From: Granulicella paludicola
Lineage (GTDB): Bacteria; Acidobacteriota; Terriglobia; Terriglobales; Acidobacteriaceae
NCBI RefSeq assembly: GCF_025685545.1
Contig: NZ_JAGSYC010000020.1
Coordinates: forward strand, 124,001 to 188,000
Reading direction: 5' to 3'
DNA: 64,000 nt
The notes below the pieces were generated by a model. The model ran no database searches and was not told the DNA's origin. It was given only the letters and a program-made list of their open reading frames with translations. A program made the position numbers and the translations under genes. Positions within the stretch are counted from its first letter, which is position 1. Every line of letters begins with the position of its first letter. Shown in pieces: positions 1 to 64,000 of the stretch.

Positions 1-185
1 AGATCAGCGCGCCCGCGAACTACTCCGCCCACCTGGTGGCCAGCACCACCAATGGCGGCACGCACATCAACCTCCCCGGCGCAGATCAGTCCGGCATCCA
101 CCGCCGCGACATCGACACCAAGCTGGGCAACGGCGGCCCCACCATCCAGTTTGAAACCACCAACGGCGGCATCTCCATCAACTAA
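1..185 (+). CDS. C-terminal end of a DUF4097-like adhesin-type protein (partial)
   Basis: The frame is open from the window edge and stops with TAA at 183-185, leaving about 60 residues. The visible part is polar, glycine/asparagine rich and ends in TTNGGISIN, preceded by LGNGGPTIQFE. Such repeats of short beta strands ending in 'T.NG.I.I' are typical of the right-handed beta repeats of DUF4097 (putative auto-transporter adhesin) proteins, which are abundant in Acidobacteriota. The start, any signal peptide and the rest of the repeat lie outside the window, so the family call rests only on this tail. A strong hairpin with a T run follows 25 nt after the stop, so this gene ends a transcription unit. 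Confidence 0.6.
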   Translation, partial: ISAPANYSAHLVASTTNGGTHINLPGADQSGIHRRDIDTKLGNGGPTIQFETTNGGISIN

Positions 186-209
186 TCACGAACCAGCCAA
201 AGCTGGGTG

Positions 210-243
210 CCCCATGTCTCGATTCTGAGGCATGGGGTTTTTT
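210..243 (+). terminator. Rho-independent terminator after the DUF4097-like gene
   Basis: A 7-bp perfect stem CCCCATG/CATGGGG (210-216 and 231-237) is followed directly by six T. The left part of this hairpin (203-227) is also one copy of a dispersed 25-bp repeat found again, inverted, at 23114-23139, so the terminator seems to have been made from a repeat element. Confidence 0.8.
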
Positions 244-314
244 CTTGATGCCGCAACTTTATCTCCTGAGCGGGTCTATGCGAGCGTGGGCAGTTTGCCC
301 GTAAAGGAGTGTCG

Positions 315-626
315 ATGAAGAAGATCCTCGCAATATCCCTGCTCTCCGCAGCTGCCTTCGCGGCCGTTGGCTGCTCGCATCCGCAGCCGTACTACGCCGC
401 GCCGCCTCCGGGCGTCCAGATCCACGATCAGGGCATCCACGATGGCTTTGAGGCCGCACGCAACGACGTGGCCGCTGGCCGTCCGCCGAACTTCGCCCAC
501 CACCCGCGCTTCCGCAATCCGCCCGTCCCCGGCCCCGCCTGGGGAGACTACCGCGACGGTTTCCGCCGGGGCTACGAACAGTTCCTCCACCAGGGACCGC
601 CCCCACCACCTCCTCCACGCTACTAA
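315..626 (+). CDS. Small lipoprotein, proline-rich C-terminus
   Basis: A 103-residue protein beginning MKKILAISLLSAAAFAAVGC. A basic n-region, hydrophobic core and lipobox (AVGC) predict a type II signal peptide with the lipidated Cys at residue 20. The mature part is rich in His, Pro, Arg and aromatic residues, contains two similar segments (HDGFEAARND and YRDGFRRGYE) and ends in a run of prolines. A GTG two codons upstream is also in frame, but the AAGGAG at 304-309 is best spaced (5 nt) from the ATG at 315. It stands alone between two terminators. I do not recognise a named family. It is probably an envelope protein of unknown role. Confidence 0.75.
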   Translation: MKKILAISLLSAAAFAAVGCSHPQPYYAAPPPGVQIHDQGIHDGFEAARNDVAAGRPPNFAHHPRFRNPPVPGPAWGDYRDGFRRGYEQFLHQGPPPPPPPRY

Positions 627-636
627 TTGGATGGAG

Positions 637-671
637 CAGGGCACCGATTTAAAAGTCGGTGCCCTGTTTTT
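637..671 (+). terminator. Rho-independent terminator after the small lipoprotein
   Basis: An 11-bp perfect stem, CAGGGCACCGA (637-647) pairing with TCGGTGCCCTG (656-666), has an 8-nt loop and a run of five T. It begins 11 nt after the lipoprotein stop codon. Confidence 0.9.
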
Positions 672-715
672 AGTGCACATTTAGTGCAATCCGAGGACCC
701 CGGTCAACCCTTTGT

Positions 716-770
716 GCATCAATACTTTGGCTCAAAAGTATGGGAGGGGAAGGGGGTACTTTTTAGTACC
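716..770 (-). repeat. Dispersed GTACC/poly-C repeat, copy 1
   Basis: Read on the minus strand, this stretch starts GGTACTAAAAAGTACC, goes through a C-rich tract to CCCATACTTT and continues with GAGCcAAAGT. The same order of motifs is seen at 5535-5580, and a shorter version at 53254-53290. In this copy the inverted repeat GGTACT/AGTACC (755-760, 765-770) contains the TAA stop codon of the upstream minus-strand gene, so it may also serve as that gene's 3' end. Confidence 0.6.
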
Positions 771-1086
771 TTTCTGTCACCACAGGATGTCGCTTTACCC
801 ACCAGCAAGCTCCAGCTCCAGCCTGCGGAAACAGCGAGCTGCTGCAATCGACCATCGAAGTCCCATCGAAGTAATACGACTCTTTTCCACCCTTCATCTC
901 GGCCGCAGTCATTTGGCTCACCTGAACTTGTCCCATTCCGCCGCCAGCTGCAACACGAGCCTTCCAGATCGCCCAATCGATCGGATACGCGGCAATCACC
1001 AGCACAATCAAGTACATAAGCCCGCGGACAATCAGGCCAATCACATACTTCTCCACTGACAAATTGATCTCGTTTGGCCTTCCCAT
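763..1086 (-). CDS. Small single-pass membrane protein of unknown function
   Basis: A 107-residue protein starting MGRPNEINLS, with one long hydrophobic segment at about residues 16-38 (VIGLIVRGLMYLIVLVIAAY) and a polar C-terminal half with two Cys and several aromatic residues. I chose the ATG at 1086 because GGGAG lies 8 nt upstream; an in-frame start at 1110 has no such site. It is divergent from the DUF177 gene, with only 80 nt between the two starts. Its stop codon lies inside a dispersed repeat. No family recognised. The codon pattern and ribosome site support a real gene. Confidence 0.6.
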   Translation of the reverse strand: MGRPNEINLSVEKYVIGLIVRGLMYLIVLVIAAYPIDWAIWKARVAAGGGMGQVQVSQMTAAEMKGGKESYYFDGTSMVDCSSSLFPQAGAGACWWVKRHPVVTERY

Positions 1087-1131
1087 CGCGCATTCTCCCG
1101 TTTCCACCAAACTATCAGCAACACCCGCGCA

Positions 1132-1160
1132 TTGACGCGCAACTCCGCAGGTCCTACGCT
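1132..1160 (+). promoter_or_regulatory. Promoter of the DUF177-rpmF-plsX cluster, probably leaderless
   Basis: TTGACG at 1132-1137, a 17-nt spacer and TACGCT at 1155-1160 make a good sigma-70-type promoter. The -10 element ends 6 nt before the ATG at 1167, so transcription would begin at or next to the start codon. There is no Shine-Dalgarno sequence. Confidence 0.6.
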
Positions 1161-1166
1161 GAACGT

Positions 1167-1718
1167 ATGCTCATCACACCTTCGCAACTCGTCGACGAGC
1201 CACTCAAACTGGACGAAGTCATCGAACCAGGCACAATCGACTACGCTCCAGACATCGAACAGGTCGGGCCGCTCAAGGTCAAGGGAGAAGCCGATATTCT
1301 CCTCGAAAACCGCGGCCCGAAGAACATTGTTGAGGACATTCGCCTCCGCGCTCATGTCAAAGGCCACTTCACGCAGCAGTGTGCTCGCTGCATCGAACCT
1401 GTCCCTCAGAACGTAAATCTCGACTTCGACCTCATTTTTCGCCCCGGCGGCGCAGATGATGAGCCCGGAGAGCGAGCAATTTCGGAAGATGAGACAGAAA
1501 TCGGTTATTATGGTTCAAGCGGTTTGTCGCTGGAAGACGCCGTTCGTGAGCAGGTAGTTTTAACTCTGCCCGGACGCACACTCTGTCAGCCTGACTGCAA
1601 GGGTCTTTGTCCGCACTGCGGCATCAATCGCAACCTCGCTACCTGCGAGTGCGCGGAGAAGCAGACTGATCCCCGGCTCGCTTTACTCGCTGGGCTCAAG
1701 GTCGGCACGAAAGCCTGA
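1167..1718 (+). CDS. DUF177 (YceD-like) protein, ribosome/23S RNA-associated accessory factor
   Basis: A 183-residue DUF177 protein. The N-terminal half is a beta-rich domain ending in the CARC motif (QQCARCIEPV, about residues 70-79). The C-terminal part carries the second zinc-knuckle-like cluster, CQPDCKGLCPHCGIN, followed by CEC. DUF177/YceD is almost always directly upstream of rpmF, as here (74-nt gap), and the family is linked to 23S rRNA levels and ribosome assembly; the exact biochemistry is not settled. I start at ATG 1167 (MLITPSQLVDEP), which lies just downstream of a promoter-like pair; the longer upstream frame adds a sequence unlike the family. Confidence 0.9.
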   Translation: MLITPSQLVDEPLKLDEVIEPGTIDYAPDIEQVGPLKVKGEADILLENRGPKNIVEDIRLRAHVKGHFTQQCARCIEPVPQNVNLDFDLIFRPGGADDEPGERAISEDETEIGYYGSSGLSLEDAVREQVVLTLPGRTLCQPDCKGLCPHCGINRNLATCECAEKQTDPRLALLAGLKVGTKA

Positions 1719-1791
1719 TCAAGATAAAAGTAGCATCAAGATTTCGGCCTTGCGATGAACCTCGTTCTCGCGGCCCAGAAGAGGTTTCATC

Positions 1792-1977
1792 ATGCCTAAT
1801 CCGAAACGGCGCCACTCCAAGCAGCGCACCGCAAAGCGCCGCAGCCACGACTTCCTCACTCCGACCGGAGTTTCCAACTGCCCCAACTGTGGTGAGAAGA
1901 AGCTTCCTCACCGCGCTTGCAAGGCTTGCGGTCAGTACAAGGGTCGTGCGACCGTAGTTGCGAAGAACGCAGCTTAG
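1792..1977 (+). CDS. rpmF: 50S ribosomal protein L32
   Basis: A 61-residue protein with the invariant start MPNPKRRHSKQRTAKRRSHD and the zinc-binding pattern CPNCG...CKACGQYKGR. It is a structural component of the large ribosomal subunit. All four Cys are present, so this is the zinc-binding (C+) paralogue rather than a zinc-independent C- form. GAAGAGG lies just upstream of the ATG. It sits in the conserved order DUF177-rpmF-plsX. Confidence 0.98.
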   Translation: MPNPKRRHSKQRTAKRRSHDFLTPTGVSNCPNCGEKKLPHRACKACGQYKGRATVVAKNAA

Positions 1978-2033
1978 TCTCTGTTCTCTAAAACAAACGC
2001 AGCGAAGCCCCTTCCATCTGTAGTGAAGCACTG

Positions 2034-3047
2034 ATGCCAATCGACATCGTTCTTGACGCAATGGGGTCTGACAAGGCCCCTGATCCGGAGATTCGCGGCG
2101 CCATACTTGCTGCTCGCCACCTTGACGTCCGTGTCCACCTCGTGGGCCCGGAGGAGTTGGTGCGTCCGAAGCTGCGAGAGGCGCTGCGCGCTCATTCCGG
2201 CGGCAGAAAGCTGCCCATCTTTATAGTCCAGGCAAGCGAGTGGATCAGCATGGAGGACAAGGCCGCGCAGGCCGTCCGCTCCAAGCGCGATTCGTCGATG
2301 CGTGTTGGCCTGAAGATGGTGCGCGAAGGCCGTGCCAATGGTTTTGTCACCGCCGGTAACACTGGTGCGGCGATGGCTACCGCAAAGATGGTGCTTGGTT
2401 CCCTCGGTGGAGTCGATCGCCCCGCGCTGGCCAGCGTGCTGCCGACCTCGACGAAGAATCCGTGCGTCCTGCTGGATGTCGGTGCGAACGTCGATTGCGA
2501 TCCAGAGAATCTCGTGCAGTTCGCGGTGATGGGCCAGCAATATTCCAAGAACGTGCTGCGCATCGCCAACCCCCGCGTCGGTCTGCTCTCCATCGGTGAA
2601 GAAGAGACCAAGGGCAACTCGCTCACGCGGGACACTTTCCCGTTATTGAAGGCACTTCCTCTCAACTTTCTGGGTAACGTAGAAGGTCGCGATCTTTACA
2701 ACGGCGCTGCTGATGTTGTGGTGTGCGATGGCTTTATCGGCAACGTTGCGTTGAAGACCAGCGAAGGTCTTGCTCGGCTGGTGCGCTCGTCGCTGCGTGA
2801 GAGCCTGAAGTCGACGGTGACCTCGCAGGTGGGAGCTTTGCTGAGCAAGAAAGCCTTTGACAACTTCAAGAAGCGTCTCGACTACTCGGAATACGGCGGA
2901 GCGCCGCTGCTAGGTGTTCGCGGCGTCTGTATTGTGGGACATGGCTCTTCCAACGAGCGCGCGATCATGAATGCGATCCGCGTAGCCGCGGAGTTTGCCA
3001 AGGCTGACGTGAACAGCGGCATCGAAGCTGCGCTTGCGGCTCGCTAG
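2034..3047 (+). CDS. plsX: Phosphate acyltransferase PlsX
   Basis: A 337-residue PlsX, which transfers acyl chains from acyl-ACP to phosphate to make acyl-phosphate for PlsY, the first step of phospholipid synthesis. Family signatures are the N-terminal [14 protein letters not shown], the GNTGAAMA motif (about residue 107), [19 protein letters not shown] and [11 protein letters not shown]. Length is normal for the family. It lies 56 nt after rpmF, the usual arrangement, but the fatty-acid genes fabH/fabD that often follow are absent; a DUF5076 gene follows instead. The enzyme is expected to be a peripheral membrane protein. Confidence 0.97.
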
Positions 3048-3117
3048 AATAGCCGCAATTCCTCTGCAGTGTTCCAATGGGTATTGTGCGGTAAAAAAGT
3101 CGAAGGAGACGATTGCT

Positions 3118-3417
3118 ATGGCGAGTCCCAAGTTTCTCGATCCACCCCCAGCGGCAGCAGGCGATAGCGGCGCGTTTGAACTTCTTCGTGTGTGGGTTGC
3201 CAATGAAGGGCAACACGTCTCTTTGCGCTCGGGTGTTTGGGAAGATCCGTTTGCGTGGGGTATTGTGCTGGCCGATCTGGCCCGACACATCGTCAACGCT
3301 GAGGCTATGCAGCGCAAGGAGTTCGATGAAGAGGCTTTTCTGGAGCGTCTGCTCGAAGGCTTTCAGGCCGAAATCGACTCACCCACCGATGAGCCTGAAG
3401 GCGAGCTGATGCAGTAG
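3118..3417 (+). CDS. DUF5076 domain protein
   Basis: A 99-residue soluble protein. The core FELLRVWVANEGQHVSLRSG..EDPFAWGIVLADLARHIVNA matches my recollection of DUF5076, a small family of unknown function. I start at ATG 3118 because AAGGAG lies about 8 nt upstream. The C-terminal third is acidic and helical (FDEEAFLERLLEGF). The 70-nt gap from plsX suggests co-transcription, but nothing in the protein shows a role in lipid synthesis. Confidence 0.75.
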   Translation: MASPKFLDPPPAAAGDSGAFELLRVWVANEGQHVSLRSGVWEDPFAWGIVLADLARHIVNAEAMQRKEFDEEAFLERLLEGFQAEIDSPTDEPEGELMQ

Positions 3418-3432
3418 GCAACAGCTCGTTGG

Positions 3433-3684
3433 CTACATCACCCGCGCTACCCGTTCCAGCTCTGCCTGGATGTGTTCCACCGAGCACCGATTGCTGTCGA
3501 TGCGTGCTACTAACTGCCGCGCCTCATGCTTCGAGACGCCATAGCCGCGACCGCTCAAAAAGTCCGCCACGATCTCAGCAGCCTGGAATGAATCCACCTG
3601 CGCTCCGGACAGCCTGGTATGCAGCATCATCAGCTCCATAGGAGCAAATCGTTCCACATCACAGATGTCTGTGGGTTCAGTCAT
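3433..3684 (-). CDS. Small hypothetical protein
   Basis: An 83-residue soluble protein starting MTEPTDICDVERFAP, convergent with the DUF5076 gene (15 nt between stops). GAGGA upstream of the ATG at 3684 supports this start over one 15 codons further out. Predicted to be mostly helical, with heptad-like spacing of hydrophobic residues in the C-terminal half (VSKHEARQLVARIDSNRCSVEHIQ) and no membrane segment. No family recognised. Ordinary codon use and a ribosome site make it more likely real than not. Confidence 0.5.
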   Translation of the reverse strand: MTEPTDICDVERFAPMELMMLHTRLSGAQVDSFQAAEIVADFLSGRGYGVSKHEARQLVARIDSNRCSVEHIQAELERVARVM

Positions 3685-3942
3685 AAAGTAGGTCCTCGTT
3701 TCATCCTGTTTCTTTGTGCTGCTCGACATGCAAGGAACGATCCCTATGTATGGTTGGAGTCGAAGCGACGGCAGCGGGTTGCAGCGGCGTCTTATTTGCA
3801 GCTCAACTACATGGCTCCTTTATCGGAGCTGCCTGTGTGTTCCTGTGCTGTGTCGCGCTAAGGTACATCGCTATCGCGTTGAGTAGCGTCGCCGTTTCCT
3901 CATAGCGAAGCCTCAGGGAGCTCGTACTCTCCGTTGTCGCGA

Positions 3943-3948
3943 TATGCT
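3943..3948 (+). promoter_or_regulatory. -10-like hexamer of folD, probable leaderless start
   Basis: TATGCT ends exactly 6 nt before the folD ATG at 3955. No Shine-Dalgarno sequence lies between them and no clear -35 was found. The same spacing recurs at seven other genes in this window. Confidence 0.4.
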
Positions 3949-3954
3949 GTAGGT

Positions 3955-4896
3955 ATGACGTTTGGAACGGAAAAACCACGTGTATTGGACGGCATCGCCA
4001 TCGCCGCCGAGATCAAGGCTGAAGTAGCACAACAGGTTACGGAGGCGCTTGCGCAGGGCTATACGCCGGGGCTCGCCGTGATCCTTGTAGGCGAGGTTCC
4101 TGCCTCGCAGATTTACGTTCGCAGCAAGGTGAAGACCTGCGGCGAGCTCGGGATCTATTCGGAGATGCTCACGCCTGTCGCTGAATCGACAACGGAAGAA
4201 CTGCTGGCGCTGGTCGACTCGCTGAACAAGCGTGACGACATTGACGGCATCCTGATCCAGCTGCCTTTGCCCGCGCACGTCGACACCAATAAGTTGCTCG
4301 ACGCCGTGCTGCCTGAGAAGGATGTCGATGGATTTCATCCGATCAATGCGGGTCGTCTGCTTAGCGGAGCTTCGCCGGATGAGGTGCTTGCTCCGTGCAC
4401 GCCTGCGGGCATTATCGAGGTGCTGAAGCGCAGCAAGATCGCCATTGCTGGACAGAACGCCGTGGTGATCGGTCGCTCGAACATTGTTGGCAAGCCTGTC
4501 GCGTCGATGCTCATCAACGAGAGCGCGACGGTCACGATCTGTCACTCGAAGACGAAGGATCTGCCTGCTGTTACGCGTGAGGCGGACATTCTGATTGCTG
4601 CGATTGGAAGGCCTGGTTTTGTGACTGCCGATATGGTGAAGCCTGGAGCGACGATCATCGACGTGGGGATCAATCGGCTCGATAAGGCTGAGGATGTGGA
4701 GCGGTTCTTCCCCGGCAACGAGAAGCGCCGCGAGGGCTTTGAGAAGCGCGGCAGCAGCATCGTCGGCGATGTCGATCCTGCGGCGTTCGCGGTGTCGAGC
4801 GCGTTCACGCCGGTTCCGGGCGGAGTCGGCGCGCTGACCATTGCGATGCTGATGTCGAATACCGTGAAGGCTGCGAAGCTGCGGCGGAAGAGCTAG
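3955..4896 (+). CDS. folD: Bifunctional methylenetetrahydrofolate dehydrogenase/cyclohydrolase FolD
   Basis: A 313-residue FolD that interconverts 5,10-methylene-THF and 10-formyl-THF for purine and formyl-Met synthesis. Hallmarks are Y..SKVKTCGELGI with the catalytic Tyr and Lys, DGILIQLPLP, KDVDGFHP, the PCTPAGI motif, the NADP-binding VVIGRSNIVGKP and the C-terminal PVPGGVGALTIAMLM. A short insert (EDVERFFPGNEKRREGFEKRG) precedes the conserved DVDP. coaE begins 5 nt after its stop, so the two form an operon. Confidence 0.97.
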   Translation: MTFGTEKPRVLDGIAIAAEIKAEVAQQVTEALAQGYTPGLAVILVGEVPASQIYVRSKVKTCGELGIYSEMLTPVAESTTEELLALVDSLNKRDDIDGILIQLPLPAHVDTNKLLDAVLPEKDVDGFHPINAGRLLSGASPDEVLAPCTPAGIIEVLKRSKIAIAGQNAVVIGRSNIVGKPVASMLINESATVTICHSKTKDLPAVTREADILIAAIGRPGFVTADMVKPGATIIDVGINRLDKAEDVERFFPGNEKRREGFEKRGSSIVGDVDPAAFAVSSAFTPVPGGVGALTIAMLMSNTVKAAKLRRKS

Positions 4897-4901
4897 CTTC
4901 G

Positions 4902-5591
4902 ATGCTCCGCGTCGGTCTGACGGGCGATCTTGGCAGCGGGAAGTCGACTGTTGCCAGGATGCTCGCTGAGCGCGGAGCGATCGTGCTCTCGTCCGACGAG
5001 ATGGGCCGCGCGATGATGCAGCCTGGCGAAGCTGTGTTTGCGGCGATTGTCGAGCAGTTTGGAAGCGGTGTTGTCGCTGCGGCTGGAACGCTCGATCGCC
5101 GCAGGCTTGCGGAGCTGGCGTTCGATCCGCAAGCGCCGCGGGTGGAAGAGTTGAATGCGATTGTGCATCCTGCTGTTCTTGCGGCTCAGGCTGAAGCTGT
5201 GGCGAAGTTCGCAGGGACTGACAAAGTGGTGGTTGTCGAGTCGGCTTTGATCTTCAGTGCTTACGGAACGACGCCGGAAGAGCTGCGGTCGCGGTTTGAT
5301 CGCGTTGTTCTGGTGGTTGCGCCGGAAGCGCAGAAGATTGCTCGCTATGTCGAGCGTGTCGCTGCTGGTCGAGAGCTTTCAGCCGAGGAGCGAGTTGCGC
5401 TTGAGGCTGATGCGCGGCGTAGATTGGCTTTGCAGCATACCGAAGTTCATGCGGCTGAGTGTCTTGTCGTTCAGAACGATGCGGATGTTGCGGAGCTGGC
5501 GGACCGGGTTTCGGCAGTCTGGGACGAGTTGGTAGGTACCCCCCTCTCCCCCCCATACTTTCGAGCTAAAGTCTTCAATCGATTGAGGTAA
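4902..5591 (+). CDS. coaE: Dephospho-CoA kinase
   Basis: A 229-residue CoaE, catalysing the last step of coenzyme A synthesis. It begins MLRVGLTGDLGSGKST with a P-loop (GDLGSGKS, about residues 8-15), followed by DEMGR in place of the usual D.i.r, LAFDPQ, and I.HPAV. The lid has R.A...LSAEERVALEADARRRLA. The C-terminal 20 or so residues (from GTPLSPPYF) are encoded by a dispersed GTACC/poly-C repeat, so the tail is not ancestral. Start codon lies 5 nt after folD; no separate promoter is seen. Confidence 0.95.
   Translation: MLRVGLTGDLGSGKSTVARMLAERGAIVLSSDEMGRAMMQPGEAVFAAIVEQFGSGVVAAAGTLDRRRLAELAFDPQAPRVEELNAIVHPAVLAAQAEAVAKFAGTDKVVVVESALIFSAYGTTPEELRSRFDRVVLVVAPEAQKIARYVERVAAGRELSAEERVALEADARRRLALQHTEVHAAECLVVQNDADVAELADRVSAVWDELVGTPLSPPYFRAKVFNRLR
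5535..5580 (+). repeat. Dispersed GTACC/poly-C repeat, copy 2 (inside the coaE 3' end)
   Basis: GGTACC at 5535-5540 is followed by a C/T tract, CCCATACTTT and CGAGCTAAAGT. This matches the minus strand of 716-770 motif by motif over about 45 bp. Here the element lies in the reading frame and codes for the end of CoaE. Confidence 0.6.
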
Positions 5592-5959
5592 GACTGGACT
5601 TCGTGCGTCGCTAGAGAGACCTTCCTCTGACCGTGCCGTGGCCGTGTTCGACCCGTCTTTTCCTGCTTTTATCTCCTAATACCATTATAGAAAGCCGATA
5701 CTTAGAAAGTGCATTTATTTTTCAAGCGTTTAGTGGCCTGTTTTGTTTGGTTTACGAGATGGCAGAGGCTCCTGGGGGCTTGACAGCATTTCAAGGCACT
5801 CGTCCTTAGATTGAGTTCAGCCCAAGCTCGTGAAGTCCGGAGTCGCTTTCAAGATTTCAATTGCCATTTCGTGTTGATGCGAGAAGAATGGTCGCCGGGC
5901 CCCGTATAGGCTTTGATCCTTCGTGGATGAGAGCGAACGACTTATACCGAGGAGCCTCG
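5592..5959. other. Gap without a recognised gene
   Basis: This 368-base stretch is AT-richer in its middle (about 5675-5750) than its surroundings. A TTGACA at 5780-5785 could be the -35 of the downstream amidase-like gene, but no good -10 sits 17 nt beyond it. An open frame runs upstream of ATG 5960 but lacks a ribosome site. I see no RNA gene. Confidence 0.4.
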
Positions 5960-6427
5960 ATGATCACGCCAAGCGATCTGAATGCGTACCTGGGCAAAAA
6001 CATCTCTGCCATCTGCAATAACGGATTCGTTGCACCGAACGACAATCACTGCGCGCACTTTGTGAGCCATGCCATGAACTACAGGTTTGGCTACAACTGC
6101 CAGCTGGCTGGCCATGGAAAGAATCCGGGAATGAATATCAGGGTGCATGAGGTGTTCGCGAAGTGTCCCTCAGTGGGTGCCTGGGCAGACAGGCCGGCTA
6201 CGCTGAGTCCCTGTCTGGTGTTTGTGACCGGCGCCAGCAACGTCAATGTTGCGAAGAAGGTGATGGAGAACATTCCTAAGAAGCATATTGGGATTTTTAT
6301 CGGCGGGACAATCTGGCACTACTCGAATTCACACCACAAGGTGGTGACGCAGACGCCGGAGGAGTTCATCAAACATTACCCGACGGTGCAGGATAGCGCC
6401 CTGTTTTTTGGAGCGCTGATTCCATGA
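5960..6427 (+). CDS. NlpC/P60- or CHAP-like Cys-His amidase (putative effector)
   Basis: A 155-residue protein without signal peptide, starting MITPSDLNAYLG; GGAG sits 5 nt before the ATG. It has an NHCAHFVSHAM motif (Cys at about residue 31) and a later HIGIFIGGTIWHYSNSHHKVV segment, which together resemble the catalytic Cys and His strands of NlpC/P60 and CHAP peptidoglycan amidases. Five Cys in all. The gene overlaps the next one, a lipoprotein, by 4 nt (ATGA). A cytoplasmic cell-wall amidase coupled to an envelope lipoprotein is the layout of antibacterial amidase/immunity pairs; no secretion genes are nearby, so this role is inference. It could instead be a cellular cysteine hydrolase. 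Confidence 0.55.
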   Translation: MITPSDLNAYLGKNISAICNNGFVAPNDNHCAHFVSHAMNYRFGYNCQLAGHGKNPGMNIRVHEVFAKCPSVGAWADRPATLSPCLVFVTGASNVNVAKKVMENIPKKHIGIFIGGTIWHYSNSHHKVVTQTPEEFIKHYPTVQDSALFFGALIP

Positions 6428-6900
6428 AGAGACATCTTGTTGCTTTGCTTGCGTGCTGCGCATGCCTTGCTTCGTGCAAGAGCGCATCGCGGTTTCTTCA
6501 TCGGAATGATCCGGTGGTCATTGTTGACCGCGTGGCGGCGTTCGACCCGAAGGTGCCGCCGACGCATAAGGAGATTGTGCGAGCAGTGTTGCAGTTGCAG
6601 GATGTTGCGCTTGGCAGCGATGCTTCGTGTTCCGGGGTTGGCACCGATACGCGGGATGTAAATATAGGCGACTACCTGAGCGGTTTCCTGGCGGAGCAGA
6701 ATGATCCGAAGGGCGGAAACTGGCTGGACATATCGGCGGTTGCGGCGGCAGCGGCAAATGGAGAGCCGCTATGGCGGAGCTCGGTAACGGTGCGCCACAG
6801 CGACGGGGACGATGTGTGGGGCTGGGGGGTACAGTTCGACCTGCGAGGCGCGGACCACACTGTGGTCAAAGGGTCGGTGCGCTGCACGGGAGCGGGGTAG
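6424..6900 (+). CDS. Lipoprotein, possible periplasmic immunity protein
   Basis: A 158-residue protein starting MKRHLVALLACCACLASCKS. The signal peptide ends in a lipobox (LASC) with the lipidated Cys near residue 18. The mature domain has two further Cys (near residues 69 and 154) that could form a disulphide, and a patterned beta-rich end (WRSSVTVRHSDGDDVWGWGVQF). The start overlaps the stop of the amidase-like gene, so the two are translationally coupled and probably work together. No family recognised. A role as an inhibitor of the amidase is inferred only from context. Confidence 0.6.
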   Translation: MKRHLVALLACCACLASCKSASRFLHRNDPVVIVDRVAAFDPKVPPTHKEIVRAVLQLQDVALGSDASCSGVGTDTRDVNIGDYLSGFLAEQNDPKGGNWLDISAVAAAAANGEPLWRSSVTVRHSDGDDVWGWGVQFDLRGADHTVVKGSVRCTGAG

Positions 6901-6952
6901 TCCGGTGAGTCTGAGGCGCTGCTGGGGTGCTGGCTAAAAGGTGCGGACGATG

Positions 6953-7035
6953 AGGGCAGGGAACAGCGCCCTCGGGGTCCTTCGACTGCGTTTGTCGCAA
7001 GAAGCCGCGCCAAACTCCGCTCAGGATGACAGGTT
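6953..7035. repeat. Dispersed 'CTCCGCTCAGGATGACAGG' repeat
   Basis: GGTCCTTCGACT followed further on by ACTCCGCTCAGGATGACAGG belongs to a palindromic repeat family also seen at 13200-13341, 20950-20982 and 59450-59484. It fills most of the gap between the lipoprotein gene and thiE. Confidence 0.6.
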
Positions 7036-7065
7036 TCTTTCTAAAGAACGCCGCGGCATCAGGGT

Positions 7066-7653
7066 TCACGCAAAGAGGCGGATGGCGGCGATGCCTGCGG
7101 CTCCGGCGGCTAGGCAGGCGGGAGTGTTTTCGTGGGTGATGCCACCGAGGGCTAGGACGGGGATGTCTCCAGCGGCGTGGACGGCGGCGGCGAGGGCTTT
7201 TAAGCCAATGCCAGGCTGGACGAGTTCGCCGGAGACGCGCTTTTCGAAGATGGGGCCGAAGAGGATGAGGTCGGGGGCGAGGGTGCGGGCTCGGGCGATG
7301 TCGGCGAGGCTGTGGCAGGAGAGGGAGATGCAGGGAGTAGGGAACAGGGAGTAGGGAGCAGCGGCGTAGAGGTGGCGGATTTCTGTGGGGGTGAGTTCGT
7401 CGGGGGCAGAGGTGAGGTGGACGCCGTGGGCGGGGGTGGCGAGGGCGATGTCGGCGCGGGAGTTGATGAGGAGGCGGGTGGGGGCGGTGGGAATTTCGGC
7501 GATGTCATGGAGAATGCATCGTGCGAGATCGAGGACCGCTCCTGCGGACAGGGACTTTGCGCGGAGTTGAATGTAGTCGACGCCGTCAGCGGCAAGACGA
7601 CCTGCGTCTCCTATGAGGTATGAACCGTCGACGATGGCGTAGCGGAGCATCAA
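7066..7653 (-). CDS. thiE: Thiamine phosphate synthase (ThiE/TenI family)
   Basis: A 195-residue TIM-barrel protein. Conserved stretches are DGVDYIQLRAKSL (the V.YIQ.R.K motif), LLINSRADIA, HGVHLTS, LSCHS, LILFGPIFE and VLALGGI. ThiE joins HMP-PP and thiazole phosphate to thiamine phosphate; the closely related TenI lacks this activity, and no other thi gene is nearby to decide. Within the gene, 7332-7361 is a GGGAGTAGGGAACAGG-type minisatellite that adds roughly ten residues (APYSLFPTPC) before the LSCHS motif. A TTG at 7653 lies 6 nt from a TACACT hexamer, while an ATG follows at 7650. Confidence 0.8.
   Translation of the reverse strand: MMLRYAIVDGSYLIGDAGRLAADGVDYIQLRAKSLSAGAVLDLARCILHDIAEIPTAPTRLLINSRADIALATPAHGVHLTSAPDELTPTEIRHLYAAAPYSLFPTPCISLSCHSLADIARARTLAPDLILFGPIFEKRVSGELVQPGIGLKALAAAVHAAGDIPVLALGGITHENTPACLAAGAAGIAAIRLFA
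7332..7361. repeat. GGGARYAGG minisatellite inside thiE
   Basis: Imperfect tandem units of the form GGGAGTA / GGGAACA / GGGAGTA / GGGAGCA. Similar tracts follow the stop codons of sthA (9591-9617) and purA (20484-20520). Here the tract is in frame within thiE. Confidence 0.6.
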
Positions 7654-7659
7654 GATCAG

Positions 7660-7665
7660 AGTGTA
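7660..7665 (-). promoter_or_regulatory. -10-like hexamer of thiE
   Basis: On the minus strand TACACT ends 6 nt before the TTG at 7653 and 9 nt before the ATG at 7650. No Shine-Dalgarno sequence is present. Confidence 0.3.
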
Positions 7666-7683
7666 GAGGAGACGGTGGATACA

Positions 7684-7996
7684 AGCGCAGACGCAGATTC
7701 GCTTCGGAGGGACAAAACGAAAGCAAAGGCCAATGCAGATTCCTTCGCTTCGCTACGGAATGACAAAAAGAGACAGACGCAGATTCCCCGTTCGACTTCG
7801 CTCAGGGCAGGCTCTTCGGGAACGACAAAACAAAAGAGCAGAGGCCAATGCAGATTCCTTCGCTTCGCTGCGGAATGACAAACGAAGACAGAGGCGGATG
7901 CCCTTCGGAATGATAAACAAAGGCAGAAGCAGATTCCCCGCGGGATGACAAGCGGCGGGAGCAGAAGCAGGTTTCCTTCGGGAATGACAGACAAAG
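7684..7996. repeat. Array of REP-like palindromes between thiE and sthA
   Basis: At least six units of the form (G)CAGATTCC-loop-GGAATGACA, separated by purine-rich AAAGCAGAGGC-like spacers. The loops vary (CTTCG, TTCGCTTCGCTA, CCGTTCGACTTCGCTCA...), but arms and the trailing ATGACAAA are constant. This is the most compact such cluster in the first half of the window; the others are at 14283-14330, 53294-53325, 59195-59490 and 60297-60387. The remaining part of the gap, to sthA at 8191, holds nothing I can name. Confidence 0.85.
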
Positions 7997-8190
7997 AGTG
8001 GGAAGAATTTGGCTATGCGAATTGGTGGTCTATCGTAAGGCGGGGGTTTGACGAAAGAGGGCTATGATAGTTAGCGGTACCTTTTGTCGATAGAGCAACC
8101 AGCGTTTTGAAGTGGCGTCGAAGATGGCGTAACGTGTTGCGAGATGAGTGGGCCATAAGAAATCTACCGGAGTAGTCGACAGACAGATTT

Positions 8191-9588
8191 ATGGCGAATG
8201 TTTACGACCTGATCGTGATTGGTTCTGGCCCAGCAGGGCAGCGTGCGGCTATCTATGGCGCCAAGATGGGCAAGAAGGTAGCTCTGGTGGAGATGCGCGA
8301 GGTGGTGGGTGGCGCGTGCATCAATACCGGAACAATCCCGTCGAAGACGATGCGGGAGGCGGTGCTGCATCTGTCGGGGTACAACTACAAGTCGATCTAC
8401 GGTATGAACTACCGGGTGAAAGAACGGATCACGATGGCGGACCTGGCGTTCCGGGTGCAGCATGTGATCAAGACCGAGGTCGATGTGACCGAGGCGCAGC
8501 TTTCACGCAACAACATCGAGATGCTGGTGGGTGTGGCGAGCTTTGAAGATGCGACCCATGTGAAGGTGACCAACAGCAAGGGCTCGGCAATTTATGAAGC
8601 GAAGAACGTCCTGATCGCGACGGGTACGAAGCCGGCGGCGTCGGCGAAGGTGCCGATCAATGGCACGTCGATCGTGAACAGCGATCTGGTTCTGGACTTG
8701 CCGCAGCTGCCGAAGACGATGATCATCGTGGGCGGCGGTGTGATTGGCGTGGAGTACTGCTGTATGTTCGCCGCTCTGGGCGTGCGCGTAACGCTGATCG
8801 AGCGGCGGCCCCGTTTGCTGGAGTTTGCGGACCAGGAGATTGTGGAGGCGCTGAGCTATCACCTGCGGGATGCGCGTGTGACGATGCGTCTGAACGAAGA
8901 GGTGGAGTCGGTTGAGGAGACGCCGGAGGGTGGCGTCGTGGCGAACCTGGAGAGCAAGAAAAAGCTGCAGGGTGATGCGCTGCTGTATGCCGTGGGTCGG
9001 CAGGGCAATGTGGATGAGCTGAACCTGGCGGCTGCAGGGATTGAGTCGGATTCGCGCGGGCGTATCCCGGTGGACAAGGATTTCCGGACGAAGAATCCGG
9101 CGGTGTTTGCGGTGGGCGATGTGATTGGGTTCCCGTCGCTGGCGTCGGTGTCGATGGAGCAGGGACGCATTGCGGCGGCGCGCGCGTTTGGCGACAACAG
9201 CATTGTGAGCAATCCGAGCTTCTATCCGTATGGCATTTATACGATTCCGGAGATCAGCTTTATCGGCAAGACCGAGGAGCAGCTGACGGAGGAAGATGTG
9301 CCGTACGAGGTGGGTGTGGCGTACTACCGCGAGATTGCGCGTGGGCAGATCCGCGGCGATACGACAGGTCGTTTGAAGATCATCTTCCATCGCGAGAGCC
9401 ATGCGCTGCTGGGAGTACACATCATTGGCGAAGGTGCCAGCGAGTTGCTGCACATTGGGCAAGCGGTGATGGCGTTGAATGGCAAGCTCGATTATTTTGT
9501 GGAGACAGTGTTCAACTATCCGACGCTGGCCGAGTGCTATAAGGTAGCGGCGTTCAATGGGTTGAATCGGGTGTCGAAGCTGGATTGA
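8191..9588 (+). CDS. sthA: Soluble pyridine nucleotide transhydrogenase (Si-specific)
   Basis: A 465-residue FAD flavoprotein of the pyridine nucleotide-disulfide oxidoreductase family. The FAD motif GSGPAGQRAA (residues 12-21) is followed by VGGACINTGTIPSKTMREAV. Only one Cys is present where lipoamide dehydrogenase and glutathione reductase have the CXXXXC pair, which is the mark of SthA. The NAD(P) fold has IIVGGGVIGVEYC, then FAVGDVIGFPSLA and the C-terminal dimer domain. It transfers hydride from NADPH to NAD+ in the cytoplasm. It stands alone, with no convincing ribosome site before the ATG. Confidence 0.92.
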   Translation: MANVYDLIVIGSGPAGQRAAIYGAKMGKKVALVEMREVVGGACINTGTIPSKTMREAVLHLSGYNYKSIYGMNYRVKERITMADLAFRVQHVIKTEVDVTEAQLSRNNIEMLVGVASFEDATHVKVTNSKGSAIYEAKNVLIATGTKPAASAKVPINGTSIVNSDLVLDLPQLPKTMIIVGGGVIGVEYCCMFAALGVRVTLIERRPRLLEFADQEIVEALSYHLRDARVTMRLNEEVESVEETPEGGVVANLESKKKLQGDALLYAVGRQGNVDELNLAAAGIESDSRGRIPVDKDFRTKNPAVFAVGDVIGFPSLASVSMEQGRIAAARAFGDNSIVSNPSFYPYGIYTIPEISFIGKTEEQLTEEDVPYEVGVAYYREIARGQIRGDTTGRLKIIFHRESHALLGVHIIGEGASELLHIGQAVMALNGKLDYFVETVFNYPTLAECYKVAAFNGLNRVSKLD

Positions 9589-9590
9589 GG

Positions 9591-9617
9591 CAGGAAGTAG
9601 GGAACAGGGCGTAGGAA
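9591..9617. repeat. GGGARYAGG tract after sthA
   Basis: CAGGAAGTAGGGAACAGGGC begins 2 nt after the sthA stop and matches the tract inside thiE. The rest of the gap to 9863 holds a GC-rich imperfect hairpin near 9621-9652 that could act as a terminator, but has no T run. Confidence 0.45.
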
Positions 9618-9863
9618 GACTGTGGGGGCGTGGCTTTTGTGGCTGCGCCCGTTCCTGTCTGAGGCTCGTCTGATGGAGTAATGGGGCTCAGGTTGTGAGC
9701 CGGATTGAGCGGTTATAGGCAAGGCCGATCGAAATGCGTTTGACGATGTGGGGTTGCGCAAGCTAGTGTCTCAGACTTGTATGCGCCGGTTGATGTCGCG
9801 GTGCATCTGAAATAGCTAAAACCGAAACAACAGAGTAAGACGGTTTGAGGGAGCTTCAAGACG

Positions 9864-10850
9864 ATGAACGATAGGGGTGCAGCCGTGAGTGAAGCGACGC
9901 CAGTGATGAGTGAGTCCGCGAAGAGTGACGGGATGACGACGATCGGTGTGATTATGGCGGAGCGCCTGTATGCGGGTCTTGTGGTGGGACACGAGATTCT
10001 GGGCGATGTGGTGAGCCTGCCCCCGGCGCATGAGGCGATGGATGCCGACGACGACAACTCGATGGTGGAGATGCCGACCGATCAGGTGATCGAGTCGATC
10101 TGCAAGCTGGTGGTGCAGGTGGCGAAGGGGCGCGAGAGCGAGATCAAGGCGGTTGGCATTGCGGTGCCGGGGCTGATCCGGAATGGCGTGGTGGAAGAGG
10201 CTCCGAACCTGCCGCAGCTGAAGGGGGCGCGCATCGAGGCCAAGCTGACCGAGATACTGGCGAGCCATGGGCTGAAGGCGCTGGTGAACGTGTTGAACGA
10301 TGCGGATGCTGTGGCTGCGGGACTGGCGAGCAAGCACGGCCGCATGGATGATTTTCTGCGGGTATGGACGATTGGGACGGGCATTGGTTTTGGGACGTAT
10401 CCGTTTGCCGAGGGCGTGTGGGAGAACGGGCATACCGTGGTGACGCTGGATGAGAAGGAGAACTTCTGCGGCTGCGGCGGGCGGGGACATCTCGAGGGGA
10501 TCATGGGGCATCGTTCGATGCGGCTGCGGTTTCTGGATATGGAGCCGGAAGAGGTGTTTGCCGAGGCGAACAAGAAAGATGCGGACCCGCGGTGCCTGGA
10601 CTTCAAGAAGCTGTGGCACAAGGCGCTGGCAGCAGCGACGGCGAACAGCATCCATAGTCGAGGAGCGGGGCGGTTCTTTCTGACAGGCTACAACATGCGG
10701 TTTCTGGATTTGAATATGTTGAAGGATTATCTTCACCAGATGGTGAAGATGAGCCCGCTGCAGGGGTATGCGCTGGAGGTAGTGAACGATAGCCACGAGA
10801 CGCGGGTGCTGGGAGCGGCAGTGGCGGCGGAGCAGGCGCTGGCGCGGTAG
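9864..10850 (+). CDS. ROK-family sugar kinase-like protein
   Basis: A 328-residue ROK protein, the family of bacterial glucokinases, fructokinases and NagC/XylR repressors. There is no N-terminal helix-turn-helix, so it is kinase-type. The catalytic Asp region is present (VLNDADAVAAG), as are the WTIGTGIGFG phosphate loop and the zinc motif, but the latter reads CGCGGRGH rather than CXCGXXGC, so the third Cys is His. The N-terminal phosphate motif is TTIGVIMAERLYAG, lacking the usual DXGGT Asp. It may therefore have unusual or reduced kinase activity. GAGGGAG lies upstream of the chosen ATG; nearby internal ATGs are possible. Confidence 0.75.
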   Translation: MNDRGAAVSEATPVMSESAKSDGMTTIGVIMAERLYAGLVVGHEILGDVVSLPPAHEAMDADDDNSMVEMPTDQVIESICKLVVQVAKGRESEIKAVGIAVPGLIRNGVVEEAPNLPQLKGARIEAKLTEILASHGLKALVNVLNDADAVAAGLASKHGRMDDFLRVWTIGTGIGFGTYPFAEGVWENGHTVVTLDEKENFCGCGGRGHLEGIMGHRSMRLRFLDMEPEEVFAEANKKDADPRCLDFKKLWHKALAAATANSIHSRGAGRFFLTGYNMRFLDLNMLKDYLHQMVKMSPLQGYALEVVNDSHETRVLGAAVAAEQALAR

Positions 10851-10880
10851 TACCGTGCAATGGTACATTGAGTTTCAATG
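10850..10880 (+). promoter_or_regulatory. Candidate HigA operator overlapping the higB start
   Basis: Two inverted repeats lie side by side: GTACC/GGTAC (10850-10854, 10862-10866) and the perfect CATTGA-gtt-TCAATG (10866-10880). The second includes the ATG of higB, which fits autorepression by the HigA antitoxin. Confidence 0.5.
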
Positions 10881-11168
10881 ATCGAGAGCTGGCGCGACGC
10901 GTGGCTGAGAGAGTTCTTCGTCAACGACACGTTTTCGAAGAAGCTACCCTCAGAGTTGCGCGATAGAGTCTTTCGAAATTTACAGATGATCGATGACGCT
11001 GGGAGCGACGCCGACCTGCGTACTCCGCCCAGTAATCATTTTGAGAAGCTGAGCGGCTCGCTCGAAGGATTTTGTTCCGTCCGTGTGAATGAGCGTTGGC
11101 GATTGATCTTCCAGTGGGATGGCGGCGACGCGCGAGAGCTATACCTCGATGACCATTCTTTTCGCTAG
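10878..11168 (+). CDS. higB: HigB-type mRNA interferase toxin
   Basis: A 96-residue RelE-superfamily toxin of the 'plasmid maintenance killer' type. The pattern DTFSKKLPSELRDRVFRNLQMIDDA, then TPPSNHFEKLSGSLEGFCSVRVNERWRLIFQW and YLDDHSF is typical of HigB, in which Arg and His residues at the end cleave mRNA on the ribosome. The toxin gene comes first and is followed after 11 nt by a HigA antitoxin gene, the usual higBA order. An inverted repeat covers its start codon. Confidence 0.92.
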   Translation: MIESWRDAWLREFFVNDTFSKKLPSELRDRVFRNLQMIDDAGSDADLRTPPSNHFEKLSGSLEGFCSVRVNERWRLIFQWDGGDARELYLDDHSFR

Positions 11169-11179
11169 GGAGCAGAGTT

Positions 11180-11506
11180 ATGTTGCAAACAAAACGTAAG
11201 CCGGTGTCGGTCGGAACGATCCTTGTGGAGGAGTTCCTTGAGCCGCTGGGATTGACGCAGGGGGAGCTCGCTGAACAGGCGGGTCTGCCGCGGAAGCATG
11301 TGAATGAGCTATGCCGCGACCGACGGGCGATGACGGCTGACACGGCGTTGATCCTTGCGCGGGTGTTTGGGAACTCGGCGGATTTCTGGCTGAATACGCA
11401 GCGTCGGATGGATCTCTGGGAGGCGGTGAATACGCCCAGACGAGCCGAGCGTATCGCGCGTGCTGTTCCGATTGCGATGAAGCGACGGCGTGAGACTGCT
11501 GCCTGA
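11180..11506 (+). CDS. higA: HigA antitoxin, HTH transcriptional regulator
   Basis: A 108-residue protein with an XRE-type helix-turn-helix: PVSVGTILVEEFLEPLGLTQGELAEQAGLPRKHVNELCRDRRAMTADTALILARVFGNSADFWLN. This is the VapI/HigA signature, with the FWLN end motif. It should neutralise HigB by direct binding and repress the operon through its helix-turn-helix. GGGAGCA upstream gives a fair ribosome site. The C-terminal tail is basic (RRAERIARAVPIAMKRRRE). Confidence 0.92.
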   Translation: MLQTKRKPVSVGTILVEEFLEPLGLTQGELAEQAGLPRKHVNELCRDRRAMTADTALILARVFGNSADFWLNTQRRMDLWEAVNTPRRAERIARAVPIAMKRRRETAA

Positions 11507-11510
11507 TCGT

Positions 11511-13025
11511 CTACTTGAGTGAGCCGGTGAGGACGCCCAGCATGACGGGGATGAGGATCCATCCGGCCAGCTGGTGGATGCGGGCGTAGAGGATGCGATG
11601 GTCTTCGCCGGCGCGGGGGCGCCAGAACTTGGCTACTCCGAGTTCGACGACGGGCAGGAAGAGTTCGAGGCTGTACCAAAAGCCGGAGTAGTTGGGGGAG
11701 GGTGGGACGCAGTCGGCAGCGACGGGTTCCATGACGTGTTTGCGGAAGAAGACCAGCGTGCCAAGGGCGATGAAGAGAGCTGCGCTGACGAACGGCGGGA
11801 TGATGCTGACTCCGTAGCCGAAGACCCATTGCTGAAAGAAGTCGAGGCCGTAGAGGACGCAGGCCTTGAGGCGCGGGATGAGCCAGGGGGAGTCGTGGAC
11901 GGCCTGCGAGCGCATGATCTGGTGGATCAGGCGGTTCATGGTGGCAGCGTCTTCTGTGTTGCCTTCGTCCTGTAGCTGCGTCTGGTATTTGAGCAGGGCG
12001 GGTTGATAGAAGACGGCGTGCTGGAAGAAGGGCAGGCCGTTGACGGCACTCTGTCCGGTGGCAGTTTTTGCGTCGGTCACGGCGAAGCTGATGTGGCTGA
12101 AGCTGGCACCTGCAAGCGAGATGGTGGAGGGCAGGCGGAGTGTGGTGGTGGGCGTGCGGAAGGTGTGCGTCAACTGAACGGGGTCGGACTTGAGGGCGAG
12201 CAGATTGAAGGTGGCGGAGTCGAGCTCGAGGGTGTCGGTGGGTAGCGATTGAATCTGGGCTGTGCCGGCGACGGTGGTGCTGTCGAGGTAGAGGTCTTTG
12301 AGTGTGCCGCTGATGCGCAGCCAGTGGGCGACGGTGGAGCTCATGAAGTCGAGTTCCGTGTTGGGGCTTGAGGCAGGGAACTGCATTTGAGCCGAGTCGA
12401 AGGTGCCGGAGCGGATCTGGACTCGTTTGAGCCCGGGGTGAAGGTCGATGAAGTCGAAGCTGTTGGATTTGAGGCTGAGCAGAGAGACGTTGGTGGGCTG
12501 GGCGGCGGCGAGGTTGAGGTAGATGTCTCCGGTGGTCTGAACGTCGCTGAGCAGCAGGCTGGCGCTCTTCGGGAAGCTGATGGCGGTGAGCAGGATATTG
12601 GCCTGCGAGCGGATGCCGTTGAAGCGGAGTGAACCTTTGAAGGTGGATGTGTCGAAGTTGAGGGAGCGTGTGAAGTTGCCGCCGAAGTTGCCGCCTTCGG
12701 GGAAGTCGCAGTTCAGAAAGTGGAGAGCCAGGGTGACGGCGGGGTGATCGTCGATCATGCTGACGAGGCTGATGGAGAAGCCCTGAAAGGTGAGCGCGTT
12801 TGAGGGAATGGCGGAGGCATCGATGAACATGACGCTGCGGACGAACTCGCCGGAGAGCTTGTTGTCTTGTGGATCCGCTATGAGATGGGAGCTGCCCTGT
12901 TGCAGGGCGGCGAGGACGGCTCGTTCAGCGGGTGTGGAAGGCTTGAGCGCGGCGAAGGGATCGTGGTGAGGGGCCTGACCGAAGGAGGCGGTGGCGAGCA
13001 GAAGCGCGAGTAGGAGTGAGCGCAT
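11511..13025 (-). CDS. Secreted/membrane protein with pentapeptide-like beta-helix and three C-terminal membrane helices
   Basis: A 504-residue protein. The signal peptide is MRSLLLALLLATASFGQA (start chosen at 13025, GGAG 8 nt upstream; the longer frame adds 11 residues). Residues of about 90-330 form strand-turn repeats with regularly spaced Leu/Phe/Ser (FNGIRSQANIL, LDSTTVAGTAQIQ, LDSATFNLLAL), like pentapeptide or quadrilateral beta-helix repeats. The C-terminus has three hydrophobic segments around WVFGYGVSIIPPFVSAALFIALG, YSLELFLPVVELGVAKFW and IHQLAGWILIPVMLGVLTGSLK. This end resembles bacterial proteins loosely annotated as membrane-associated oxidoreductases. Function unknown; a periplasmic sensor or scaffold fixed to the inner membrane is possible. 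Confidence 0.65.
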   Translation of the reverse strand: MRSLLLALLLATASFGQAPHHDPFAALKPSTPAERAVLAALQQGSSHLIADPQDNKLSGEFVRSVMFIDASAIPSNALTFQGFSISLVSMIDDHPAVTLALHFLNCDFPEGGNFGGNFTRSLNFDTSTFKGSLRFNGIRSQANILLTAISFPKSASLLLSDVQTTGDIYLNLAAAQPTNVSLLSLKSNSFDFIDLHPGLKRVQIRSGTFDSAQMQFPASSPNTELDFMSSTVAHWLRISGTLKDLYLDSTTVAGTAQIQSLPTDTLELDSATFNLLALKSDPVQLTHTFRTPTTTLRLPSTISLAGASFSHISFAVTDAKTATGQSAVNGLPFFQHAVFYQPALLKYQTQLQDEGNTEDAATMNRLIHQIMRSQAVHDSPWLIPRLKACVLYGLDFFQQWVFGYGVSIIPPFVSAALFIALGTLVFFRKHVMEPVAADCVPPSPNYSGFWYSLELFLPVVELGVAKFWRPRAGEDHRILYARIHQLAGWILIPVMLGVLTGSLK

Positions 13026-13189
13026 CGTGGGAACTCCGCTGAGGGATGAGCGAAACATTGCGCATGGCGCAGGCCCGGTGAGGCTATGGAGAATGGGTTG
13101 ATTCTAGCTGGTCTTTCTAAGAGTAATCAGCTTTCTTGGCGGGATTGTGGGAGAAATTCGGGGTGAGAAGGTGCCGAGGTTCGAGGTAC

Positions 13190-13341
13190 GTCTGGCCTCT
13201 TCGGGGTTCTTCGACTCCGCTTGTCGCAAGAGCGCGACAAGCTCCGCTCAGCATGACAAGCATCTTGAACGCGATAAGTTCCGCTCAGAATGACAGGCAT
13301 TTTGAACACGCTAAACTCCGCTCAGAATGACGGGCATCTTC
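13190..13341. repeat. Imperfect 37-bp tandem repeat with dispersed palindrome
   Basis: Three units with a period of 37 bp begin at 13239, 13276 and 13313, each containing AARYTCCGCTCAGAATGACRRGCAT. They are preceded by GGTTCTTCGACTCCGCTTG, linking them to the dispersed family at 6953 and 20950. This occupies most of the 366-base gap between the beta-helix protein and mutM; nothing else is visible there. Confidence 0.75.
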
Positions 13342-13391
13342 CCTATTGGACGCGGGTTGATTGCTGAAGCCGGAAGAGGGGTGATCCTGCC

Positions 13392-14204
13392 TTAGTGCTG
13401 GCAGGTGGGGCAGTAGATGGTGGTGCGGCCGCCGACGATGATCTTTTTGAGGGGGGCCTGGCAGTCGTGGCAGAGTTCGCCAGCGCGGCTGTAGACCTTG
13501 TGCTCGAGCTGGAAAAAGCCGCGGATGCCGTCGGCGTCGACGTAGTCGGAGACGGAGGACCCGCCTAGCTTGATGGCGTGGGCGAGGACCTTCTGCAGGG
13601 CTGCGTGGAGGCGGTGGAGTTCGGCGCGGGTGAGGCGGCCTGCCTGGCGGCGGGGGCGGATGCCAGCGCGGAAGAGGCTCTCGTCGGCGTAGATGTTGCC
13701 GACGCCATGGAGGATGGACTGGTTGAGCAGTGCGGCCTTGATGGCGAGCTTGCGGCCTTTGAAGAGGTCGGCGAAAGCGTCGGGGGAGATGGTGGTGGGC
13801 TCGGCGCCGGGGCCGAGGTAAGGCTCGTGCGCGATGGAGAGGCGACCGAAGCGGCGAGGGTCGACGAAGCGGAGCTCGCGACCGTCGGCTAAGGAGAGGA
13901 TAAGGTGCGTATGCAGCGGGACGGGGACTTCGGACTGCGAGACGAGCAGGCGACCGGTCATGCCGAGGTGGATGAGGAGCTGTGCGGGGACAGTATGGTT
14001 TGGGCGGCCGATGTCGGCGACGATGGTTTTGCCGACACGGCGGACGCGGAGGATTTCGCCGTGGGTGAGGGTTTCGGCGAGCTCGGACTCAGGGGACTTG
14101 AAGGTCTGGGGCTTGCCGCTGGTCCAGACGCGGAGGATGCGCTGGCCGCGGATACGGGCGTCGACTCCGTTGGCGACGGTTTCTACTTCGGGGAGCTCGG
14201 GCAC
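13392..14204 (-). CDS. mutM: Formamidopyrimidine-DNA glycosylase
   Basis: A 270-residue Fpg/MutM that removes 8-oxoguanine and formamidopyrimidines. It starts with PELPEVETVANGV, in which the N-terminal Pro is the Schiff-base nucleophile and the following Glu is catalytic. Other motifs are HLGMTGRL, FVDPRRFGR, NQSILHGVGNIYADE and the C-terminal zinc finger CHDC...YCPTCQ. The start codon is GTG (14204), 6 nt after a TATCCT hexamer and without Shine-Dalgarno. Length is normal for the family. Confidence 0.97.
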   Translation of the reverse strand: MPELPEVETVANGVDARIRGQRILRVWTSGKPQTFKSPESELAETLTHGEILRVRRVGKTIVADIGRPNHTVPAQLLIHLGMTGRLLVSQSEVPVPLHTHLILSLADGRELRFVDPRRFGRLSIAHEPYLGPGAEPTTISPDAFADLFKGRKLAIKAALLNQSILHGVGNIYADESLFRAGIRPRRQAGRLTRAELHRLHAALQKVLAHAIKLGGSSVSDYVDADGIRGFFQLEHKVYSRAGELCHDCQAPLKKIIVGGRTTIYCPTCQH

Positions 14205-14210
14205 GGGTTA

Positions 14211-14216
14211 AGGATA
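14211..14216 (-). promoter_or_regulatory. -10-like hexamer of mutM, probable leaderless start
   Basis: On the minus strand TATCCT is followed by TAACCC and then the GTG start, a 6-nt gap. No -35 match was found at 17 nt. Confidence 0.4.
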
Positions 14217-14282
14217 CTGCCTGAGGGGGGAGTGGGACGAGTGGGGGAGTGGGAAGTGAGTAAAGGCAAGAGCAAGATCGAC

Positions 14283-14330
14283 AGCAAAAGCAAAAGCAAA
14301 AGCGGATTCCCTTCGGGAATGACAAAGGGA
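14283..14330. repeat. REP-like palindrome with AAAAGC tandem tract
   Basis: Several AAAAGC hexamers (14283-14303) lead into GGATTCCCTTCGGGAATGACA, the core unit of the dispersed REP-like family. Confidence 0.8.
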
Positions 14331-14408
14331 AAGGGGCGAAGGGGGCGATAAGATAGGGGAACGATAGAGTGCCAGTTGGGTGGGTAGCGATTCTGCGGAG
14401 AGTGATGT

Positions 14409-15815
14409 GTGGGTAGCGAAGAGGAGAGCATCGCGCTGGTGAGTCGGGAGCGGTCGGCGGTGCAGAAGCGGCTGGCGGCAGGGTTTGGCGTAAACATTTT
14501 CAGCCGCGGCGTGGGGACGCTGATCCAGGTGCTGAGCGTGCCGATCTTCCTGAAGCATTGGGGAGCTCCGCTGTATGGCGAGTGGATTCTGCTGAACAGT
14601 GTGCCGAGTTATTTTGCGTTGAGCGATGTGGGCTTTGGTTCGACCGCTGGCAACGAGATGACGATGCTGATGGCGGCGGGCAAGCAGGACGAGGCGCTTG
14701 AGGTGTTTCAGAGCGTGCTCGCTCTGACGACGGTGATCTCAGCCGCGCTGTGCGCGGTGTTTCTTGCTCTGGTGTGGTTTCTGCCGTTCCAGCGATGGCT
14801 GCATACATACAGCATTTCACCGCATGACACGAAGCTGGTGATCCTGCTGCTGGTGCTGAGTACGCTGCTGAGTATGCAGGAGACGCTGTACCAGGCAGCG
14901 TTTCGGTGCGTGGCGAAGTATGTGTACGGGACGTTTTTGAAGAGCCTGATCCTGCTGGGAAGTTTTCTGGCGGTGAGTGGGACGGTGTTGCTCGGCGGTA
15001 GCGTGCTGCAGACGGCGGAGGTGTACTTCGGCGTGAATGCAGTGGGAACGCTATTGCTGTGGCTGGCGTTGCGGCGTGAGGTGCCGTGGCTGCGGTTCGG
15101 GTTTGCTCATGCGCGCTGGGAGACGCTGAAGCGGCTGCTGGGCCCGTCGCTGTCGTTCTTTGCGATGCCGATCGGGCAGGCGATGAACCTTACGGGCATC
15201 CTGCTGGTGGTGGGGCATGTGCTGGGGCCGGTGGCGGTGGTGGTGTTCTCGACGGCGCGTACGGTGAGCCGCACGGCGGTGCAGTTCATGATGATGATCA
15301 GCAACACGATCTGGCCGGAGATGTCGATTGCGGTGGGCGCGGAGGACTGGGAGTTGGCGCGGTCGATCCATCGGCGGGCGTGCCAGATTTCGACCGGTGT
15401 GGGTGTGGCGATTGTGGCGGTGATGGCGGCGGTGGGGCCGTGGATATGGGGGCACTGGACGCTGCACAAGGTGCCGACGGACACGGTGCTGCTGGATCTG
15501 ATGCTGCTGTTGGTGATCTTCTCGTCGCTGTGGCTGACGAGTATTACGGTGCTGCTGGCGACGAACCGGCATCAGCAGATTACGGCGATCTATCTGACTG
15601 TGACGTCGTTGACGCTGGCGGCAGCGTGGCCGCTCTCGCAGCACTTTGGGTTGCGTGGAGCGGCGGTGGCGCTGATCGTGTGCGAGATGGTGCTGGCGGC
15701 GACGGTTTTGCGCACGAGCCTGCGATTCCTGGGGGACAACTTCGGTGACTTTGCGCGGAGCCTGTTCAGCGTGCCGAAGCTGAAGCGGACTGAGGTCCGA
15801 GAAGAGGTCGCGTAG
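14409..15815 (+). CDS. Polysaccharide/lipid-linked oligosaccharide flippase (Wzx-like, MATE/MOP superfamily)
   Basis: A 468-residue integral membrane protein with about 12-14 hydrophobic segments. The N-terminal GFGVNIFSRGVGTLIQVLSVPIFLKHWG.PLYGEWILLNSVPSYF..SDVGFG is typical of Wzx/RfbX-type exporters. It probably moves lipid-linked glycans or a related lipid across the inner membrane. It stands alone, not in a polysaccharide cluster, so the substrate cannot be inferred. The start is a GTG; an ATG 4 nt upstream is out of frame and stops after two more codons. The C-terminal tail after the last helix is short and charged. Confidence 0.8.
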   Translation: MGSEEESIALVSRERSAVQKRLAAGFGVNIFSRGVGTLIQVLSVPIFLKHWGAPLYGEWILLNSVPSYFALSDVGFGSTAGNEMTMLMAAGKQDEALEVFQSVLALTTVISAALCAVFLALVWFLPFQRWLHTYSISPHDTKLVILLLVLSTLLSMQETLYQAAFRCVAKYVYGTFLKSLILLGSFLAVSGTVLLGGSVLQTAEVYFGVNAVGTLLLWLALRREVPWLRFGFAHARWETLKRLLGPSLSFFAMPIGQAMNLTGILLVVGHVLGPVAVVVFSTARTVSRTAVQFMMMISNTIWPEMSIAVGAEDWELARSIHRRACQISTGVGVAIVAVMAAVGPWIWGHWTLHKVPTDTVLLDLMLLLVIFSSLWLTSITVLLATNRHQQITAIYLTVTSLTLAAAWPLSQHFGLRGAAVALIVCEMVLAATVLRTSLRFLGDNFGDFARSLFSVPKLKRTEVREEVA

Positions 15816-15824
15816 GTTAGGCGC

Positions 15825-15872
15825 AAAAAATGGTCCCGGGAGGAGGAGTATCAAAACAAAACCCCCGGGACC
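15825..15872 (-). terminator. Terminator of the intradiol dioxygenase gene
   Basis: GGTCCCGGG (15832-15840) pairs perfectly with CCCGGGACC (15864-15872). On the minus strand the stem is followed by ATTTTTT, so it ends the minus-strand gene at 15906. It may also act on the convergent flippase transcript. Confidence 0.8.
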
Positions 15873-15905
15873 GCTTGCCCTCTTCTCTCAGGCAAAAAGT
15901 GAAAT

Positions 15906-17003
15906 TTAGATCGGCAGATAGGCGTTGAAGCTCGTGGTGTAGCCGGCGGAAGTGCTGCCGGTCATGGTGACGAGGGTGGTGCCGTCTTCTTCGCCGGTGT
16001 AGACGTGGTCGGAGGCATTGGTGGTGGGGTTGGTGCCTTCGGAGGAGTAGGGCGAGACGGAGGTCGCGAGAGTGTCGATGAGCGTCTGGTCGAAGAAGAT
16101 CTGCATGGTGTTGCTGCCGCTGGTGTCGGTGGAGTCGTAGGTGGAGCGCAGGCGGAAATGGATGTGTGTCGTACGGCCGGAGTACCAGCCGGGGATGATG
16201 GTGGTGAAGCTGACCTTGCCGGTGGAGTCGGTGAGCTGATAGCCGCGTAGCCAGGACTGCGATGAGGTGGACTCGACGCTTTCGGCGGAGTAGATGCCTG
16301 CGGCATTGCAGTGCCAGATGTCGACCTGGACGTTTTGCATGGCGGCGCAGCTGTTCTTGGCGTCGTAGACATACAGCGTGAGGGTGAGTGGGACGCCGGT
16401 CTGCGAGTCGGTACCGTCGAGGTTGGTGAGGATGTTGGAACGGTTGTAGCCGGTGGCGCTGTCGTCGACGAAGTAGGGGCCTTCTTCGCCTTCGAGCGTG
16501 ACGCTGCAGGCGGCGGTAGAGGTGACGGTGAGGCTGACGGCTGCGGAGGTGCTGGCGGCGTAGGTGGAGCTGCCTGCGTAAGTAGCTGTGAGGGACTCGG
16601 TGCCAGCGGTGCTGAAGAGAGTGGTGAGGGTGGCGACGCCGGAGCTGAGAGTCGCAGAGCCGAGCGAGGTGGTGCCATTGTAGAAGGTGACCGTGCCGGT
16701 GGCGGCGGTGGGGGAGACGACGGCGGTGAGGGTGACGTCTACATTGGCGGCGACGCTGGTGACGGATGCAGAGAGGGTTGTGGTTGTGGCAGTGGTTGCT
16801 GTTGAAGTGGTGGAGGTCGTTGCCTTGCCGTTGATCGATGTCGCGGTGCAGCCGGTAGCGGCGGCGAGGGCAGAGAGGCTGAGGAGACGGACGGCCGCGC
16901 GGCGATCGAGCGCGGGGCACCAGTCGTGGGGATCGTGCTCACCTTCTTCGTGTGTGTGCTTCTGAAGGAAGGCGTAGATCGTCGTTTGCCCGGAGTTGGA
17001 CAT
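15906..17003 (-). CDS. Secreted intradiol ring-cleavage dioxygenase-like lipoprotein with an Ig-like domain
   Basis: A 365-residue protein. An N-terminal twin-Arg-like signal (DRRAAVRLLSLSALAAATGC) ends in a lipobox near residue 52. A Thr/Ser/Ala-rich bacterial Ig-like repeat (Big_3-type: SVAANVDVTLTAVVSPTAATG, VTFYNGTTSLGSATL) covers about residues 75-160. The rest is an intradiol dioxygenase fold: EGPYFVD, GVPLTLTLYVYD, VDIWHCNAAGIYS, WLRGYQLTDSTGKVSFTTI, PGWYSGRTTHIHF. All four predicted iron ligands (Tyr in GIYS, Tyr in PGWY, two His in HIH) are present. These enzymes open catechol-type rings; the natural substrate and the reason for export are unknown. ATG 17003 has GAGG 7 nt upstream. 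Confidence 0.85.
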   Translation of the reverse strand: MSNSGQTTIYAFLQKHTHEEGEHDPHDWCPALDRRAAVRLLSLSALAAATGCTATSINGKATTSTTSTATTATTTTLSASVTSVAANVDVTLTAVVSPTAATGTVTFYNGTTSLGSATLSSGVATLTTLFSTAGTESLTATYAGSSTYAASTSAAVSLTVTSTAACSVTLEGEEGPYFVDDSATGYNRSNILTNLDGTDSQTGVPLTLTLYVYDAKNSCAAMQNVQVDIWHCNAAGIYSAESVESTSSQSWLRGYQLTDSTGKVSFTTIIPGWYSGRTTHIHFRLRSTYDSTDTSGSNTMQIFFDQTLIDTLATSVSPYSSEGTNPTTNASDHVYTGEEDGTTLVTMTGSTSAGYTTSFNAYLPI

Positions 17004-17154
17004 GAGGTACCTCACTTGTTCAAGGAACTGCTGAGTGCCAGTCGATGCAAGGGACGGCAGGAGGCTGAAGTGGGGTTACAGCTGGCTGGATTTTTGCGTG
17101 GTGTTGAGGCGTGAACGTACGCTCGCGCCTTCGGCTCTCGCAGCACAAATGCTA

Positions 17155-17215
17155 GGATCTCTCCGCTACGAGGCAAGTGCGCGCCTTCGATCGAGATGAC
17201 AAGGTCTTTGGGGAC
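17155..17215. repeat. Dispersed 'AAGTGCGCGCC' repeat, copy 1
   Basis: TCTCYCCGCTRCGRGGCAWAAGTGCGCGCC-like order followed by TCGAGATGACAAG. The same order is seen at 26113-26172. It sits in the 3' region of the secreted protein gene ending at 17270. Confidence 0.65.
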
Positions 17216-17219
17216 GGAT

Positions 17220-17249
17220 AAGCCCGGAGATGTGGTGGTCTCCGGGCTT
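17220..17249 (-). terminator. Hairpin terminator of the secreted-protein gene
   Basis: A perfect 11-bp stem, AAGCCCGGAGA (17220-17230) with TCTCCGGGCTT (17239-17249), begins 20 nt beyond the stop codon of the minus-strand gene at 17270. The T run is better on the plus side (TTTG), so it may work in both directions. Confidence 0.7.
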
Positions 17250-17269
17250 TGCGTGCAAGGCAAGTTTCG

Positions 17270-18055
17270 TTAGTGGGTGACGGTGACTTCCATGTGGGCG
17301 GTTGGGTAGACGCCGCGTAAAGGCAAGGTGGAGAAGTTGCTGTCGGCGTTGCCGCCGATGAGTTTCCCGAGGGTGGAGTTGCTATCGGTGTAGAACGTGG
17401 CAGACTGGCCACCAAAGCTGATGGCGGGGAAGTTGGACTGCTGCCTCATACGGGCGACGCCGAAGATGGTCTGTGGGGCGTACCACCAGTTGGCGAGGAA
17501 GTCCTGCGCGGAGCTTGGTGGGGGAGCGGTTTCAGGACCGTAGATGAAGTAGGGGGCTGTGCCTGCTCCGAAAAGAGCGGGTGGGGGAGCCACGGCGACG
17601 TAGACGTTGCCACTGCCGGTGGGGCCTGCAGGGTACTGGTAGGTGAGCTGCGGGTCGTATTGAGCGGGCAGGCCAGCGGCGATGAAGTGCAGTACGAGGT
17701 CGGGATTATTGCTGACGTAGATGAGGGTGTAGTTGTTGATTTCGCCGGTGCCATCGGGTGGGACGATGTTGATGCCGATCTGCGAGAGGTTGGTGGGCGT
17801 GGAGGGACCGTGGTTGACGGAGGCGCCGGCGCAGCCTGTAGCGCGAATGACGATGTTGGCGATGGCTGCTGTGGGACCCGGGGCGATGACGAAAGGTTTG
17901 GGGACGAGAGGCTGTGCGACGGCGAGAGAGACCGGGCCTTCACCGACGAATTCGGAGCAGTTGGTGAAGTCGACGGTGAAGTTCTGCGCGGCTATTGGGA
18001 AGGCGAGCGTGGCTGAGGCCAGCAGAGCGAGGGCTATGTGAGTGGAACGGAACAT
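17270..18055 (-). CDS. Secreted protein of unknown function
   Basis: A 261-residue protein with a clear Sec signal peptide (MFRSTHIALALLASATLAFPIAAQ). The mature part is rich in Pro, Gly and Asn, with two Cys near residues 33 and 94 that could form a disulphide, and a pattern of beta strands (ANIVIRATGCAG, NNYTLIYVSNNPDLVLHF). GGAGG lies 7 nt before the ATG. It has its own terminator and stands alone. No family recognised; an extracellular beta-sandwich domain is likely. Confidence 0.65.
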   Translation of the reverse strand: MFRSTHIALALLASATLAFPIAAQNFTVDFTNCSEFVGEGPVSLAVAQPLVPKPFVIAPGPTAAIANIVIRATGCAGASVNHGPSTPTNLSQIGINIVPPDGTGEINNYTLIYVSNNPDLVLHFIAAGLPAQYDPQLTYQYPAGPTGSGNVYVAVAPPPALFGAGTAPYFIYGPETAPPPSSAQDFLANWWYAPQTIFGVARMRQQSNFPAISFGGQSATFYTDSNSTLGKLIGGNADSNFSTLPLRGVYPTAHMEVTVTH

Positions 18056-18176
18056 GGTGAAACCTCCAGAAGATGTGTGGGGGCCCGAGAGTTCTGAGGA
18101 AGGGGTTGCAGGGACACTGGAACATGTTTGCGTGTCGGTGCCAAGTGATTTTTTGGCGATGATTTGGGTGGGGCGT

Positions 18177-18182
18177 TAGGAT
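18177..18182 (+). promoter_or_regulatory. -10-like hexamer of the DinB gene, probable leaderless start
   Basis: TAGGAT ends 6 nt before the ATG at 18189. A TTGGCG 18 nt upstream is a weak -35. Confidence 0.35.
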
Positions 18183-18188
18183 GGCGAA

Positions 18189-18698
18189 ATGCAAAACGAT
18201 GCGGTGGCGAAGATGTTTGTGGCGTTTGTGGTGAAGCGGATGGAGATGTCCGAGCGGGACATTCTGCTGTGCGTGGAGCGGTTGAGCGAGGCGCAGCTAT
18301 GGGAGCGCGGCGGTGACTGGGAGAACTCTGTAGGGAATTTGCTGCTGCACCTGGAGGGGAATGTGCGGCAGTGGATTCTGCATGGAGTGGGTGGGCAGCC
18401 GGATGTGCGGGAGCGCGATGCGGAGTTTTCAGTGAAGGCTGGCGGCTCGAAAAAAGAGACGGTGGCACGGTTCGAGCTGACGCTGGCGGAGGCGCGCGGG
18501 GTGATCGGCGGGGTGACGCCGGAACGTCTGCTGGAGGTGATAGATCCGCAGCCGGGTGGAACGTGGCGGCATCCGACGGTGCTGGAGGCGGTGGGGCAGG
18601 TGTCGGGACACATGCAGCAGCACATGGGGCAGATTGTGATGCGGACCAAGCAGCTGGTGCAGGGGGATGTGGGGCTGTCGATGCCGCGGAAGCGTTAG
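18189..18698 (+). CDS. DinB/DUF1572 family protein
   Basis: A 169-residue helical protein. Conserved His residues typical of the DinB four-helix-bundle metal site are visible: NLLLHLEGNVRQWILHG (His near residue 57) and GHMQQHMGQIV near residues 139-143. The WERGGDWENSVGNLLLHL stretch suggests the DUF1572 subfamily. DinB-like proteins include metal-dependent transferases using mycothiol or bacillithiol; for this subfamily the reaction is unknown. No Shine-Dalgarno; a -10-like hexamer lies 6 nt before the ATG. Confidence 0.8.
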   Translation: MQNDAVAKMFVAFVVKRMEMSERDILLCVERLSEAQLWERGGDWENSVGNLLLHLEGNVRQWILHGVGGQPDVRERDAEFSVKAGGSKKETVARFELTLAEARGVIGGVTPERLLEVIDPQPGGTWRHPTVLEAVGQVSGHMQQHMGQIVMRTKQLVQGDVGLSMPRKR

Positions 18699-18757
18699 AT
18701 TTATTGGGCCTGGAGCCAAGGAGTACAGTAAATTGAGGGCAGACGAGGAGATTCGCC

Positions 18758-18994
18758 ATGCATGATGTTGTCGTTGTCGGGATACCGCTCAGCGCCATAC
18801 TCGCTGGGATTCTGTTTAGCCGGAGCGACAGTAAAGATCTGCGCGGAGAGGTAAAAGATCTTCGCTCTGAGATGCTGGCGCGTTTCAGCAAGGTTGAGGA
18901 TCATCTTGGCCGCATCGACGCCGATCTGCGACAGTTCTATCACCTGACGGGCAAGCTGGAAGCTCGTATGGACTCGCTGGATAAGCGCAGCTAG
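18758..18994 (+). CDS. Small membrane-anchored coiled-coil protein
   Basis: A 78-residue protein: a short hydrophobic N-terminus (VVVVGIPLSAILAGILF) followed by a charged heptad-like helix (SKDLRGEVKDLRSEMLARFSKVEDHLGRIDADL). GAGGAGA lies before the ATG. Similar short anchored coiled coils are common in this phylum but have no known role. It could pair with itself or another membrane protein through the coiled coil. Confidence 0.65.
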   Translation: MHDVVVVGIPLSAILAGILFSRSDSKDLRGEVKDLRSEMLARFSKVEDHLGRIDADLRQFYHLTGKLEARMDSLDKRS

Positions 18995-19025
18995 CCGGTG
19001 AGGCGGGCCATCCGAATCGGGACGG

Positions 19026-19031
19026 TATAAT
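19026..19031 (+). promoter_or_regulatory. Candidate -10 element of purA
   Basis: A perfect TATAAT lies about 105 nt before the purA start, downstream of the previous gene's stop. No recognisable -35 stands at 16-18 nt. Confidence 0.35.
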
Positions 19032-19136
19032 TGACCATGGGCGCGAGCGAGAGGCTCTTGTAGCACGGCTGCGCGCACTTCCCCCCAAGATTCCTTCACG
19101 CCGCCAGAGAGGCGCGTAAGCTTCGGAGCCCGTTTC

Positions 19137-20483
19137 GTGAGCCAGTCTTCCAGTTCTGCCGTCAAAGCCAAGCGTCCGTCCGCCGTTATTCTGGGAGCCC
19201 AATGGGGCGACGAGGGTAAGGGTAAGATCGTCGATGTTCTCAGCGAGAAGTTCGATATCGTTGCGCGTTATGCCGGTGGGCACAATGCGGGACACACCGT
19301 CATCATCCATGGCAAGAAGATCGTGCTGCAGCTTATTCCGTGCGGCGTGTTGCGTCCGGACTGCAAGGGCGTGATCGGCAATGGTGTGGTGTTCGATCCG
19401 CAGGCGTTCCTGAATGAAGTCAAGAAGCTGAAGGAAGCTGGGCTGTCCGCTTGGGACCCGGCGGCGAAGCAGCTGTTTGTTTCGAATCGCGCGCAGGTAA
19501 TTTTGCCGTATCACCGCATGATCGAGCTGGCTGCGGAGACAGCTCCGGGACGCCAGACGATTGGCACGACGCGTCGCGGCATTGGACCGGCGTATGAGGA
19601 CAAGATTCATCGCAACGGTTTGCGCGTGGTCGATCTGCTGAACCCGTCGCTGCTGCGGACGCACATCAACAATGCGTGCCATGAGAAGAACACGATTGCT
19701 CATGCGCTGTTCGGCACGGAACCGCTCGATCCGAAGCAGATGTACGAGGAGTATGCGCGTCTGGCTGATCAAATCGCTCCGTATGTGGCGGACACGGCTG
19801 TGCTGCTGAACGATGCCATCAATGCAGGACAAAATGTGATGTTCGAGGGAGCGCAGGGAGCGCTGCTGGACATCGACCATGGAACGTATCCGTTTGTGAC
19901 GAGCTCGAACTGCACGGCTGGCGGAGCGGTGACCGGAACGGGCGTTGGTCCGACGAAGATCGGCACCGTGATCGGCGTGACGAAGGCGTATGTGACGCGC
20001 GTGGGCGAGGGTCCGTTCCCGACGCAGGACGATGGCGTGATGGGCGAGCTGCTCGCGAAGCGCGGCAATGAGTTTGGCGCGGTGACGGGACGTCCGCGTC
20101 GTTGCGGCTGGCTGGATCTGCCGCTGCTGCGCTATTCCAACATGATCAACAGCACGGAGTGGCTGGTGGTTACGAAGATGGACGTGATGGACGAGTGCCC
20201 GGAGATTCCGGTGTGCACGGGCTACAAGATCGATGGCAAGGTGACAGACGTGATCCCGGCGGATATGGTTGGCTTCAAGAAGATTGAGCCGGTGTATACG
20301 ACGCTGAAGGGATGGATGGAGCCGACGGCGGGCATCACCGAGTACGACAAGCTGCCGAAGCTGGCGCAGGATTATCTGTCGTTCATTGAGCGCGAGAGCC
20401 AGGCGAAGATCGGTGTGATCTCGACCGGGCCGGATCGTGTGGAGACGATGCTGCAGCCTGCGTTCGCGGAGATCTTCGGATAG
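19137..20483 (+). CDS. purA: Adenylosuccinate synthetase
   Basis: A 448-residue PurA that joins IMP and aspartate using GTP, the first committed step to AMP. The start of the fold, AVILGAQWGDEGKGKIVD, holds the catalytic Asp and the GDEGKGK loop. Further markers are YAGGHNAGHTV (catalytic His), TTRRGIGPAYEDK, MFEGAQGALLDIDHGTYPFVTSSN, and the C-terminal GRPRRCGW..L and STGPDR. The start is a GTG with GGAG 8 nt upstream; the N-terminus is about 15 residues longer than in E. coli. It is monocistronic. Confidence 0.97.
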   Translation: MSQSSSSAVKAKRPSAVILGAQWGDEGKGKIVDVLSEKFDIVARYAGGHNAGHTVIIHGKKIVLQLIPCGVLRPDCKGVIGNGVVFDPQAFLNEVKKLKEAGLSAWDPAAKQLFVSNRAQVILPYHRMIELAAETAPGRQTIGTTRRGIGPAYEDKIHRNGLRVVDLLNPSLLRTHINNACHEKNTIAHALFGTEPLDPKQMYEEYARLADQIAPYVADTAVLLNDAINAGQNVMFEGAQGALLDIDHGTYPFVTSSNCTAGGAVTGTGVGPTKIGTVIGVTKAYVTRVGEGPFPTQDDGVMGELLAKRGNEFGAVTGRPRRCGWLDLPLLRYSNMINSTEWLVVTKMDVMDECPEIPVCTGYKIDGKVTDVIPADMVGFKKIEPVYTTLKGWMEPTAGITEYDKLPKLAQDYLSFIERESQAKIGVISTGPDRVETMLQPAFAEIFG

Positions 20484-20520
20484 AGCAGGGAATAGGAAGC
20501 AGGGAAGTGGAGTAGCAGGC
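20484..20520. repeat. GGGARYAGG tract after purA
   Basis: GCAGGGAATAGGAAGCAGGG and following bases match the minisatellite family in thiE and after sthA. It begins immediately after the purA stop codon. Confidence 0.5.
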
Positions 20521-20580
20521 AAAGGCTTGCTGCTCCTTTTTCTTCAAGGCTGGGTTTCATAGATTTAGAAGGAGAAAACG

Positions 20581-20868
20581 ATGGTTAGTTTTACGGTGCG
20601 GATGAATTTTCGTCACGAAGATCGGGCGGAAATTGCGGAAATTTTGAAGGCGCTGACGGCGGAGTCTCGCAAGGAGGCTGGTTGCGTTTCGTATGTGCCG
20701 CATACGGTGGAGAGCGATGCGGATACGGTGCTGATCTATGAGCAGTATGCGGATGAGGCGGCGGTGGAGTTTCACAAGAGCACGCCGCACTTCGCGAAGT
20801 ATGCCGTGGGTGGGCTCTATCAGAAGATGCTGGAACGGCATGTCGAGGCGTTGAACGCGCTGGCGTAG
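20581..20868 (+). CDS. Antibiotic biosynthesis monooxygenase (ABM)-domain protein
   Basis: A 95-residue dimeric alpha-beta barrel protein. VSFTVRMNFRHEDRAEIAEILKALTAESRKEAGCVSYVPH, LIYEQYADEAAVEFHKSTPHF follows the ABM pattern (E-x-GC..Y, ....E.w.d..a...H..s.hf). Some members oxidise quinols or polyketides without cofactor; most are of unknown function. A very good AGGAG lies before the ATG, and a terminator follows, so it is a single-gene unit. Confidence 0.85.
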   Translation: MVSFTVRMNFRHEDRAEIAEILKALTAESRKEAGCVSYVPHTVESDADTVLIYEQYADEAAVEFHKSTPHFAKYAVGGLYQKMLERHVEALNALA

Positions 20869-20887
20869 ACGATGATTGAAGGATGAG

Positions 20888-20925
20888 AAAGCCGCGTCAA
20901 GGTCATGGGCCTTGGCGCGGCTTTT
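20888..20925 (+). terminator. Terminator of the ABM gene
   Basis: AAAGCCGCG...CGCGGCTTT with inner CAAGG/CCTTG pairs makes a long stem followed by TTTTG, 20 nt after the stop codon. Confidence 0.85.
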
Positions 20926-20949
20926 GTTTGATAGCGTGCTGGTTCGCAA

Positions 20950-20982
20950 AACAGGTCCTTCGCTGCGCTCAGGATGACAATG
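20950..20982. repeat. Dispersed 'GCTCAGGATGACA' repeat
   Basis: GGTCCTTCGCTGCGCTCAGG then ATGACAATG belongs to the same family as at 6953 and 59450. It lies between the two convergent genes ending at 20868 and 21007. Confidence 0.7.
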
Positions 20983-21006
20983 CTCGAGGACGATTACGAT
21001 GAAGGA

Positions 21007-22608
21007 CTAGTTGGCGAGGCTGTAGTTGACGGTGATGGTGGTGTCGACGGCGACTGGGTTGCCGTTGAGAAGGTAGGGCTTGTACTTCCACTGCTTGACG
21101 GCTTCCCATGCCGATTTGGTGAGTTCGTCGGGGCCGGAGATCAGTTTTAGGCTGGATATGTTGCCCTCCGTATCTATGGTGGCGGCGAGGACGACCGTGC
21201 CGCCGATGTGTTTGTCTTTTGCTTCTTGAGGGTAGACGGGGTTGACCTTTGAGATCAAAGCGCCAGCGATGACGTCGCCAGAGATGGGAAGATGCACATC
21301 TTGGGTTGTGTCGGTTTTAGGTGAGGTGGATTGGGTGGCCGTCGCTGTGGCGTCCACGGGCGTTGTGGTAGGGGTGAGGAAGCGGATCCTCATGGGTGCA
21401 GGTGACGCGTTGGAGTTTGCATTTGGATCGGGGGAGATGTCGGCAACGATGACCTGTGCGGGTGCGCTGTTGCCCGAGCGTGGGATACCGAGCACCATCG
21501 GCGCTGCTTGTGATGCTGCCTGTGGCGCGTCCGGCTTGATGATCGGTTGTGTCGCCTGCTGGGCGGGTGCGGCGATCTGCACGTGGAGGGCTAGGGCTGA
21601 GGTGCAGGCTCCCAGGCCGAGGGCCACGCTGAGGGTGAGGACGGCTAGGCGGCGAGCGGTACGGATTTTCGTAGGACTCTGGGTGAGGTTCATGACTCTC
21701 CTTTCAAAGTTCTCAAAGCTGTGGGCATCGAACATGCCGATGGCGTGGAGGTTGGTGGAGCGCGTCCGCTCCGAGAAGATGGCGGCGAGGCGCAGCAGCG
21801 AGTGCGCGTAGCACTGCCTGCCGTTGACTGCGTCGGCGGCGAAGGAGTCGCAGAGGATTTCGCGGCTTTCGGCGATGCGAGTGCGAGTGGCCCAGAGGAG
21901 TGGATGGAAGGCGAGAGGCAGCGATAGCAGCTGGTACAGCAGGTTCTTGGCGAAGTCGTTGCGCTGCAGGTGAGCGAATTCGTGGGCGAGGGCGGCCTCG
22001 AAGTCTTCGTGCGGCAAGGTGTCGTTCGGCAGCATCGAGCAGGGCAGCAGGAGGAGCGGGCGGTGCAGGCCGAGCACGACTGGGCCGCAGAGGTCGTCTG
22101 TGACGGCGACATCGACCTTGATGCCACCGAAGACGCGCGCGAGTCGAGCGAAGCTGTTTTCGGCGGCTCCACTCAACGAGACTGGCTTTGCGTTGGCACG
22201 CAGGCGCATGGTCTGGATGAGCGCAAAGGCGAGGCGCGCTGTGAAGTAGAGAACGACGCCGAGGTAGAGAAAACCGACGGCATCGAGCAGAAAGGTTGAG
22301 GTGTGAGGGCCTGCGTGTGCGCGCTCTGCGCCCATGGTGACGGTGACGGTCGCGACCTGCGGTGCTGGTGTCTTTGCGAAGGCACGCATGACGGAGTCTG
22401 CGAAGGTTCGCAGTAAGGCGAGGGGCGATAGCGAGCAAGCGGGAAGGGCGACCTCCAGCAGCAGGGCGGTGACCCAGATGCGGTGGGCGATGGCGGTGTC
22501 GTTGCGATCGTTGGCGCGCGCGGCCAGCCAGGCAGCGGCGAAGACGAGCGGGACCTGCCAGAGGGCGTTCAATAGATAGCTGAGCAGCCAGGCCTCGATG
22601 ATCTTCAT
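21007..22608 (-). CDS. M56 (BlaR1/MecR1-type) membrane metalloprotease fused to a TonB C-terminal domain
   Basis: A 533-residue protein. Three or four N-terminal hydrophobic segments surround the zinc protease signature HEFAHLQRND (about residues 220-229), with a downstream Glu region (ESREILCDSFA) typical of M56. A further helix near residue 325 (LAVLTLSVALGLGACTSALAL) leads into a Pro/Ala-rich periplasmic linker and a TonB-like domain: VNPVYPQEAKDKHIGGTVVLAATIDTEG and WKYKPYLLNGNPVAV. It overlaps blaI by 4 nt. In the BlaR/BlaI scheme the protease is activated outside and destroys the repressor; here a TonB domain replaces the penicillin sensor, so the signal is unknown. Confidence 0.88.
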   Translation of the reverse strand: MKIIEAWLLSYLLNALWQVPLVFAAAWLAARANDRNDTAIAHRIWVTALLLEVALPACSLSPLALLRTFADSVMRAFAKTPAPQVATVTVTMGAERAHAGPHTSTFLLDAVGFLYLGVVLYFTARLAFALIQTMRLRANAKPVSLSGAAENSFARLARVFGGIKVDVAVTDDLCGPVVLGLHRPLLLLPCSMLPNDTLPHEDFEAALAHEFAHLQRNDFAKNLLYQLLSLPLAFHPLLWATRTRIAESREILCDSFAADAVNGRQCYAHSLLRLAAIFSERTRSTNLHAIGMFDAHSFENFERRVMNLTQSPTKIRTARRLAVLTLSVALGLGACTSALALHVQIAAPAQQATQPIIKPDAPQAASQAAPMVLGIPRSGNSAPAQVIVADISPDPNANSNASPAPMRIRFLTPTTTPVDATATATQSTSPKTDTTQDVHLPISGDVIAGALISKVNPVYPQEAKDKHIGGTVVLAATIDTEGNISSLKLISGPDELTKSAWEAVKQWKYKPYLLNGNPVAVDTTITVNYSLAN

Positions 22609-22985
22609 GCTTCCTCCTTTTCGTCCTTCAGCCGTGCAGTAAGTTTTGCCAGCTTCTTCGCGTCGAGCTGTCGACTTTTAAGCAGGCTCATGACGAGCTC
22701 TTCACTGGAGCCACCGAACATGCGGTCGATGAGGTCGCGGACGGCGTGACTGCTGGCCTTTTCTTCGCTGACGGTGGCGCTGTAGATGTAGGCGCGGCCG
22801 GAGAGCGAGCGCGTGAGCTTGCCCTTACGCTCGAGGATGTTGAGCATGGTCTGGACGGTGGTGTAGGCCAGCTCCTGCTCAAGGCCTTCCTGGACTTCGG
22901 TGACACTGCTGGCGCCCCGTTTCCAGATGACCTGCATGAGCTGGAGTTCGAGCTTGGTGAGGGCGGTTTTTTCGGGCTTGGGCAT
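22605..22985 (-). CDS. BlaI/MecI/CopY-family transcriptional repressor
   Basis: A 126-residue winged-helix repressor: LTKLELQLMQVIWKRGASSVTEVQEGLEQELAYTTVQTMLNILERKGKLTRSLSGRAYIYSATVSEEKA is the BlaI/MecI signature. The C-terminal helices (VRDLIDRMFGGSSEELVMSLLKS) form the dimer. It should repress its own operon with the M56 protease, which would cleave it on signalling. AGGAG lies just before the ATG and an operator-like inverted repeat sits right upstream. Confidence 0.92.
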   Translation of the reverse strand: MPKPEKTALTKLELQLMQVIWKRGASSVTEVQEGLEQELAYTTVQTMLNILERKGKLTRSLSGRAYIYSATVSEEKASSHAVRDLIDRMFGGSSEELVMSLLKSRQLDAKKLAKLTARLKDEKEEA

Positions 22986-22991
22986 GGCGAC

Positions 22992-23053
22992 TCCTAATGA
23001 GTTAGGACATTACGCCGTGACGGAGTAGTTGTCAACTAAGAGTTTAGGACTTA
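22992..23053 (-). promoter_or_regulatory. Promoter and putative BlaI operator of the blaI-M56 operon
   Basis: On the minus strand TTGACA (23030-23035), a 17-nt spacer and TAATGT (23007-23012) make a promoter. A perfect inverted repeat TCCTAA-tgag-TTAGGA (22992-23007) overlaps the -10 on its downstream side, and a second TTAGGAC (23044-23050) lies just upstream of the -35. Two sites bracketing the promoter fit autorepression by BlaI. Confidence 0.6.
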
Positions 23054-23113
23054 ACTGTGATGACGGAGCTTGGAGAGTTGAGGAGTGGAGAGAGATGCTG
23101 CGAAGCCCACGTC

Positions 23114-23139
23114 CCAGAATCGGGACATGGGGCACCCAG
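23114..23139. repeat. Dispersed 25-bp repeat, copy 2
   Basis: CAGAATCG(G)GACATGGGGC and the following ACCCAG match the reverse complement of 203-227 with a single mismatch. Here a flanking GTCCC/GGGAC pair forms a small hairpin. It lies 20 nt downstream of the serine hydrolase stop. Confidence 0.7.
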
Positions 23140-23159
23140 TTTCTGCGTGGCTTCGGCGG

Positions 23160-24578
23160 CTAGGCTTTGCCGATGACGAGGAGCTGTTCGATCTTGCCGT
23201 CGGGTTCCAGGTAGACGGTGACGAGCACGGAGGTACCGCCGGAGAACGTCACTTTGTAGAGCCCGAAGGTCATGCCGCCTCGGAGGGAGGAGCTGAGCGG
23301 CGCAACGCTGGTGATGGTGCCGAGGGGGCCGAGGGTGGACTGGAAGTCGGCGAGGGTTTCTTTGTTGAAGTAGTCGTTGGTGTCGTCGGTGAAGAGGGAG
23401 CGGTCGATCTGGCTGGTCTGCAGGCCGGTGAGGATGGGCTGGAGTTTGGGAGCGAACGTGGCAACGACACCGGCGGCGGGTGAGGGTTTGGCGGGCGGCG
23501 GCTCGGGCAGGATCAGAGGCTCGATGGCAGCGGCGATCTCACTGGCGGCTTCGCTGGCGATCTCGTTGGTGAGCACGACGACGGCTGCGTGGTCGTTGGG
23601 ATAGACGACGTTTTCTGCGACATAGCCGCCGACTTCGCCGCTGTGCTCGAAGACGAGGCGGCCGTTCTTCTGGCGGATGAAGATGCCGAGGCCGTAGTGT
23701 GCGTCCTTGCCGTTCTTGAGGGTGAAGCTGGTTTCGAACTCCTTGTAGCTTTCGGGCGTGAGCAGGGTGCGGTCGATGATGCCGAGGTCCCAGGTGAGCA
23801 GGCCGGAGGCGGGCATGGCGAGTTCTCCGTCGCCGAAGTACCAGCCGTCGCCTTCGAGCGGCAGCACGCGGGGCGCGGCCATGGCGTTGGACATGTAGCC
23901 ATCGACCTGGAGGCGTTTGCGATCGGTGTAGGCGTTGAAGACGGTCTCCATCCGCAGAGGGGCGAGGACGCGTTCCTGGATGAACTTGTAGAGGGGTTCT
24001 CCGGAGACCTTCTGCACAATGAGGCCGAGCAGCACGTAGTTGGTGTTGGAGTACTGCCAGTCGGTGCCGGGGTCGAAGTCGAGCGGCTTGGTGGCCCACT
24101 GGCGGACGTTGGCGAGCGGGTCAACGGATTTGCGCCATGCGGGAACCTGATAGTCCTGCGGGGCGAAGTCTTCGTAGCCGCTGGTCATGGTCATGAGGTT
24201 GCGGAGAGAGACCTCGTTCGAACGGGTGAGTTCGGGGAAGTACTTGGCGACCTTGTCGTCAAGGGAGAGCTTGCCGTCCTGCTGCAGAATGAGCGCGGCG
24301 GTGGCGGTGAACTGCTTGGAGATGGAGCCGATGGGGTACTCCATCGCGGCCTCGGAGGCTTTGGGCGGCGAGACGATGGCGAGGCCAAAGGCTTTGGTGT
24401 AGACGATGGCGCCGTCTTTGACGATGCCGACGGAGGCAGAGGGTACGCCGGTTTCGGCGAGGACTTTTTTCGCGATGGCATCGACTTTGGCTTCGGTCGC
24501 GGGATCGAGCGAGGGAGCCTGCTGGGCTTGGGCGACGAGGGAAGCGGCGAGGAGCGCTGCTGCGATAGGGAGACGCAT
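23160..24578 (-). CDS. Secreted serine hydrolase, beta-lactamase/class C PBP family
   Basis: A 472-residue protein with a signal peptide (MRLPIAAALLAASLVAQAQ). The class C-type motifs are GSISKQFT (nucleophile Ser and Lys of SXXK, near residue 80), YSNTNY (the YXN Tyr) and EHSGEVGGY (in place of KTG). The last 110 residues form an extra domain after a Pro-rich linker (LPEPPPAKPSPA). Members include esterases, D-aminopeptidases and PBP-like hydrolases; few are true beta-lactamases. No good Shine-Dalgarno precedes the ATG at 24578, and an in-frame extension upstream exists, but the signal peptide supports this start. Confidence 0.88.
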   Translation of the reverse strand: MRLPIAAALLAASLVAQAQQAPSLDPATEAKVDAIAKKVLAETGVPSASVGIVKDGAIVYTKAFGLAIVSPPKASEAAMEYPIGSISKQFTATAALILQQDGKLSLDDKVAKYFPELTRSNEVSLRNLMTMTSGYEDFAPQDYQVPAWRKSVDPLANVRQWATKPLDFDPGTDWQYSNTNYVLLGLIVQKVSGEPLYKFIQERVLAPLRMETVFNAYTDRKRLQVDGYMSNAMAAPRVLPLEGDGWYFGDGELAMPASGLLTWDLGIIDRTLLTPESYKEFETSFTLKNGKDAHYGLGIFIRQKNGRLVFEHSGEVGGYVAENVVYPNDHAAVVVLTNEIASEAASEIAAAIEPLILPEPPPAKPSPAAGVVATFAPKLQPILTGLQTSQIDRSLFTDDTNDYFNKETLADFQSTLGPLGTITSVAPLSSSLRGGMTFGLYKVTFSGGTSVLVTVYLEPDGKIEQLLVIGKA

Positions 24579-24758
24579 AGGGAGAAGGGTAGCACCGGGA
24601 TGGGAGGCGAATCGAATCGCGGGACGGATGGGCCGCGTGGATTCAGCTTGATTCAGGAGGGTTGTTGTGGAAGCATCGGCTTGTCTTCTGCGTCCGACTG
24701 CTGCTTCAAGAAGGAGCCTTTTAGGCACGCGAGAACCTCTGCTGAAACCTCATTGACG

Positions 24759-26087
24759 ATGACGTGGCCGTTGTTTGTCAGCCTGCTGCTGACGGCGGCG
24801 GTGGTGGCATTCGTGTGTGCTCCACCGATGACGCCGGTGCATTCGTGGGAACCGATCTTTACGCTGGCTACGGTGTATCTGATGGTGGCGGGGAGTGTTC
24901 ACGCGGCTGCGGTGTGGGGCGTGTGCCGGGTGCGCGATGAGAGTCGCGGCGCGGGTGTGTGGCCGGTGGTGTGGACGGCATGGGTGGCGATCGTGTGGCT
25001 GCCGCTGATTGCGCTGCTGACGCAGGAACGGTCACCCTGGGTAGCTGCGGTGCTGCCGGTAACGGCTGTGTTTGCGACGGTGCTTCTGCGGAAGAAGGAT
25101 GCTCTGAACGAGGAATCGGGCGGTAGCGCGGTGAGGATGTTCGAGAACGAGATGCCGCTGTGGGAGATTCCGCGAGCGGCTGTTGTGGCCTCAGTGGGAC
25201 TGCAGATCGGGATTACGATGCTGGCGACGAGCCATGCCTGGACGGCAGGCTGCCTGCTGGCGGCTGCGGTGATCTATCCGGTGGATCGTTGGCTGGAGCG
25301 CACGAATGTTGTCGAGGGCGCGATCTCGCGGTGGCAACGAGTGTCGGCGGCAAACTCGGCAGTGGTGTGGTTGTTGATGGTGCTGGCACTGGTGCCATTT
25401 ATTGCAGCGTATGCTTCGGGCGAGATGAGCACGCTGCTGGGGCTACACCCGGTGAGCCATTCGGCACAGCCTCGTGCGAGCGCGGCTGGAGCGGCAGGTG
25501 GTTTTACGGGGATTATCCTGACGACACCGAAGCGGCCGTATGAGGTGGTGGTGCCGATGGCTCTCATTGCCGGGGGTGCGGGAATCCGTGATCCACACAA
25601 GATAGCGTTCGATGGAGCGTACTGGTTCTTCAAACGACCGTATACGCAGCCGACTGCGAATGTGCGTCGGGCGCAGGGCGATCCGATTCGCAATCACATC
25701 TTCTCAACTGACAACGAGCCGCTGATGATGGAGGCGCATCAGCATTTGGATACGCCGATTTCGATGTCTTGCTGCCGGTCGCTGCGTGTTGAGGTGGACA
25801 ACGCCGATAATGTCCGTGGGTCGATTGCGCTGGAGGTGCTGGTGCGGAACTCGGCGGAGAAGCATGGCGGGGCGATTTCGCTTGGGGATGAGGTGCTGCC
25901 GACGAGTGTGGCGTCTCCCATGCCGCTGAAGCGCGGGACGGTGCCGGACCATGTGACGTTTCAGCTGCCGCGAGCGGTGATGAAGGGCCGAACGTTCGAT
26001 GAGATCACTGTGCGGATTCGGACGGCGGAGTCGCAGGGGCTGAGTGGGGTGAAGGTGGCGGTGAAGGACTTCGTGCTGGTGCCGTAA
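24759..26087 (+). CDS. Multi-pass membrane protein with a C-terminal soluble domain, unknown function
   Basis: A 442-residue protein starting MTWPLFVSLLLTAAVVAFVC. About seven hydrophobic helices occupy the first 240 residues. The remaining 200 form a soluble, beta-rich domain (GIILTTPKRPYEVVVPM, YWFFKRPYTQPTANVRRAQGDPIRNHIFSTDNEPLMMEAHQHL, ISMSCCRSLRVEVDN, EVLVRNSAEKHGG). The soluble part looks like a jelly-roll or carbohydrate-binding sandwich. The gene is divergent from the serine hydrolase with 180 nt between. No family recognised and no ribosome site seen. Confidence 0.7.
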   Translation: MTWPLFVSLLLTAAVVAFVCAPPMTPVHSWEPIFTLATVYLMVAGSVHAAAVWGVCRVRDESRGAGVWPVVWTAWVAIVWLPLIALLTQERSPWVAAVLPVTAVFATVLLRKKDALNEESGGSAVRMFENEMPLWEIPRAAVVASVGLQIGITMLATSHAWTAGCLLAAAVIYPVDRWLERTNVVEGAISRWQRVSAANSAVVWLLMVLALVPFIAAYASGEMSTLLGLHPVSHSAQPRASAAGAAGGFTGIILTTPKRPYEVVVPMALIAGGAGIRDPHKIAFDGAYWFFKRPYTQPTANVRRAQGDPIRNHIFSTDNEPLMMEAHQHLDTPISMSCCRSLRVEVDNADNVRGSIALEVLVRNSAEKHGGAISLGDEVLPTSVASPMPLKRGTVPDHVTFQLPRAVMKGRTFDEITVRIRTAESQGLSGVKVAVKDFVLVP

Positions 26088-26112
26088 GGCGGTGCGGGCA
26101 ACGGCAACTGCA

Positions 26113-26172
26113 GGTCTCCCCGCTGCGGCATAAGTGCGCGCCGCTGGTCGAGATAGCAAGCTTTTTTTGGGG
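26113..26172. repeat. Dispersed 'AAGTGCGCGCC' repeat, copy 2
   Basis: GTCTCCCCGCTGCGGCATAAGTGCGCGCC-type order followed by TCGAGATAGCAAG and a T run matches the copy at 17155-17215 with several changes. Confidence 0.65.
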
Positions 26173-26186
26173 GGGAGTGAAATGAC

Positions 26187-26212
26187 GAAGGCCGCCATTG
26201 CTGGCGGCCTTC
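26187..26212. terminator. Bidirectional hairpin between the membrane-protein gene and rpsA
   Basis: GAAGGCCGCC (26187-26196) and GGCGGCCTTC (26203-26212) form a perfect 10-bp stem with a 6-nt loop between two convergent genes. T residues follow on the plus side (GTTTGTTG). Confidence 0.75.
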
Positions 26213-26232
26213 GTTTGTTGCTGGCGAGTGAG

Positions 26233-28194
<1,962 letters not shown>

Positions 28195-28381
28195 ATGGGT
28201 AATCGAATGCTCCGGGATCCAGTGTCTCTACTAGGGCTGCATCGTGGGCGATTCGCCATGAGGGCAGAAAATTCTGCCTCCAACGGAGGGATCGCACGAG
28301 TTCTTGATGTCAGCGGGAGTGAGTATTGCTTTGGAACAGAGCGGCTACGACTGGGTCCCGCGCGCAGGGGCTCTCTGTGCA

Positions 28382-28410
28382 AGTGTAGCAGTGCGGTGAT
28401 GGTGGGTCAA
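28382..28410 (-). promoter_or_regulatory. Promoter of rpsA
   Basis: On the minus strand TTGACC (28405-28410), a 17-nt spacer and TACACT (28382-28387). It would give a leader of about 180 nt before the rpsA ATG. The remaining bases between rpsA and the HIT gene (28195-28555) show nothing else; S1 genes commonly have long regulated leaders, but I cannot see a defined structure. Confidence 0.5.
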
Positions 28411-28543
28411 CGAAGTCAAGCAGATCAAGCACGTATTAACGATAGGGAAATGTCTTGCTGCGTAATGGACGGTCGAGTACCCCCTCAGGTTGCAAGATTT
28501 TTGGGGCTGGGCGATCTTCGAGCGGAGAGCGCCGGTGCCGTCC

Positions 28544-28549
28544 TATACT
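28544..28549 (+). promoter_or_regulatory. -10-like hexamer of the HIT gene, probable leaderless start
   Basis: TATACT ends 6 nt before the ATG at 28556; the intervening GCGAGG could double as a weak ribosome site. Confidence 0.4.
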
Positions 28550-28555
28550 GCGAGG

Positions 28556-29164
28556 ATGAGCGCGGACGAGAGGTCGGGTGGGGAGCGTCTCTGGACGCCA
28601 TGGCGTTATGCCTATGTGACGGGGGACCGAGGTGGTCGCGAGGGGGTGCCGGAGTCTCTGGCGGCCTGGCCGGGAGACCATCACTGCGTGTTTTGCAATG
28701 TGATTGCCGCGGCCGATTATGCGATCGCGCACGGTATGTCTCCGGACGAGGCGGAAAAAGCGGTGTGGATCCTGGAGCGCGGACAGTATGGATTTCTGAT
28801 GCTGAATGCTTTCCCGTACAACAGCGGCCATCTCATGGCTGTTCCCTATGCGCACCAGAGTTCGCTGGCGGCTTTGCCGCTGGAGGTCGCTGAGGAGCTG
28901 ATGCGTATGGCGCGGCGGGCGGAGCGGGCGTTGCGTAGCGTGTATAAACCGCATGGGCTCAACCTGGGGATGAACCTGGGGGCGCCGGCGGGAGCTGGGA
29001 TTGCGGAACACCTTCACCTTCATGCGGTGCCGCGCTGGACGGGCGATAACAACTTTATGGCTGTTCTGGCCGAAACGCGGGTACTTCCCGAACTGCTGGA
29101 CGATTCCTGGAACAGGATTCGCAAGGCGCTTAATGAGAATTCTTTCGAAAGAAGCATCTTCTAG
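28556..29164 (+). CDS. HIT-family nucleotide hydrolase/transferase (Ap4A phosphorylase-like)
   Basis: A 202-residue HIT protein. The HIT signature is EHLHLHAVPRW (His-x-His-x-His, near residue 155). The LWTPWRYAYV start and a CVFC zinc pair near residue 44 are characteristic of the Ap4A phosphorylase/HIT branch, as is NAFPYNSGHLMAVPYAH. These enzymes split dinucleoside polyphosphates or AMP derivatives. An upstream frame to 28490 lacks a start signal. The gene begins 360 nt from divergent rpsA. Confidence 0.9.
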   Translation: MSADERSGGERLWTPWRYAYVTGDRGGREGVPESLAAWPGDHHCVFCNVIAAADYAIAHGMSPDEAEKAVWILERGQYGFLMLNAFPYNSGHLMAVPYAHQSSLAALPLEVAEELMRMARRAERALRSVYKPHGLNLGMNLGAPAGAGIAEHLHLHAVPRWTGDNNFMAVLAETRVLPELLDDSWNRIRKALNENSFERSIF

Positions 29165-29322
29165 CGCGGTATAGTTGTCCTCACAGTTGCATAGATCTCT
29201 GCTGCAAGCTGCCTCCTGAAAAATCTGTTCGCTTATCGCAAGAACTTTGTAAAGTTCGGGTCACTCGCGACCGATGAGTAGCATCACAGTTTAGGTACGG
29301 CAAATACCAGCGGAGAAATTTC

Positions 29323-29727
29323 ATGAGTGACACCACGTTCGCACGCACGTTCCCGTCTGATCGCCTGCAAGCCACCGCGGCGAATACTCCCCGACGCACG
29401 ATGCACGGCAGCGGGGGATGGACGTTGCCCTCACAGTTTGGAGCGTTGCGCCAACCACAGGATGGAGCTCTAACGAGCGGCATCACGAATGGAACCTCGT
29501 CCATACGCCCCATCGATGGGCGCTCCTATACTTCGGTGATGGAGGCTGACGATGCCCGGCTGAATGGCTCGCTTCGTTCGCTAGCTTGCCGTGTGAAGGG
29601 CCTGAACGTTCGCCCGGCACTGCCATCCGACCTGACGCAGTTGGATACGCCCGCGATGGAAGTTTCCCTGAAAAAGGTACCCGAAGCGAGCGGCAAAACA
29701 GCCTCGGCGCGAACTCAGGTCGCCTAA
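29323..29727 (+). CDS. Hypothetical protein
   Basis: A 134-residue soluble protein starting MSDTTFARTFPSDRLQ. It is polar, rich in Thr, Ser, Ala and Arg, with no signal peptide, membrane helix or metal motif. GGAG lies 9 nt before the ATG, a strong terminator follows, and a TATAGT (29170-29175) upstream could be a -10, so it looks like a transcribed single gene. Several conserved-looking prolines (RPALPSDLTQLDTPAMEV) suggest a partly unfolded protein. No family recognised. Confidence 0.55.
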   Translation: MSDTTFARTFPSDRLQATAANTPRRTMHGSGGWTLPSQFGALRQPQDGALTSGITNGTSSIRPIDGRSYTSVMEADDARLNGSLRSLACRVKGLNVRPALPSDLTQLDTPAMEVSLKKVPEASGKTASARTQVA

Positions 29728-29750
29728 ATACGGCAGTAAGTTCACAAAAG

Positions 29751-29786
29751 AAGAGGTCGGGACTTCCCCGGCCTCTTATTCTTTTT
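29751..29786 (+). terminator. Terminator of the hypothetical gene at 29323
   Basis: AAGAGGTCGGG pairs with CCCCGGCCTCTT around a short loop (one bulge), followed by ATTCTTTTT. It lies 23 nt after the stop codon and may also serve the convergent gene. Confidence 0.85.
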
Positions 29787-29804
29787 GCTCCAGATTCAGC
29801 TTTG

Positions 29805-30341
29805 CTACGGTTGGGTACCCTCGACGGAGGCGCGCTGACCGAGGTGTCCGCCGGGGCGGACGTGAGTGGCTTCGAAGCTGGTGATGCGCCATGTGCCGTT
29901 GGGGAGCCGCTGATAGACCTTCACATAGCGGAAGGCACCGTTGAGTGGCTTTCCTTCGCTGGTAGCGTCGAGCTCTGCGAGGGAAGTAACGATGGCGATG
30001 TGGCCGAGCAACTTGATCTTGGACTCGGTGGTGTCGAGCTTGACGAAGCTCAGCTGGCGGCTGCGCAAGCGGTCGAGTTGCTGGGTTTTGGTAAGCAGAT
30101 CGCCTGAAGCGGTAATGCCGAGATAGTCGTCCGAGAGCAGTTTGTCCAGAGCCGCGACATCGCCGGTGAGCATGGCCTGCGACCATTGGTGCTCGAGGTC
30201 CTCGACCTGCTCGCGTTCCATTTTCTTGGGTGGATGATGTCCGTTCTTGTGCGGATTTTGCGCCGCCAGGCCGAACGTTACACAGGCCAGTAGAAGGCCT
30301 GCCAAGATCCGGGAGGTTCGCGATGGCGTGCGAGGACTCAT
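29805..30341 (-). CDS. Secreted DUF4440/SnoaL-like (NTF2-fold) protein
   Basis: A 178-residue protein with a signal peptide (MSPRTPSRTSRILAGLLLACVTFGLAAQ). The mature domain is a classic NTF2-fold DUF4440: EDLEHQWSQAMLTGDVAALDKLLSDDYLGITASGDLLTKTQQLDRL, then IAIVTSLAELDATSEGKPLNGAFRYVKVYQRLPNGTWRITSFEATHV. Such proteins bind small ligands or act as isomerase-like scaffolds; the role here is unknown. A basic His/Lys stretch (HKNGHHPPKKMERE) links signal and domain. The longer upstream frame lacks a ribosome site. Confidence 0.85.
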   Translation of the reverse strand: MSPRTPSRTSRILAGLLLACVTFGLAAQNPHKNGHHPPKKMEREQVEDLEHQWSQAMLTGDVAALDKLLSDDYLGITASGDLLTKTQQLDRLRSRQLSFVKLDTTESKIKLLGHIAIVTSLAELDATSEGKPLNGAFRYVKVYQRLPNGTWRITSFEATHVRPGGHLGQRASVEGTQP

Positions 30342-30555
30342 CAATGTACCGGATACTATGCTGCTATTGAGCGACGCGTCAAAGCATGTTTTGCGCTGCA
30401 GCCAAATGCGCTGGTTGTGATGTTTCCTCATGCCATCTCCCCGTTACTACATCAGACGATGATCCACCGGCGATTGCTACCGGAGGTGAGGGCTTCCTTT
30501 TGAAATAGGATGCGCGCGGCGAGAGAGAGGTCATCGGAGAACCGAACACACGGAA

Positions 30556-33435
30556 TCAACGGGCTTTTCGTTGACGCTTCTTGGCCGTGGCGGCGATCTT
30601 TTTCTTCTCTTTCTTCGTGCCGCCGGAATTCTTGTCTTTGGACTTGGCCTTCTTCGCGTCTGTTTTACCGGAACGAAGCGAGGGACGGGGTGCGCCAGTG
30701 TTCGCGAGGGGTTCAGTGCCGGGCAGGAGAGCGAATTGCAGGCGGCGCTGTTGGCGGTCGATGCGGTCGAGGATGACTTCGACCCGCTGGCCGAGAGAGA
30801 AGACGTGGCCGGTACGGCTGCCGACGATGGTGCGGTCGGTGTCGCGGAAGCTGTAGAAGTCGCCGGTGAGTGAAGGCAGAGGGACGAGGCCTTCAATGAA
30901 GAGTTCGTCGAGTTCGACGAAGAAACCGTATTTGGTGCAGGAAAGGATGGTGGCGTGGAAGTCGTCGCCGATGCGGTCCTGCATGAATTTGATCTTCTTC
31001 CACTCGATCAGTTCGCGCTCGGCGTCGGCGGAGCGGCGCTCGGCGAGGGAGGATTCGGTGGCGATGTCGGTGAGTTCTTCGGCGGCGATGGGCGGTTCGG
31101 GTGTTTGGGCTTTGCTGTGATGCGTCGGCGAGCCTACTTCGTGTGTGTGCCGCTTCTGGCGGGACGACACGCTCTGCAAATAACTCTGCGGCGATTTGTG
31201 ACGACGGTCGAAGTCTGCCTGCCAAGGCTGCGGATCGGTGGAGGTGATCGGGCCGCCGAGCGGGTTCGCATCGCGGCGGAGCATCGCTCGCACCAGGCGA
31301 TGCACGATGAGATCTGGATAGCGGCGAATGGGTGAGGTGAAGTGGGTATAGCTGGGGCTGGCGAGAGCGAAGTGGCCTTCGTTCTGCTCGGAGTAGCGGG
31401 CCTGCTTGAGCGAACGCAGCATGAGGTAGGCGAGGATGCGCTCCTCGGAGGTGCCGCTGATGCGGCGGACGAGCTTCTGGTACATCTGCGGCGTGACGGG
31501 GATGGACTCGGGGATCTCGTGTTGTTGCGGAGCGCGGGAGTCTTTGCCGCGGAAGGATTTCTGGCGAGAGTCGCGGCGATCGGACTTCATGGTGAGCTTG
31601 CGCACGGGCAGATTGCCGAGGCCGAGCGAATGGCCGAAGGTGGCGGCGGTCTCTTCGAAGTCGACGATGCGCTTGGGGTCCGGCATCTCGTGGATGCGAT
31701 AGATAGAGGGGATGTCCTGCGATTCAAGCCAGGTGGCGACGCACTCGTTGGCGGAAAGCATGAACTCTTCGATGAGGCGATGCGACCAGCCACGCTCCGA
31801 GCGGACGATGGCCTTCATGTTGCCGTCGGGGTCGAACTGGACGATGGGTTCGGGCAGGTCGAAGTCGATGGAGCCGCGACGGACGCGTTTCGCATTGAGG
31901 CGTAGCGCGAGTTCAAGCATGGCGTCGAAGGCTGCGGGGAGTTCGGGCTGTTCGAGGGCGATGCGTTCGCGCTCGGCAAGGTCTTCGGCAGAGGGTTCAG
32001 GGGTTACGGCGGTGTATTTGTTCCAGTGAGCTGCAGATGGGCTGGCGTTGATGCAATGCTGCACGCTGGTGTAGGTCATGCGGCGCGCAGAGCGAATCAG
32101 GCCTTCGGCTACGCGGTAGCGGACAATCTCGCCGCGAGCATCGATCTCCATGATGCAGCTGAGGACGAGGCGATCCTCGTGCGGCAGCAGCGAGCACATC
32201 CCGCTGGACAGGGCGTGCGGCAGCATCGGCACTGCGCGGTCCGGGAAGTAGACGCTGGTGCCGCGCATGCGGGCTTCGGTGTCGAGTGCGGAGCCGGGGC
32301 GGACGTACCAGCTGACGTCGGCGATGTGTACCTGCAGCTCGGTGTTGCCGTCGGGCAGGTCGCGGACGAGTACGGCATCGTCGAAGTCGCGGGCGGTCTC
32401 GCCGTCAATGGTGACGATGGGGAACGAACGGAAGTCTTCGCGGTCGGCGAGGTCCTCAGTAGATAAGGTGGCGACGGTTTCGAGCGCGCGGTCGGTGGCT
32501 TCAGCCAGGACGGCGGCGGGGAAGGTGTGCGGAATATGGTGCTTGCGGATGATGATCTCGACGTCGACGCCGAAGGCATCGGGTGGGCCGAGAACTTCGA
32601 TGAGGCGTCCGCGAGCGGGGCGGCCGGGCGTGGGGAAGGCCGTGATCTCTACATCGACGGCCATGCCTTCCAGCGGGAGATCGGGGTTGGCTGGCTGATG
32701 CTGCAGGGTTTCGCGGGCTTCGTCGCCCAGCATGCGGTGGGGCGTGTCTAATTCGGCTGCGATGACCTCGTCGCCATCGGGTATATGGATGGAGCCTGTG
32801 ATGCGCTCGTCGAGCGGGGTCACGTAGTTGCCGGCGAGTGCTGATGGATCAAAGCGGCGACCATGGGGACGGGCGTAGTGAAAGATGCCGACCACTGTGG
32901 GGTTGCGACGCGTAAGCACACGGGCGACGCGGCCGGAACGCCGGCCATCGCGGCTGGGTGGAGCCTCGTCCACGAGGACGAGATCGCCTTGCATGGCACC
33001 GTTGATCTCGTTCGGCGGGATGAAGATGTCGTCTGTTTTGACCGAAGAGGTGGTCGCGGAGGATTTATCGGGGCGGACAAAGCCGAATCCGTCGCGGTGC
33101 AGGTCTAGTCGGCCGCTGACTAAACGATCGCGTCCCGACCGAACGGCCGCCTCGAAGCCGTTAAAGCGGCCTTTAGACGCAGTACCTTGGTCGACAGTCG
33201 CTATATGTTTCGACTTTTCGGGGCTAGTGGGTAGTGCCCAGGCGTCCTCGCCTGCGCGGATCAATTCACCTCGAGCGACCATGCGTGTGAGCTGCTCCAC
33301 AAGCAGCCGCCGTTCTCGTCCACCGCCGAGACCGAGCTCGCGCACGAGCTGTTTATAGCCAGCCCTTGATCCTGCGGAACGGCTGATTCTATTGACTAGA
33401 TCGCGATCGGAGCGTGGATAGGGGGAGCGTGCCAT
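30556..33435 (-). CDS. rnr: Ribonuclease R
   Basis: A 959-residue 3'-5' exoribonuclease (RNB family). An N-terminal winged-helix region precedes two cold-shock domains (GRLDLHRDGFGFVRP). The catalytic RNB core has ARDFDDAVLV with the metal-binding Asp residues (near 365-373), then VHIADVSWYVRPGSALD, TSVYFPDRAVPMLP, and LAYLMLRSLKQARYS...HFALASPSYTHFTSPIRRYPDL. The S1 domain follows (FHATILSCTKYGFFVELDELFIEGLVPL), and a Lys-rich tail ends the protein. An 80-residue hydrophilic insert (about 740-820: GPITSTDPQPWQADFDRRH...) lies between catalytic core and S1. It processes structured RNA and degrades rRNA and mRNA. Confidence 0.96.
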   Translation of the reverse strand: MARSPYPRSDRDLVNRISRSAGSRAGYKQLVRELGLGGGRERRLLVEQLTRMVARGELIRAGEDAWALPTSPEKSKHIATVDQGTASKGRFNGFEAAVRSGRDRLVSGRLDLHRDGFGFVRPDKSSATTSSVKTDDIFIPPNEINGAMQGDLVLVDEAPPSRDGRRSGRVARVLTRRNPTVVGIFHYARPHGRRFDPSALAGNYVTPLDERITGSIHIPDGDEVIAAELDTPHRMLGDEARETLQHQPANPDLPLEGMAVDVEITAFPTPGRPARGRLIEVLGPPDAFGVDVEIIIRKHHIPHTFPAAVLAEATDRALETVATLSTEDLADREDFRSFPIVTIDGETARDFDDAVLVRDLPDGNTELQVHIADVSWYVRPGSALDTEARMRGTSVYFPDRAVPMLPHALSSGMCSLLPHEDRLVLSCIMEIDARGEIVRYRVAEGLIRSARRMTYTSVQHCINASPSAAHWNKYTAVTPEPSAEDLAERERIALEQPELPAAFDAMLELALRLNAKRVRRGSIDFDLPEPIVQFDPDGNMKAIVRSERGWSHRLIEEFMLSANECVATWLESQDIPSIYRIHEMPDPKRIVDFEETAATFGHSLGLGNLPVRKLTMKSDRRDSRQKSFRGKDSRAPQQHEIPESIPVTPQMYQKLVRRISGTSEERILAYLMLRSLKQARYSEQNEGHFALASPSYTHFTSPIRRYPDLIVHRLVRAMLRRDANPLGGPITSTDPQPWQADFDRRHKSPQSYLQSVSSRQKRHTHEVGSPTHHSKAQTPEPPIAAEELTDIATESSLAERRSADAERELIEWKKIKFMQDRIGDDFHATILSCTKYGFFVELDELFIEGLVPLPSLTGDFYSFRDTDRTIVGSRTGHVFSLGQRVEVILDRIDRQQRRLQFALLPGTEPLANTGAPRPSLRSGKTDAKKAKSKDKNSGGTKKEKKKIAATAKKRQRKAR

Positions 33436-33731
33436 CGTCTGCTGTGAGGATACGCGGTCTGGACGGTGATGTCTGCTGCGCCGGGGCGGGGGGACGACCT
33501 GCGGTAGGTTACCTGCTTGTTGGTGAAGTTACCAAAAGCGGTAATGAAGGAAGCAAAAGGCACGATTACCACCATGACTGAGGTAATGATTACGGAAGAG
33601 CCCTGGCCTATCCTCTTCTGGCATATGGACTTAGCTGATCTGGATCAATAGATTGAAGTTCAGCAACGGGACAACGTTGTGACCCATTAGTAACAGCGAC
33701 ACTTGAAATTATCTGCCAAGGAGAACCTACC
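33436..33731. other. Gap upstream of the small secreted peptide
   Basis: This holds the divergent 5' regions of rnr and the 59-residue peptide. A 35-codon open frame (33544-33651) exists, without ribosome site. An imperfect inverted repeat CAACG...CGTTG lies near 33664-33679. I could not define the peptide promoter. Confidence 0.35.
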
Positions 33732-33911
33732 ATGAAGAACAACATCGTCCGCCTCTTCGTCCTGACCCTCACGATTGCCGGTTTCACCGCTGCTTCGGTT
33801 TCCGCTCACGCTCGCACGATCAACAAAGCTTCGGTTGCTCCTCTTTCGGTAGTTGGTGGATCTCAGACACTTTGCGCACCGAACGATCCGACTGCTTGCG
33901 GCCTTCACTAA
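33732..33911 (+). CDS. Small secreted peptide (59 aa)
   Basis: A short gene with AAGGAG 8 nt before its ATG. The product starts MKNNIVRLFVLTLTIAGFTA and has a clear Sec-type signal peptide ending around ASVSAHA (residue 27). The mature peptide, about 32 residues, contains VVGGSQTLCAPNDPTACGLH at the end, with two Cys seven residues apart that could form a disulphide, and stops with TAA. It is followed 132 nt later by a 7-TM protein gene. I infer an exported, possibly disulphide-bonded or processed peptide; the family is not known to me. Similar short peptides seem common in Terriglobia, but this is from memory. Confidence 0.65.
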   Translation: MKNNIVRLFVLTLTIAGFTAASVSAHARTINKASVAPLSVVGGSQTLCAPNDPTACGLH

Positions 33912-33997
33912 AAAGCGGTGAAGCGGCCTATACAAGTAGGCATAATGCGCAGTATCGCGTGAAAATATCTTTCACGGCACTATGATTTCCCACGGTT

Positions 33998-34021
33998 CAG
34001 CCTCATACTAAAGCGAGGCTG
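33998..34021 (+). promoter_or_regulatory. Hairpin between the peptide and 7-TM genes
   Basis: CAGCCTC (33998-34004) and GAGGCTG (34015-34021) form a 7-bp stem followed by CTTTA. A second inverted repeat GTGAAA-atatc-TTTCAC lies at 33959-33975. Either could be an attenuator limiting read-through into the membrane gene. Confidence 0.4.
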
Positions 34022-34043
34022 CTTTACTCTGGGGGAACATTCG

Positions 34044-34982
34044 ATGGACACGATACTGGAATACGCAGATATATCGTTGTTGATTGCAAGCGTCGTCATA
34101 TTAGCAGTTATGTGGCGAAAGCAATTGATCTCGAAAAATCGTGCTCTCGCCAGCTATCTCGTCGCTGTTTTGACGATGTTGGCTATCGAAATCCCGATCA
34201 TGTTTTTCCGCAAGTCTTTAGGGATCGAAGTCCACCTTGCCTATCGAGTCCTGTTCTACAGCACGCAGTTTCTTTCCATCGTTCAGTCGGCGTTGATCCT
34301 CGCTGTTATCTATAGCGTGTTCAACGCCGCAATGCGCCCACTCAAGGGACTTCAGCGTATGGGCAAGCTGATCTTCAAGTGGGTTGCCGGTGTATCGGTT
34401 CTGCTTGGAATCGTGATTGCTCTCGGCCCGCATGTATTCGCTACGGGCAGCCCGTCGACGATTGCAGTAACGACTGTGATTGAACGTGCTCAAGAAGGTA
34501 TCAATGTCCTGACGCTCTGCCTTCTGCTTTTTGTCTGCGTGGCGATCAAGCCATTGGGTCTGACGTTCCGTAGCCACATTTTCGGCGTGGCCCTTGGCCT
34601 TGGGGTGATCTCAATGACGGAACTCGTTCAGGCCACCTGGTTCTGGACTGTCGGAGCTCATTCCCTCTACTCGCCTATTTACGCGGTAAGTGCGATTGGT
34701 TATTTCGTAGCATTTTCTGCGTGGGGCTTATATCTCGCAGTTCCCGAACCTGCTCGCAAACTTATTCTGCTGCCGACGACTTCTCCGTTCTTCCATTGGA
34801 ACCGCATCGCCGAAGCTTTGGGCGATGCTCCAGGTAACGTGGCGATTGGCTTCAACGCCAGCATGATTTCCCCCATTGAGACGGAGATGATGACGGCGAT
34901 GAGCAAGAGCAATCGCGAGCGTGAGGCGGCAGCTGCCAAGGCGGAGGCTGAAGCGCAGGAAGATTCGTTCATCGCTTCCTAG
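34044..34982 (+). CDS. Seven-helix membrane protein of unknown function
   Basis: A 312-residue protein with seven hydrophobic segments (near residues 10-22, 36-56, 70-92, 108-130, 150-168, 182-205, 215-238) and a charged cytoplasmic tail that ends in an Ala/Glu-rich helix (REREAAAAKAEAEAQEDSF). GGGGGAAC precedes the ATG. The topology, with the N-terminus outside and the long tail inside, is receptor-like, but no kinase or other output domain is attached. It follows a small secreted peptide gene, so the pair might be a signal and its receptor or a peptide and its transporter; this is inference. No family recognised. Confidence 0.7.
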   Translation: MDTILEYADISLLIASVVILAVMWRKQLISKNRALASYLVAVLTMLAIEIPIMFFRKSLGIEVHLAYRVLFYSTQFLSIVQSALILAVIYSVFNAAMRPLKGLQRMGKLIFKWVAGVSVLLGIVIALGPHVFATGSPSTIAVTTVIERAQEGINVLTLCLLLFVCVAIKPLGLTFRSHIFGVALGLGVISMTELVQATWFWTVGAHSLYSPIYAVSAIGYFVAFSAWGLYLAVPEPARKLILLPTTSPFFHWNRIAEALGDAPGNVAIGFNASMISPIETEMMTAMSKSNREREAAAAKAEAEAQEDSFIAS

Positions 34983-35148
34983 TCTCCTGATTCGTGGCTT
35001 CAATCCTTACTTCCCTATAGCTTCTTCTCGCTCCTGAGACTTGCACGCGCTACACTGCTTGCATGTTCGCCATGACAATCGTGTTCGCTCGTGAGAGGAG
35101 ACTCTGCGAGTTGCCGAGCTATCGATCTGATCGGAAGAGGATGACTCG

Positions 35149-36789
35149 ATGGAGCCGGTAACCCATGCGTTGACGGGCGCCTGCCTGTCTCGAGCTGGCT
35201 TCAATCGTCGTGCCGCGTATGCCACGCTGACCATGGCAGCCGCTGCGGAGATGCCGGACATCGACACGGTGTGGAGTTGGCGCGGGCCGGTCGAGGGCTT
35301 TGCGCATCATCGTGGCATCACGCACACGTTTGTGGCGCTCCCCGTTGAAGCGGCGATTCTTGTCGGAGCCGTCTATGCGCTGCATCGGTGGCGAAGGTCG
35401 CGCGCCGGGTATGACGGGAAACCGCTTACGCGCGTCCCGGTGCGCTGGGGAGTTTTGTACGGTTGCGCGCTGGTGGGGCTGCTGAGCCATTTACTGCTGG
35501 ACTATACGAATAACTACGGACTGCGGCCGTTCTATCCGTTCGATACCCACTGGTATGCGGCGTCGATTGCATTCATCTTCGATCCTGTGATCTTTCTGTT
35601 GCTGGCGTTTGCCCTGTTGCTGCCATCGGTGTTCAGCCTGGTCAGCGCTGAGGTAGGAGCGAAGGAGAAGCCGTTTCGCGGTCGCGGTCTGGCGATTGCG
35701 GCGTTGCTATGCATCTGCGCCTGGTGGGGGCTGCGCGCGATTGCGCATCAGCGTGCAGTGGAATTTGGAATGTTGCAGACTTACGATCTGGAACACCTGC
35801 CGGTAGATACGGTGGTGCCGCTGCGGCCGTCCAAGCTGAGTGCGAGTACGGGAGGGAACGCTGGCTCGGAGACGGAGCTGATTGCGCCGCCAACGGAGTT
35901 CCTGCAGGCGCGGCGGGTGCTGGCAAGCCCGAACCCGCTTGATCCTTTTCGCTGGGCGCTGGCAATCGATTATGGCCCGGTGTATCAGCTGGCGACAGTG
36001 GACGCGCGTACCGGAGCGATTTCGACCGGCGATGTGAGCTATCCCAAGCTGGCTGTCGATAGCGCGATCCGCGCGGCGGAGATGAGCCCGCTGGGACGGG
36101 TGTATCTCGATTGGGCGGAGATGCCAATTGTGACCGAGGACGCGCCGGTGCAGGGAAACTATGGCCGGCTGACACGACGGGTGGTGATGAGGGATCCGCG
36201 CTTTATGGGGGACATTTCCTGGCTGCGACTGTCGCAGACTACGCCTCTGACGGCGACGATGACGGTCGATGAGGCAGGCAAGGTACTGCGTGAGTCTCTC
36301 GATGGCCGCCGAGAGCCGCCGGGTCGAGGACCGGTGTATGAGGCCCATCTGTCACTGCCGAAGTTTGGTTCCGATGCTGCGCCTGAACCGGCGCAGCAGG
36401 TGGTCAAGGTGAAGCCCATCGCGGCGGCTCCGGTGTCTCCGGTGCAGCATGTGGCGGTTCTGCCAAAGCTGGATCTGCCAGCGACGGAGACGGCCAGCGT
36501 GGCACCTCCGGTGGCTCCGGTGCCGAAGGCTGTGGCTCCGCCAATAGAAGCGAAGCCTGTGCCAGCGCCCGCAAAGCCTGTAGTGGTGGCTCCGCCCATT
36601 GTTCCCCCGCCGGCGAAGGCTGCCAAGGTGCAGCCGAAAGTGACAGACGGTAGGTCGGACGCCGCAAAATCCGATGCGGTCACGCCGGATGCTGTAAGGC
36701 TGGAGCCTCCAAGGCCTGCCGCAACGGGGCAGAAAGGGCCGATCGAGCGCTTTCGGAACTGGCTGCATTGGCTGGCGAACGGTGACTGA
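35149..36789 (+). CDS. Membrane-bound metal-dependent hydrolase (YdjM/DUF457 family) with a Pro/Ala-rich extension
   Basis: A 546-residue protein. Residues 1-200 carry the DUF457 pattern: EPVTHALTGACLSRAG, AAEMPDIDTVW, HHRGITHTF and SHLLLDYTNNYGLRPFYPF, with His and Asp residues expected to bind metal, among four to five membrane helices. Residues 200-400 are a soluble domain. The last 140 are low complexity (Ala, Pro, Val, Lys). AAGAGGA precedes the ATG. E. coli YdjM is LexA-regulated; no LexA box is evident here. Substrate unknown. Confidence 0.85.
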   Translation: MEPVTHALTGACLSRAGFNRRAAYATLTMAAAAEMPDIDTVWSWRGPVEGFAHHRGITHTFVALPVEAAILVGAVYALHRWRRSRAGYDGKPLTRVPVRWGVLYGCALVGLLSHLLLDYTNNYGLRPFYPFDTHWYAASIAFIFDPVIFLLLAFALLLPSVFSLVSAEVGAKEKPFRGRGLAIAALLCICAWWGLRAIAHQRAVEFGMLQTYDLEHLPVDTVVPLRPSKLSASTGGNAGSETELIAPPTEFLQARRVLASPNPLDPFRWALAIDYGPVYQLATVDARTGAISTGDVSYPKLAVDSAIRAAEMSPLGRVYLDWAEMPIVTEDAPVQGNYGRLTRRVVMRDPRFMGDISWLRLSQTTPLTATMTVDEAGKVLRESLDGRREPPGRGPVYEAHLSLPKFGSDAAPEPAQQVVKVKPIAAAPVSPVQHVAVLPKLDLPATETASVAPPVAPVPKAVAPPIEAKPVPAPAKPVVVAPPIVPPPAKAAKVQPKVTDGRSDAAKSDAVTPDAVRLEPPRPAATGQKGPIERFRNWLHWLANGD

Positions 36790-37024
36790 GGAGCCGCATG
36801 AGAATTGCCTGCGGGGACGAGGCGTGATCGTGAACCTGTTCCTCGCAGCCGACTGAAGTGTGGCCGTGCCCAGCAGTCACGCAATGTTTGTCAACGGCCT
36901 CTCCGAAGCTCCTCTGTGCACGGTCTGGCTTGATTCCATGCGGCGTGGGCGGTTTTGCCGGCGTGGTTCCATTACAATCAAGGTAGGCGCTCTGCGTCGA
37001 CTCTTTCTCTAAAGGCGAATCTCC

Positions 37025-37558
37025 ATGCTTGCTGTCCTCGTACTTCTGTTCGCTGCACTGAGCCGCCTTATCCCGCATGTGAACCATGCTGTTGCATTCA
37101 ACTTCACGGCTGTGGGGGCGGGGCTGCTGTTCTTTGGATCGCGCCGTCCGCGCTGGCAGACGCCACTAGCAGTGGCCGTGATGGCGCTGATGGATGTGTA
37201 CTTGACGACGCAGGTCTATCACTATCCGTTTCACGTAAAGGGTTATTTAGTGACGTGGGCGTGGTATGCGGCGGTCTGCCTGACGGGCAGCGTTCTGCTG
37301 CGCAAGGTGACGGCGATGCGTGTTGTTGCCGGCGTGCTTGCTTCTGCGACAAGCTTTTTCCTGGTGAGCAACTTTGTCGTCTGGCTTGGCAGCGGTATGT
37401 ATGCGCACAGCGCTGTGGGCCTGTTTGGCTGCTATGTCGCCGCGCTGCCGTTCTACGCGAATGATCTGATTTCTACGGCGCTGGTGTCGGCGGTGTTGTT
37501 TGGCCTGCCTGCACTGGCAGCGAAGATGACCGAAGAGCAGGGCGTGGCTGTTCGGTAG
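37025..37558 (+). CDS. DUF6580-family membrane protein
   Basis: A 177-residue protein with about five hydrophobic segments. The N-terminal LFAALSRLIPHVNHAVAFNFTAVGAGLLFFGSRRPRW and the NDLISTALVSAVLFGL end fit the DUF6580 pattern, a family of small membrane proteins with an ECF-transporter-like arrangement. The substrate is unknown. AAAGGCGA lies upstream of the ATG, and a TACAAT further upstream could be a -10. A strong terminator follows. Confidence 0.75.
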   Translation: MLAVLVLLFAALSRLIPHVNHAVAFNFTAVGAGLLFFGSRRPRWQTPLAVAVMALMDVYLTTQVYHYPFHVKGYLVTWAWYAAVCLTGSVLLRKVTAMRVVAGVLASATSFFLVSNFVVWLGSGMYAHSAVGLFGCYVAALPFYANDLISTALVSAVLFGLPALAAKMTEEQGVAVR

Positions 37559-37575
37559 CCGAAACTTGTAACGCA

Positions 37576-37613
37576 AAAGAGGCCGCTTTCATCCGAGCGG
37601 CCTCTTTGCTTTT
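37576..37613 (+). terminator. Terminator of the DUF6580 gene
   Basis: AAAGAGGCCGCT (37576-37587) pairs perfectly with AGCGGCCTCTTT (37596-37607), followed by GCTTTT. It begins 18 nt after the stop codon. Confidence 0.9.
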
Positions 37614-37636
37614 GCGCTGAGCGTGTGGGTCTCGGC

Positions 37637-37642
37637 TATCCT
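37637..37642 (+). promoter_or_regulatory. -10-like hexamer of the MogA-like gene, probable leaderless start
   Basis: TATCCT ends 6 nt before the ATG at 37649, just downstream of the previous terminator, so a new promoter is needed here. No clear -35 or Shine-Dalgarno. Confidence 0.45.
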
Positions 37643-37648
37643 GAACGA

Positions 37649-38143
37649 ATGAGTTCTTCTTCCCTGGCTGGCCGCAGCGCTGTAGTCATTACCGTGAGTG
37701 ACCGCTGCTTTCGTGACGAACAGAGCGACCTCTCCGGACCGGCTGTGGTGGCGGCTTTACGCGAAGCGGGGATGGAGGCTATCGAGTGCGCTGTGTTGCC
37801 GGATGAGCAGCCGCAGCTGGAGGCGGCGCTGCGCGAGGCCGCCAAGCATGCCGCACTGATAGTGACTACCGGTGGAACAGGTCTTGCCGAGCGTGATGTG
37901 ACGCCTGAAGCGACTCTGGCTGTTTGTGAGCGTCTGGTGCCGGGGCTGGCGGAGTTGATGCGGCAGGACGGTGCGAGACATACTCCCTATGCAGCCTTGG
38001 GGCGCGGGGTCTGCGGGGTGTGTGGGCGGGCGCTGGTACTTAACCTGCCAGGAAGTCCCGCAGGTGCGAAGAGCTCGCTACTGGCGGTGTTGCCACTGCT
38101 GAGTCACGCGCTCAATCTGCTGGCGGGTGAGACCGCACACTAA
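37649..38143 (+). CDS. Molybdenum cofactor biosynthesis protein, MogA/MoaB type
   Basis: A 164-residue protein with the MoCF_biosynth fold. AVVITVSDRCFRDEQSDLSGPAVVAALREAG and LIVTTGGTGLAERDVTPEATLAVCERLVPGLAELMRQ contain the GGTG and D.TPE motifs used for binding molybdopterin; LVLNLPGSPAGAKSSL completes it. MogA adenylylates molybdopterin. MoaB paralogues can be inactive, and I cannot tell which this is. No other moa/moe genes are in the window. A DedA gene follows 51 nt downstream. Confidence 0.88.
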   Translation: MSSSSLAGRSAVVITVSDRCFRDEQSDLSGPAVVAALREAGMEAIECAVLPDEQPQLEAALREAAKHAALIVTTGGTGLAERDVTPEATLAVCERLVPGLAELMRQDGARHTPYAALGRGVCGVCGRALVLNLPGSPAGAKSSLLAVLPLLSHALNLLAGETAH

Positions 38144-38194
38144 GCGTCAACGAACGGCCTCTCACGCTCTCAGCAAGGTAAAATAGAAGGACAC

Positions 38195-38848
38195 GTGAAA
38201 CTCGGACCTATCGCATTAATGCACAAATTTTCGGCGGCTGTGTTTGCCGTCCTCAAGCCCCTCGGCGTATGGGGGGTGGGCGGTCTCGCACTCTTGGACT
38301 CGGCCCTGATTCCCATCCCGGGCTCGATGGACAGCGTCATTGTGGGGTATGTCCACAATGAGCCGCACAAGTTTTTGCTTTTTTGTCTGATGGCTGCAGG
38401 AGCGTCGACCCTGGGCTCGCTCATACCGTTCTATATTGGCCGTGCCGGGGGAGAGCTTTTTCTGCTGAAGCGCGTAGACCGTGCGCGCTATGAGCGGATG
38501 CGGGACCGCTTCGAGAAGCAGGAGTTTGTCGCGATCCTGATTCCATCGATGGGGCCACCGCCGACGCCGCTGAAGGTTTTTCAATTCGCCGCTGGTGTCT
38601 TCGAGATGCGCATCGGGCCTTTCCTGCTGGCGACGTTTCTTGGCAAGATCACGCAATATCTGGTCTTCTCGCTGCTGACGATCTGGTTTGGTCCATCGCT
38701 GATCCACGATATACGTGCCGTGGTGCGCGACCATCGCAGCATTGTCGTCGGTGTTTCAGTGGCGGTGGTGCTTTGGCTGGCGTTCTTTATCGTGCGCAAG
38801 GTCTTCGACCGTCGTAAGGGAGAGCTTCTGCCGAGCGAAGACGCTTAG
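38195..38848 (+). CDS. DedA/SNARE-associated (VTT) membrane protein
   Basis: A 217-residue protein of the VTT/DedA family. Hallmarks are ALLDSALIPIPGSMDSVIVGY near the start, LGSLIPFYIGRAGG, RFEKQEFVAILIPSMGPPPTPLKVFQFAAGVFEMRIGPFLLATFLGK (the conserved Pro/Gly/Arg segment) and a C-terminal helix. DedA proteins flip or scramble phospholipids and undecaprenyl phosphate across the inner membrane. The start is GTG with GAAGGA 6 nt upstream; an ATG eight codons later is an alternative. A TAAAAT close upstream might be a -10. Confidence 0.88.
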   Translation: MKLGPIALMHKFSAAVFAVLKPLGVWGVGGLALLDSALIPIPGSMDSVIVGYVHNEPHKFLLFCLMAAGASTLGSLIPFYIGRAGGELFLLKRVDRARYERMRDRFEKQEFVAILIPSMGPPPTPLKVFQFAAGVFEMRIGPFLLATFLGKITQYLVFSLLTIWFGPSLIHDIRAVVRDHRSIVVGVSVAVVLWLAFFIVRKVFDRRKGELLPSEDA

Positions 38849-39038
38849 ACGCCGAGGTGGAGTTTTGCCTGTAGTTCTGTCGAAGATGAGAAGATAAAGG
38901 CAGCCGTTTGAGAGTGTTCTGGCGGATTATTCATCGAAGGTGCGCGGAATTTGTCGGGAGGGGCTGCAGAGCCCGGTGTTTCTGTCGGCAAAGCGCAACA
39001 TTCCACTGCTAAAGAGCGTCAGAACACTAAGTAAACGA

Positions 39039-40148
39039 ATGCCGACAAGCACCCCACACCGCGATCCAGAGCCAATCAGCAACGAGTCCGGGACCCAGCC
39101 GGGCGAGACCCCGTTTGAGGTTTCCGAGCACGAGCCAGCCAACGCACCGCTGCATGTCGTACCCCCGACTCCGCAGCCTGCGGGACCTGTGCGCATCCGC
39201 ACGAGTCGCTACGGCGATCTGGATGAGCATGAGCTCATCCGTGTACTCGATTCCATTGAGGATGAGCTGGCGAAGCGCCGCTTCCGCGAGTCGCTATACA
39301 TCTCATTCTTCCTGTGCGTGGCGCTGGCCTGGGTGGTTTTGTATGGGCCGAGATATTTGTGGCATTCGCCGCAGTTGGTGATGCCGTCCGATGTGATGAA
39401 GCACCGTGAGGTCGTAGAGCTGAACGCGCCGGTGATGCCGCGCAGTGTGGTTCGTCCGGCTCCAAAGGTGGACACGAAGACGTTGGAGAAGCTGCGCACG
39501 GAGGCACCGCCTCCGCCGAAGGCTGCACCTGCACCGGAGCAGCCTAAGCCTGAAACGCCACCTGCGGCTACGCAACCGACGCCTACTCCGCCAACACCTT
39601 CTCCTCTACCTTCTGCTCCAGCTCCATCCAAGCTACCCACCCCATTGGCGGATGCTCCGACACCGGCGGTCGCCCCCTCCAAGCCGAACTTCGGTACGCC
39701 GAGTGACAGCAATGCGATGAACAACCTTCTGCGTGACAGTGCCAAAGGTCGTGTTGGAACCTCCGGTGTGCATGACATTACGCGCAGCGGTAAGGGAGCC
39801 TCTGCAGGCAGCGGTGTGGATGTGCTTTCGGATATGCAGGGTGTGGACTTCTCAGACTATCTACGGCGTATGTTGAGTGATGTGAAGCGTAACTGGCTTC
39901 CGCTGCTGCCGGAAGAGATCGAACCGCCTATCTCCAAGCAGGGCGAGACGCGGGTACGCTTCTCAATTCTGCCGGACGGTCGCATCGGCGGTATGACGCT
40001 TGAAGGTCGCTCTGGCGATGTTGCGATCGATAAGGCCGCCTGGGGAGCGATCATCAGCGAGGGGCAGTTCCCGCCACTTCCGAAGCAGTTCCACGGACCG
40101 AACCTGGAGCTGCGGATCTACTTCATGGTGAACAAGCCAGTTCAATAG
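39039..40148 (+). CDS. TonB-like energy transducer
   Basis: A 369-residue protein. It has one membrane helix (SLYISFFLCVALAWVVLYGPRYLW, about residues 85-108) after an 80-residue cytoplasmic N-terminus, which is long for TonB. A Pro-rich periplasmic linker (PPPPKAAPAPEQPKPETPPAATQPTP...) follows. The C-terminal domain resembles TonB/TolA: VDFSDYLRRMLSDVKRNWLPLLP, ETRVRFSILPDGRIGGMTLEGRSGDVAIDKAAWGAI, PLPKQFHGPNLELRIYF. It would pass proton-motive force to outer-membrane transporters; the matching exbB/exbD are not in the window. A frame from 38940 lacks a ribosome site. Confidence 0.85.
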   Translation: MPTSTPHRDPEPISNESGTQPGETPFEVSEHEPANAPLHVVPPTPQPAGPVRIRTSRYGDLDEHELIRVLDSIEDELAKRRFRESLYISFFLCVALAWVVLYGPRYLWHSPQLVMPSDVMKHREVVELNAPVMPRSVVRPAPKVDTKTLEKLRTEAPPPPKAAPAPEQPKPETPPAATQPTPTPPTPSPLPSAPAPSKLPTPLADAPTPAVAPSKPNFGTPSDSNAMNNLLRDSAKGRVGTSGVHDITRSGKGASAGSGVDVLSDMQGVDFSDYLRRMLSDVKRNWLPLLPEEIEPPISKQGETRVRFSILPDGRIGGMTLEGRSGDVAIDKAAWGAIISEGQFPPLPKQFHGPNLELRIYFMVNKPVQ

Positions 40149-40150
40149 AG

Positions 40151-40381
40151 ATGACTTCGAACGACGAAGTTCGCGCAGCACGACCGCAGGCACCCGCGCC
40201 TTCGCGAGCATTGCTGCGTGCGCGTGCCGAGCAACAGGAGCGTAAGCAGCAACGCGCGACGGTTGAGCGCCGGAGTGTGGTGCGTGGGCTTGTGTTGCTG
40301 GCCCTAGTTGCGCTGGGGATAAGCGTGGCTCGCGCCGGTTTCGAGCGCGTGTTTGTACCTGGCTGGTGGAGGCACTTTTGA
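40151..40381 (+). CDS. Small single-pass membrane protein upstream of miaA
   Basis: A 76-residue protein: a basic N-terminal half with Arg/Gln/Ala helix (SRALLRARAEQQERKQQRATVERR), then a hydrophobic segment (VVRGLVLLALVALGISVARAGF) and a short end (VPGWWRHF). It starts 2 nt after the TonB-like gene and its TGA overlaps the start of miaA. The dense operon layout supports expression. Function unknown; short basic membrane proteins like this are often accessory subunits. Confidence 0.7.
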   Translation: MTSNDEVRAARPQAPAPSRALLRARAEQQERKQQRATVERRSVVRGLVLLALVALGISVARAGFERVFVPGWWRHF

Positions 40382-41325
40382 GCGACTATCCGCTGATCGT
40401 GATTTCCGGGCCTACCGCGAGCGGCAAGACAGGGTTGGCGATCGCGCTTGCCGAACGCTTCGACGGTGAGATCGTCAGTTGCGATTCGGTTGCCGTCTAT
40501 CGGCTGATGGATATTGGCTCGGCAAAGCCATCGCCTGAGGAGCGCGCACGTGTGCCGCACCACTGTCTCGATATGTATTGGCCGAACGAGGAGTGCACGG
40601 CGGGCGATTATGCTCGCCATGCACGCGAGGCTATTGCGGCTATCCGCGAGCGAGGCAAGGTGCCGATTGTGGCTGGTGGTACGGGGCTGTATCTGCGGGC
40701 GTTGTTGCAGGGACTGGCACCGGCTCCGCGGCGGGACGAGGCTCTGCGGGAGCGGCTGCGCGGGTGTGTAGAGACGAAGGGGTCGGCGTGGCTGCATCGG
40801 ATTCTGCAGCGACTGGATGCGAAGGCGGCGGCGCTGATCCACGCAAACGATGCGCCGAAGTTGATCCGCAGCATCGAGGTGACGCTGGCTGGGAGCGCGC
40901 CGCAGACGACGCAGTGGGAGGCTGGGCGCGAGCCGCTGCAGGGATACAACGTGATGCAGTTTGTGCTGGGGCCGACGTCCATAGGGCCATTCCGTGAGCA
41001 GCTGTATGCGCGCATCAACGAACGTGCGGCTGCGATGTTTGATCGCGGGCTTGTGGCGGAGACGAAGATGATTCGCGAACGCTTTGGCGAGGCATGTCGC
41101 TCACTGGGTGCGCTGGGCTATGCACAGGCAATGAGTTTGCTGCGCGGAGAGATGCCTGCTGAGGCTGCGATCTCGGCCGCGCAACAGGGGCATAGGAACT
41201 ATGCGAAGCGGCAGTTGACGTGGTTTCGTCGAGAAGAGGGAATGCAGTGGCTTGAAGGGTTTGGGGACGACGCTGCAGTGCAAGCTGCGACCTTTGCAGC
41301 CGTGCAGAAAGGGTTGGAAGCATGA
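40378..41325 (+). CDS. miaA: tRNA dimethylallyltransferase
   Basis: A 315-residue MiaA that adds dimethylallyl to A37 of tRNAs reading UNN codons. The P-loop is ISGPTASGKTGLA (near residue 8), followed by CDSVAVYRLMDIGSAKP, HHCLDMYWPNEECTAGDYARHA, VAGGTGLYLRALL and the C-terminal EACRSLGALGYAQ and NYAKRQLTWFR. GGAGG ends 5 nt before a TTG at 40378, which also overlaps the TGA of the previous gene, so TTG is the best start; a GTG 12 nt upstream lacks a ribosome site. The 3' end overlaps the next gene by 4 nt. Confidence 0.95.
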   Translation: MSDYPLIVISGPTASGKTGLAIALAERFDGEIVSCDSVAVYRLMDIGSAKPSPEERARVPHHCLDMYWPNEECTAGDYARHAREAIAAIRERGKVPIVAGGTGLYLRALLQGLAPAPRRDEALRERLRGCVETKGSAWLHRILQRLDAKAAALIHANDAPKLIRSIEVTLAGSAPQTTQWEAGREPLQGYNVMQFVLGPTSIGPFREQLYARINERAAAMFDRGLVAETKMIRERFGEACRSLGALGYAQAMSLLRGEMPAEAAISAAQQGHRNYAKRQLTWFRREEGMQWLEGFGDDAAVQAATFAAVQKGLEA

Positions 41326-41696
41326 ATGGAGTACGCATCGATAAGTGGTTGTGGGCCGCGCGGTTCTTCAAGACGCGCGCGCTGGCGGCGAAGGCCTGCG
41401 AGATGAACCGCATCACCTCAAATGAGATTGTGGCCAAGGCCGCGCGGGAGGTGCGGCTCGGCGACATGCTCACCGTGAAGAATGAGGCAGGTATCTTCGT
41501 CGTTGAGGTGCTGGTGTTGAGCGAGATGCGTGGGCCCGCGGCTGTGGCGCAGACACTCTACCGCGAGACTGAGGCGAGCAAGGTGGACCGCGACCGCGTC
41601 GCTGCCGAGCGCAAGGCGCTGTTTGCAGAAGACGCTCCGGTGGCGCGGCCGTCGAAGCGCGACCGCCGCGAGATCAACCGTTTTCGCGGTCGCTAA
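41322..41696 (+). CDS. hslR: S4-domain RNA-binding protein, Hsp15-like
   Basis: A 124-residue protein with a complete S4 RNA-binding domain at the N-terminus (GVRIDKWLWAARFFKTRALAAKACEMNRITSN, LGDMLTVKNEAG) and a basic tail (RPSKRDRREINRFRGR). This is the layout of Hsp15, which binds stalled 50S subunits still carrying nascent-chain tRNA. The ATG overlaps the miaA stop (ATGA), so it is co-translated with miaA. The small size and single domain separate it from pseudouridine synthases. Confidence 0.88.
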   Translation: MNGVRIDKWLWAARFFKTRALAAKACEMNRITSNEIVAKAAREVRLGDMLTVKNEAGIFVVEVLVLSEMRGPAAVAQTLYRETEASKVDRDRVAAERKALFAEDAPVARPSKRDRREINRFRGR

Positions 41697-41707
41697 GCGG
41701 ACGGAAG

Positions 41708-42898
41708 TTATTTGGCGGGTGGAGTTGCTGTGGGTGGTGTGCTGTCGTTATCCACCCAATAGCTGCTGCGTGCTTCGACGACGAGGTCGGGATAGTTCTT
41801 CAGCTTCAGGGTGACAGCGTGCAGACCAGCATGCGGGTTCAGCGGATGGAAGCTGAGTACGTAGCGGTTGGGTATGTGGTTGGCGATGGTGAAGAGATCG
41901 CGGTTGAGGGTCTTCGCATCTTTGAACTTGAAGTTCTCTCCACCAGTAGACTGCGCGACGGCTTCGGAGATGTTCTTGCGGAGCGCATTGCGCAAAGCTA
42001 TCTCCGCCATGCGCGCCAGAATCAGGGGAGGCGCGAGCTGCGCGGCGCAGTCGAAGTACTGCGTACCTTTGGTCTCCTCCGCGGGGCCGGTGCTGCCATC
42101 CTCCTTTACCACCTTGTCGGTCTTTGGATCATGCGAGAAACAGCCGTGTTCAGGGCCGGGTTCATCCGAGTGGATCTTCGAAGCTGCGCCCGCTTCGTCG
42201 GCGCGGTTCGATGAGAACGCAACGGAGTAAATCGCTGTATTGGTGTCGGAGATGGCGCGCAACGCCTGGGCGAGTGTTGTATGGCTACCGTTATCCTTGG
42301 TCTCCGAGAAGAGAAGGATGGCGCGGCGGTAGGTCGTGGGAACGGGACGGAGTTGATCGACGGAGAAATTGATGGCGTCAAGGATGGCAGCGCCGGAGTC
42401 ACCATCTTCCTGCGAAGCGAGGGTCTGCGAGATGCTGTCGAGGTGGGAGCTGAAGTGATGCACCAGGGTCGGCGAGCTGTCGAAGGCGACGATGGCGACC
42501 TTGTGGGGGATACCTCCGAGCATGTTGTCGAGCGAGGCCGCGAGGCCGTCATAGTCATGCAGATGGTTTCGGCCCGCTCCACCGACTTCAACGCAGATCA
42601 CCATGGCCAGCGGCTGACCGCCGTTGTCTTCTTCGAGGCGCAGCGGCTGCTGAACGCCATCGTCGGTAAGAACAAAGTCATTCGCCTTCAGGGTGTAAAC
42701 GAGTTGCCCGGACTTGGTCTTCACCAAGGCTGGCACCAGCACCAGTGTCGACTTTGCTGTGATGGAATAGCCGGGGCCGTCAGGCGTGAAAACCTGCTCC
42801 TGCGCATCAGAAGGAGCAGGCGTTGGCGCTGCTGGCGTCTGTGCCAGAACGCTACTGCCAGCGAGGAAGGTAATCGCGATGAGTCGTTTGAAAAGCAT
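41708..42898 (-). CDS. Secreted VWFA-related domain protein (Acidobacterial type)
   Basis: A 396-residue protein with a signal peptide (MLFKRLIAITFLAGSSVLAQ). Residues 50-90 (SITAKSTLVLVPALVKTKSGQLVYTLKANDFVLTDDGVQQPL) match the start of the VWFA-related Acidobacterial domain. The MIDAS-like part reads VICVEVGGAGRN...DNMLGGIPHKVAIVAFDSS with DGDSGAAILDAINFSV; the canonical DXSXS is altered to EVGGA, so metal binding may be lost. The last part forms a beta-sandwich. The family is abundant in Acidobacteriota, with unknown function. It is divergent from tdh. A TACACT hexamer lies 11 nt before the ATG. Confidence 0.88.
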   Translation of the reverse strand: MLFKRLIAITFLAGSSVLAQTPAAPTPAPSDAQEQVFTPDGPGYSITAKSTLVLVPALVKTKSGQLVYTLKANDFVLTDDGVQQPLRLEEDNGGQPLAMVICVEVGGAGRNHLHDYDGLAASLDNMLGGIPHKVAIVAFDSSPTLVHHFSSHLDSISQTLASQEDGDSGAAILDAINFSVDQLRPVPTTYRRAILLFSETKDNGSHTTLAQALRAISDTNTAIYSVAFSSNRADEAGAASKIHSDEPGPEHGCFSHDPKTDKVVKEDGSTGPAEETKGTQYFDCAAQLAPPLILARMAEIALRNALRKNISEAVAQSTGGENFKFKDAKTLNRDLFTIANHIPNRYVLSFHPLNPHAGLHAVTLKLKNYPDLVVEARSSYWVDNDSTPPTATPPAK

Positions 42899-42994
42899 GG
42901 GCTGGTTGCAGTGTAAAGGTACTCGGCCTGGGGCTACCATAAGTTGTTTGACGTGCGTGCGAGCACAGAGTTGCCGGACAGCAGGAGAGTTGCG

Positions 42995-44053
42995 ATGAAC
43001 CATGGGTTGAGTAAGACGATGCGCGCTTTGATGAAGACACAGGCTGCGGCTGGGATGGAGATGCGCGAGGTGCCCGTGCCGGAGATTGGCGCGAGCGACG
43101 TGCTGATCGCCGTGGAGACGGCGAGTGTCTGCGGGACCGATCTGCACATCTATCACTGGGACGAGTGGGCGCAGGCGCGCATCAAGCCGCCGTATATCCC
43201 CGGGCATGAGTTTTGTGGGACGGTGGCAGCGGTGGGATCGCTGGTGCAGGGCATCGCGGTGGGTGACTTCGTTTCGGCAGAGATGCATGTGGCGTGCGGT
43301 CACTGCTTGCAGTGTCGGATTGGACAGGCGCATGTATGCCAGTTTGTTAAGATCCTAGGCGTTGATGCGGACGGAGCCTTTGCGGATTATGTGCGCATCC
43401 CTGCGAGCAATGTTTGGAAGCTCGACCCGGCGATCCCGCGTGACTTCGGCTCACTGTTCGATCCCTTTGGTAATGCGGTACACACGGTGCTCTCCGGTGC
43501 GATTGCAGGGCAGACGGTGGCAGTGACGGGCTGCGGTCCGATCGGGCTGTTTGCAATCGCAGTCGCGAAGGCTTGTGGCGCGGCGAAGATCTTTGCCATT
43601 GAGCCGAACGAGACACGCCGTGCCCTGGCAACGACGATGGGCGCGCACGCCGCGCTCGATTCTGCTGCGAGCGATCTTCTGCTGCAAGTGAAGTCGGAGA
43701 CAGGTGGAAATGGTGTGGATGTCCTGTTGGAGATGAGTGGACATCCGTCGGCGATTCGCCAGGGCTTCTCACTGTTACGCATGGGTGGTCGTGCAAGCCT
43801 GTTGGGCATTCCTTCGCGGCCTGTGGAACTGGACCTTGCCAATGCGGTCATCTTCAAAGGTGCGACTGTGCATGGCATCAACGGCCGCAAGATGTACGAG
43901 ACCTGGTACCAGGCAGAGGCGCTGCTGCGCGAAGGTCACATCGATCTATCGCCTGTGATCACGCATCGACTGGCGCTGGAGCGGTTTGATGAGGCGATGC
44001 ATCTGCTGGAGTCTGGCGAGGCGAGCAAGATTCTGTTGACGGTGAAGAGGTAG
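42995..44053 (+). CDS. tdh: L-threonine 3-dehydrogenase
   Basis: A 352-residue zinc medium-chain dehydrogenase converting threonine to 2-amino-3-ketobutyrate. ETASVCGTDLHIYHWDEWAQ..IKPPYIPGHEFCGTV holds the catalytic zinc ligands (Cys, His, Glu) and HVACGHCLQCRIGQAHVC the structural zinc. Cofactor binding uses VAVTGCGPIGLFAIAVAKACGA. NGRKMYETWYQ near the end is typical of Tdh. GGAG lies 8 nt before ATG 42995. Kbl, which cleaves the product, lies 1.1 kb downstream on the same strand, but a minus-strand gene separates them. Confidence 0.94.
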   Translation: MNHGLSKTMRALMKTQAAAGMEMREVPVPEIGASDVLIAVETASVCGTDLHIYHWDEWAQARIKPPYIPGHEFCGTVAAVGSLVQGIAVGDFVSAEMHVACGHCLQCRIGQAHVCQFVKILGVDADGAFADYVRIPASNVWKLDPAIPRDFGSLFDPFGNAVHTVLSGAIAGQTVAVTGCGPIGLFAIAVAKACGAAKIFAIEPNETRRALATTMGAHAALDSAASDLLLQVKSETGGNGVDVLLEMSGHPSAIRQGFSLLRMGGRASLLGIPSRPVELDLANAVIFKGATVHGINGRKMYETWYQAEALLREGHIDLSPVITHRLALERFDEAMHLLESGEASKILLTVKR

Positions 44054-44079
44054 TGAGGAGTGAGAAGACAAGAGTGAAA

Positions 44080-44116
44080 GCGAAAGGCCCATCCGGTGGA
44101 TGGGCCTTTCGCTTTG
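44080..44116 (+). terminator. Terminator of tdh
   Basis: GCGAAAGGCCCATCC pairs with GGATGGGCCTTTCGC over 15 bp with a 3-nt loop, followed by TTTG. It lies 27 nt after the tdh stop and is also the end of the convergent lipoprotein gene. Confidence 0.9.
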
Positions 44117-44133
44117 TGGTCTACTGCCTGTTG

Positions 44134-45024
44134 TTACTGCTGGATGACTAGATCATCCGAGAGGCGGAAGTGAACGATCGATTCAGCCGGGATCACGATA
44201 TCGCGATTCCCGGTGGTGCCTGCGATCAGGGTGCCAGCGCCAGCGCCTGCTGCTCCGCCTATGGCTAGACCGACACCGCCGGTAGCGAGGCCGCCGATCA
44301 ACATGCCTGCACCGGTCATGCCGCCGATAAAGCCTGCCGTGCGCTTACCCTTGCCTTTTTTGGTCTGCACATTGTCGCGCGTGTTCAGCGGATACTCAGA
44401 GCCGTTCAGCGTCATGGCAGTCAGGCGCAATTCAAGATAGGAGCGACCTTTGAAATGACCGCGACGATGGGACTCGTCAATGCGTCCACTTACAGGCGTT
44501 CCTTTGGGGATGATGACGGAGCCGTTCTGCGCAACCGGCTCAACGATCTCACCGCTGAAGCGATCGCCTGCATGGGCGGTCTTAACGCTGATGCGCTCAT
44601 TCACGCGGATGGTGAGACCCGTGCCAGCCGGGACAGTCATCGAGACGTTCGCTGGCGCGGGCGCACCCTGAGCCACAGGCGCGGCGGGCGCGCTGTAGTT
44701 GGGCGAAACGCCAGGACCGAGGGGGACGATGACCGGGTTGGTTGCAGGCGGAACTGCACCGGGAGCGGGCGGCGTGACGGTGCGGGTGACGAGGGCCTGA
44801 CCTCCCTGTGCTGCAGGAGGCTGTACGACATCGGTGATCGTATTACCCTTGCTGTCGACCATCTGCACCTGCTGCGGCGTATTTGTCGTCGCAGCCTGCG
44901 ACTTGGCCTGATCGAGAGCAGTGTCTTCCTTACCCTTGCAGCCGGTGAGAAAGGCGAGCGCTAAAAGTCCCGCCACTGCGGCGCTACAGATTACATTTGT
45001 GAGCTTGCGTTTTTCGTCCTGCAT
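44134..45024 (-). CDS. Glycine-zipper lipoprotein
   Basis: A 296-residue lipoprotein: a signal peptide (LTNVICSAAVAGLLALAFLTGC) with a lipobox near residue 29. A Pro/Ala/Gln-rich linker leads to a beta domain, SVKTAHAGDRFSGEIVEPVAQNGSVIIPKGTPVSGRIDESHRRGHFKGRSYLELRL, that recalls the C-terminal fold of TrbI/VirB10-like and 'RHS-stability' proteins. A glycine zipper follows (GFIGGMTGAGMLIGGLATGG), then a short end. GGGAGAA precedes the ATG. Probably an outer-membrane-anchored envelope protein; role unknown. It lies between tdh and kbl. Confidence 0.7.
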   Translation of the reverse strand: MQDEKRKLTNVICSAAVAGLLALAFLTGCKGKEDTALDQAKSQAATTNTPQQVQMVDSKGNTITDVVQPPAAQGGQALVTRTVTPPAPGAVPPATNPVIVPLGPGVSPNYSAPAAPVAQGAPAPANVSMTVPAGTGLTIRVNERISVKTAHAGDRFSGEIVEPVAQNGSVIIPKGTPVSGRIDESHRRGHFKGRSYLELRLTAMTLNGSEYPLNTRDNVQTKKGKGKRTAGFIGGMTGAGMLIGGLATGGVGLAIGGAAGAGAGTLIAGTTGNRDIVIPAESIVHFRLSDDLVIQQ

Positions 45025-45196
45025 CGTGTCGTTCTCCCTGCGCGGCTATTCTCGACAACGGCATACGTCGGAGTAGTACAGCGCTAACCTGCGAAAGCCA
45101 GATAATGAGTTTGATGCGCTCACAATGGATTTTTGCTGCCTGTGGGGCCTGTGGATTCCGCGTCCGTTGAGAGCAAAGGTCTAAGATGAAATTGCT

Positions 45197-46432
45197 ATGG
45201 AGACTTTGACAACCCTTTCCGATGCGTCGACATCGAAGCGCCCTCAGCTGGCACACCTGACCGCTCAACTGGATGAGTTGCGCGCAAAGGGCACGTACTT
45301 CAAACTGCGCGTGCTGGATGACGAGCAGGGGCCCGTGTGCCACTACGACGGCCGCGAGGTCATCAACCTTGCGAGCAATAACTATCTCGGGTTGTGCGAT
45401 CACCCGAAACTGCGTGAGGCAGCGATTGCAGCGACGAAAAGGTACGGCGTGGGTTCAGGTGCGGTGCGGACGATTGCTGGCACGATGCGCATCCATATGG
45501 AGCTGGAAGAGAAGATCGCCGCGTTCAAGGGTGTTGAGGCGTGCGTTGTCTTTCAGTCAGGATTTACGGCGAATGCGGGCACGGTGTCGAGCATTCTGGG
45601 CAAGCAGGATTTCATCCTGTCGGATGAGTTGAATCATGCCAGCATCATCGACGGCGCTCGGCTATCGGGAGCGAAGATTAAGGTCTTCCGTCATAAAGAT
45701 GTTGCTCACGCGGAAGAACTGTTGCAGGAGATTCAGCACGAGCCGGGTCGCAAGCTCGTGATAACTGATGGCGTCTTCAGCATGGATGGCGATATTGGTC
45801 CGGTGGCGGAGCTGTGCGATCTATGCGACAAGTATGGCGCGATCATGATGGTCGATGATGCGCATGCTTCAGGCGTGCTGGGTCGTAACGGGCGCGGGTC
45901 TGTCGATCACTTCGGTTGCACACAGCGCGTAGACGTACAGGTGGGAACGCTTTCAAAAGCAATCGGTGCGCTGGGTGGTTATGTCTGCGGCTCGCGTGAT
46001 CTGATTGACTACTTGTACCACCGCGCGCGACCGTTTCTTTTCTCTACGTCTCATCCCCCGAGTGTTGCGGCCAGCTGCATGGCGGCTTTCGATATTCTTG
46101 AAAACGAACCTGAGCGTATCGAGCGGCTGTGGTCGAACACGAAGTATTTTCAGCAGCAACTTGCGGAGGTGGGTTTCGACATCGGTGGCAAGAGCACACC
46201 GAAGAGCGAGACGCCGATCACGCCTGTGATCGTGGGCGATGGGCGCAAGACGATGGATTTTAGCCGCGCGCTCTTTGAGCAGGGACTGATGGCGACAGGG
46301 ATTGCGTTCCCCACGGTGCCGGAAGGCAAGGCACGTGTGCGCTGCATCATGACGAGCGAGCATACGAAGGAGCAGATCGATAAGGCTCTTGAGATACTGA
46401 CTGCAACTGCGAAGCGGATGGAGATTCTCTAG
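45197..46432 (+). CDS. kbl: Glycine C-acetyltransferase (2-amino-3-ketobutyrate CoA ligase)
   Basis: A 411-residue PLP enzyme of the alpha-oxoamine synthase family that splits 2-amino-3-ketobutyrate with CoA into glycine and acetyl-CoA. Markers are INLASNNYLGL, GVGSGAVRTIAGT, FILSDELNHASIIDG, MMVDDAHASGVLGRNGRGS and the PLP-lysine motif QVGTLSKAIGALGGYV. Partnership with Tdh, 1.1 kb upstream, identifies it as Kbl rather than BioF. The N-terminus is about 15 residues longer than in E. coli. A TAAGAT stands 9 nt before the ATG. Confidence 0.92.
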   Translation: METLTTLSDASTSKRPQLAHLTAQLDELRAKGTYFKLRVLDDEQGPVCHYDGREVINLASNNYLGLCDHPKLREAAIAATKRYGVGSGAVRTIAGTMRIHMELEEKIAAFKGVEACVVFQSGFTANAGTVSSILGKQDFILSDELNHASIIDGARLSGAKIKVFRHKDVAHAEELLQEIQHEPGRKLVITDGVFSMDGDIGPVAELCDLCDKYGAIMMVDDAHASGVLGRNGRGSVDHFGCTQRVDVQVGTLSKAIGALGGYVCGSRDLIDYLYHRARPFLFSTSHPPSVAASCMAAFDILENEPERIERLWSNTKYFQQQLAEVGFDIGGKSTPKSETPITPVIVGDGRKTMDFSRALFEQGLMATGIAFPTVPEGKARVRCIMTSEHTKEQIDKALEILTATAKRMEIL

Positions 46433-46456
46433 CGCAATCGCCTTAGAGAACAGCGA

Positions 46457-46491
46457 GGCAGCGTGTTCTTTACGCTGCCCTGACTCTTTTT
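46457..46491 (+). terminator. Terminator of kbl
   Basis: GGCAGCGT (46457-46464) with ACGCTGCC (46472-46479), then CTGACTCTTTTTG. It lies 25 nt after the kbl stop, between convergent genes. Confidence 0.8.
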
Positions 46492-46501
46492 GAGAATTCT
46501 T

Positions 46502-48505
46502 CTAGGGCTTGGAGTAACTAAGGCCGAAGCCGATGGCAAAGAGCGGAGAGGCTGAATCGTGCGGCAGATCGGGCTGTTGCCTGCGAACAGCTTCCATCGA
46601 ACTCGGCAGTTCAAACGGAAGATGTCCCTGCGGTTGAGCTTTGCCGGTGATGACGGCCAGCAGAGCTTCGTCGCTTGCGCCGAAATCTGCCAGCAGCACT
46701 GAGGTACGAGCGACCAGAGGCGTAACGATGGCTGGCCGATCGAGATAAATGTCCGCGATGACGGGCAGATTCGCAGGTAGCTTTGCCAACTCCGCGAGCT
46801 GCGCGTCGCCCGGTTTGAAATCGAGATCGCCTTCATGCTGACGCGAGCCGAAGAAGTAGCCGGGGTGCAGCAGTTGCGACGGAGCGTGTAGGCGGAAGAG
46901 AGCGAAGTCGGCTTCTGCCGGTGTTGCTGCAGGCGTCAGACCGGCATGGCGAGCCGCTTCTGGATCGACGCCGATGAGCCAGACTTTGCGCATGGATGCA
47001 GCAAGGGGCAATGCGTGCTTGTTGCTCAGTAGTACCATCGAACGCTCCTGAGCGAGTAGCGCTGCCTGGCGGAACTCCGCTTTGCCTGCAGTTGCGCTGG
47101 CAGCAGCTGGATCGACGTAGGGATCTTCGAAGAGGCCGAGTTCGAACTTCTGGATGAGGATACGCTTTGCAGACTCATCCAGACGCGCTGCTGAGACATG
47201 GCCTTCGCGTACCAGCTTCACAATGAGGTCGGAGTCGGAGACGCCGCCGAACTGATCGACACCTGCATCGATGGCCTTGGCAAAGCGCTGTTCTGGCGTG
47301 AGAGTTTCGACACCCCAGGACATGCCAAACTTGCCGGGTTCGATGCCGGGCTGTTTGCCTGCAGGTGCGCCATTGAGACATTCACCCTCACAGTTCGAGG
47401 TGATGAGCCAGTCAGTGAGAATGACGCCCTTGAAGCCGAAGCGTCCGCGGAGAACGCCGGTGAGCAGTTCTTTGTTGAAGCCTGCTCCGACGGGTTCGGT
47501 GGGCTTGCCGTTGATCGTTGGCGTGTCGAGGATGGCGTAGGTTGGCATCACGGCTGCGACGTGCGCTGCGAACGCGCCGGTGAAGGGAATCAGATGCTGC
47601 TCGAAACCAGCGGCGCTCAGGACCGCATGACGACTGTACGAGTTGTGCGCATCGAGACCGTCCTTCATCGCGCCATAGCCAGCAAAGTGCTTCACGACGC
47701 ACAACACGCTATCGCGTTGCAGGCCGTTCTCGCCTGCCTGGAAGCCGGCGATGTAAGCTTCGACCTGCTTCTTCACGGCTACGGGATCTTCGCCGAAGGT
47801 GCCATCGATGCGTCCCCAGCGCGGCTCGGTCGCGAGATCGGCTTGGGGCGAGAGCGCCTCCTGAATGCCGACTGCGCGGTACTCCTGCCTCGCGATGTCG
47901 CCGAAGCGACGGGTCACGGAGGGATCGCCGATTGCGCCCATGCCTGTCATATCCGGCCACTGTGAGAACGACACGGCGGCGTTGCCTGCGCCAAGCGTGG
48001 AGTGGAAGTTGTTACGAGGGTCGGTGCTAATCGTCAGCGGGATCGCGAAGCGTGTGGCTTCGGCTTCCTGTTGCAGCAGGTTGTTCTGCGTGGCGAGCGA
48101 GGCCGCATCGGTGGTGAGGCGCGTGATGAAGGTGGCAACCTTCTTCTCTGCGATGATGGTGCGCACACGTGGAAGATCGTAGGCTTTGCCCATGCCAACG
48201 CCAGGCGATCCTTCCGCAGGCGCGGAGTCATGCATCATAAGCCCGGCCTTCTCTTCCACGGACAGCCGCGCAAGCAGATCGACGGTGCGTTGTTCCGGAG
48301 AGAGACGCCAGTCTTCGAAGGGATCGAGCTTGCCGTTGCGATTGAGGTCGCGGAAGCGAAGACCGTCGACGGTGAGGATCGGTACTGCACGAGAGGCGAT
48401 GGGCGGCTGCGCGGTTTTCTGTGCGAGGAGGCCGAAGGGAGCGATGAAAAGCGAAGCGACCGCGAGAGTTTGCGCCGCGAAGCGAGGGAGCTGTGATCGG
48501 CTCAT
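46502..48505 (-). CDS. Secreted glycoside hydrolase family 3 (beta-glucosidase-like)
   Basis: A 667-residue protein with a signal peptide (LAVASLFIAPFGLLAQ). Markers of GH3 are RLSVEEKAGLMMHDS, SPQADLATEPRWGRIDGTFGEDP, CVVKHFAGYG, and GVILTDWLITSNCEG, whose Asp (DW) is the nucleophile. The C-terminal domain (TDAGVDQFGGVSDSDLI onward, then LAQERSMVLLSNKHALPL) is present, but the usual fibronectin-like end domain is missing, so the protein is at the short end for this branch. An EF-hand-like DLNRNGKLDPFEDW stands near residue 54. It likely hydrolyses beta-linked oligosaccharides in the periplasm. Confidence 0.9.
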   Translation of the reverse strand: MSRSQLPRFAAQTLAVASLFIAPFGLLAQKTAQPPIASRAVPILTVDGLRFRDLNRNGKLDPFEDWRLSPEQRTVDLLARLSVEEKAGLMMHDSAPAEGSPGVGMGKAYDLPRVRTIIAEKKVATFITRLTTDAASLATQNNLLQQEAEATRFAIPLTISTDPRNNFHSTLGAGNAAVSFSQWPDMTGMGAIGDPSVTRRFGDIARQEYRAVGIQEALSPQADLATEPRWGRIDGTFGEDPVAVKKQVEAYIAGFQAGENGLQRDSVLCVVKHFAGYGAMKDGLDAHNSYSRHAVLSAAGFEQHLIPFTGAFAAHVAAVMPTYAILDTPTINGKPTEPVGAGFNKELLTGVLRGRFGFKGVILTDWLITSNCEGECLNGAPAGKQPGIEPGKFGMSWGVETLTPEQRFAKAIDAGVDQFGGVSDSDLIVKLVREGHVSAARLDESAKRILIQKFELGLFEDPYVDPAAASATAGKAEFRQAALLAQERSMVLLSNKHALPLAASMRKVWLIGVDPEAARHAGLTPAATPAEADFALFRLHAPSQLLHPGYFFGSRQHEGDLDFKPGDAQLAELAKLPANLPVIADIYLDRPAIVTPLVARTSVLLADFGASDEALLAVITGKAQPQGHLPFELPSSMEAVRRQQPDLPHDSASPLFAIGFGLSYSKP

Positions 48506-48600
48506 GAGCTACTGACCTGCCTTCCAGATTGCAGCAGGAGAATATCACTCGATGCATAGCACTCGCGATGGGCTTGCTGTGGGTTGGATGAAGAAGCTGG

Positions 48601-50940
48601 CTAGATCTTTTGTACGCGGAGCACATCGCGCACGCCTGGGACCTTGCGCAGATTCTGCGTGAGGCGTGTGAGGTGGCGCAGATCGAGTGTTTCGATGACG
48701 AAGTCTACGTTTACCACGCCGTCGACCGAAGGCTTGGTATCGACCGAGCGAATGTTTGTGCCGTCCTCGGCGATGATGGCCGTGAACTCCTTCAGCAAGC
48801 CAGACCGATCGTCGCAGACGATGATGAGGCGTACAGGATACGTCGAAGGCTTAGGACCAGAGTCGGAGTGGGTGTCTTCTGCCCAGGCGACGTCGATGCG
48901 ACGATCTGCCTCGTACAGAAGATTCTGCACGTTGGGACAGCTGCGAGCGTGGACGGCAACGCCCTTGCCGCGCGTGACGTAGCCGATAATGGCTTCGCCG
49001 CGAATCGGGTTGCAACATCGAGCGCGGTAGACGAGGAGATCGTCCTGTCCTTCGACCTGCAGGGACTCGGAGCCTTTGCCGAAGAAGACGCGCTTTACCG
49101 CGTCCGACATGTGCGAGAGCGTGTTGCTGACCGCTCCTTCTGCAGGCTTCTCGGCTTCGACAGGCATCGTGCTGCCGGGTTCGAGCTTGTTCAGCGTCTG
49201 TCGCGCAGAGTACTTGCCGAAGCCGATGGCCGCGAGCAGATCGGCATGTGCGGCGAGGCCGTATTCACTCGCGACGCGGTCGTAGTCGGCTTCTTTGAAG
49301 CGATCAAGAGAGATCTTGAATTTGCGACCTTCGCGCTCGAGCAGCTTCTGACCGATCTCGATGGCACGGACGCGCTGGTTCTCGTTGAGCCAGTGCTTGA
49401 TCTTGTTGCGCGCGCGCGAACTTTTGGCAAAGCTGAGCCAGTCGCGTGACGGATTGTGGCCGGTCTGCGTGGTGATCTCAACGATGTCGCCGTTGCGCAG
49501 CTTGTGACGCAGAGGCACGATGCGGCCATTGACCTTCGCGCTCGTCGTTGCGTGACCGACGTCGGTGTGAATCGCATAGGCGAAGTCGACGGGGGTTCCG
49601 TCCTTCGGCAGCACGATCACCTTACCCTTGGGCGTGAAGGTGTAGACCTCTTCGGGATACAGGTCGATGCGGAGCGTCGACATGAACTCGTTCGGGTCGG
49701 ACATCTCGCGCTGCCATTCCATCATCTGGCGAACCCACGCGAGACGTTGCTCGTCCTTCGCAGAGACGTTGTCGCCAGCCTTGTACTTCCAGTGCGCGGC
49801 GATGCCCTCTTCTGCGACCTTGTGCATCTCCTCGGTGCGGATCTGCACCTCGAACTGATGTCCACCTTCAGCGATGAGCGTGGTGTGCAGCGACTGATAG
49901 AGGTTCGGTCGCGGCATCGCGATGAAGTCTTTGAAGCGGCCGGGAACAGGTCGCCATGCTGCGTGGAGAAGACCGAGCGCAGCGTAGCAGTCCTGCTCCG
50001 ATTCCGTGATGACACGAACGGCGAAGAGATCGAAGACCTGATCGACGGGAATCGCGTGCTTGGTGAGCTTCTGCTGGATCGAGTAGAGCCGCTTAATGCG
50101 GGCTTCGACGCGAGCCTTGATGTGCGATTCCTTCAGCTTGCCTTCGAGCGTGCTGACGATCTTATCGAGGAAGACCTTGCCATCGCCGCGAAGGCCATCG
50201 ACCTCTTCTGAAAGCTGCTTGTAGCTGTAGGCGTCGGTGTAGCGGAACGAGAGATCTTCAAGCTCGCCGCGCAGCTTACCCATGCCGAGACGATGCGCGA
50301 GCGGTGCGTAGACATCGAGTGTTTCGCGGGCGATGCGCTGCTGCTTCTCCGGCTTCAGGTGCTCCAGTGTGCGCATGTTATGCAGGCGGTCGGCGAGCTT
50401 GATCATCACGACGCGCAGGTCGGTGACCATGGCGAGCAGCATCTTGCGGATATTTTCCGCTTGGTGGTCTTCGCGGTTGGCGAACTTGATCTTGTCGAGC
50501 TTGGTAACGCCTTCCACAATGTGCGCGACCTGCTCACCGAAGCGTTTGCTTATCTCGGCGGCGGTCACGTCGGTGTCTTCGACGGCATCGTGCAGCAGGC
50601 CTGCGGCGATCGCGGTCGAATCCATCTTGAACTCGGCAAGAACCTGAGCGACTTCGAGCGGATGGCCTATGTACGGTTCGCCGGAGGCACGCATCTGGCC
50701 GGCGTGTTGTTGGATACAGAAGGCCCAGGCGCTGCGAATCAGGTTCAGATCATCGCCGGGGCGATTGGCACTGACTGTTTCAAGTAGGTGATGAAAGGCT
50801 GTGTCGAGATTGGCGTAGCCCGAGACGGGGTCTGGAAGCGCAGGAGTGGCCTCGCTGGTCGACAGGTCGACCTCGCCGACAGGCGGCGCGGAATTCTCAG
50901 GTTCAGCAGGCTTGGCTGAACCCGACGGAGCGATTGCCAT
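48601..50940 (-). CDS. rel: Bifunctional (p)ppGpp synthetase/hydrolase
   Basis: A 779-residue RelA/SpoT homologue. The hydrolase domain keeps its active motif GLLHDAVEDT, with HAGQMRASGEPYIGHPLEV and KLADRLHNMRTL. The synthetase domain has YSIQQKLTKHAIPVDQVFDLFAVRVI and GRFKDFIAMPRPNLYQSLHTT, then VQIRTEEMH..AEEGIAAHWKYK. TGS (VYTFTPKGKVIVLPKDGTPVDFAYAIHTDVGH), zinc-finger-like (RCCNPIRGEAIIGYVTRGKGVAVHARSCPNV) and ACT (IIVCDDRSGLLKEFTAIIAED) domains follow. Both activities look intact. TATAAT 5 nt before the ATG suggests leaderless mRNA. Confidence 0.96.
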   Translation of the reverse strand: MAIAPSGSAKPAEPENSAPPVGEVDLSTSEATPALPDPVSGYANLDTAFHHLLETVSANRPGDDLNLIRSAWAFCIQQHAGQMRASGEPYIGHPLEVAQVLAEFKMDSTAIAAGLLHDAVEDTDVTAAEISKRFGEQVAHIVEGVTKLDKIKFANREDHQAENIRKMLLAMVTDLRVVMIKLADRLHNMRTLEHLKPEKQQRIARETLDVYAPLAHRLGMGKLRGELEDLSFRYTDAYSYKQLSEEVDGLRGDGKVFLDKIVSTLEGKLKESHIKARVEARIKRLYSIQQKLTKHAIPVDQVFDLFAVRVITESEQDCYAALGLLHAAWRPVPGRFKDFIAMPRPNLYQSLHTTLIAEGGHQFEVQIRTEEMHKVAEEGIAAHWKYKAGDNVSAKDEQRLAWVRQMMEWQREMSDPNEFMSTLRIDLYPEEVYTFTPKGKVIVLPKDGTPVDFAYAIHTDVGHATTSAKVNGRIVPLRHKLRNGDIVEITTQTGHNPSRDWLSFAKSSRARNKIKHWLNENQRVRAIEIGQKLLEREGRKFKISLDRFKEADYDRVASEYGLAAHADLLAAIGFGKYSARQTLNKLEPGSTMPVEAEKPAEGAVSNTLSHMSDAVKRVFFGKGSESLQVEGQDDLLVYRARCCNPIRGEAIIGYVTRGKGVAVHARSCPNVQNLLYEADRRIDVAWAEDTHSDSGPKPSTYPVRLIIVCDDRSGLLKEFTAIIAEDGTNIRSVDTKPSVDGVVNVDFVIETLDLRHLTRLTQNLRKVPGVRDVLRVQKI

Positions 50941-50945
50941 AGTTC

Positions 50946-50951
50946 ATTATA
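50946..50951 (-). promoter_or_regulatory. -10 element of rel, probable leaderless start
   Basis: A perfect TATAAT on the minus strand (50946-50951) ends 5 nt before the rel ATG at 50940. There is no Shine-Dalgarno and no clear -35. Confidence 0.5.
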
Positions 50952-50973
50952 CGGGGTTGAAGGGAAAGCGGGA

Positions 50974-52221
50974 TTACGGTTGGGTCTTGATCTTCTCTGG
51001 GTGAAGCTTGAGTAGGCCGGAAGGTGGCTGCGGGCCGCCGTGAGTCCAGTGAACGAGTTCGTCGAAGGCGTCGCCGATGTCCTGTTCGGTGAAGTTGCAA
51101 TGGCCTTCGGCGTCGACATACTGCTGGACAAAGTTGCGCTCGGCTCCGGCGGCCTGCACCTGCTCGAAGTAGAGGGGCAGATACTGGATCTGCACGATGG
51201 GATCGAAGACGGTGTGCAGCGCAAGCATCGGCTTGCCAAGGTTGCCGCTGGGCGTGAAGTGCCGCGCGAGGTAGGCGAAGGCCTTGGGGGAAGCTGCGTA
51301 GCGAGCGACCTTGTCGTTGAGCTCGTAGTCGCTCTGCGTACTCGTCGGGTTGGTGCCGGTGTAGATGGTATTGCGGTTGTCGAAGGGGTTGCCGCCAGCG
51401 CGACGCTGAAAGTCGCCGACGACGAAGGTGTAGTAGGCGATGTCGTGCGCGACTTCGCCATCGGTGTGCAGTTGCATCAGGTTGCGCATTAGCGTCGCGT
51501 TGGCAGGGTTGGCCTTAAGCGCGCGGGACACCTTCTGCCGCATCGCGTCCGAGTCGACGTAATCGGTTGGAACGGGGACGAGCGGCGGCATTACGTCCGG
51601 GAAGTAGTGATCGAAGGCTGCGCGCATGGCGAAGCGATGTTCGTAGGCGAGATGGCTGGGGCCGACGGATCCACAGAGGTCGAGACCGCCCATGTAAGGT
51701 TTAGGGTTGAGTTCAAGCGTGATGGAGACGAGTTCGCCGCCCATGGAACCTCCAGCGACGTAAGTCTCTTTTGGCGCTCCGTATCTCTGAACGAAGTACT
51801 TGCGAAGGCTTTCGGTCTCGGGATATGCCTGCGCGAGTGCCCAGCCGGTTTGCGAGTAGGCGCTTTGGATGACGGCGTAGCCGCGATCGTAGAAGGGCAG
51901 CTGCTGGCCGAGGAGTTTTTCGGTCGGATGATAGCGGTACGGTTCTTCCGAGTAGCCGTGATAGAAGACGACCAGCGAGTGGTTCCAGTTGTTCGGGATG
52001 TCGATGCGGTAGGGCGCGTCGTCGAGCATGCCGGTTTCCACTCTGCCGGTAGCGGTGGTGATCACGCTGGGAGCGACAGGCCTCTTGGCGGGCGATAGAG
52101 CGCGGGCGGGAACGAGTGGCAGCGCGCAGAGTGTTAGCCAGAGTGCGGTCTGGAATCGAGCGGGACGGAGTCGAGCAGTCAGATCAGATGTGTTCGAGAG
52201 TCGGCGCGGGATGAGAGACAT
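50974..52221 (-). CDS. Secreted alpha/beta hydrolase (prolyl-oligopeptidase/esterase-like)
   Basis: A 415-residue protein with a long basic n-region and hydrophobic core (LWLTLCALPLVPARALS). The nucleophile elbow is GGSMGG (Ser near residue 161), the oxyanion strand SLVVFYHGYS, and the likely acid and base are Asp in TVFDPIVQIQYLPLYFEQ and His in VDAEGHCNFTEQD. This is the layout of periplasmic esterases or S9-like peptidases. The start at 52221 has no obvious ribosome site. It is 33 nt upstream of rel on the same strand, but rel seems to have its own promoter. Confidence 0.8.
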   Translation of the reverse strand: MSLIPRRLSNTSDLTARLRPARFQTALWLTLCALPLVPARALSPAKRPVAPSVITTATGRVETGMLDDAPYRIDIPNNWNHSLVVFYHGYSEEPYRYHPTEKLLGQQLPFYDRGYAVIQSAYSQTGWALAQAYPETESLRKYFVQRYGAPKETYVAGGSMGGELVSITLELNPKPYMGGLDLCGSVGPSHLAYEHRFAMRAAFDHYFPDVMPPLVPVPTDYVDSDAMRQKVSRALKANPANATLMRNLMQLHTDGEVAHDIAYYTFVVGDFQRRAGGNPFDNRNTIYTGTNPTSTQSDYELNDKVARYAASPKAFAYLARHFTPSGNLGKPMLALHTVFDPIVQIQYLPLYFEQVQAAGAERNFVQQYVDAEGHCNFTEQDIGDAFDELVHWTHGGPQPPSGLLKLHPEKIKTQP

Positions 52222-52321
52222 GGTTGGGATGGCTTGATTTTATCTTCGATTGCGGGCTGTGTGTACAGATGTTTACGGCGCCGTGGTTTCGCGGGCGATA
52301 ACCGCTGGTGTAGAAAAGTAG

Positions 52322-53254
52322 ATGCGAGGTATATACGTTTTGAGCAAGAGTTTTGGGCCGTTTCGTTTGAAGCCGCTGATGGTAGAGCGCGTTTGGGGAT
52401 ACAACAGTCTTTCGCCCTGGTACGAATTCAAGAGTGAGAAGGCCATTGGCGAAGCGTGGCTTTCGGGTGACGACTGCGTGATCGAGAACGGTCCGCTTGC
52501 GGGTAAGACGCTGGGTGAGGCTGTGACGTCAAGCGAGACGCCGCTGTTTACCGGCAAGGAGCGTTCGCCGCTGCTGATCAAGTACCTGTTTCCGAAGGAA
52601 AAGCTTTCGGTTCAAGTGCATCCCGATGATGCGGATGCGGCGCGGCTTGGCAACGGAGCTGAGGCGAAGACCGAATGCTGGTACGTGCTGGAAGCGGAGC
52701 CCGAGGCTGCGATTGCGATGGGCCTGAAGCCTGGAACGCAGAAGGATGCGGTGCTGGCGGCGATCCACGATGAGACGCTGGAGTCGCTGCTGGAGTATCC
52801 GAAGGTCGCTGCGGGCGACATGATCTATGTGGCTGCTGGAACGATCCATGCGATTCTGCCGGGCGTGGTGATTCTGGAGATTCAGCAGAACTCAGATACG
52901 ACGTACAGGCTTTATGACTACGGTCGACCGCGCCCGCTGCATCTTGAGCTTGGGATGGATGTGCTGAAACTGACGACGGACGCGGGCAAGTTTCCGGCGA
53001 AGGCGATCGCGGGTGGAACGCAGCTGATTTCTGTACCGCACTTTACGGTGGAGCGTTACGAGCTGAGCAGCGAGGCGAAGAGCTTTGCGAATCAGGGTGG
53101 CGAATATCTGGTGACGCTGAAGGGTGAAGGCAAGCTGGTCAGCGATGCTGGTGAAGTGGAACTAGTTGCTGGAGAGCTGGTTGTGGTTCCCGCCTGGGTT
53201 GAATCGTATTCGCTGCAGGGTTCGGCTACGGTGATACGGAGCTTTGCGGGGTAG
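52322..53254 (+). CDS. manA: Mannose-6-phosphate isomerase, class I
   Basis: A 310-residue cupin-type isomerase (short, B. subtilis-like form) interconverting fructose-6-P and mannose-6-P. RVWGYNSLSPWYEFKSEKAIGEAWLSG, SVQVHPDDADAARLGNGAEAKTECWYVLEAEP (zinc ligands Gln, His, Glu), AAGTIHAILPGVVILEIQQNSDTTYRLYDYGR (His) are the family markers. The start is uncertain: ATG 52322 has a TAGAAA 5 nt before it and no Shine-Dalgarno, and a TTG six codons later is also possible. The TAG stop directly abuts a dispersed GTACC repeat. Confidence 0.93.
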   Translation: MRGIYVLSKSFGPFRLKPLMVERVWGYNSLSPWYEFKSEKAIGEAWLSGDDCVIENGPLAGKTLGEAVTSSETPLFTGKERSPLLIKYLFPKEKLSVQVHPDDADAARLGNGAEAKTECWYVLEAEPEAAIAMGLKPGTQKDAVLAAIHDETLESLLEYPKVAAGDMIYVAAGTIHAILPGVVILEIQQNSDTTYRLYDYGRPRPLHLELGMDVLKLTTDAGKFPAKAIAGGTQLISVPHFTVERYELSSEAKSFANQGGEYLVTLKGEGKLVSDAGEVELVAGELVVVPAWVESYSLQGSATVIRSFAG

Positions 53255-53290
53255 GTACCCCTCCCCCCATACAAGGGCTAGAGGTATGGG
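53254..53290 (+). repeat. Dispersed GTACC/poly-C repeat, copy 3
   Basis: GGTACCCCTCCCCCCATAC starts at the last base of the manA stop codon. The following ...GGGCTAGAGG differs more from copies 1 and 2, so this is a shortened member. Confidence 0.5.
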
Positions 53291-53293
53291 TGG

Positions 53294-53325
53294 TTCGAGA
53301 CGCAGATTCCCTTCGGGAATGACAG
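53294..53325. repeat. REP-like palindrome between manA and atzF
   Basis: GTTCGAGACGCAGATTCCC, loop TTCG, GGAATGACAGG: the standard unit of the dispersed family, between two convergent genes. Confidence 0.8.
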
Positions 53326-53336
53326 GATAAAAAAGG

Positions 53337-55148
53337 CTACTTTAAGATGGCGAGGTAGTTGCGCCAGCCTCCGAAGTGGGTGATCTCGGTGGCGCCTTCG
53401 GTGGCGGCGGGTTCGGCGATGAAGCCCATGACGAGGGAGCCGTCTTCGAGGCGGAGCTGGCCGATGCCGAGGGGTTGGGGAACTCCGGCTACGAAGCTGC
53501 CGACGGTGTCTTCGGGGAGCGCCCAGACTTCCACCTCGATGCCAGGGCCTGCGAAGTTGGGGACGCGGACGAGGCCGGGCTTGGCGGGGGTGGTGTTGGC
53601 GAGGGCATAGAACTTGTAGTCGGGGTGGGTGCGGCAGGTGCGGACGAGGCGGCCCTTGCGCTGCGTGAGCTGCCAGTTGAGCGGCTGGCCGGTGAGGTGA
53701 GCTCCGACGACGGCCATGAGGAGGCAGCCCGGAGGGGTGGCCGTCGGCTTGAGGGCTGGAGTTTCGGTGAGTTTGCGCTGGGAGTTGCCGAGGGTGGTCG
53801 CGTAGGCGCGGTGGAGGCGGTCGGCTGCGAGGAGGAGAGCGTTGTCGGTGAAGGCCGGGGCGATGAGGGTGACGCCGAAGGGCAGGCCGTCGGGGCGGAA
53901 GCCTGCGGGGACGGCGACGGCGGCGAGGTCGAGCAGGTTGACGAAGTTGGTGTAGGTGCCGAGGGTGCTGTTGAGGGCGATGGGGTCGGCTTCGACTTCG
54001 GCGATGGTGTAGGTGCGGGGCGCGGTGGGCAGGATGAGGAGGTCGATGTCGGCCCAGACGGCGGAGGTGGTGCGGCGGAGGGCTTCGAGCTTGTAGGCGG
54101 CCTTGAAGGCGTCGATGGCCGTGTAGCTGCGGGCGCCGAGGATGATCTTTGAGACGGTGGGATCCATCTGGTAGGCGTGGTGGGAGCCTTCGTCTTCGAG
54201 AAAGGGCTGGATGGCGGCGTAGCGCTCGGCGACCCAGGGGCCTTGATAGAGAAGACGGGCGGTTTCGAGGAAGGGCTCAAGGTCGATCTCTACAGGTGTG
54301 CCACCGAGGACGGTCAGGTGATCGACGGCTGCCTGGTAGAGCGCGGGGTTGTGAGTGTCGCCGAAGAAGTTGAGCGACGAGGTGGCGGGGACGCCGAAGC
54401 GGAAGATTGTGGATCCAGCCCAGGGGGTAGCGCCTTCGCCGGTTCTGGGGGTGCGGGAGTAGGGGTCTTTCTCGTCGAGTCCACGGGCTGCGGCGAGTAC
54501 GGTGGCGGCGTCGGCGGAGGTTTCGGCGAAGACGGAGACGCAGTCGAGGGTGCGGCAGGCGGGGACGACGCCGTGGGTGCTGAGTACGCCGCGGGTGGGC
54601 TTGAGGCCGACGAGGTTGTTGAACATGGCAGGGACGCGGCCAGAGCCGGCGGTATCGGTGCCGAGGGAGAAGATAACGGTGCCGTTGGCGACGGCGACGG
54701 CGGAGCCTGCGCTGGAGCCGCCGGAGATGTGGGTCTTGCTGAAGACGCTGGAGCAGATGCCGTAGGGCGAGCGGGTGCCGACGAGGCCGGTGGCGAACTG
54801 GTCCATGTTGGTCTTGCCGATGAGGATGGCGCCGGCCGCTTCGAGCTTCTGGACGACCGTGGCGGAATCGGTGGGGGTGTACGCGTAGTCGGGACAGGCG
54901 GCGGTGGTGGGGATGCCGGCGACGTCGATGTTGTCTTTGACGGCGAAGGGGATGCCGTAGAGGGGGAGGGTTTTTGCTTCTTCCGTTGAAAGCGATTTTG
55001 CGCGGGCGAGGGCCTGTTCGCGGGGGACGAGGGCGATCCAGGTGGGGCGCAGGCCTTCGGCGTTGATGCGGTCGTAGATGGCGGCGATGGTGGCTTCGGG
55101 GGTGGAGGCGCCGGAGGTGTAGAGGGTGTGGAGTGCGGCGATGTTCAT
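53337..55148 (-). CDS. atzF: Allophanate hydrolase
   Basis: A 603-residue amidase-signature enzyme that converts allophanate to two ammonia and two CO2. The catalytic triad is visible: Lys in YGIPFAVKDNIDVAG, Ser in HISGGSSAGSAVAVANG and Ser in SLGTDTAGSGRVPA. The C-terminal 130 residues (LTETPALKPTATPPGCLLMAVVGAHLTGQPLNWQL... to HFGGWRNYLAILK) form the extra domain specific to AtzF, which decarboxylates the intermediate. GAGG lies 6 nt before the ATG. It is the last gene of the DUF1989-carboxylase operon. Confidence 0.95.
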   Translation of the reverse strand: MNIAALHTLYTSGASTPEATIAAIYDRINAEGLRPTWIALVPREQALARAKSLSTEEAKTLPLYGIPFAVKDNIDVAGIPTTAACPDYAYTPTDSATVVQKLEAAGAILIGKTNMDQFATGLVGTRSPYGICSSVFSKTHISGGSSAGSAVAVANGTVIFSLGTDTAGSGRVPAMFNNLVGLKPTRGVLSTHGVVPACRTLDCVSVFAETSADAATVLAAARGLDEKDPYSRTPRTGEGATPWAGSTIFRFGVPATSSLNFFGDTHNPALYQAAVDHLTVLGGTPVEIDLEPFLETARLLYQGPWVAERYAAIQPFLEDEGSHHAYQMDPTVSKIILGARSYTAIDAFKAAYKLEALRRTTSAVWADIDLLILPTAPRTYTIAEVEADPIALNSTLGTYTNFVNLLDLAAVAVPAGFRPDGLPFGVTLIAPAFTDNALLLAADRLHRAYATTLGNSQRKLTETPALKPTATPPGCLLMAVVGAHLTGQPLNWQLTQRKGRLVRTCRTHPDYKFYALANTTPAKPGLVRVPNFAGPGIEVEVWALPEDTVGSFVAGVPQPLGIGQLRLEDGSLVMGFIAEPAATEGATEITHFGGWRNYLAILK

Positions 55149-55166
55149 AGGGTGCCTCGGGAGCTA

Positions 55167-55197
55167 GTGAGAAGTGAGAAGTGAGAAGTGAGAAGTG
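55167..55197. repeat. Tandem GTGAGAA minisatellite between the carboxylase gene and atzF
   Basis: Four perfect 7-bp units (GTGAGAA)x4 plus GTG lie 19 nt upstream of the atzF start. A diverged copy lies within the carboxylase gene (56609-56633). Confidence 0.9.
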
Positions 55198-55239
55198 CAA
55201 GAGCAAAGACCGCAGTCGTGGTGAGTGGAGAGTGTTCAT

Positions 55240-55274
55240 CCCACCCATGCGCGATGATACTGCGCATGGGTGGG
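55240..55274. repeat. Long hairpin between the carboxylase gene and atzF
   Basis: CCCACCCATGCGC (55240-55252) and GCGCATGGGTGGG (55262-55274) pair perfectly over 13 bp with a 9-nt loop. On either strand no T run follows, so it is more like an RNA-stabilising or processing hairpin than a terminator. GGGGCATCCAG after it recalls the repeat at 203-227 and 23114-23139. Confidence 0.75.
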
Positions 55275-55327
55275 GCATCCAGTACCCAGGCAAGTGCAAA
55301 CGCGGGAATGACAAGACAAAGAGGAAT

Positions 55328-58300
55328 CTAGCGGGGGCGGATGGCGAAAAGGAGTTGGCCTGCGTTTACGAGGGCGCCTAGTTCGCAATAGATTGCTTCG
55401 ACGGTGCCGGTGATGTGGGAGGTGATGCCGATTTCGGTCTTCATGGCATCGAGGATGACGAGTTTATCGCCTTCGGCGACGTGCTGGCCAGGTTTGACGG
55501 GGATCTGGAAGACGCTGGCGGTGAGGGGGGAGGAGACGCCTTCGCAGCCGTCGGGGATGGTGATGACGGCGGCTTCTGTGGTGTCTTCGGGGGCTTCGGG
55601 CGGGGTGAGGAGACCGGCGGCGCGCCAGCGTTCGCGCTCGGCGTCAAAGGAGGCTTTCTGGTGTTGCTTGAAGGCGGCGGCTTCGGGGGCGATGGAGGCG
55701 AGGAAGCGGTCGTAGTCGGCGAGGTTGAAGGTGGATTCTTCGACGCGGAGGGGGTAGAGGCCGTGGGGGAACTTTTCGCGGGCTTCGAGGAGCTCTGCGG
55801 CGGAGATGGGGAAGAAGCGGATCTGGTCGAAGAAACGCAGCGACCAGGGAGTGCCAGGAGCGAAGGCGGGGGTGGACTTCCAGGTGTTCCAGACCTGGAT
55901 CGTGCGGCCGACGAGCTGGTAGCCGCCCGGGCCTTCCATGCCGTAGACGCACATGTAGGCGCCGCCGATGCCGACGGCGTTTTCGGGGGTCCAGGTGCGG
56001 GCGGGGTTGTACTTGGTGGTGACGAGACGGTGGCGCGGGTCTACAGGGGTAGCGACGGGCGCACCGAGGTAGACGTCGCCGAGACCGAGGACGAGATAGC
56101 TGGCTTCGTGGACGATGCGGTAGACGTCGTCGATGGAGTCGAGGCCGTTGATGCGGCGGATGAACTCGATGTTGGAGGGACACCAGGGGGCGTCGGGACG
56201 GACGGCCTGCATGTATTTTTCCTGCGCGAGTTTGGCCTGGGGGTCGTCCCAGGAGAGCGGCAGGTAGACGATGCGGGAGGGGACGGTGATGTCGGTGAGC
56301 GGCGGCATGGCGACGTCGAGCTCGGCGAGCTTATCGATGAGCGCGGCGCGCTGGAGGATGCGGCTGTCGTAGTGGATGTGAAGGGAGCGGACGCCGGGGG
56401 TGATGTCGAGGATGCCCCTTACCTCATCCTGCAGGGCGGCTTCGCGGAGGGCCTGCTCCAGGATGTGGACTCGGAAGCGGAGGTGGAGATCGAGTTGGAG
56501 CTCGCCGTATTCGACGAGGAGATACTTGTCGCCGTCGGCGCGGAAGACCATGCGGGTGGGGCGGTCGGTGAGGGTGCGGAGGATGGCGGGTTCGGGTGAG
56601 GGTGAGGCAGTGAGAAGTGAGGAGTGAGAAGTGGTAAGCGAGGGCGTGAAGGAGGCGATGAAGGCGTCCTGCTCGCGTTCCATCTGCTGGGCGAGTTCGA
56701 GGGTGATGGGTTGGAAGTGGACGCGGTCGCCTGCTTTGAGCTGGCCGAGCTTCCAGAGTTCTGCCTGGACGATGGTGGCGGGGCAGACGAAGCCGCCGAG
56801 CGAGGGTCCGTCGGGGCCGAGGAGGATGGGCATGTCGCCGGTGAAGTCGATGGTGCCGATGGCGTAGGCGTTGTCGTGGATGTTGGAGGGGTGCAGACCG
56901 GCTTCGCCGCCGTCGGTGCGGGCCCAAGTGGGCTTGGGGCCGATGAGGCGGACGCCGGTGCGGTCGGACTGGTAGTGGACCTTCCACGAGGCGGAGAAGA
57001 TCATGTCGATGTCTTCCTGGGTGAAGAACTCTGGCGCGGTGTGGGGGCCGACGAGGACGCCGATCGTCCAGTCGTGGGTGAGCTGAGGCTGGTGACCGAC
57101 GGGGAGGATGGCTGGGGTGGTGGGGGTGATGTCGGACTGGCCGATGTGGAGGGTGTCGCCTGCGCGGAGGGCGCGGCCTGCGGGGCCTCCGAAACCACCG
57201 AGGACAAAGGTGCTGCGGCTGCCGAGGTAGGGCTGGGTGTCGAAACCGCCCTGCACGGCGAGGTAGGCGCGGATGCCTTCTTTGGAGGCGGCGCCGAGGG
57301 AGAGAACGGAGCCGGGTTCGACGGTGATGGCTTGCCATTGCGGGATGGGTTTTCCGTCGAGTTTGGCGTTCATGTCTGCGCCGGTGAGGGCGATGACGGA
57401 TTTGGCGTGGAACTTGAGGCGGCCGCCCATGGTGGCGAACTCGATCGCGGTGGTGCCTTCAGGATTGCCTACGAGTCGATTGGCGAGGCGGAAGGAGAGA
57501 TGATCCATCGGGCCTGATGGGGGGACGCCGACGTTCCAGTAGCCGATGCGGCCGGGGTAGTCCTGGAGGGTGGTCTGGGTGCCGCCTTCGAGGACTTCGA
57601 TGGCGTTGCGCGAGGGGACGAAGGTGCCGAGGAAGGCGGTGGTGATGGTGCCGGAGGTGAACTCGGGGGTGCGGACGATTTCGCGGAGGTAGCGGAGGTT
57701 GGTCTCGGTGCCGTCGATGGCGATGGCGGCGAGGGCGGTGCTCATTTTGGCGAGGGCTTCTTCGCGGGTGGCACCTTTGACGATGATCTTGGCGACCATG
57801 GGGTCGTAGAAGGAGGTGATTGTGGAGCCGGACTCGATCCAGGTTTCAACACGGGCGATGTCGGGGCCGGGGAAGGTGACCTGGGTGAGCTTGCCGGGCG
57901 AGGGCTGGAAGCCTTTGGCGGGGTCTTCGGCGTAGATGCGGGCTTCGATGGAGGCGCCGGCGGGTTGGATGTGGATGCTGTCGAGCGGCGGCATTTCGCC
58001 TGCTGCCTGGAGGACCATCCACTCGACGAGGTCGGTGCCGGTGACCTCTTCGGTGACGCCGTGTTCGACCTGGAGACGGGTGTTGACCTCGAGGAAGTAG
58101 AAGTCATTGGTGTCGTCGTCGTAGATGAACTCGACGGTGCCTGCGGAGGCGTAGTTAACGGCTTTGGCAAGGACTTTGGCGGAGGCGTAGAGCTGCTCGC
58201 GGGTGGCGTCGGTGAGGCCGGGGGCGGGAGTTTCTTCGAGAACTTTCTGATGGCGACGCTGGGCGGAGCAGTCGCGTTCGCCGAGGGCGAGGACGCCGCC

Positions 58301-58951
58301 CTTGCCGTCGCCGAAGATCTGGACTTCGATGTGGCGGGCGCGGGTGACGAACTTTTCGAGGTAGACGGCGGAGTTGCCGAAGTTGGATTGCGCGAGACGG
58401 ATGACAGTGTCGTAGGCTTCGCGGAGGTCTTCGGGGGAGTGGCAGACCTTCATGCCGATGCCGCCGCCGCCGCCGGAGCTTTTGAGCATGACGGGGTATT
58501 TGAGGGTGGCGGCTTCGGTGAGGGCTTCGTCGAGGCTGGAGATGATGCCGGTGCCGGGGAGTAGGGGGACGTTGCAGGATTTCGCGGTGGCGCGGGCTGT
58601 GTGCTTGAGGGCGAAGGCGTCGATCTGTTCGGGCGCGGGGCCGATGAAGGCGATGCCGCGGGCGGCGCACTCGCGAGCGAAGGCGATGTTTTCAGAGAGG
58701 AAGCCGTAGCCGGGGTGGATGGCTTCGGCGCCGGTCTGGGCGCAGGCGGCGAAGATGGCGTCGAAGGAGAGATAGCTGGCAGAGGCGGGAGCTTCGCCGA
58801 TGTAGACGGCCTCGTCAGCCTGAAGGACGTGCAGGGAGTTTTTGTCCGCGGAGGAGTAGACGGCGACCGAGCCGACACCCATCTTGCGGAGGGTGCGGAT
58901 GATGCGGCAGGCAATGGCGCCTCGGTTGGCGATAAGGACTTTTTTGAACAT
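55328..58951 (-). CDS. uca: Biotin-dependent urea/guanidine carboxylase
   Basis: A 1207-residue biotin enzyme. Biotin carboxylase is at the N-terminus (MFKKVLIANRGAIACRIIRTLRKMG, MLKSSGGGGGIGMKVCHS, FIYDDDTNDFYFLEVNTRLQVEHGVTEE). A carboxyltransferase part of KipA-like AHS2 (about 475-770, GVPPSGPMDHLSFRLANRLVGN) and KipI-like AHS1 (about 790-1010) follows. The biotin carrier domain ends the protein with ILDAMKTEIGI. A Ser/Thr-rich stretch (about 772-782) encoded by a minisatellite lies in the AHS2-AHS1 linker. In operons carrying both DUF1989 proteins the enzyme is now known to carboxylate guanidine; urea is the older annotation. GGAG precedes the ATG. Confidence 0.9.
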   Translation of the reverse strand: MFKKVLIANRGAIACRIIRTLRKMGVGSVAVYSSADKNSLHVLQADEAVYIGEAPASASYLSFDAIFAACAQTGAEAIHPGYGFLSENIAFARECAARGIAFIGPAPEQIDAFALKHTARATAKSCNVPLLPGTGIISSLDEALTEAATLKYPVMLKSSGGGGGIGMKVCHSPEDLREAYDTVIRLAQSNFGNSAVYLEKFVTRARHIEVQIFGDGKGGVLALGERDCSAQRRHQKVLEETPAPGLTDATREQLYASAKVLAKAVNYASAGTVEFIYDDDTNDFYFLEVNTRLQVEHGVTEEVTGTDLVEWMVLQAAGEMPPLDSIHIQPAGASIEARIYAEDPAKGFQPSPGKLTQVTFPGPDIARVETWIESGSTITSFYDPMVAKIIVKGATREEALAKMSTALAAIAIDGTETNLRYLREIVRTPEFTSGTITTAFLGTFVPSRNAIEVLEGGTQTTLQDYPGRIGYWNVGVPPSGPMDHLSFRLANRLVGNPEGTTAIEFATMGGRLKFHAKSVIALTGADMNAKLDGKPIPQWQAITVEPGSVLSLGAASKEGIRAYLAVQGGFDTQPYLGSRSTFVLGGFGGPAGRALRAGDTLHIGQSDITPTTPAILPVGHQPQLTHDWTIGVLVGPHTAPEFFTQEDIDMIFSASWKVHYQSDRTGVRLIGPKPTWARTDGGEAGLHPSNIHDNAYAIGTIDFTGDMPILLGPDGPSLGGFVCPATIVQAELWKLGQLKAGDRVHFQPITLELAQQMEREQDAFIASFTPSLTTSHSSLLTASPSPEPAILRTLTDRPTRMVFRADGDKYLLVEYGELQLDLHLRFRVHILEQALREAALQDEVRGILDITPGVRSLHIHYDSRILQRAALIDKLAELDVAMPPLTDITVPSRIVYLPLSWDDPQAKLAQEKYMQAVRPDAPWCPSNIEFIRRINGLDSIDDVYRIVHEASYLVLGLGDVYLGAPVATPVDPRHRLVTTKYNPARTWTPENAVGIGGAYMCVYGMEGPGGYQLVGRTIQVWNTWKSTPAFAPGTPWSLRFFDQIRFFPISAAELLEAREKFPHGLYPLRVEESTFNLADYDRFLASIAPEAAAFKQHQKASFDAERERWRAAGLLTPPEAPEDTTEAAVITIPDGCEGVSSPLTASVFQIPVKPGQHVAEGDKLVILDAMKTEIGITSHITGTVEAIYCELGALVNAGQLLFAIRPR
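56609..56633. repeat. GTGAGAA-type minisatellite inside the carboxylase gene
   Basis: AGTGAGAAGTGAGGAGTGAG and following AAGTGG, in frame, code for Thr/Ser/His/Leu residues in the linker between the two halves of the carboxyltransferase. Confidence 0.75.
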
Positions 58952-59516
58952 GCGGTGCTCCGGTGGCGGTGTTGCGATTTGCGGTGGTGCGATTGTGTCG
59001 GGCCTTCAGCCCTTTGATTTTAGATAGACCTAGGCTGGTATGTGGCGGGCCTTTGGCCCGCAGAGGCGACGTGGTCCTTGATGCCATGTTGCCAGATCAG
59101 TGAGCATCGTGGGGTGAAGTTCCCTCAGGGGCTGAAGCCCCATTTCTACTGGGCGCGTGGATGGCGGGACTGAAGTCCCGCCCCTTCAAAGCGAAAACAG
59201 ATTCCCTTCGGGAATGACAAGCAAAAGGCAGGAGCAAATGCAGATTCCTTCGCTTCGCTACGGAATGACAAAAAAAGAGAGGCAAAAGAAGACTACCGTC
59301 GGGAATGACAAACAAAGAGCACGAGCAAAATGCGGATTCCTGCGCTTTGCTACGGAATGACAAAAAGAAAGGCAAAAGCAGATTCCCTTCGGGGATGACA
59401 AACCAAAAGCAGGACAACGACAGAAACAAAAGCAAAGGCAAAAGCAGGTCCTTCCCCTTCGGCTTCGCTCAGGGTCAGGATGACAATGGCTGTGTTTACG
59501 CCGATTCGATTGCTTA
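58952..59516. repeat. Dense palindromic-repeat block between the carboxylase gene and the second DUF1989 gene
   Basis: From 59030 to 59185: GCGGGCC-ttt-GGCCCGC, GGGGCTGAAGCCCC and GGCGGGACTGAAGTCCCGCC hairpins. From 59195 to 59490: at least five CAGATTCC-loop-GGAATGACAAA units separated by purine-rich AAAGCAAAAGGCAGG spacers, ending in GGCTTCGCTCAGGGTCAGGATGACAATGG. Nothing here looks like a gene or promoter. Confidence 0.85.
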
Positions 59517-60194
59517 CTAGTGAATTCTTAGTTCGGCGTTCCAGATGAGGATGCTTACGGGCGTTGGATTGTAGGCGTTGCAGGGGTTGTTGAGCTGGGG
59601 GCAATTGGAGATGACGACAAGGACGTCCATCTCGGCGCGGAGCTCGACGTATTTGCCAGCGCCGGAGACGCCGTCGGCGAAGGTTAGCGAGCCGTCGGTG
59701 GTGACGGGGACGTTCATGAAGAAGTTGATGTTGGCGGTGAGGTCGCGTTTATCGAGCTGGCGGCCGGTTTGCTCGGACCATTGCAGAGCGCCTTTGATGA
59801 AGGCCTGGCGGCAGGCATGCATGGGGCGCTTGTCGATGGCGTAGCGGACCATGTTGCTTTCGGCGGAGCAGGCACCGCCGAGGGTGTCGTGACGACCGCA
59901 GGTGTCGGCGACGATGGTGAGCAGGTGGTGGCGCTCGGTGGAGATGAGTTCGCTGCCGGTGGTGAGGTAGATGTTTTTCTGGTGACGGATGGTGTCCTGC
60001 GCGCTGTAGCGATCGGCGTAGTTGTCCGCGTTGTAGAAGAGGGTGTCGACGGCCTGGTTACCTTCGAGGTCGACGATGCGGACGACCTCGCCCTTGCGGA
60101 TGACGTGGACGAAGGGGTCGCCTGCACCGACGGTGGCGGTGAAGGCGGCGTCTTCGGCGAGGAGCGGGCTGGTCTGGATGATGGTCTCTGGCAT
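59517..60194 (-). CDS. DUF1989 protein, carboxyguanidine deiminase subunit (UAAP2-type)
   Basis: A 225-residue DUF1989 (urea carboxylase-associated) protein. [48 protein letters not shown], then [20 protein letters not shown] and [56 protein letters not shown] carry the conserved His, Cys and Glu residues of the family. The two DUF1989 paralogues form a heteromeric deiminase that turns carboxyguanidine into allophanate. Start at ATG 60194. It shares an arrangement with the next gene upstream. Confidence 0.88.
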
Positions 60195-60202
60195 GGTGTC
60201 CC

Positions 60203-60387
60203 AGGGGCTAAAGCCCCGATCTTTGGTATGACCTTTATTGGCCGGACTAAAGTCCGGCATTATCTAAAAGCTCGGTGTGTGACCTATGTTGTGGCGGTTC
60301 GAGAAGCAGATTCCCTACGGGAATGACAAAGAAAAATACAGGAGCAAGATGCAGATTCCTCCGCTTTGCTACGGAATGACAAATGGT
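60203..60387. repeat. Palindromic repeats between the two DUF1989 genes
   Basis: GGGGCTAAAGCCCC and GCCGGACTAAAGTCCGGC hairpins (60203-60260) are followed by two CAGATTCC-loop-GGAATGACAAA units (60297-60385), the last with loop TCCGCTTTGCTAC. Confidence 0.85.
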
Positions 60388-61221
60388 TTAGAGGAAGTAG
60401 CGTTCAGTGAGCGTGAAGCCGCGGCGATTTTCGTCGCAGGCGGTGCGGCAGAGGTCGTCGGGGCCAGGGGCGGCTACTTTCTTTAGCGTGAGTTTGACGG
60501 CGCGCTGTGCGTAGTTCGGGTCGGGGTCCATGGGGTGCTGGCAGGTGTTGAGCAGGACGAGGGTGTTCATCTCGGCGCGGAGTTCTACGGCGGCTCCTGC
60601 TTTGGCGAAGTTCGGGACGAAGTGCATCGAGCCGTCGGAGAGGACTTCGACTTTGGAGAAGAAGTTGACGTTCATGGTGAGGTCACGGGAGCTGAGGCCG
60701 TACTTGGCGAGTTCGATGAGGAAGCCGTCGAGGGCGCTGACGTGCCAGTGGTTGCGGCCTTCCTGATAGGAGAGCTTGCCGTACTTCTGTTCGACCATGG
60801 TGTCATCGGAGCAGCCGCCGAGGGGGTCGTGCCAGCCGAGGGTGTCGTCGGTGATAGAGCAGAGGACGCGGCCCATGTCAGAGAAGAGGGCAGAGCCTGC
60901 AGTCAGGCGCGCGATGTGCTGGGCCTTGAGGGAGTCGGGCAGGTTGAGGCGTTCGGTGGGGTTGTCGGCGTTGAGAAAGATCGCGCCGACGTTGCAGTTG
61001 TCTTCGAGCGTTTCGATGCGAAGGGCGGTGCCGCGCTTCAAGATGTGAGACCAGGTGGAGGCGCCGGGGAGAGTTTCCTCCCAGAGAACGTCATCCTGAT
61101 GTGCCAAAGAGTTCAAATGTTGCCGTCTTTCTGCGGGGCCGACTTCCGGCTGCGGAATGTTGCTCGTTGTGACGAGTGGCTCGGTTTCGAGAAGCACGGA
61201 GTTGGAGGAAGATTGGGGCAT
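60388..61221 (-). CDS. DUF1989 protein, carboxyguanidine deiminase subunit (UAAP1-type)
   Basis: A 277-residue DUF1989 protein, paralogous to the preceding one. LPGASTWSHILKRGTALRIETLEDNCNVGAIFLNADNPTERLNLPDSLKAQH, GWHDPLGG (metal-site region), NFFSKVEVLSDGSMHFVPNFAKAGAAVELRAEMNTLVLLNTCQHPMDPDPNY and the specific end CRTACDENRRGFTLTERYFL mark the UAAP1 subunit. It is the first catalytic gene of the operon and starts 18 nt after a beta-propeller gene. AGGA lies 9 nt before the ATG. Confidence 0.88.
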   Translation of the reverse strand: MPQSSSNSVLLETEPLVTTSNIPQPEVGPAERRQHLNSLAHQDDVLWEETLPGASTWSHILKRGTALRIETLEDNCNVGAIFLNADNPTERLNLPDSLKAQHIARLTAGSALFSDMGRVLCSITDDTLGWHDPLGGCSDDTMVEQKYGKLSYQEGRNHWHVSALDGFLIELAKYGLSSRDLTMNVNFFSKVEVLSDGSMHFVPNFAKAGAAVELRAEMNTLVLLNTCQHPMDPDPNYAQRAVKLTLKKVAAPGPDDLCRTACDENRRGFTLTERYFL

Positions 61222-61239
61222 TGAATCGATTCCTGGGAG

Positions 61240-62280
61240 CTACTTCTGCGAGGGTGAGAACCGGGCGACGGTTTGTTCGTGGCCGTTGGAGAGCCAGACG
61301 GAGCCGAAGCCGAACTTGATGCCATCGCCACCGGGGCCACCCCACTGCTTGACAACCTTGTTGGTGGCAGCGTCGATCTGAGAGACGGGGAAGTCAATGT
61401 TGGTGGGCCAGACGGAGCCAGCGCCGAAGGTGATCTCGCCGCCGGTGCCGGGGATGCCGAGAGCGATGGTGGCGAGGGGCTTGCCGGACTTCATCTCGAC
61501 ACGGGAGACGGAGCCGTCACCCTGGTTGAGGGTCCAGATGGAGCCGGCGCCGGAGGTGAGGAAGCGCGGCTTGGGGCCGACGGGGATGGTGGCGACGATG
61601 GCGTTGGTTTTGGGATCGAGCTTGAGCAGGTTGTCGTGCTCGAAGGAGGTGATCCAGATGTAGCCGTCGGCGAAGAGGGGGTTCTGCGAGCCGGAGGGAA
61701 GTTCGACGGAGGCAGCGACGGTGTTCGTTTTGGGGTCGATGCGAATGAGCGTCGAGGGCTTGGTGACGATCCAGGCGGAGTCTGCGCCGAAGGTGATGCC
61801 GCCTTCGGAGTTGGCGGGATCGCCGGGGATGGTGGCGAGGGTCTTACCGGTGGCGGCGTCGACGCGAAGGACGGAGTGGCTGCCACAGCTGGGAATCCAG
61901 ATGGAGTCTGCGCCGTAGGCGAGACCGGAGCAGGGCCGTGGCACATCGATGATGAGGCCGGGCTTGCTGGTGGCGGCGAGGATCTGAACGACGTGGTTGG
62001 CGCGGGCGCTGGTGATCCAGATGGAGTCCTTGGAGATGGTGGCCCAGTCGGGCGAGCCTTCGACGGGGATGACGGCCTCGGTGACGAGGTCGGACATGGG
62101 GCGGGAGATGCCGTCGGTCTTGACGCCGGGGCGCGGGACGCGGGGGGGACGAACGTGGGTGGCAGCGGCGGGCTGCGGTGTGGGTGTGGCGTCCTGCGCG
62201 AGGGCAATGGGAGCGGCGAGAAGCGTGAGGGAGCAGAGAACGGATTTTGCCGCGGACAAGCTGAGAGGGCGCGAGGACAT
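61240..62280 (-). CDS. Secreted YVTN/Vgb-type beta-propeller protein
   Basis: A 346-residue protein with a signal peptide (KSVLCSLTLLAAPIALAQ). The rest consists of about seven propeller blades with the recurring pattern GADSIWI..SxxxxVLRVDAATGKTLATIP, e.g. DPKTNTVAASVEL, DPKTNAIVATIPVG, DAATNKVVKQWGG. Such propellers bind ligands or partner proteins. AGGAGC lies 10 nt before the ATG. It ends 18 nt upstream of the UAAP1 gene, which suggests co-transcription with the guanidine/urea genes, possibly as a periplasmic binding or sensing factor; that link is inference. Confidence 0.85.
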   Translation of the reverse strand: MSSRPLSLSAAKSVLCSLTLLAAPIALAQDATPTPQPAAATHVRPPRVPRPGVKTDGISRPMSDLVTEAVIPVEGSPDWATISKDSIWITSARANHVVQILAATSKPGLIIDVPRPCSGLAYGADSIWIPSCGSHSVLRVDAATGKTLATIPGDPANSEGGITFGADSAWIVTKPSTLIRIDPKTNTVAASVELPSGSQNPLFADGYIWITSFEHDNLLKLDPKTNAIVATIPVGPKPRFLTSGAGSIWTLNQGDGSVSRVEMKSGKPLATIALGIPGTGGEITFGAGSVWPTNIDFPVSQIDAATNKVVKQWGGPGGDGIKFGFGSVWLSNGHEQTVARFSPSQK

Positions 62281-62695
62281 TCTTCAAAAGCTCCTATGAC
62301 AAGGGTGCGAAAAAGGTGATGGTTCGCTGAATAGGATTCGATTCTAGTTCAGCAAAAATGAGGTTCGCTGGTGTTCGGGGAATCGTCTATGGGGCATATA
62401 GGCAAAACGATATGTCTGGAGAGGGAGAGCGTGGATGAGCAATAAAGACGGGGCTGCGCGCGTGTGTGGGTAGCTATATAAGGGTGAGAGTTTGCGTCGT
62501 GGAACGTGGTTTTATGCGCGGCATAGAGGAAGCCTATGCTGCTTTGGTTTGGTTGTCGCCGCCCGGTAGTATCCGAATCATTCAACCAGAAGGCCAGTTC
62601 TCCGGTTCTGAGCAAGAGCTCCGATGCGCGCCAACGTTGCCGCGCTGATGAGGACGAAGGCCAATGTGTTCACCCTGAAAATTTTGGAGGCACCG
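62281..62695. other. Divergent promoter region without a recognised gene
   Basis: This 415-base gap lies between the propeller/DUF1989 operon and the TonB receptor gene. I looked on the minus strand for guanidine-I and guanidine-II riboswitch landmarks and found none I could defend. Short frames here lack ribosome sites. Confidence 0.4.
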
Positions 62696-64000
62696 ATGCG
62701 TCTACGCATAACGCGCTTAACCCCTGCACCCTTCTTCCTGTCGATATTGTTCGTGCTTGGCCTGATGTTGTCTCCGCTGGGCGGTTCGTTGCACGCGCAG
62801 ACGAATACGACTGGCCTGAGCGGCACAGTGACGGACCCAAGCGGAGCGCTCGTTCCGGATGCGGCTGTGGAGCTCTCGAACCCGGCGACGGGGTTTATCA
62901 AGGTGGTCAAATCGGGATCGAAGGGAGAGTACACCTTCGATCAGATTCTGCCAGCGAAGTATCGCGTGACGGTGAGCGCGGCAGCGTTTGCGCCGCAGGT
63001 GGCCGATATCGAACTGCTGGTGGCGACACCGCAGAAGGTGAACTTCAAGCTGACTATCGGCAACACTGAAGTGGTGGATGTGGCTGCTGGTGTTGAGACG
63101 GTGAACTCGACCGATGCGACGCTGGGCAAGGCGTTTAACAGCTCACAGGTGCAGAACCTGCCATTTATCGCGAACAATGTGAACTATCTACTTTCGCTGC
63201 AGCCGGGCGTGCTGGCGCTTGATCCGAACAATCCCAGTTCGGCGGGTGCGAACACGTCGGCGTTGACCGGTGTGGTGAACGGCGCTCGTAATGATCAGAC
63301 GAACCTGACGCTGGACGGTGTGGACAACAACGATCTGACGGCGGGTACGGCATTTGTCGGCATCCTGCGCTCGACGCGCGACTCAGTACAGGAGTTCCGC
63401 GTGACGACGACGAATGCGAATGCGGATGCGGGGCGCTCGTCGGGCGCTCAGGTTTCGGTAGCTACGCGCAGCGGTACGAACAGCTTTCATGGAAGCGCGT
63501 ATGAGTACTATCGCGATCCGGGTATTGTGGCGAACAATTGGTTTGTGAAGCAGGCTGCGCTGAATGCGGGCAAGCCGAATATTCCGGCAAAGGTGCTGAT
63601 CAACACGTATGGCGCTTCATTCGGAGCACCAATCATCAAGAACAAGCTTTTCTTCTTTGGAGCGTACGAAGGCTACAAGTACGCGTCCGATGCCGTGGTG
63701 ACACAGACGGTACCGTCTGTGCAGAACCCGACGGCTGGCGGCGCGCTTGCGGGAACAAACATTGGTGGGCTGGTGACGGGAAACGTGGTGTATCCGAAGT
63801 GTGCCTCGGCGGCATCGTGTACGAGCGGAACGCCGTATGCGCTGACTCCGACGATGATTGCCGGACTGGATGCGCAGTGCACCAGCCCCTGCACGACGCC
63901 CGGCACGGATTCCGCTGCGGTTGCTTATATGAACCTGTTTCCGCACTCGAATGCGAACACCGCGGGTGATGGTCTGAATACGGGCGCATACACCTTCGTG
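62696..64000 (+). CDS. Oar-type TonB-dependent receptor with N-terminal carboxypeptidase-regulatory domain (partial)
   Basis: The first 435 residues of a large outer-membrane receptor, running off the window. A signal peptide (LSILFVLGLMLSPLGGSLHAQ) precedes the CarboxypepD_reg domain (TTGLSGTVTDPSGALVPDAAVELSNPATG, GEYTFDQILPAKYRVTVSAAAF). The plug domain has NLPFIANNVNYLLSLQPGV, GARNDQTNLTLDGVDNNDLTAG, VQEFRVTTTNANADAGRSSGAQVSVATRSGTNSFHGSAYEYYRD, and FGAPIIKNKLFFFGAYEGYKY. TTGGAGG lies 7 nt before ATG 62696. Acidobacteria carry many such receptors, probably for oligosaccharide or peptide uptake; the ligand is not shown. Confidence 0.92.
   Translation, partial: MRLRITRLTPAPFFLSILFVLGLMLSPLGGSLHAQTNTTGLSGTVTDPSGALVPDAAVELSNPATGFIKVVKSGSKGEYTFDQILPAKYRVTVSAAAFAPQVADIELLVATPQKVNFKLTIGNTEVVDVAAGVETVNSTDATLGKAFNSSQVQNLPFIANNVNYLLSLQPGVLALDPNNPSSAGANTSALTGVVNGARNDQTNLTLDGVDNNDLTAGTAFVGILRSTRDSVQEFRVTTTNANADAGRSSGAQVSVATRSGTNSFHGSAYEYYRDPGIVANNWFVKQAALNAGKPNIPAKVLINTYGASFGAPIIKNKLFFFGAYEGYKYASDAVVTQTVPSVQNPTAGGALAGTNIGGLVTGNVVYPKCASAASCTSGTPYALTPTMIAGLDAQCTSPCTTPGTDSAAVAYMNLFPHSNANTAGDGLNTGAYTFV

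Follow-up and report, generated by a model that had tools for sequence, protein, structure and literature searches.

A -10-like hexamer just ahead of start codons points to leaderless genes in Granulicella paludicola

Results

Candidate -10 hexamers in the 64-kb window

The window, meaning the whole stretch of 64,000 nucleotides analyzed here, hosts eight genes preceded at short distance by a hexamer of the form TANNNT that resembles a bacterial -10 element. The gap, given throughout as the number of nucleotides between hexamer and start codon, had been described as 6 nt in seven cases, with start codons at 1167, 3955, 18189, 28556, and 37649 on the forward strand and at 14204 and 7653 on the reverse strand, and as 5 nt for rel (50940, reverse strand). 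Inspection of the sequence reproduced all eight hexamers at these positions and gaps, together with the TTGACG at 1132-1137 that a 17-nt spacer separates from the TACGCT of yceD (DUF177). The gene names given in the preliminary description likewise agreed with the Pfam families found (YceD/DUF177, FolD, MutM, DinB-like, HIT, MoCF, TMP-TENI, and RelA/SpoT). The features are as follows.

1132..1137, forward strand: -35-like TTGACG of yceD, 17 nt 5' of the candidate yceD -10 box
1155..1160, forward strand: candidate yceD -10 box TACGCT, 6 nt ahead of ATG 1167
1167..1718, forward strand: yceD/DUF177, predicted leaderless (Pfam PF02620, E 1.8e-30)
3943..3948, forward strand: candidate folD -10 box TATGCT, 6 nt ahead of ATG 3955
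7660..7665, reverse strand: candidate thiE -10 box TACACT, gap 9 to the probable ATG 7650, gap 6 to TTG 7653
14211..14216, reverse strand: candidate mutM -10 box TATCCT, 6 nt ahead of GTG 14204
18177..18182, forward strand: candidate -10 box TAGGAT of the DinB-like gene, 6 nt ahead of ATG 18189
28544..28549, forward strand: candidate -10 box TATACT of the HIT-family gene, 6 nt ahead of ATG 28556
37637..37642, forward strand: candidate -10 box TATCCT of the mog-like gene, 6 nt ahead of ATG 37649
50946..50951, reverse strand: candidate rel -10 box TATAAT, 5 nt ahead of ATG 50940

An excess over chance had been claimed on an estimate of about two matches among some 60 genes. The claim holds, with 0.83 matches expected at gaps 5 and 6 among the 49 genes called wholly inside the window (the mog-like gene was missed by the caller). 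The resulting P values of 3e-5 for seven and 3e-6 for eight matches (gaps 5 and 6 combined) are post hoc for the window. TANNNT also precedes other window genes, namely 23160-24578 (reverse strand, TACCCT, gap 7) and 45197-46432 (forward strand, TAAGAT, gap 9), as well as a weak open reading frame of 96 codons at 10878-11168 (forward strand, TACATT, gap 8). Known RNA families gave no match in the window at gathering thresholds, and a comparison of one window gene with a plasmid collection returned 16 records, the best at 61% coverage and 66.5% identity, which was uninformative.

A position-specific excess across the genome

The count was extended to several stretches adding up to 1.24 Mb, or 25% of the genome. 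Genes were called by codon statistics and their starts picked on coding score and codon type, ignoring the upstream sequence; all start codons are those of our own caller rather than of a curated annotation. TANNNT occupied gap 6 in 56 of 954 genes, versus a background of 8.1 per position (mean of gaps 12-49). A count against shuffled upstream sequence had been proposed in the preliminary description, and on this quarter of the genome the excess stands: 200 dinucleotide shuffles gave a mean of 8.1 and a maximum of 18 at gap 6. At gaps 7, 8, and 9 the hexamer was found in 33, 19, and 25 of the 954 genes, respectively, and gap 5 was not enriched (seven genes). Among 64 patterns of the type XYnnnZ, TAnnnT produced the strongest peak at gaps 4-8. 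Exclusion of the window, providing an independent test, left 51 of 904 genes with the hexamer at gap 6 versus 7.6 expected (P = 4e-25). When the caller was run again with its training threshold slightly altered, it yielded 961 genes, of which 138 had TANNNT at gaps 6-9 versus 33 expected, an excess of 10.9% of genes.

Several controls addressed the nature of this peak. Internal in-frame ATGs (n = 6378) lack it. Hexamers beginning with TAY peak as strongly as those beginning with TAR (28 of 953 genes each, with 4.5 expected for TAY), the peak is present among divergent genes (25/364 versus about 4), and only two of the 56 gap-6 hexamers could contain the stop codon of an upstream gene. Counted over the whole genome without gene calls, TANNNT-N6-ATG occurs 650 times and the reversed pattern 621 times; this raw count is uninformative because internal ATGs dilute the signal, and a gene-aware count is needed. 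A bias of hexamer genes toward the first position in operons is present but slight, with 9 of 133 starting less than 25 nt behind a same-strand gene versus 104 of 820 others (p = 0.06).

The description of the genes as mostly housekeeping does not extend to the gap-6 genes outside the window. One stretch contains 48 of these 51 genes, and 47 of their proteins were scanned, one short one being omitted. A Pfam family was assigned to 41 of the 47 (E 1e-8 or better), spanning repair, metabolism, peptidases, transport, regulators, and others, and with such mixed roles a specifically housekeeping set was rejected. Ribosomal-protein or translation-factor families were not among the 47, a count taken without a background or Shine-Dalgarno (SD)-led set for comparison.

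The hexamer avoids genes with a Shine-Dalgarno sequence

An SD core, defined in the window as GGAG, GAGG, or AGGA at gaps 4-12, precedes 333 of the 954 sampled genes, and classical SD sequences are thus also in use in this genome. The TANNNT signal avoids these genes: only two of the 138 genes with the hexamer at gaps 6-9 have an SD core, versus 48 expected. The preliminary description had noted that the eight genes lack a good SD whereas most other genes have one. Its first part stands in that a TA-like signal replaces the SD, with the qualification that dinB does carry AGGA, albeit within the hexamer itself. The second part is not supported by the four-base criterion, as only 17 of the 49 called window genes, dinB included, have an SD core.

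The excess at gaps 6-9 recurs in a congener (31 of 313 genes versus 10 expected; excess 6.7%) and in another genus of the family (29 of 339 versus 14; excess 4.6%). It is absent from Escherichia coli K-12, a small control with 6 of 183 genes versus 14 expected (-4.3%).

Anatomy of the candidate promoters

From the 953 genes with enough upstream sequence, 133 cases were aligned on the hexamer. Its middle is non-random: position 4 is A in 73 of the 133, and position 5 is A or C in 117, T being rare there. G is mildly in excess two bases 5' of the hexamer (58/133). A -35 consensus was not detected, at least four of six matches to TTGACA at 16-18 nt occurring in 13 of 133 cases versus 11.4 after shuffling. 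As a set, the cases lack the canonical sigma-70 -35 element at this distance, and yceD alone among the genes examined has TTGACG.

The base preceding the start codon is a pyrimidine in 43 of the 56 gap-6 genes versus 438 of 814 others (p = 8e-4). Such a preference would suit a YR initiation site if the first base (A or G) of the start codon is also the first of the transcript. No significant enrichment of -1 pyrimidines was found at gaps 7-9. Among the 25 gap-9 genes, a potential alternative start immediately ahead of the called codon is present in only 3. With gap 9 also no rarer than gap 8, some cases do not fit a transcript that begins precisely at the start codon, and a part of the genes possibly has short leaders or a looser initiation point.

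Recurrence of the spacing before orthologous starts

Sixty relatives were searched for the eight proteins, and upstream DNA was compared for at most 30 loci per gene. Any in-frame start codon, CTG included, from 20 codons upstream to 15 codons downstream was admitted as candidate start, equally for all gaps. Of 232 orthologues, 50 were dropped for identity below 50% or want of a candidate start, most heavily affecting thiE (23 of 29) and dinB (16 of 29). Of the remaining 182, 88 have TANNNT at gap 6 and 20 at gap 7, against 0-11 for each of the other gaps from 0 to 44. The accompanying analysis of column conservation used only loci with a start codon in the expected position.

On gene level, with any candidate start allowed, gaps 6 and 7 account for 20 and 4 of 29 folD orthologues and for 20 and 2 of 29 mog-like ones. 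For dinB, 13 orthologues were retained at 50% identity or more, 8 of them with gap 6 and 4 with gap 7. The dinB hexamers read TAGGAT, TAAGAT, TAGAAT, TAAAAT, or TACACT; the middle bases vary while TA...T mostly persists, which argues for a -10 element rather than an SD-type AGGA. Hexamer columns stand out in the alignments of dinB and of the HIT gene; among 26 HIT orthologues, 17 have gap 6 and 3 have gap 7. In mutM, whose start is independently fixed by the conserved N-terminus MPELPE, conservation is partial: gaps 6, 7, and 8 occur in 7, 5, and 2 of 28 orthologues, and about half keep the arrangement. Start-anchored hexamer columns do not stand out in mutM, and in thiE only partly, because the gap varies.

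Two genes bear on start-codon assignment. For thiE, a TTG start at 7653 had been assumed; both the caller and most orthologues favor the ATG one codon later, and thiE probably starts at ATG 7650 with a gap of 9. The HIT gene starts upstream of the usual start of the genus by 8 codons in two genomes and by about 13 in one. These three genomes, that of the window, G007, and G015, form a supported clade, each with TANNNT at gap 6. The HIT protein encoded in the window (28556-29164) is 8 residues longer at its N-terminus than in most of the genus, and the candidate -10 box of its gene precedes the new start.

Conservation and loss of the arrangement at yceD

Among 24 orthologues of yceD, 15 carry the hexamer at gap 6. 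Against a drifting background, conservation is visible at TTGAC, at TA...T, and close to the start, columns -12, -11, and -7 being identical in 19, 19, and 20 of 27 loci at a mean column value of 0.53. Allowing gaps 5-9, 22 of 30 loci carry TANNNT, and by eye TTGAC is also found in 21 of these 22. A set of named loci, sharing many organisms with the first 30, gave 22 of 30 for TANNNT and 20 of 22 for TTGAC. In total 33 named loci matched YceD, including Granulicella, Edaphobacter, Bryocella elongata, and Paracidobacterium acidisoli, and the closest among them belongs to an Acidobacteriaceae metagenome-assembled genome (76% identity). Records titled Verrucomicrobia or Rhodanobacteraceae (L319, L322, L324) contain a yceD 60-63% identical and are perhaps mislabelled metagenome bins.

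Conservation is incomplete, and the yceD arrangement is gone from six congeners (G006, G009, G024, G018, G027, and G017; loci L079-L083 and L085), in which TTGAC and TANNNT are missing; G017 was scored as a loss despite TAGGCT at gap 8, and G005, whose alignment begins at residue 13, was left unscored. Inspection by eye revealed a TGAGAAAAT box farther upstream in five of the six and GGAGG ahead of the start in three (G006, G009, and G024). This suggests that yceD may have switched to SD-led translation in these congeners. A quick tree built from FolD, Rel, and YceD requires three changes to account for the six losses, at least two of them forced by well-supported branches.

A fixed gap of five at rel

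The arrangement at rel is nearly invariant. Of 30 loci, counting that of the window, 28 have the hexamer (TATAAT in 26, TAGAAT in 2) separated from an in-frame ATG by exactly 5 nt. This spacing holds although the start may lie as far as 219 nt upstream or 93 nt downstream of where extrapolation from the window protein would place it. The 30 loci stem mostly from congeners and are not independent. Given that gap 5 is not enriched genome-wide, the arrangement is specific to this gene. In the window, rel sits 33 nt behind a same-strand gene, which would place the rel promoter within a gene pair. The gene itself was found in 26 of 27 more distant genomes. Across the relatives (L151-L180), the extrapolated N-termini of Rel vary in length, the difference reaching about 100 codons.

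Discussion

Leaderless genes of this kind have precedents. As set out in their treatment of TA-led genes, Zheng et al. 2011 (PMC3160421) take TANNNT about 12 bp upstream as the signal of a leaderless gene and predict such genes in three of three Acidobacteria, at 13.3% of genes (9.7-19.4). The class is therefore already predicted for this phylum, and the phenomenon is not new. The hexamers reported here resemble these TA-led genes in motif, in distance (rel lies at 11 and the corrected thiE at 15), and in exceeding dinucleotide shuffles. They also show a TA-like instead of an SD signal, two of 138 having an SD core, and the published share of 13.3% is near our excess of 10.9%. Beyond the published account of TA-led genes, orthologues were compared here, adding the recurrence of the spacing, the losses in congeners, a start that has shifted together with its -10 box, and the gap of five at rel.

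In Mycobacterium tuberculosis, Cortes et al. 2013 (PMC3898074) report, in their sections on promoters and leaderless transcripts, a TANNNT -10 element without conserved -35, a large measured share of leaderless transcripts, a purine start usually adjoining a pyrimidine at -1, and a leaderless set described as free of ribosomal proteins and dominated by toxin-antitoxin genes. Our set shares the TANNNT form of the hexamer and the missing -35 consensus, with yceD and its TTGAC as exception, and contains no ribosomal-protein family among the 47 gap-6 proteins, albeit counted without a background set. It differs in that leaderless transcripts were measured there and are predicted here, and in belonging to another phylum. 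The leaderless group of GeneMarkS-2, for which the StartLink paper's account (PMC9581028) names M. tuberculosis and Actinobacteria, is likewise comparable, as a promoter signal at the start codon occurs alongside SD genes within one genome; the word stem Acidobacter is absent from that paper's main text. A limited literature search found no transcription start-site maps of Acidobacteria; for Granulicella sp. WH15, transcriptome and proteome data exist.

The excess at fixed positions, the avoidance of SD genes, and the recurrence before orthologous starts are direct results of the computation. The observation is right, and its leaderless interpretation very probably is as well. From established knowledge, we infer a sigma-70-type identity of the -10 boxes, a 5' end at the start codon, and leaderless translation. 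With high confidence, we regard the hexamers as housekeeping-type -10 elements of genes whose translation is leaderless. They would act as sigma-70/SigA-like elements, RNA polymerase would initiate at the start codon or within about 3 nt of it, the mRNA would consequently have no SD leader, and the ribosome would recognize the 5'-terminal AUG or GUG directly. Roughly one tenth of the genes in this Acidobacteriaceae genome appear to be organized in this way.

Alternatively, the boxes might be real but transcription often start 1-5 nt upstream of the start codon, leaving ultra-short leaders. The enrichment of gaps 7-9 and their lack of a pyrimidine excess at -1 speak for this possibility; the sharpest peak is nevertheless at gap 6, precisely where -1 pyrimidines are enriched, and we consider this explanation possible but rather unlikely. 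It is improbable, too, that the promoters are real while most protein derives from longer leadered or read-through transcripts with leaderless translation playing a minor part. Some genes, including rel, do lie close behind same-strand genes; yet these genes lack an SD, and their spacing to the start codon recurs among orthologues.

An AT-rich non-SD ribosome-binding element has been proposed for Bacteroidetes, and the hexamer could similarly be an element within a leader instead of a promoter. Avoidance of SD genes and the absence of a -35 consensus would fit this explanation, which we judge very improbable in view of T1, A2, and T6 being held in register with A and C favored in the middle, of TTGAC at promoter spacing in most hexamer-bearing yceD orthologues, and of the classical SD being used in the same genome. 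An artefact of chance, wrong starts, or upstream stop codons (TAA/TAG) is hardly credible, for although one of the eight starts (thiE) is probably wrong and the raw count barely exceeds that of the reversed pattern, the shuffle, internal-ATG, TAY (incapable of being stops), divergent-gene, and E. coli controls led us to reject all three explanations.

With the leaderless reading as the favored one, the near-invariant rel promoter is the remaining surprise, and we did not find it described in a limited literature search. Within titles and abstract openings, this search found no leaderless rel, and relA and Rv2583c do not occur in Cortes et al. 2013 (PMC3898074). As a speculation that we hold to be doubtful, the family's rel, encoding a (p)ppGpp synthetase/hydrolase, might be built for leaderless synthesis, or for a (p)ppGpp-sensitive start, when 30S initiation is restrained. 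If true, the way in which translation is initiated would be tied to the stringent response. The fixed arrangement offers a concrete lead on this relation.

With these results, a soil acidobacterium joins the bacteria that mix SD-led and, as predicted here, leaderless genes. Start-codon annotation, exemplified by thiE and the HIT gene, as well as proteomics and expression work would be affected in an abundant and poorly studied phylum. Since yceD is predicted to be leaderless in most of the congeners examined and not so in six, three of them with GGAGG, the genus may be considered as a natural series for the switching of initiation modes.
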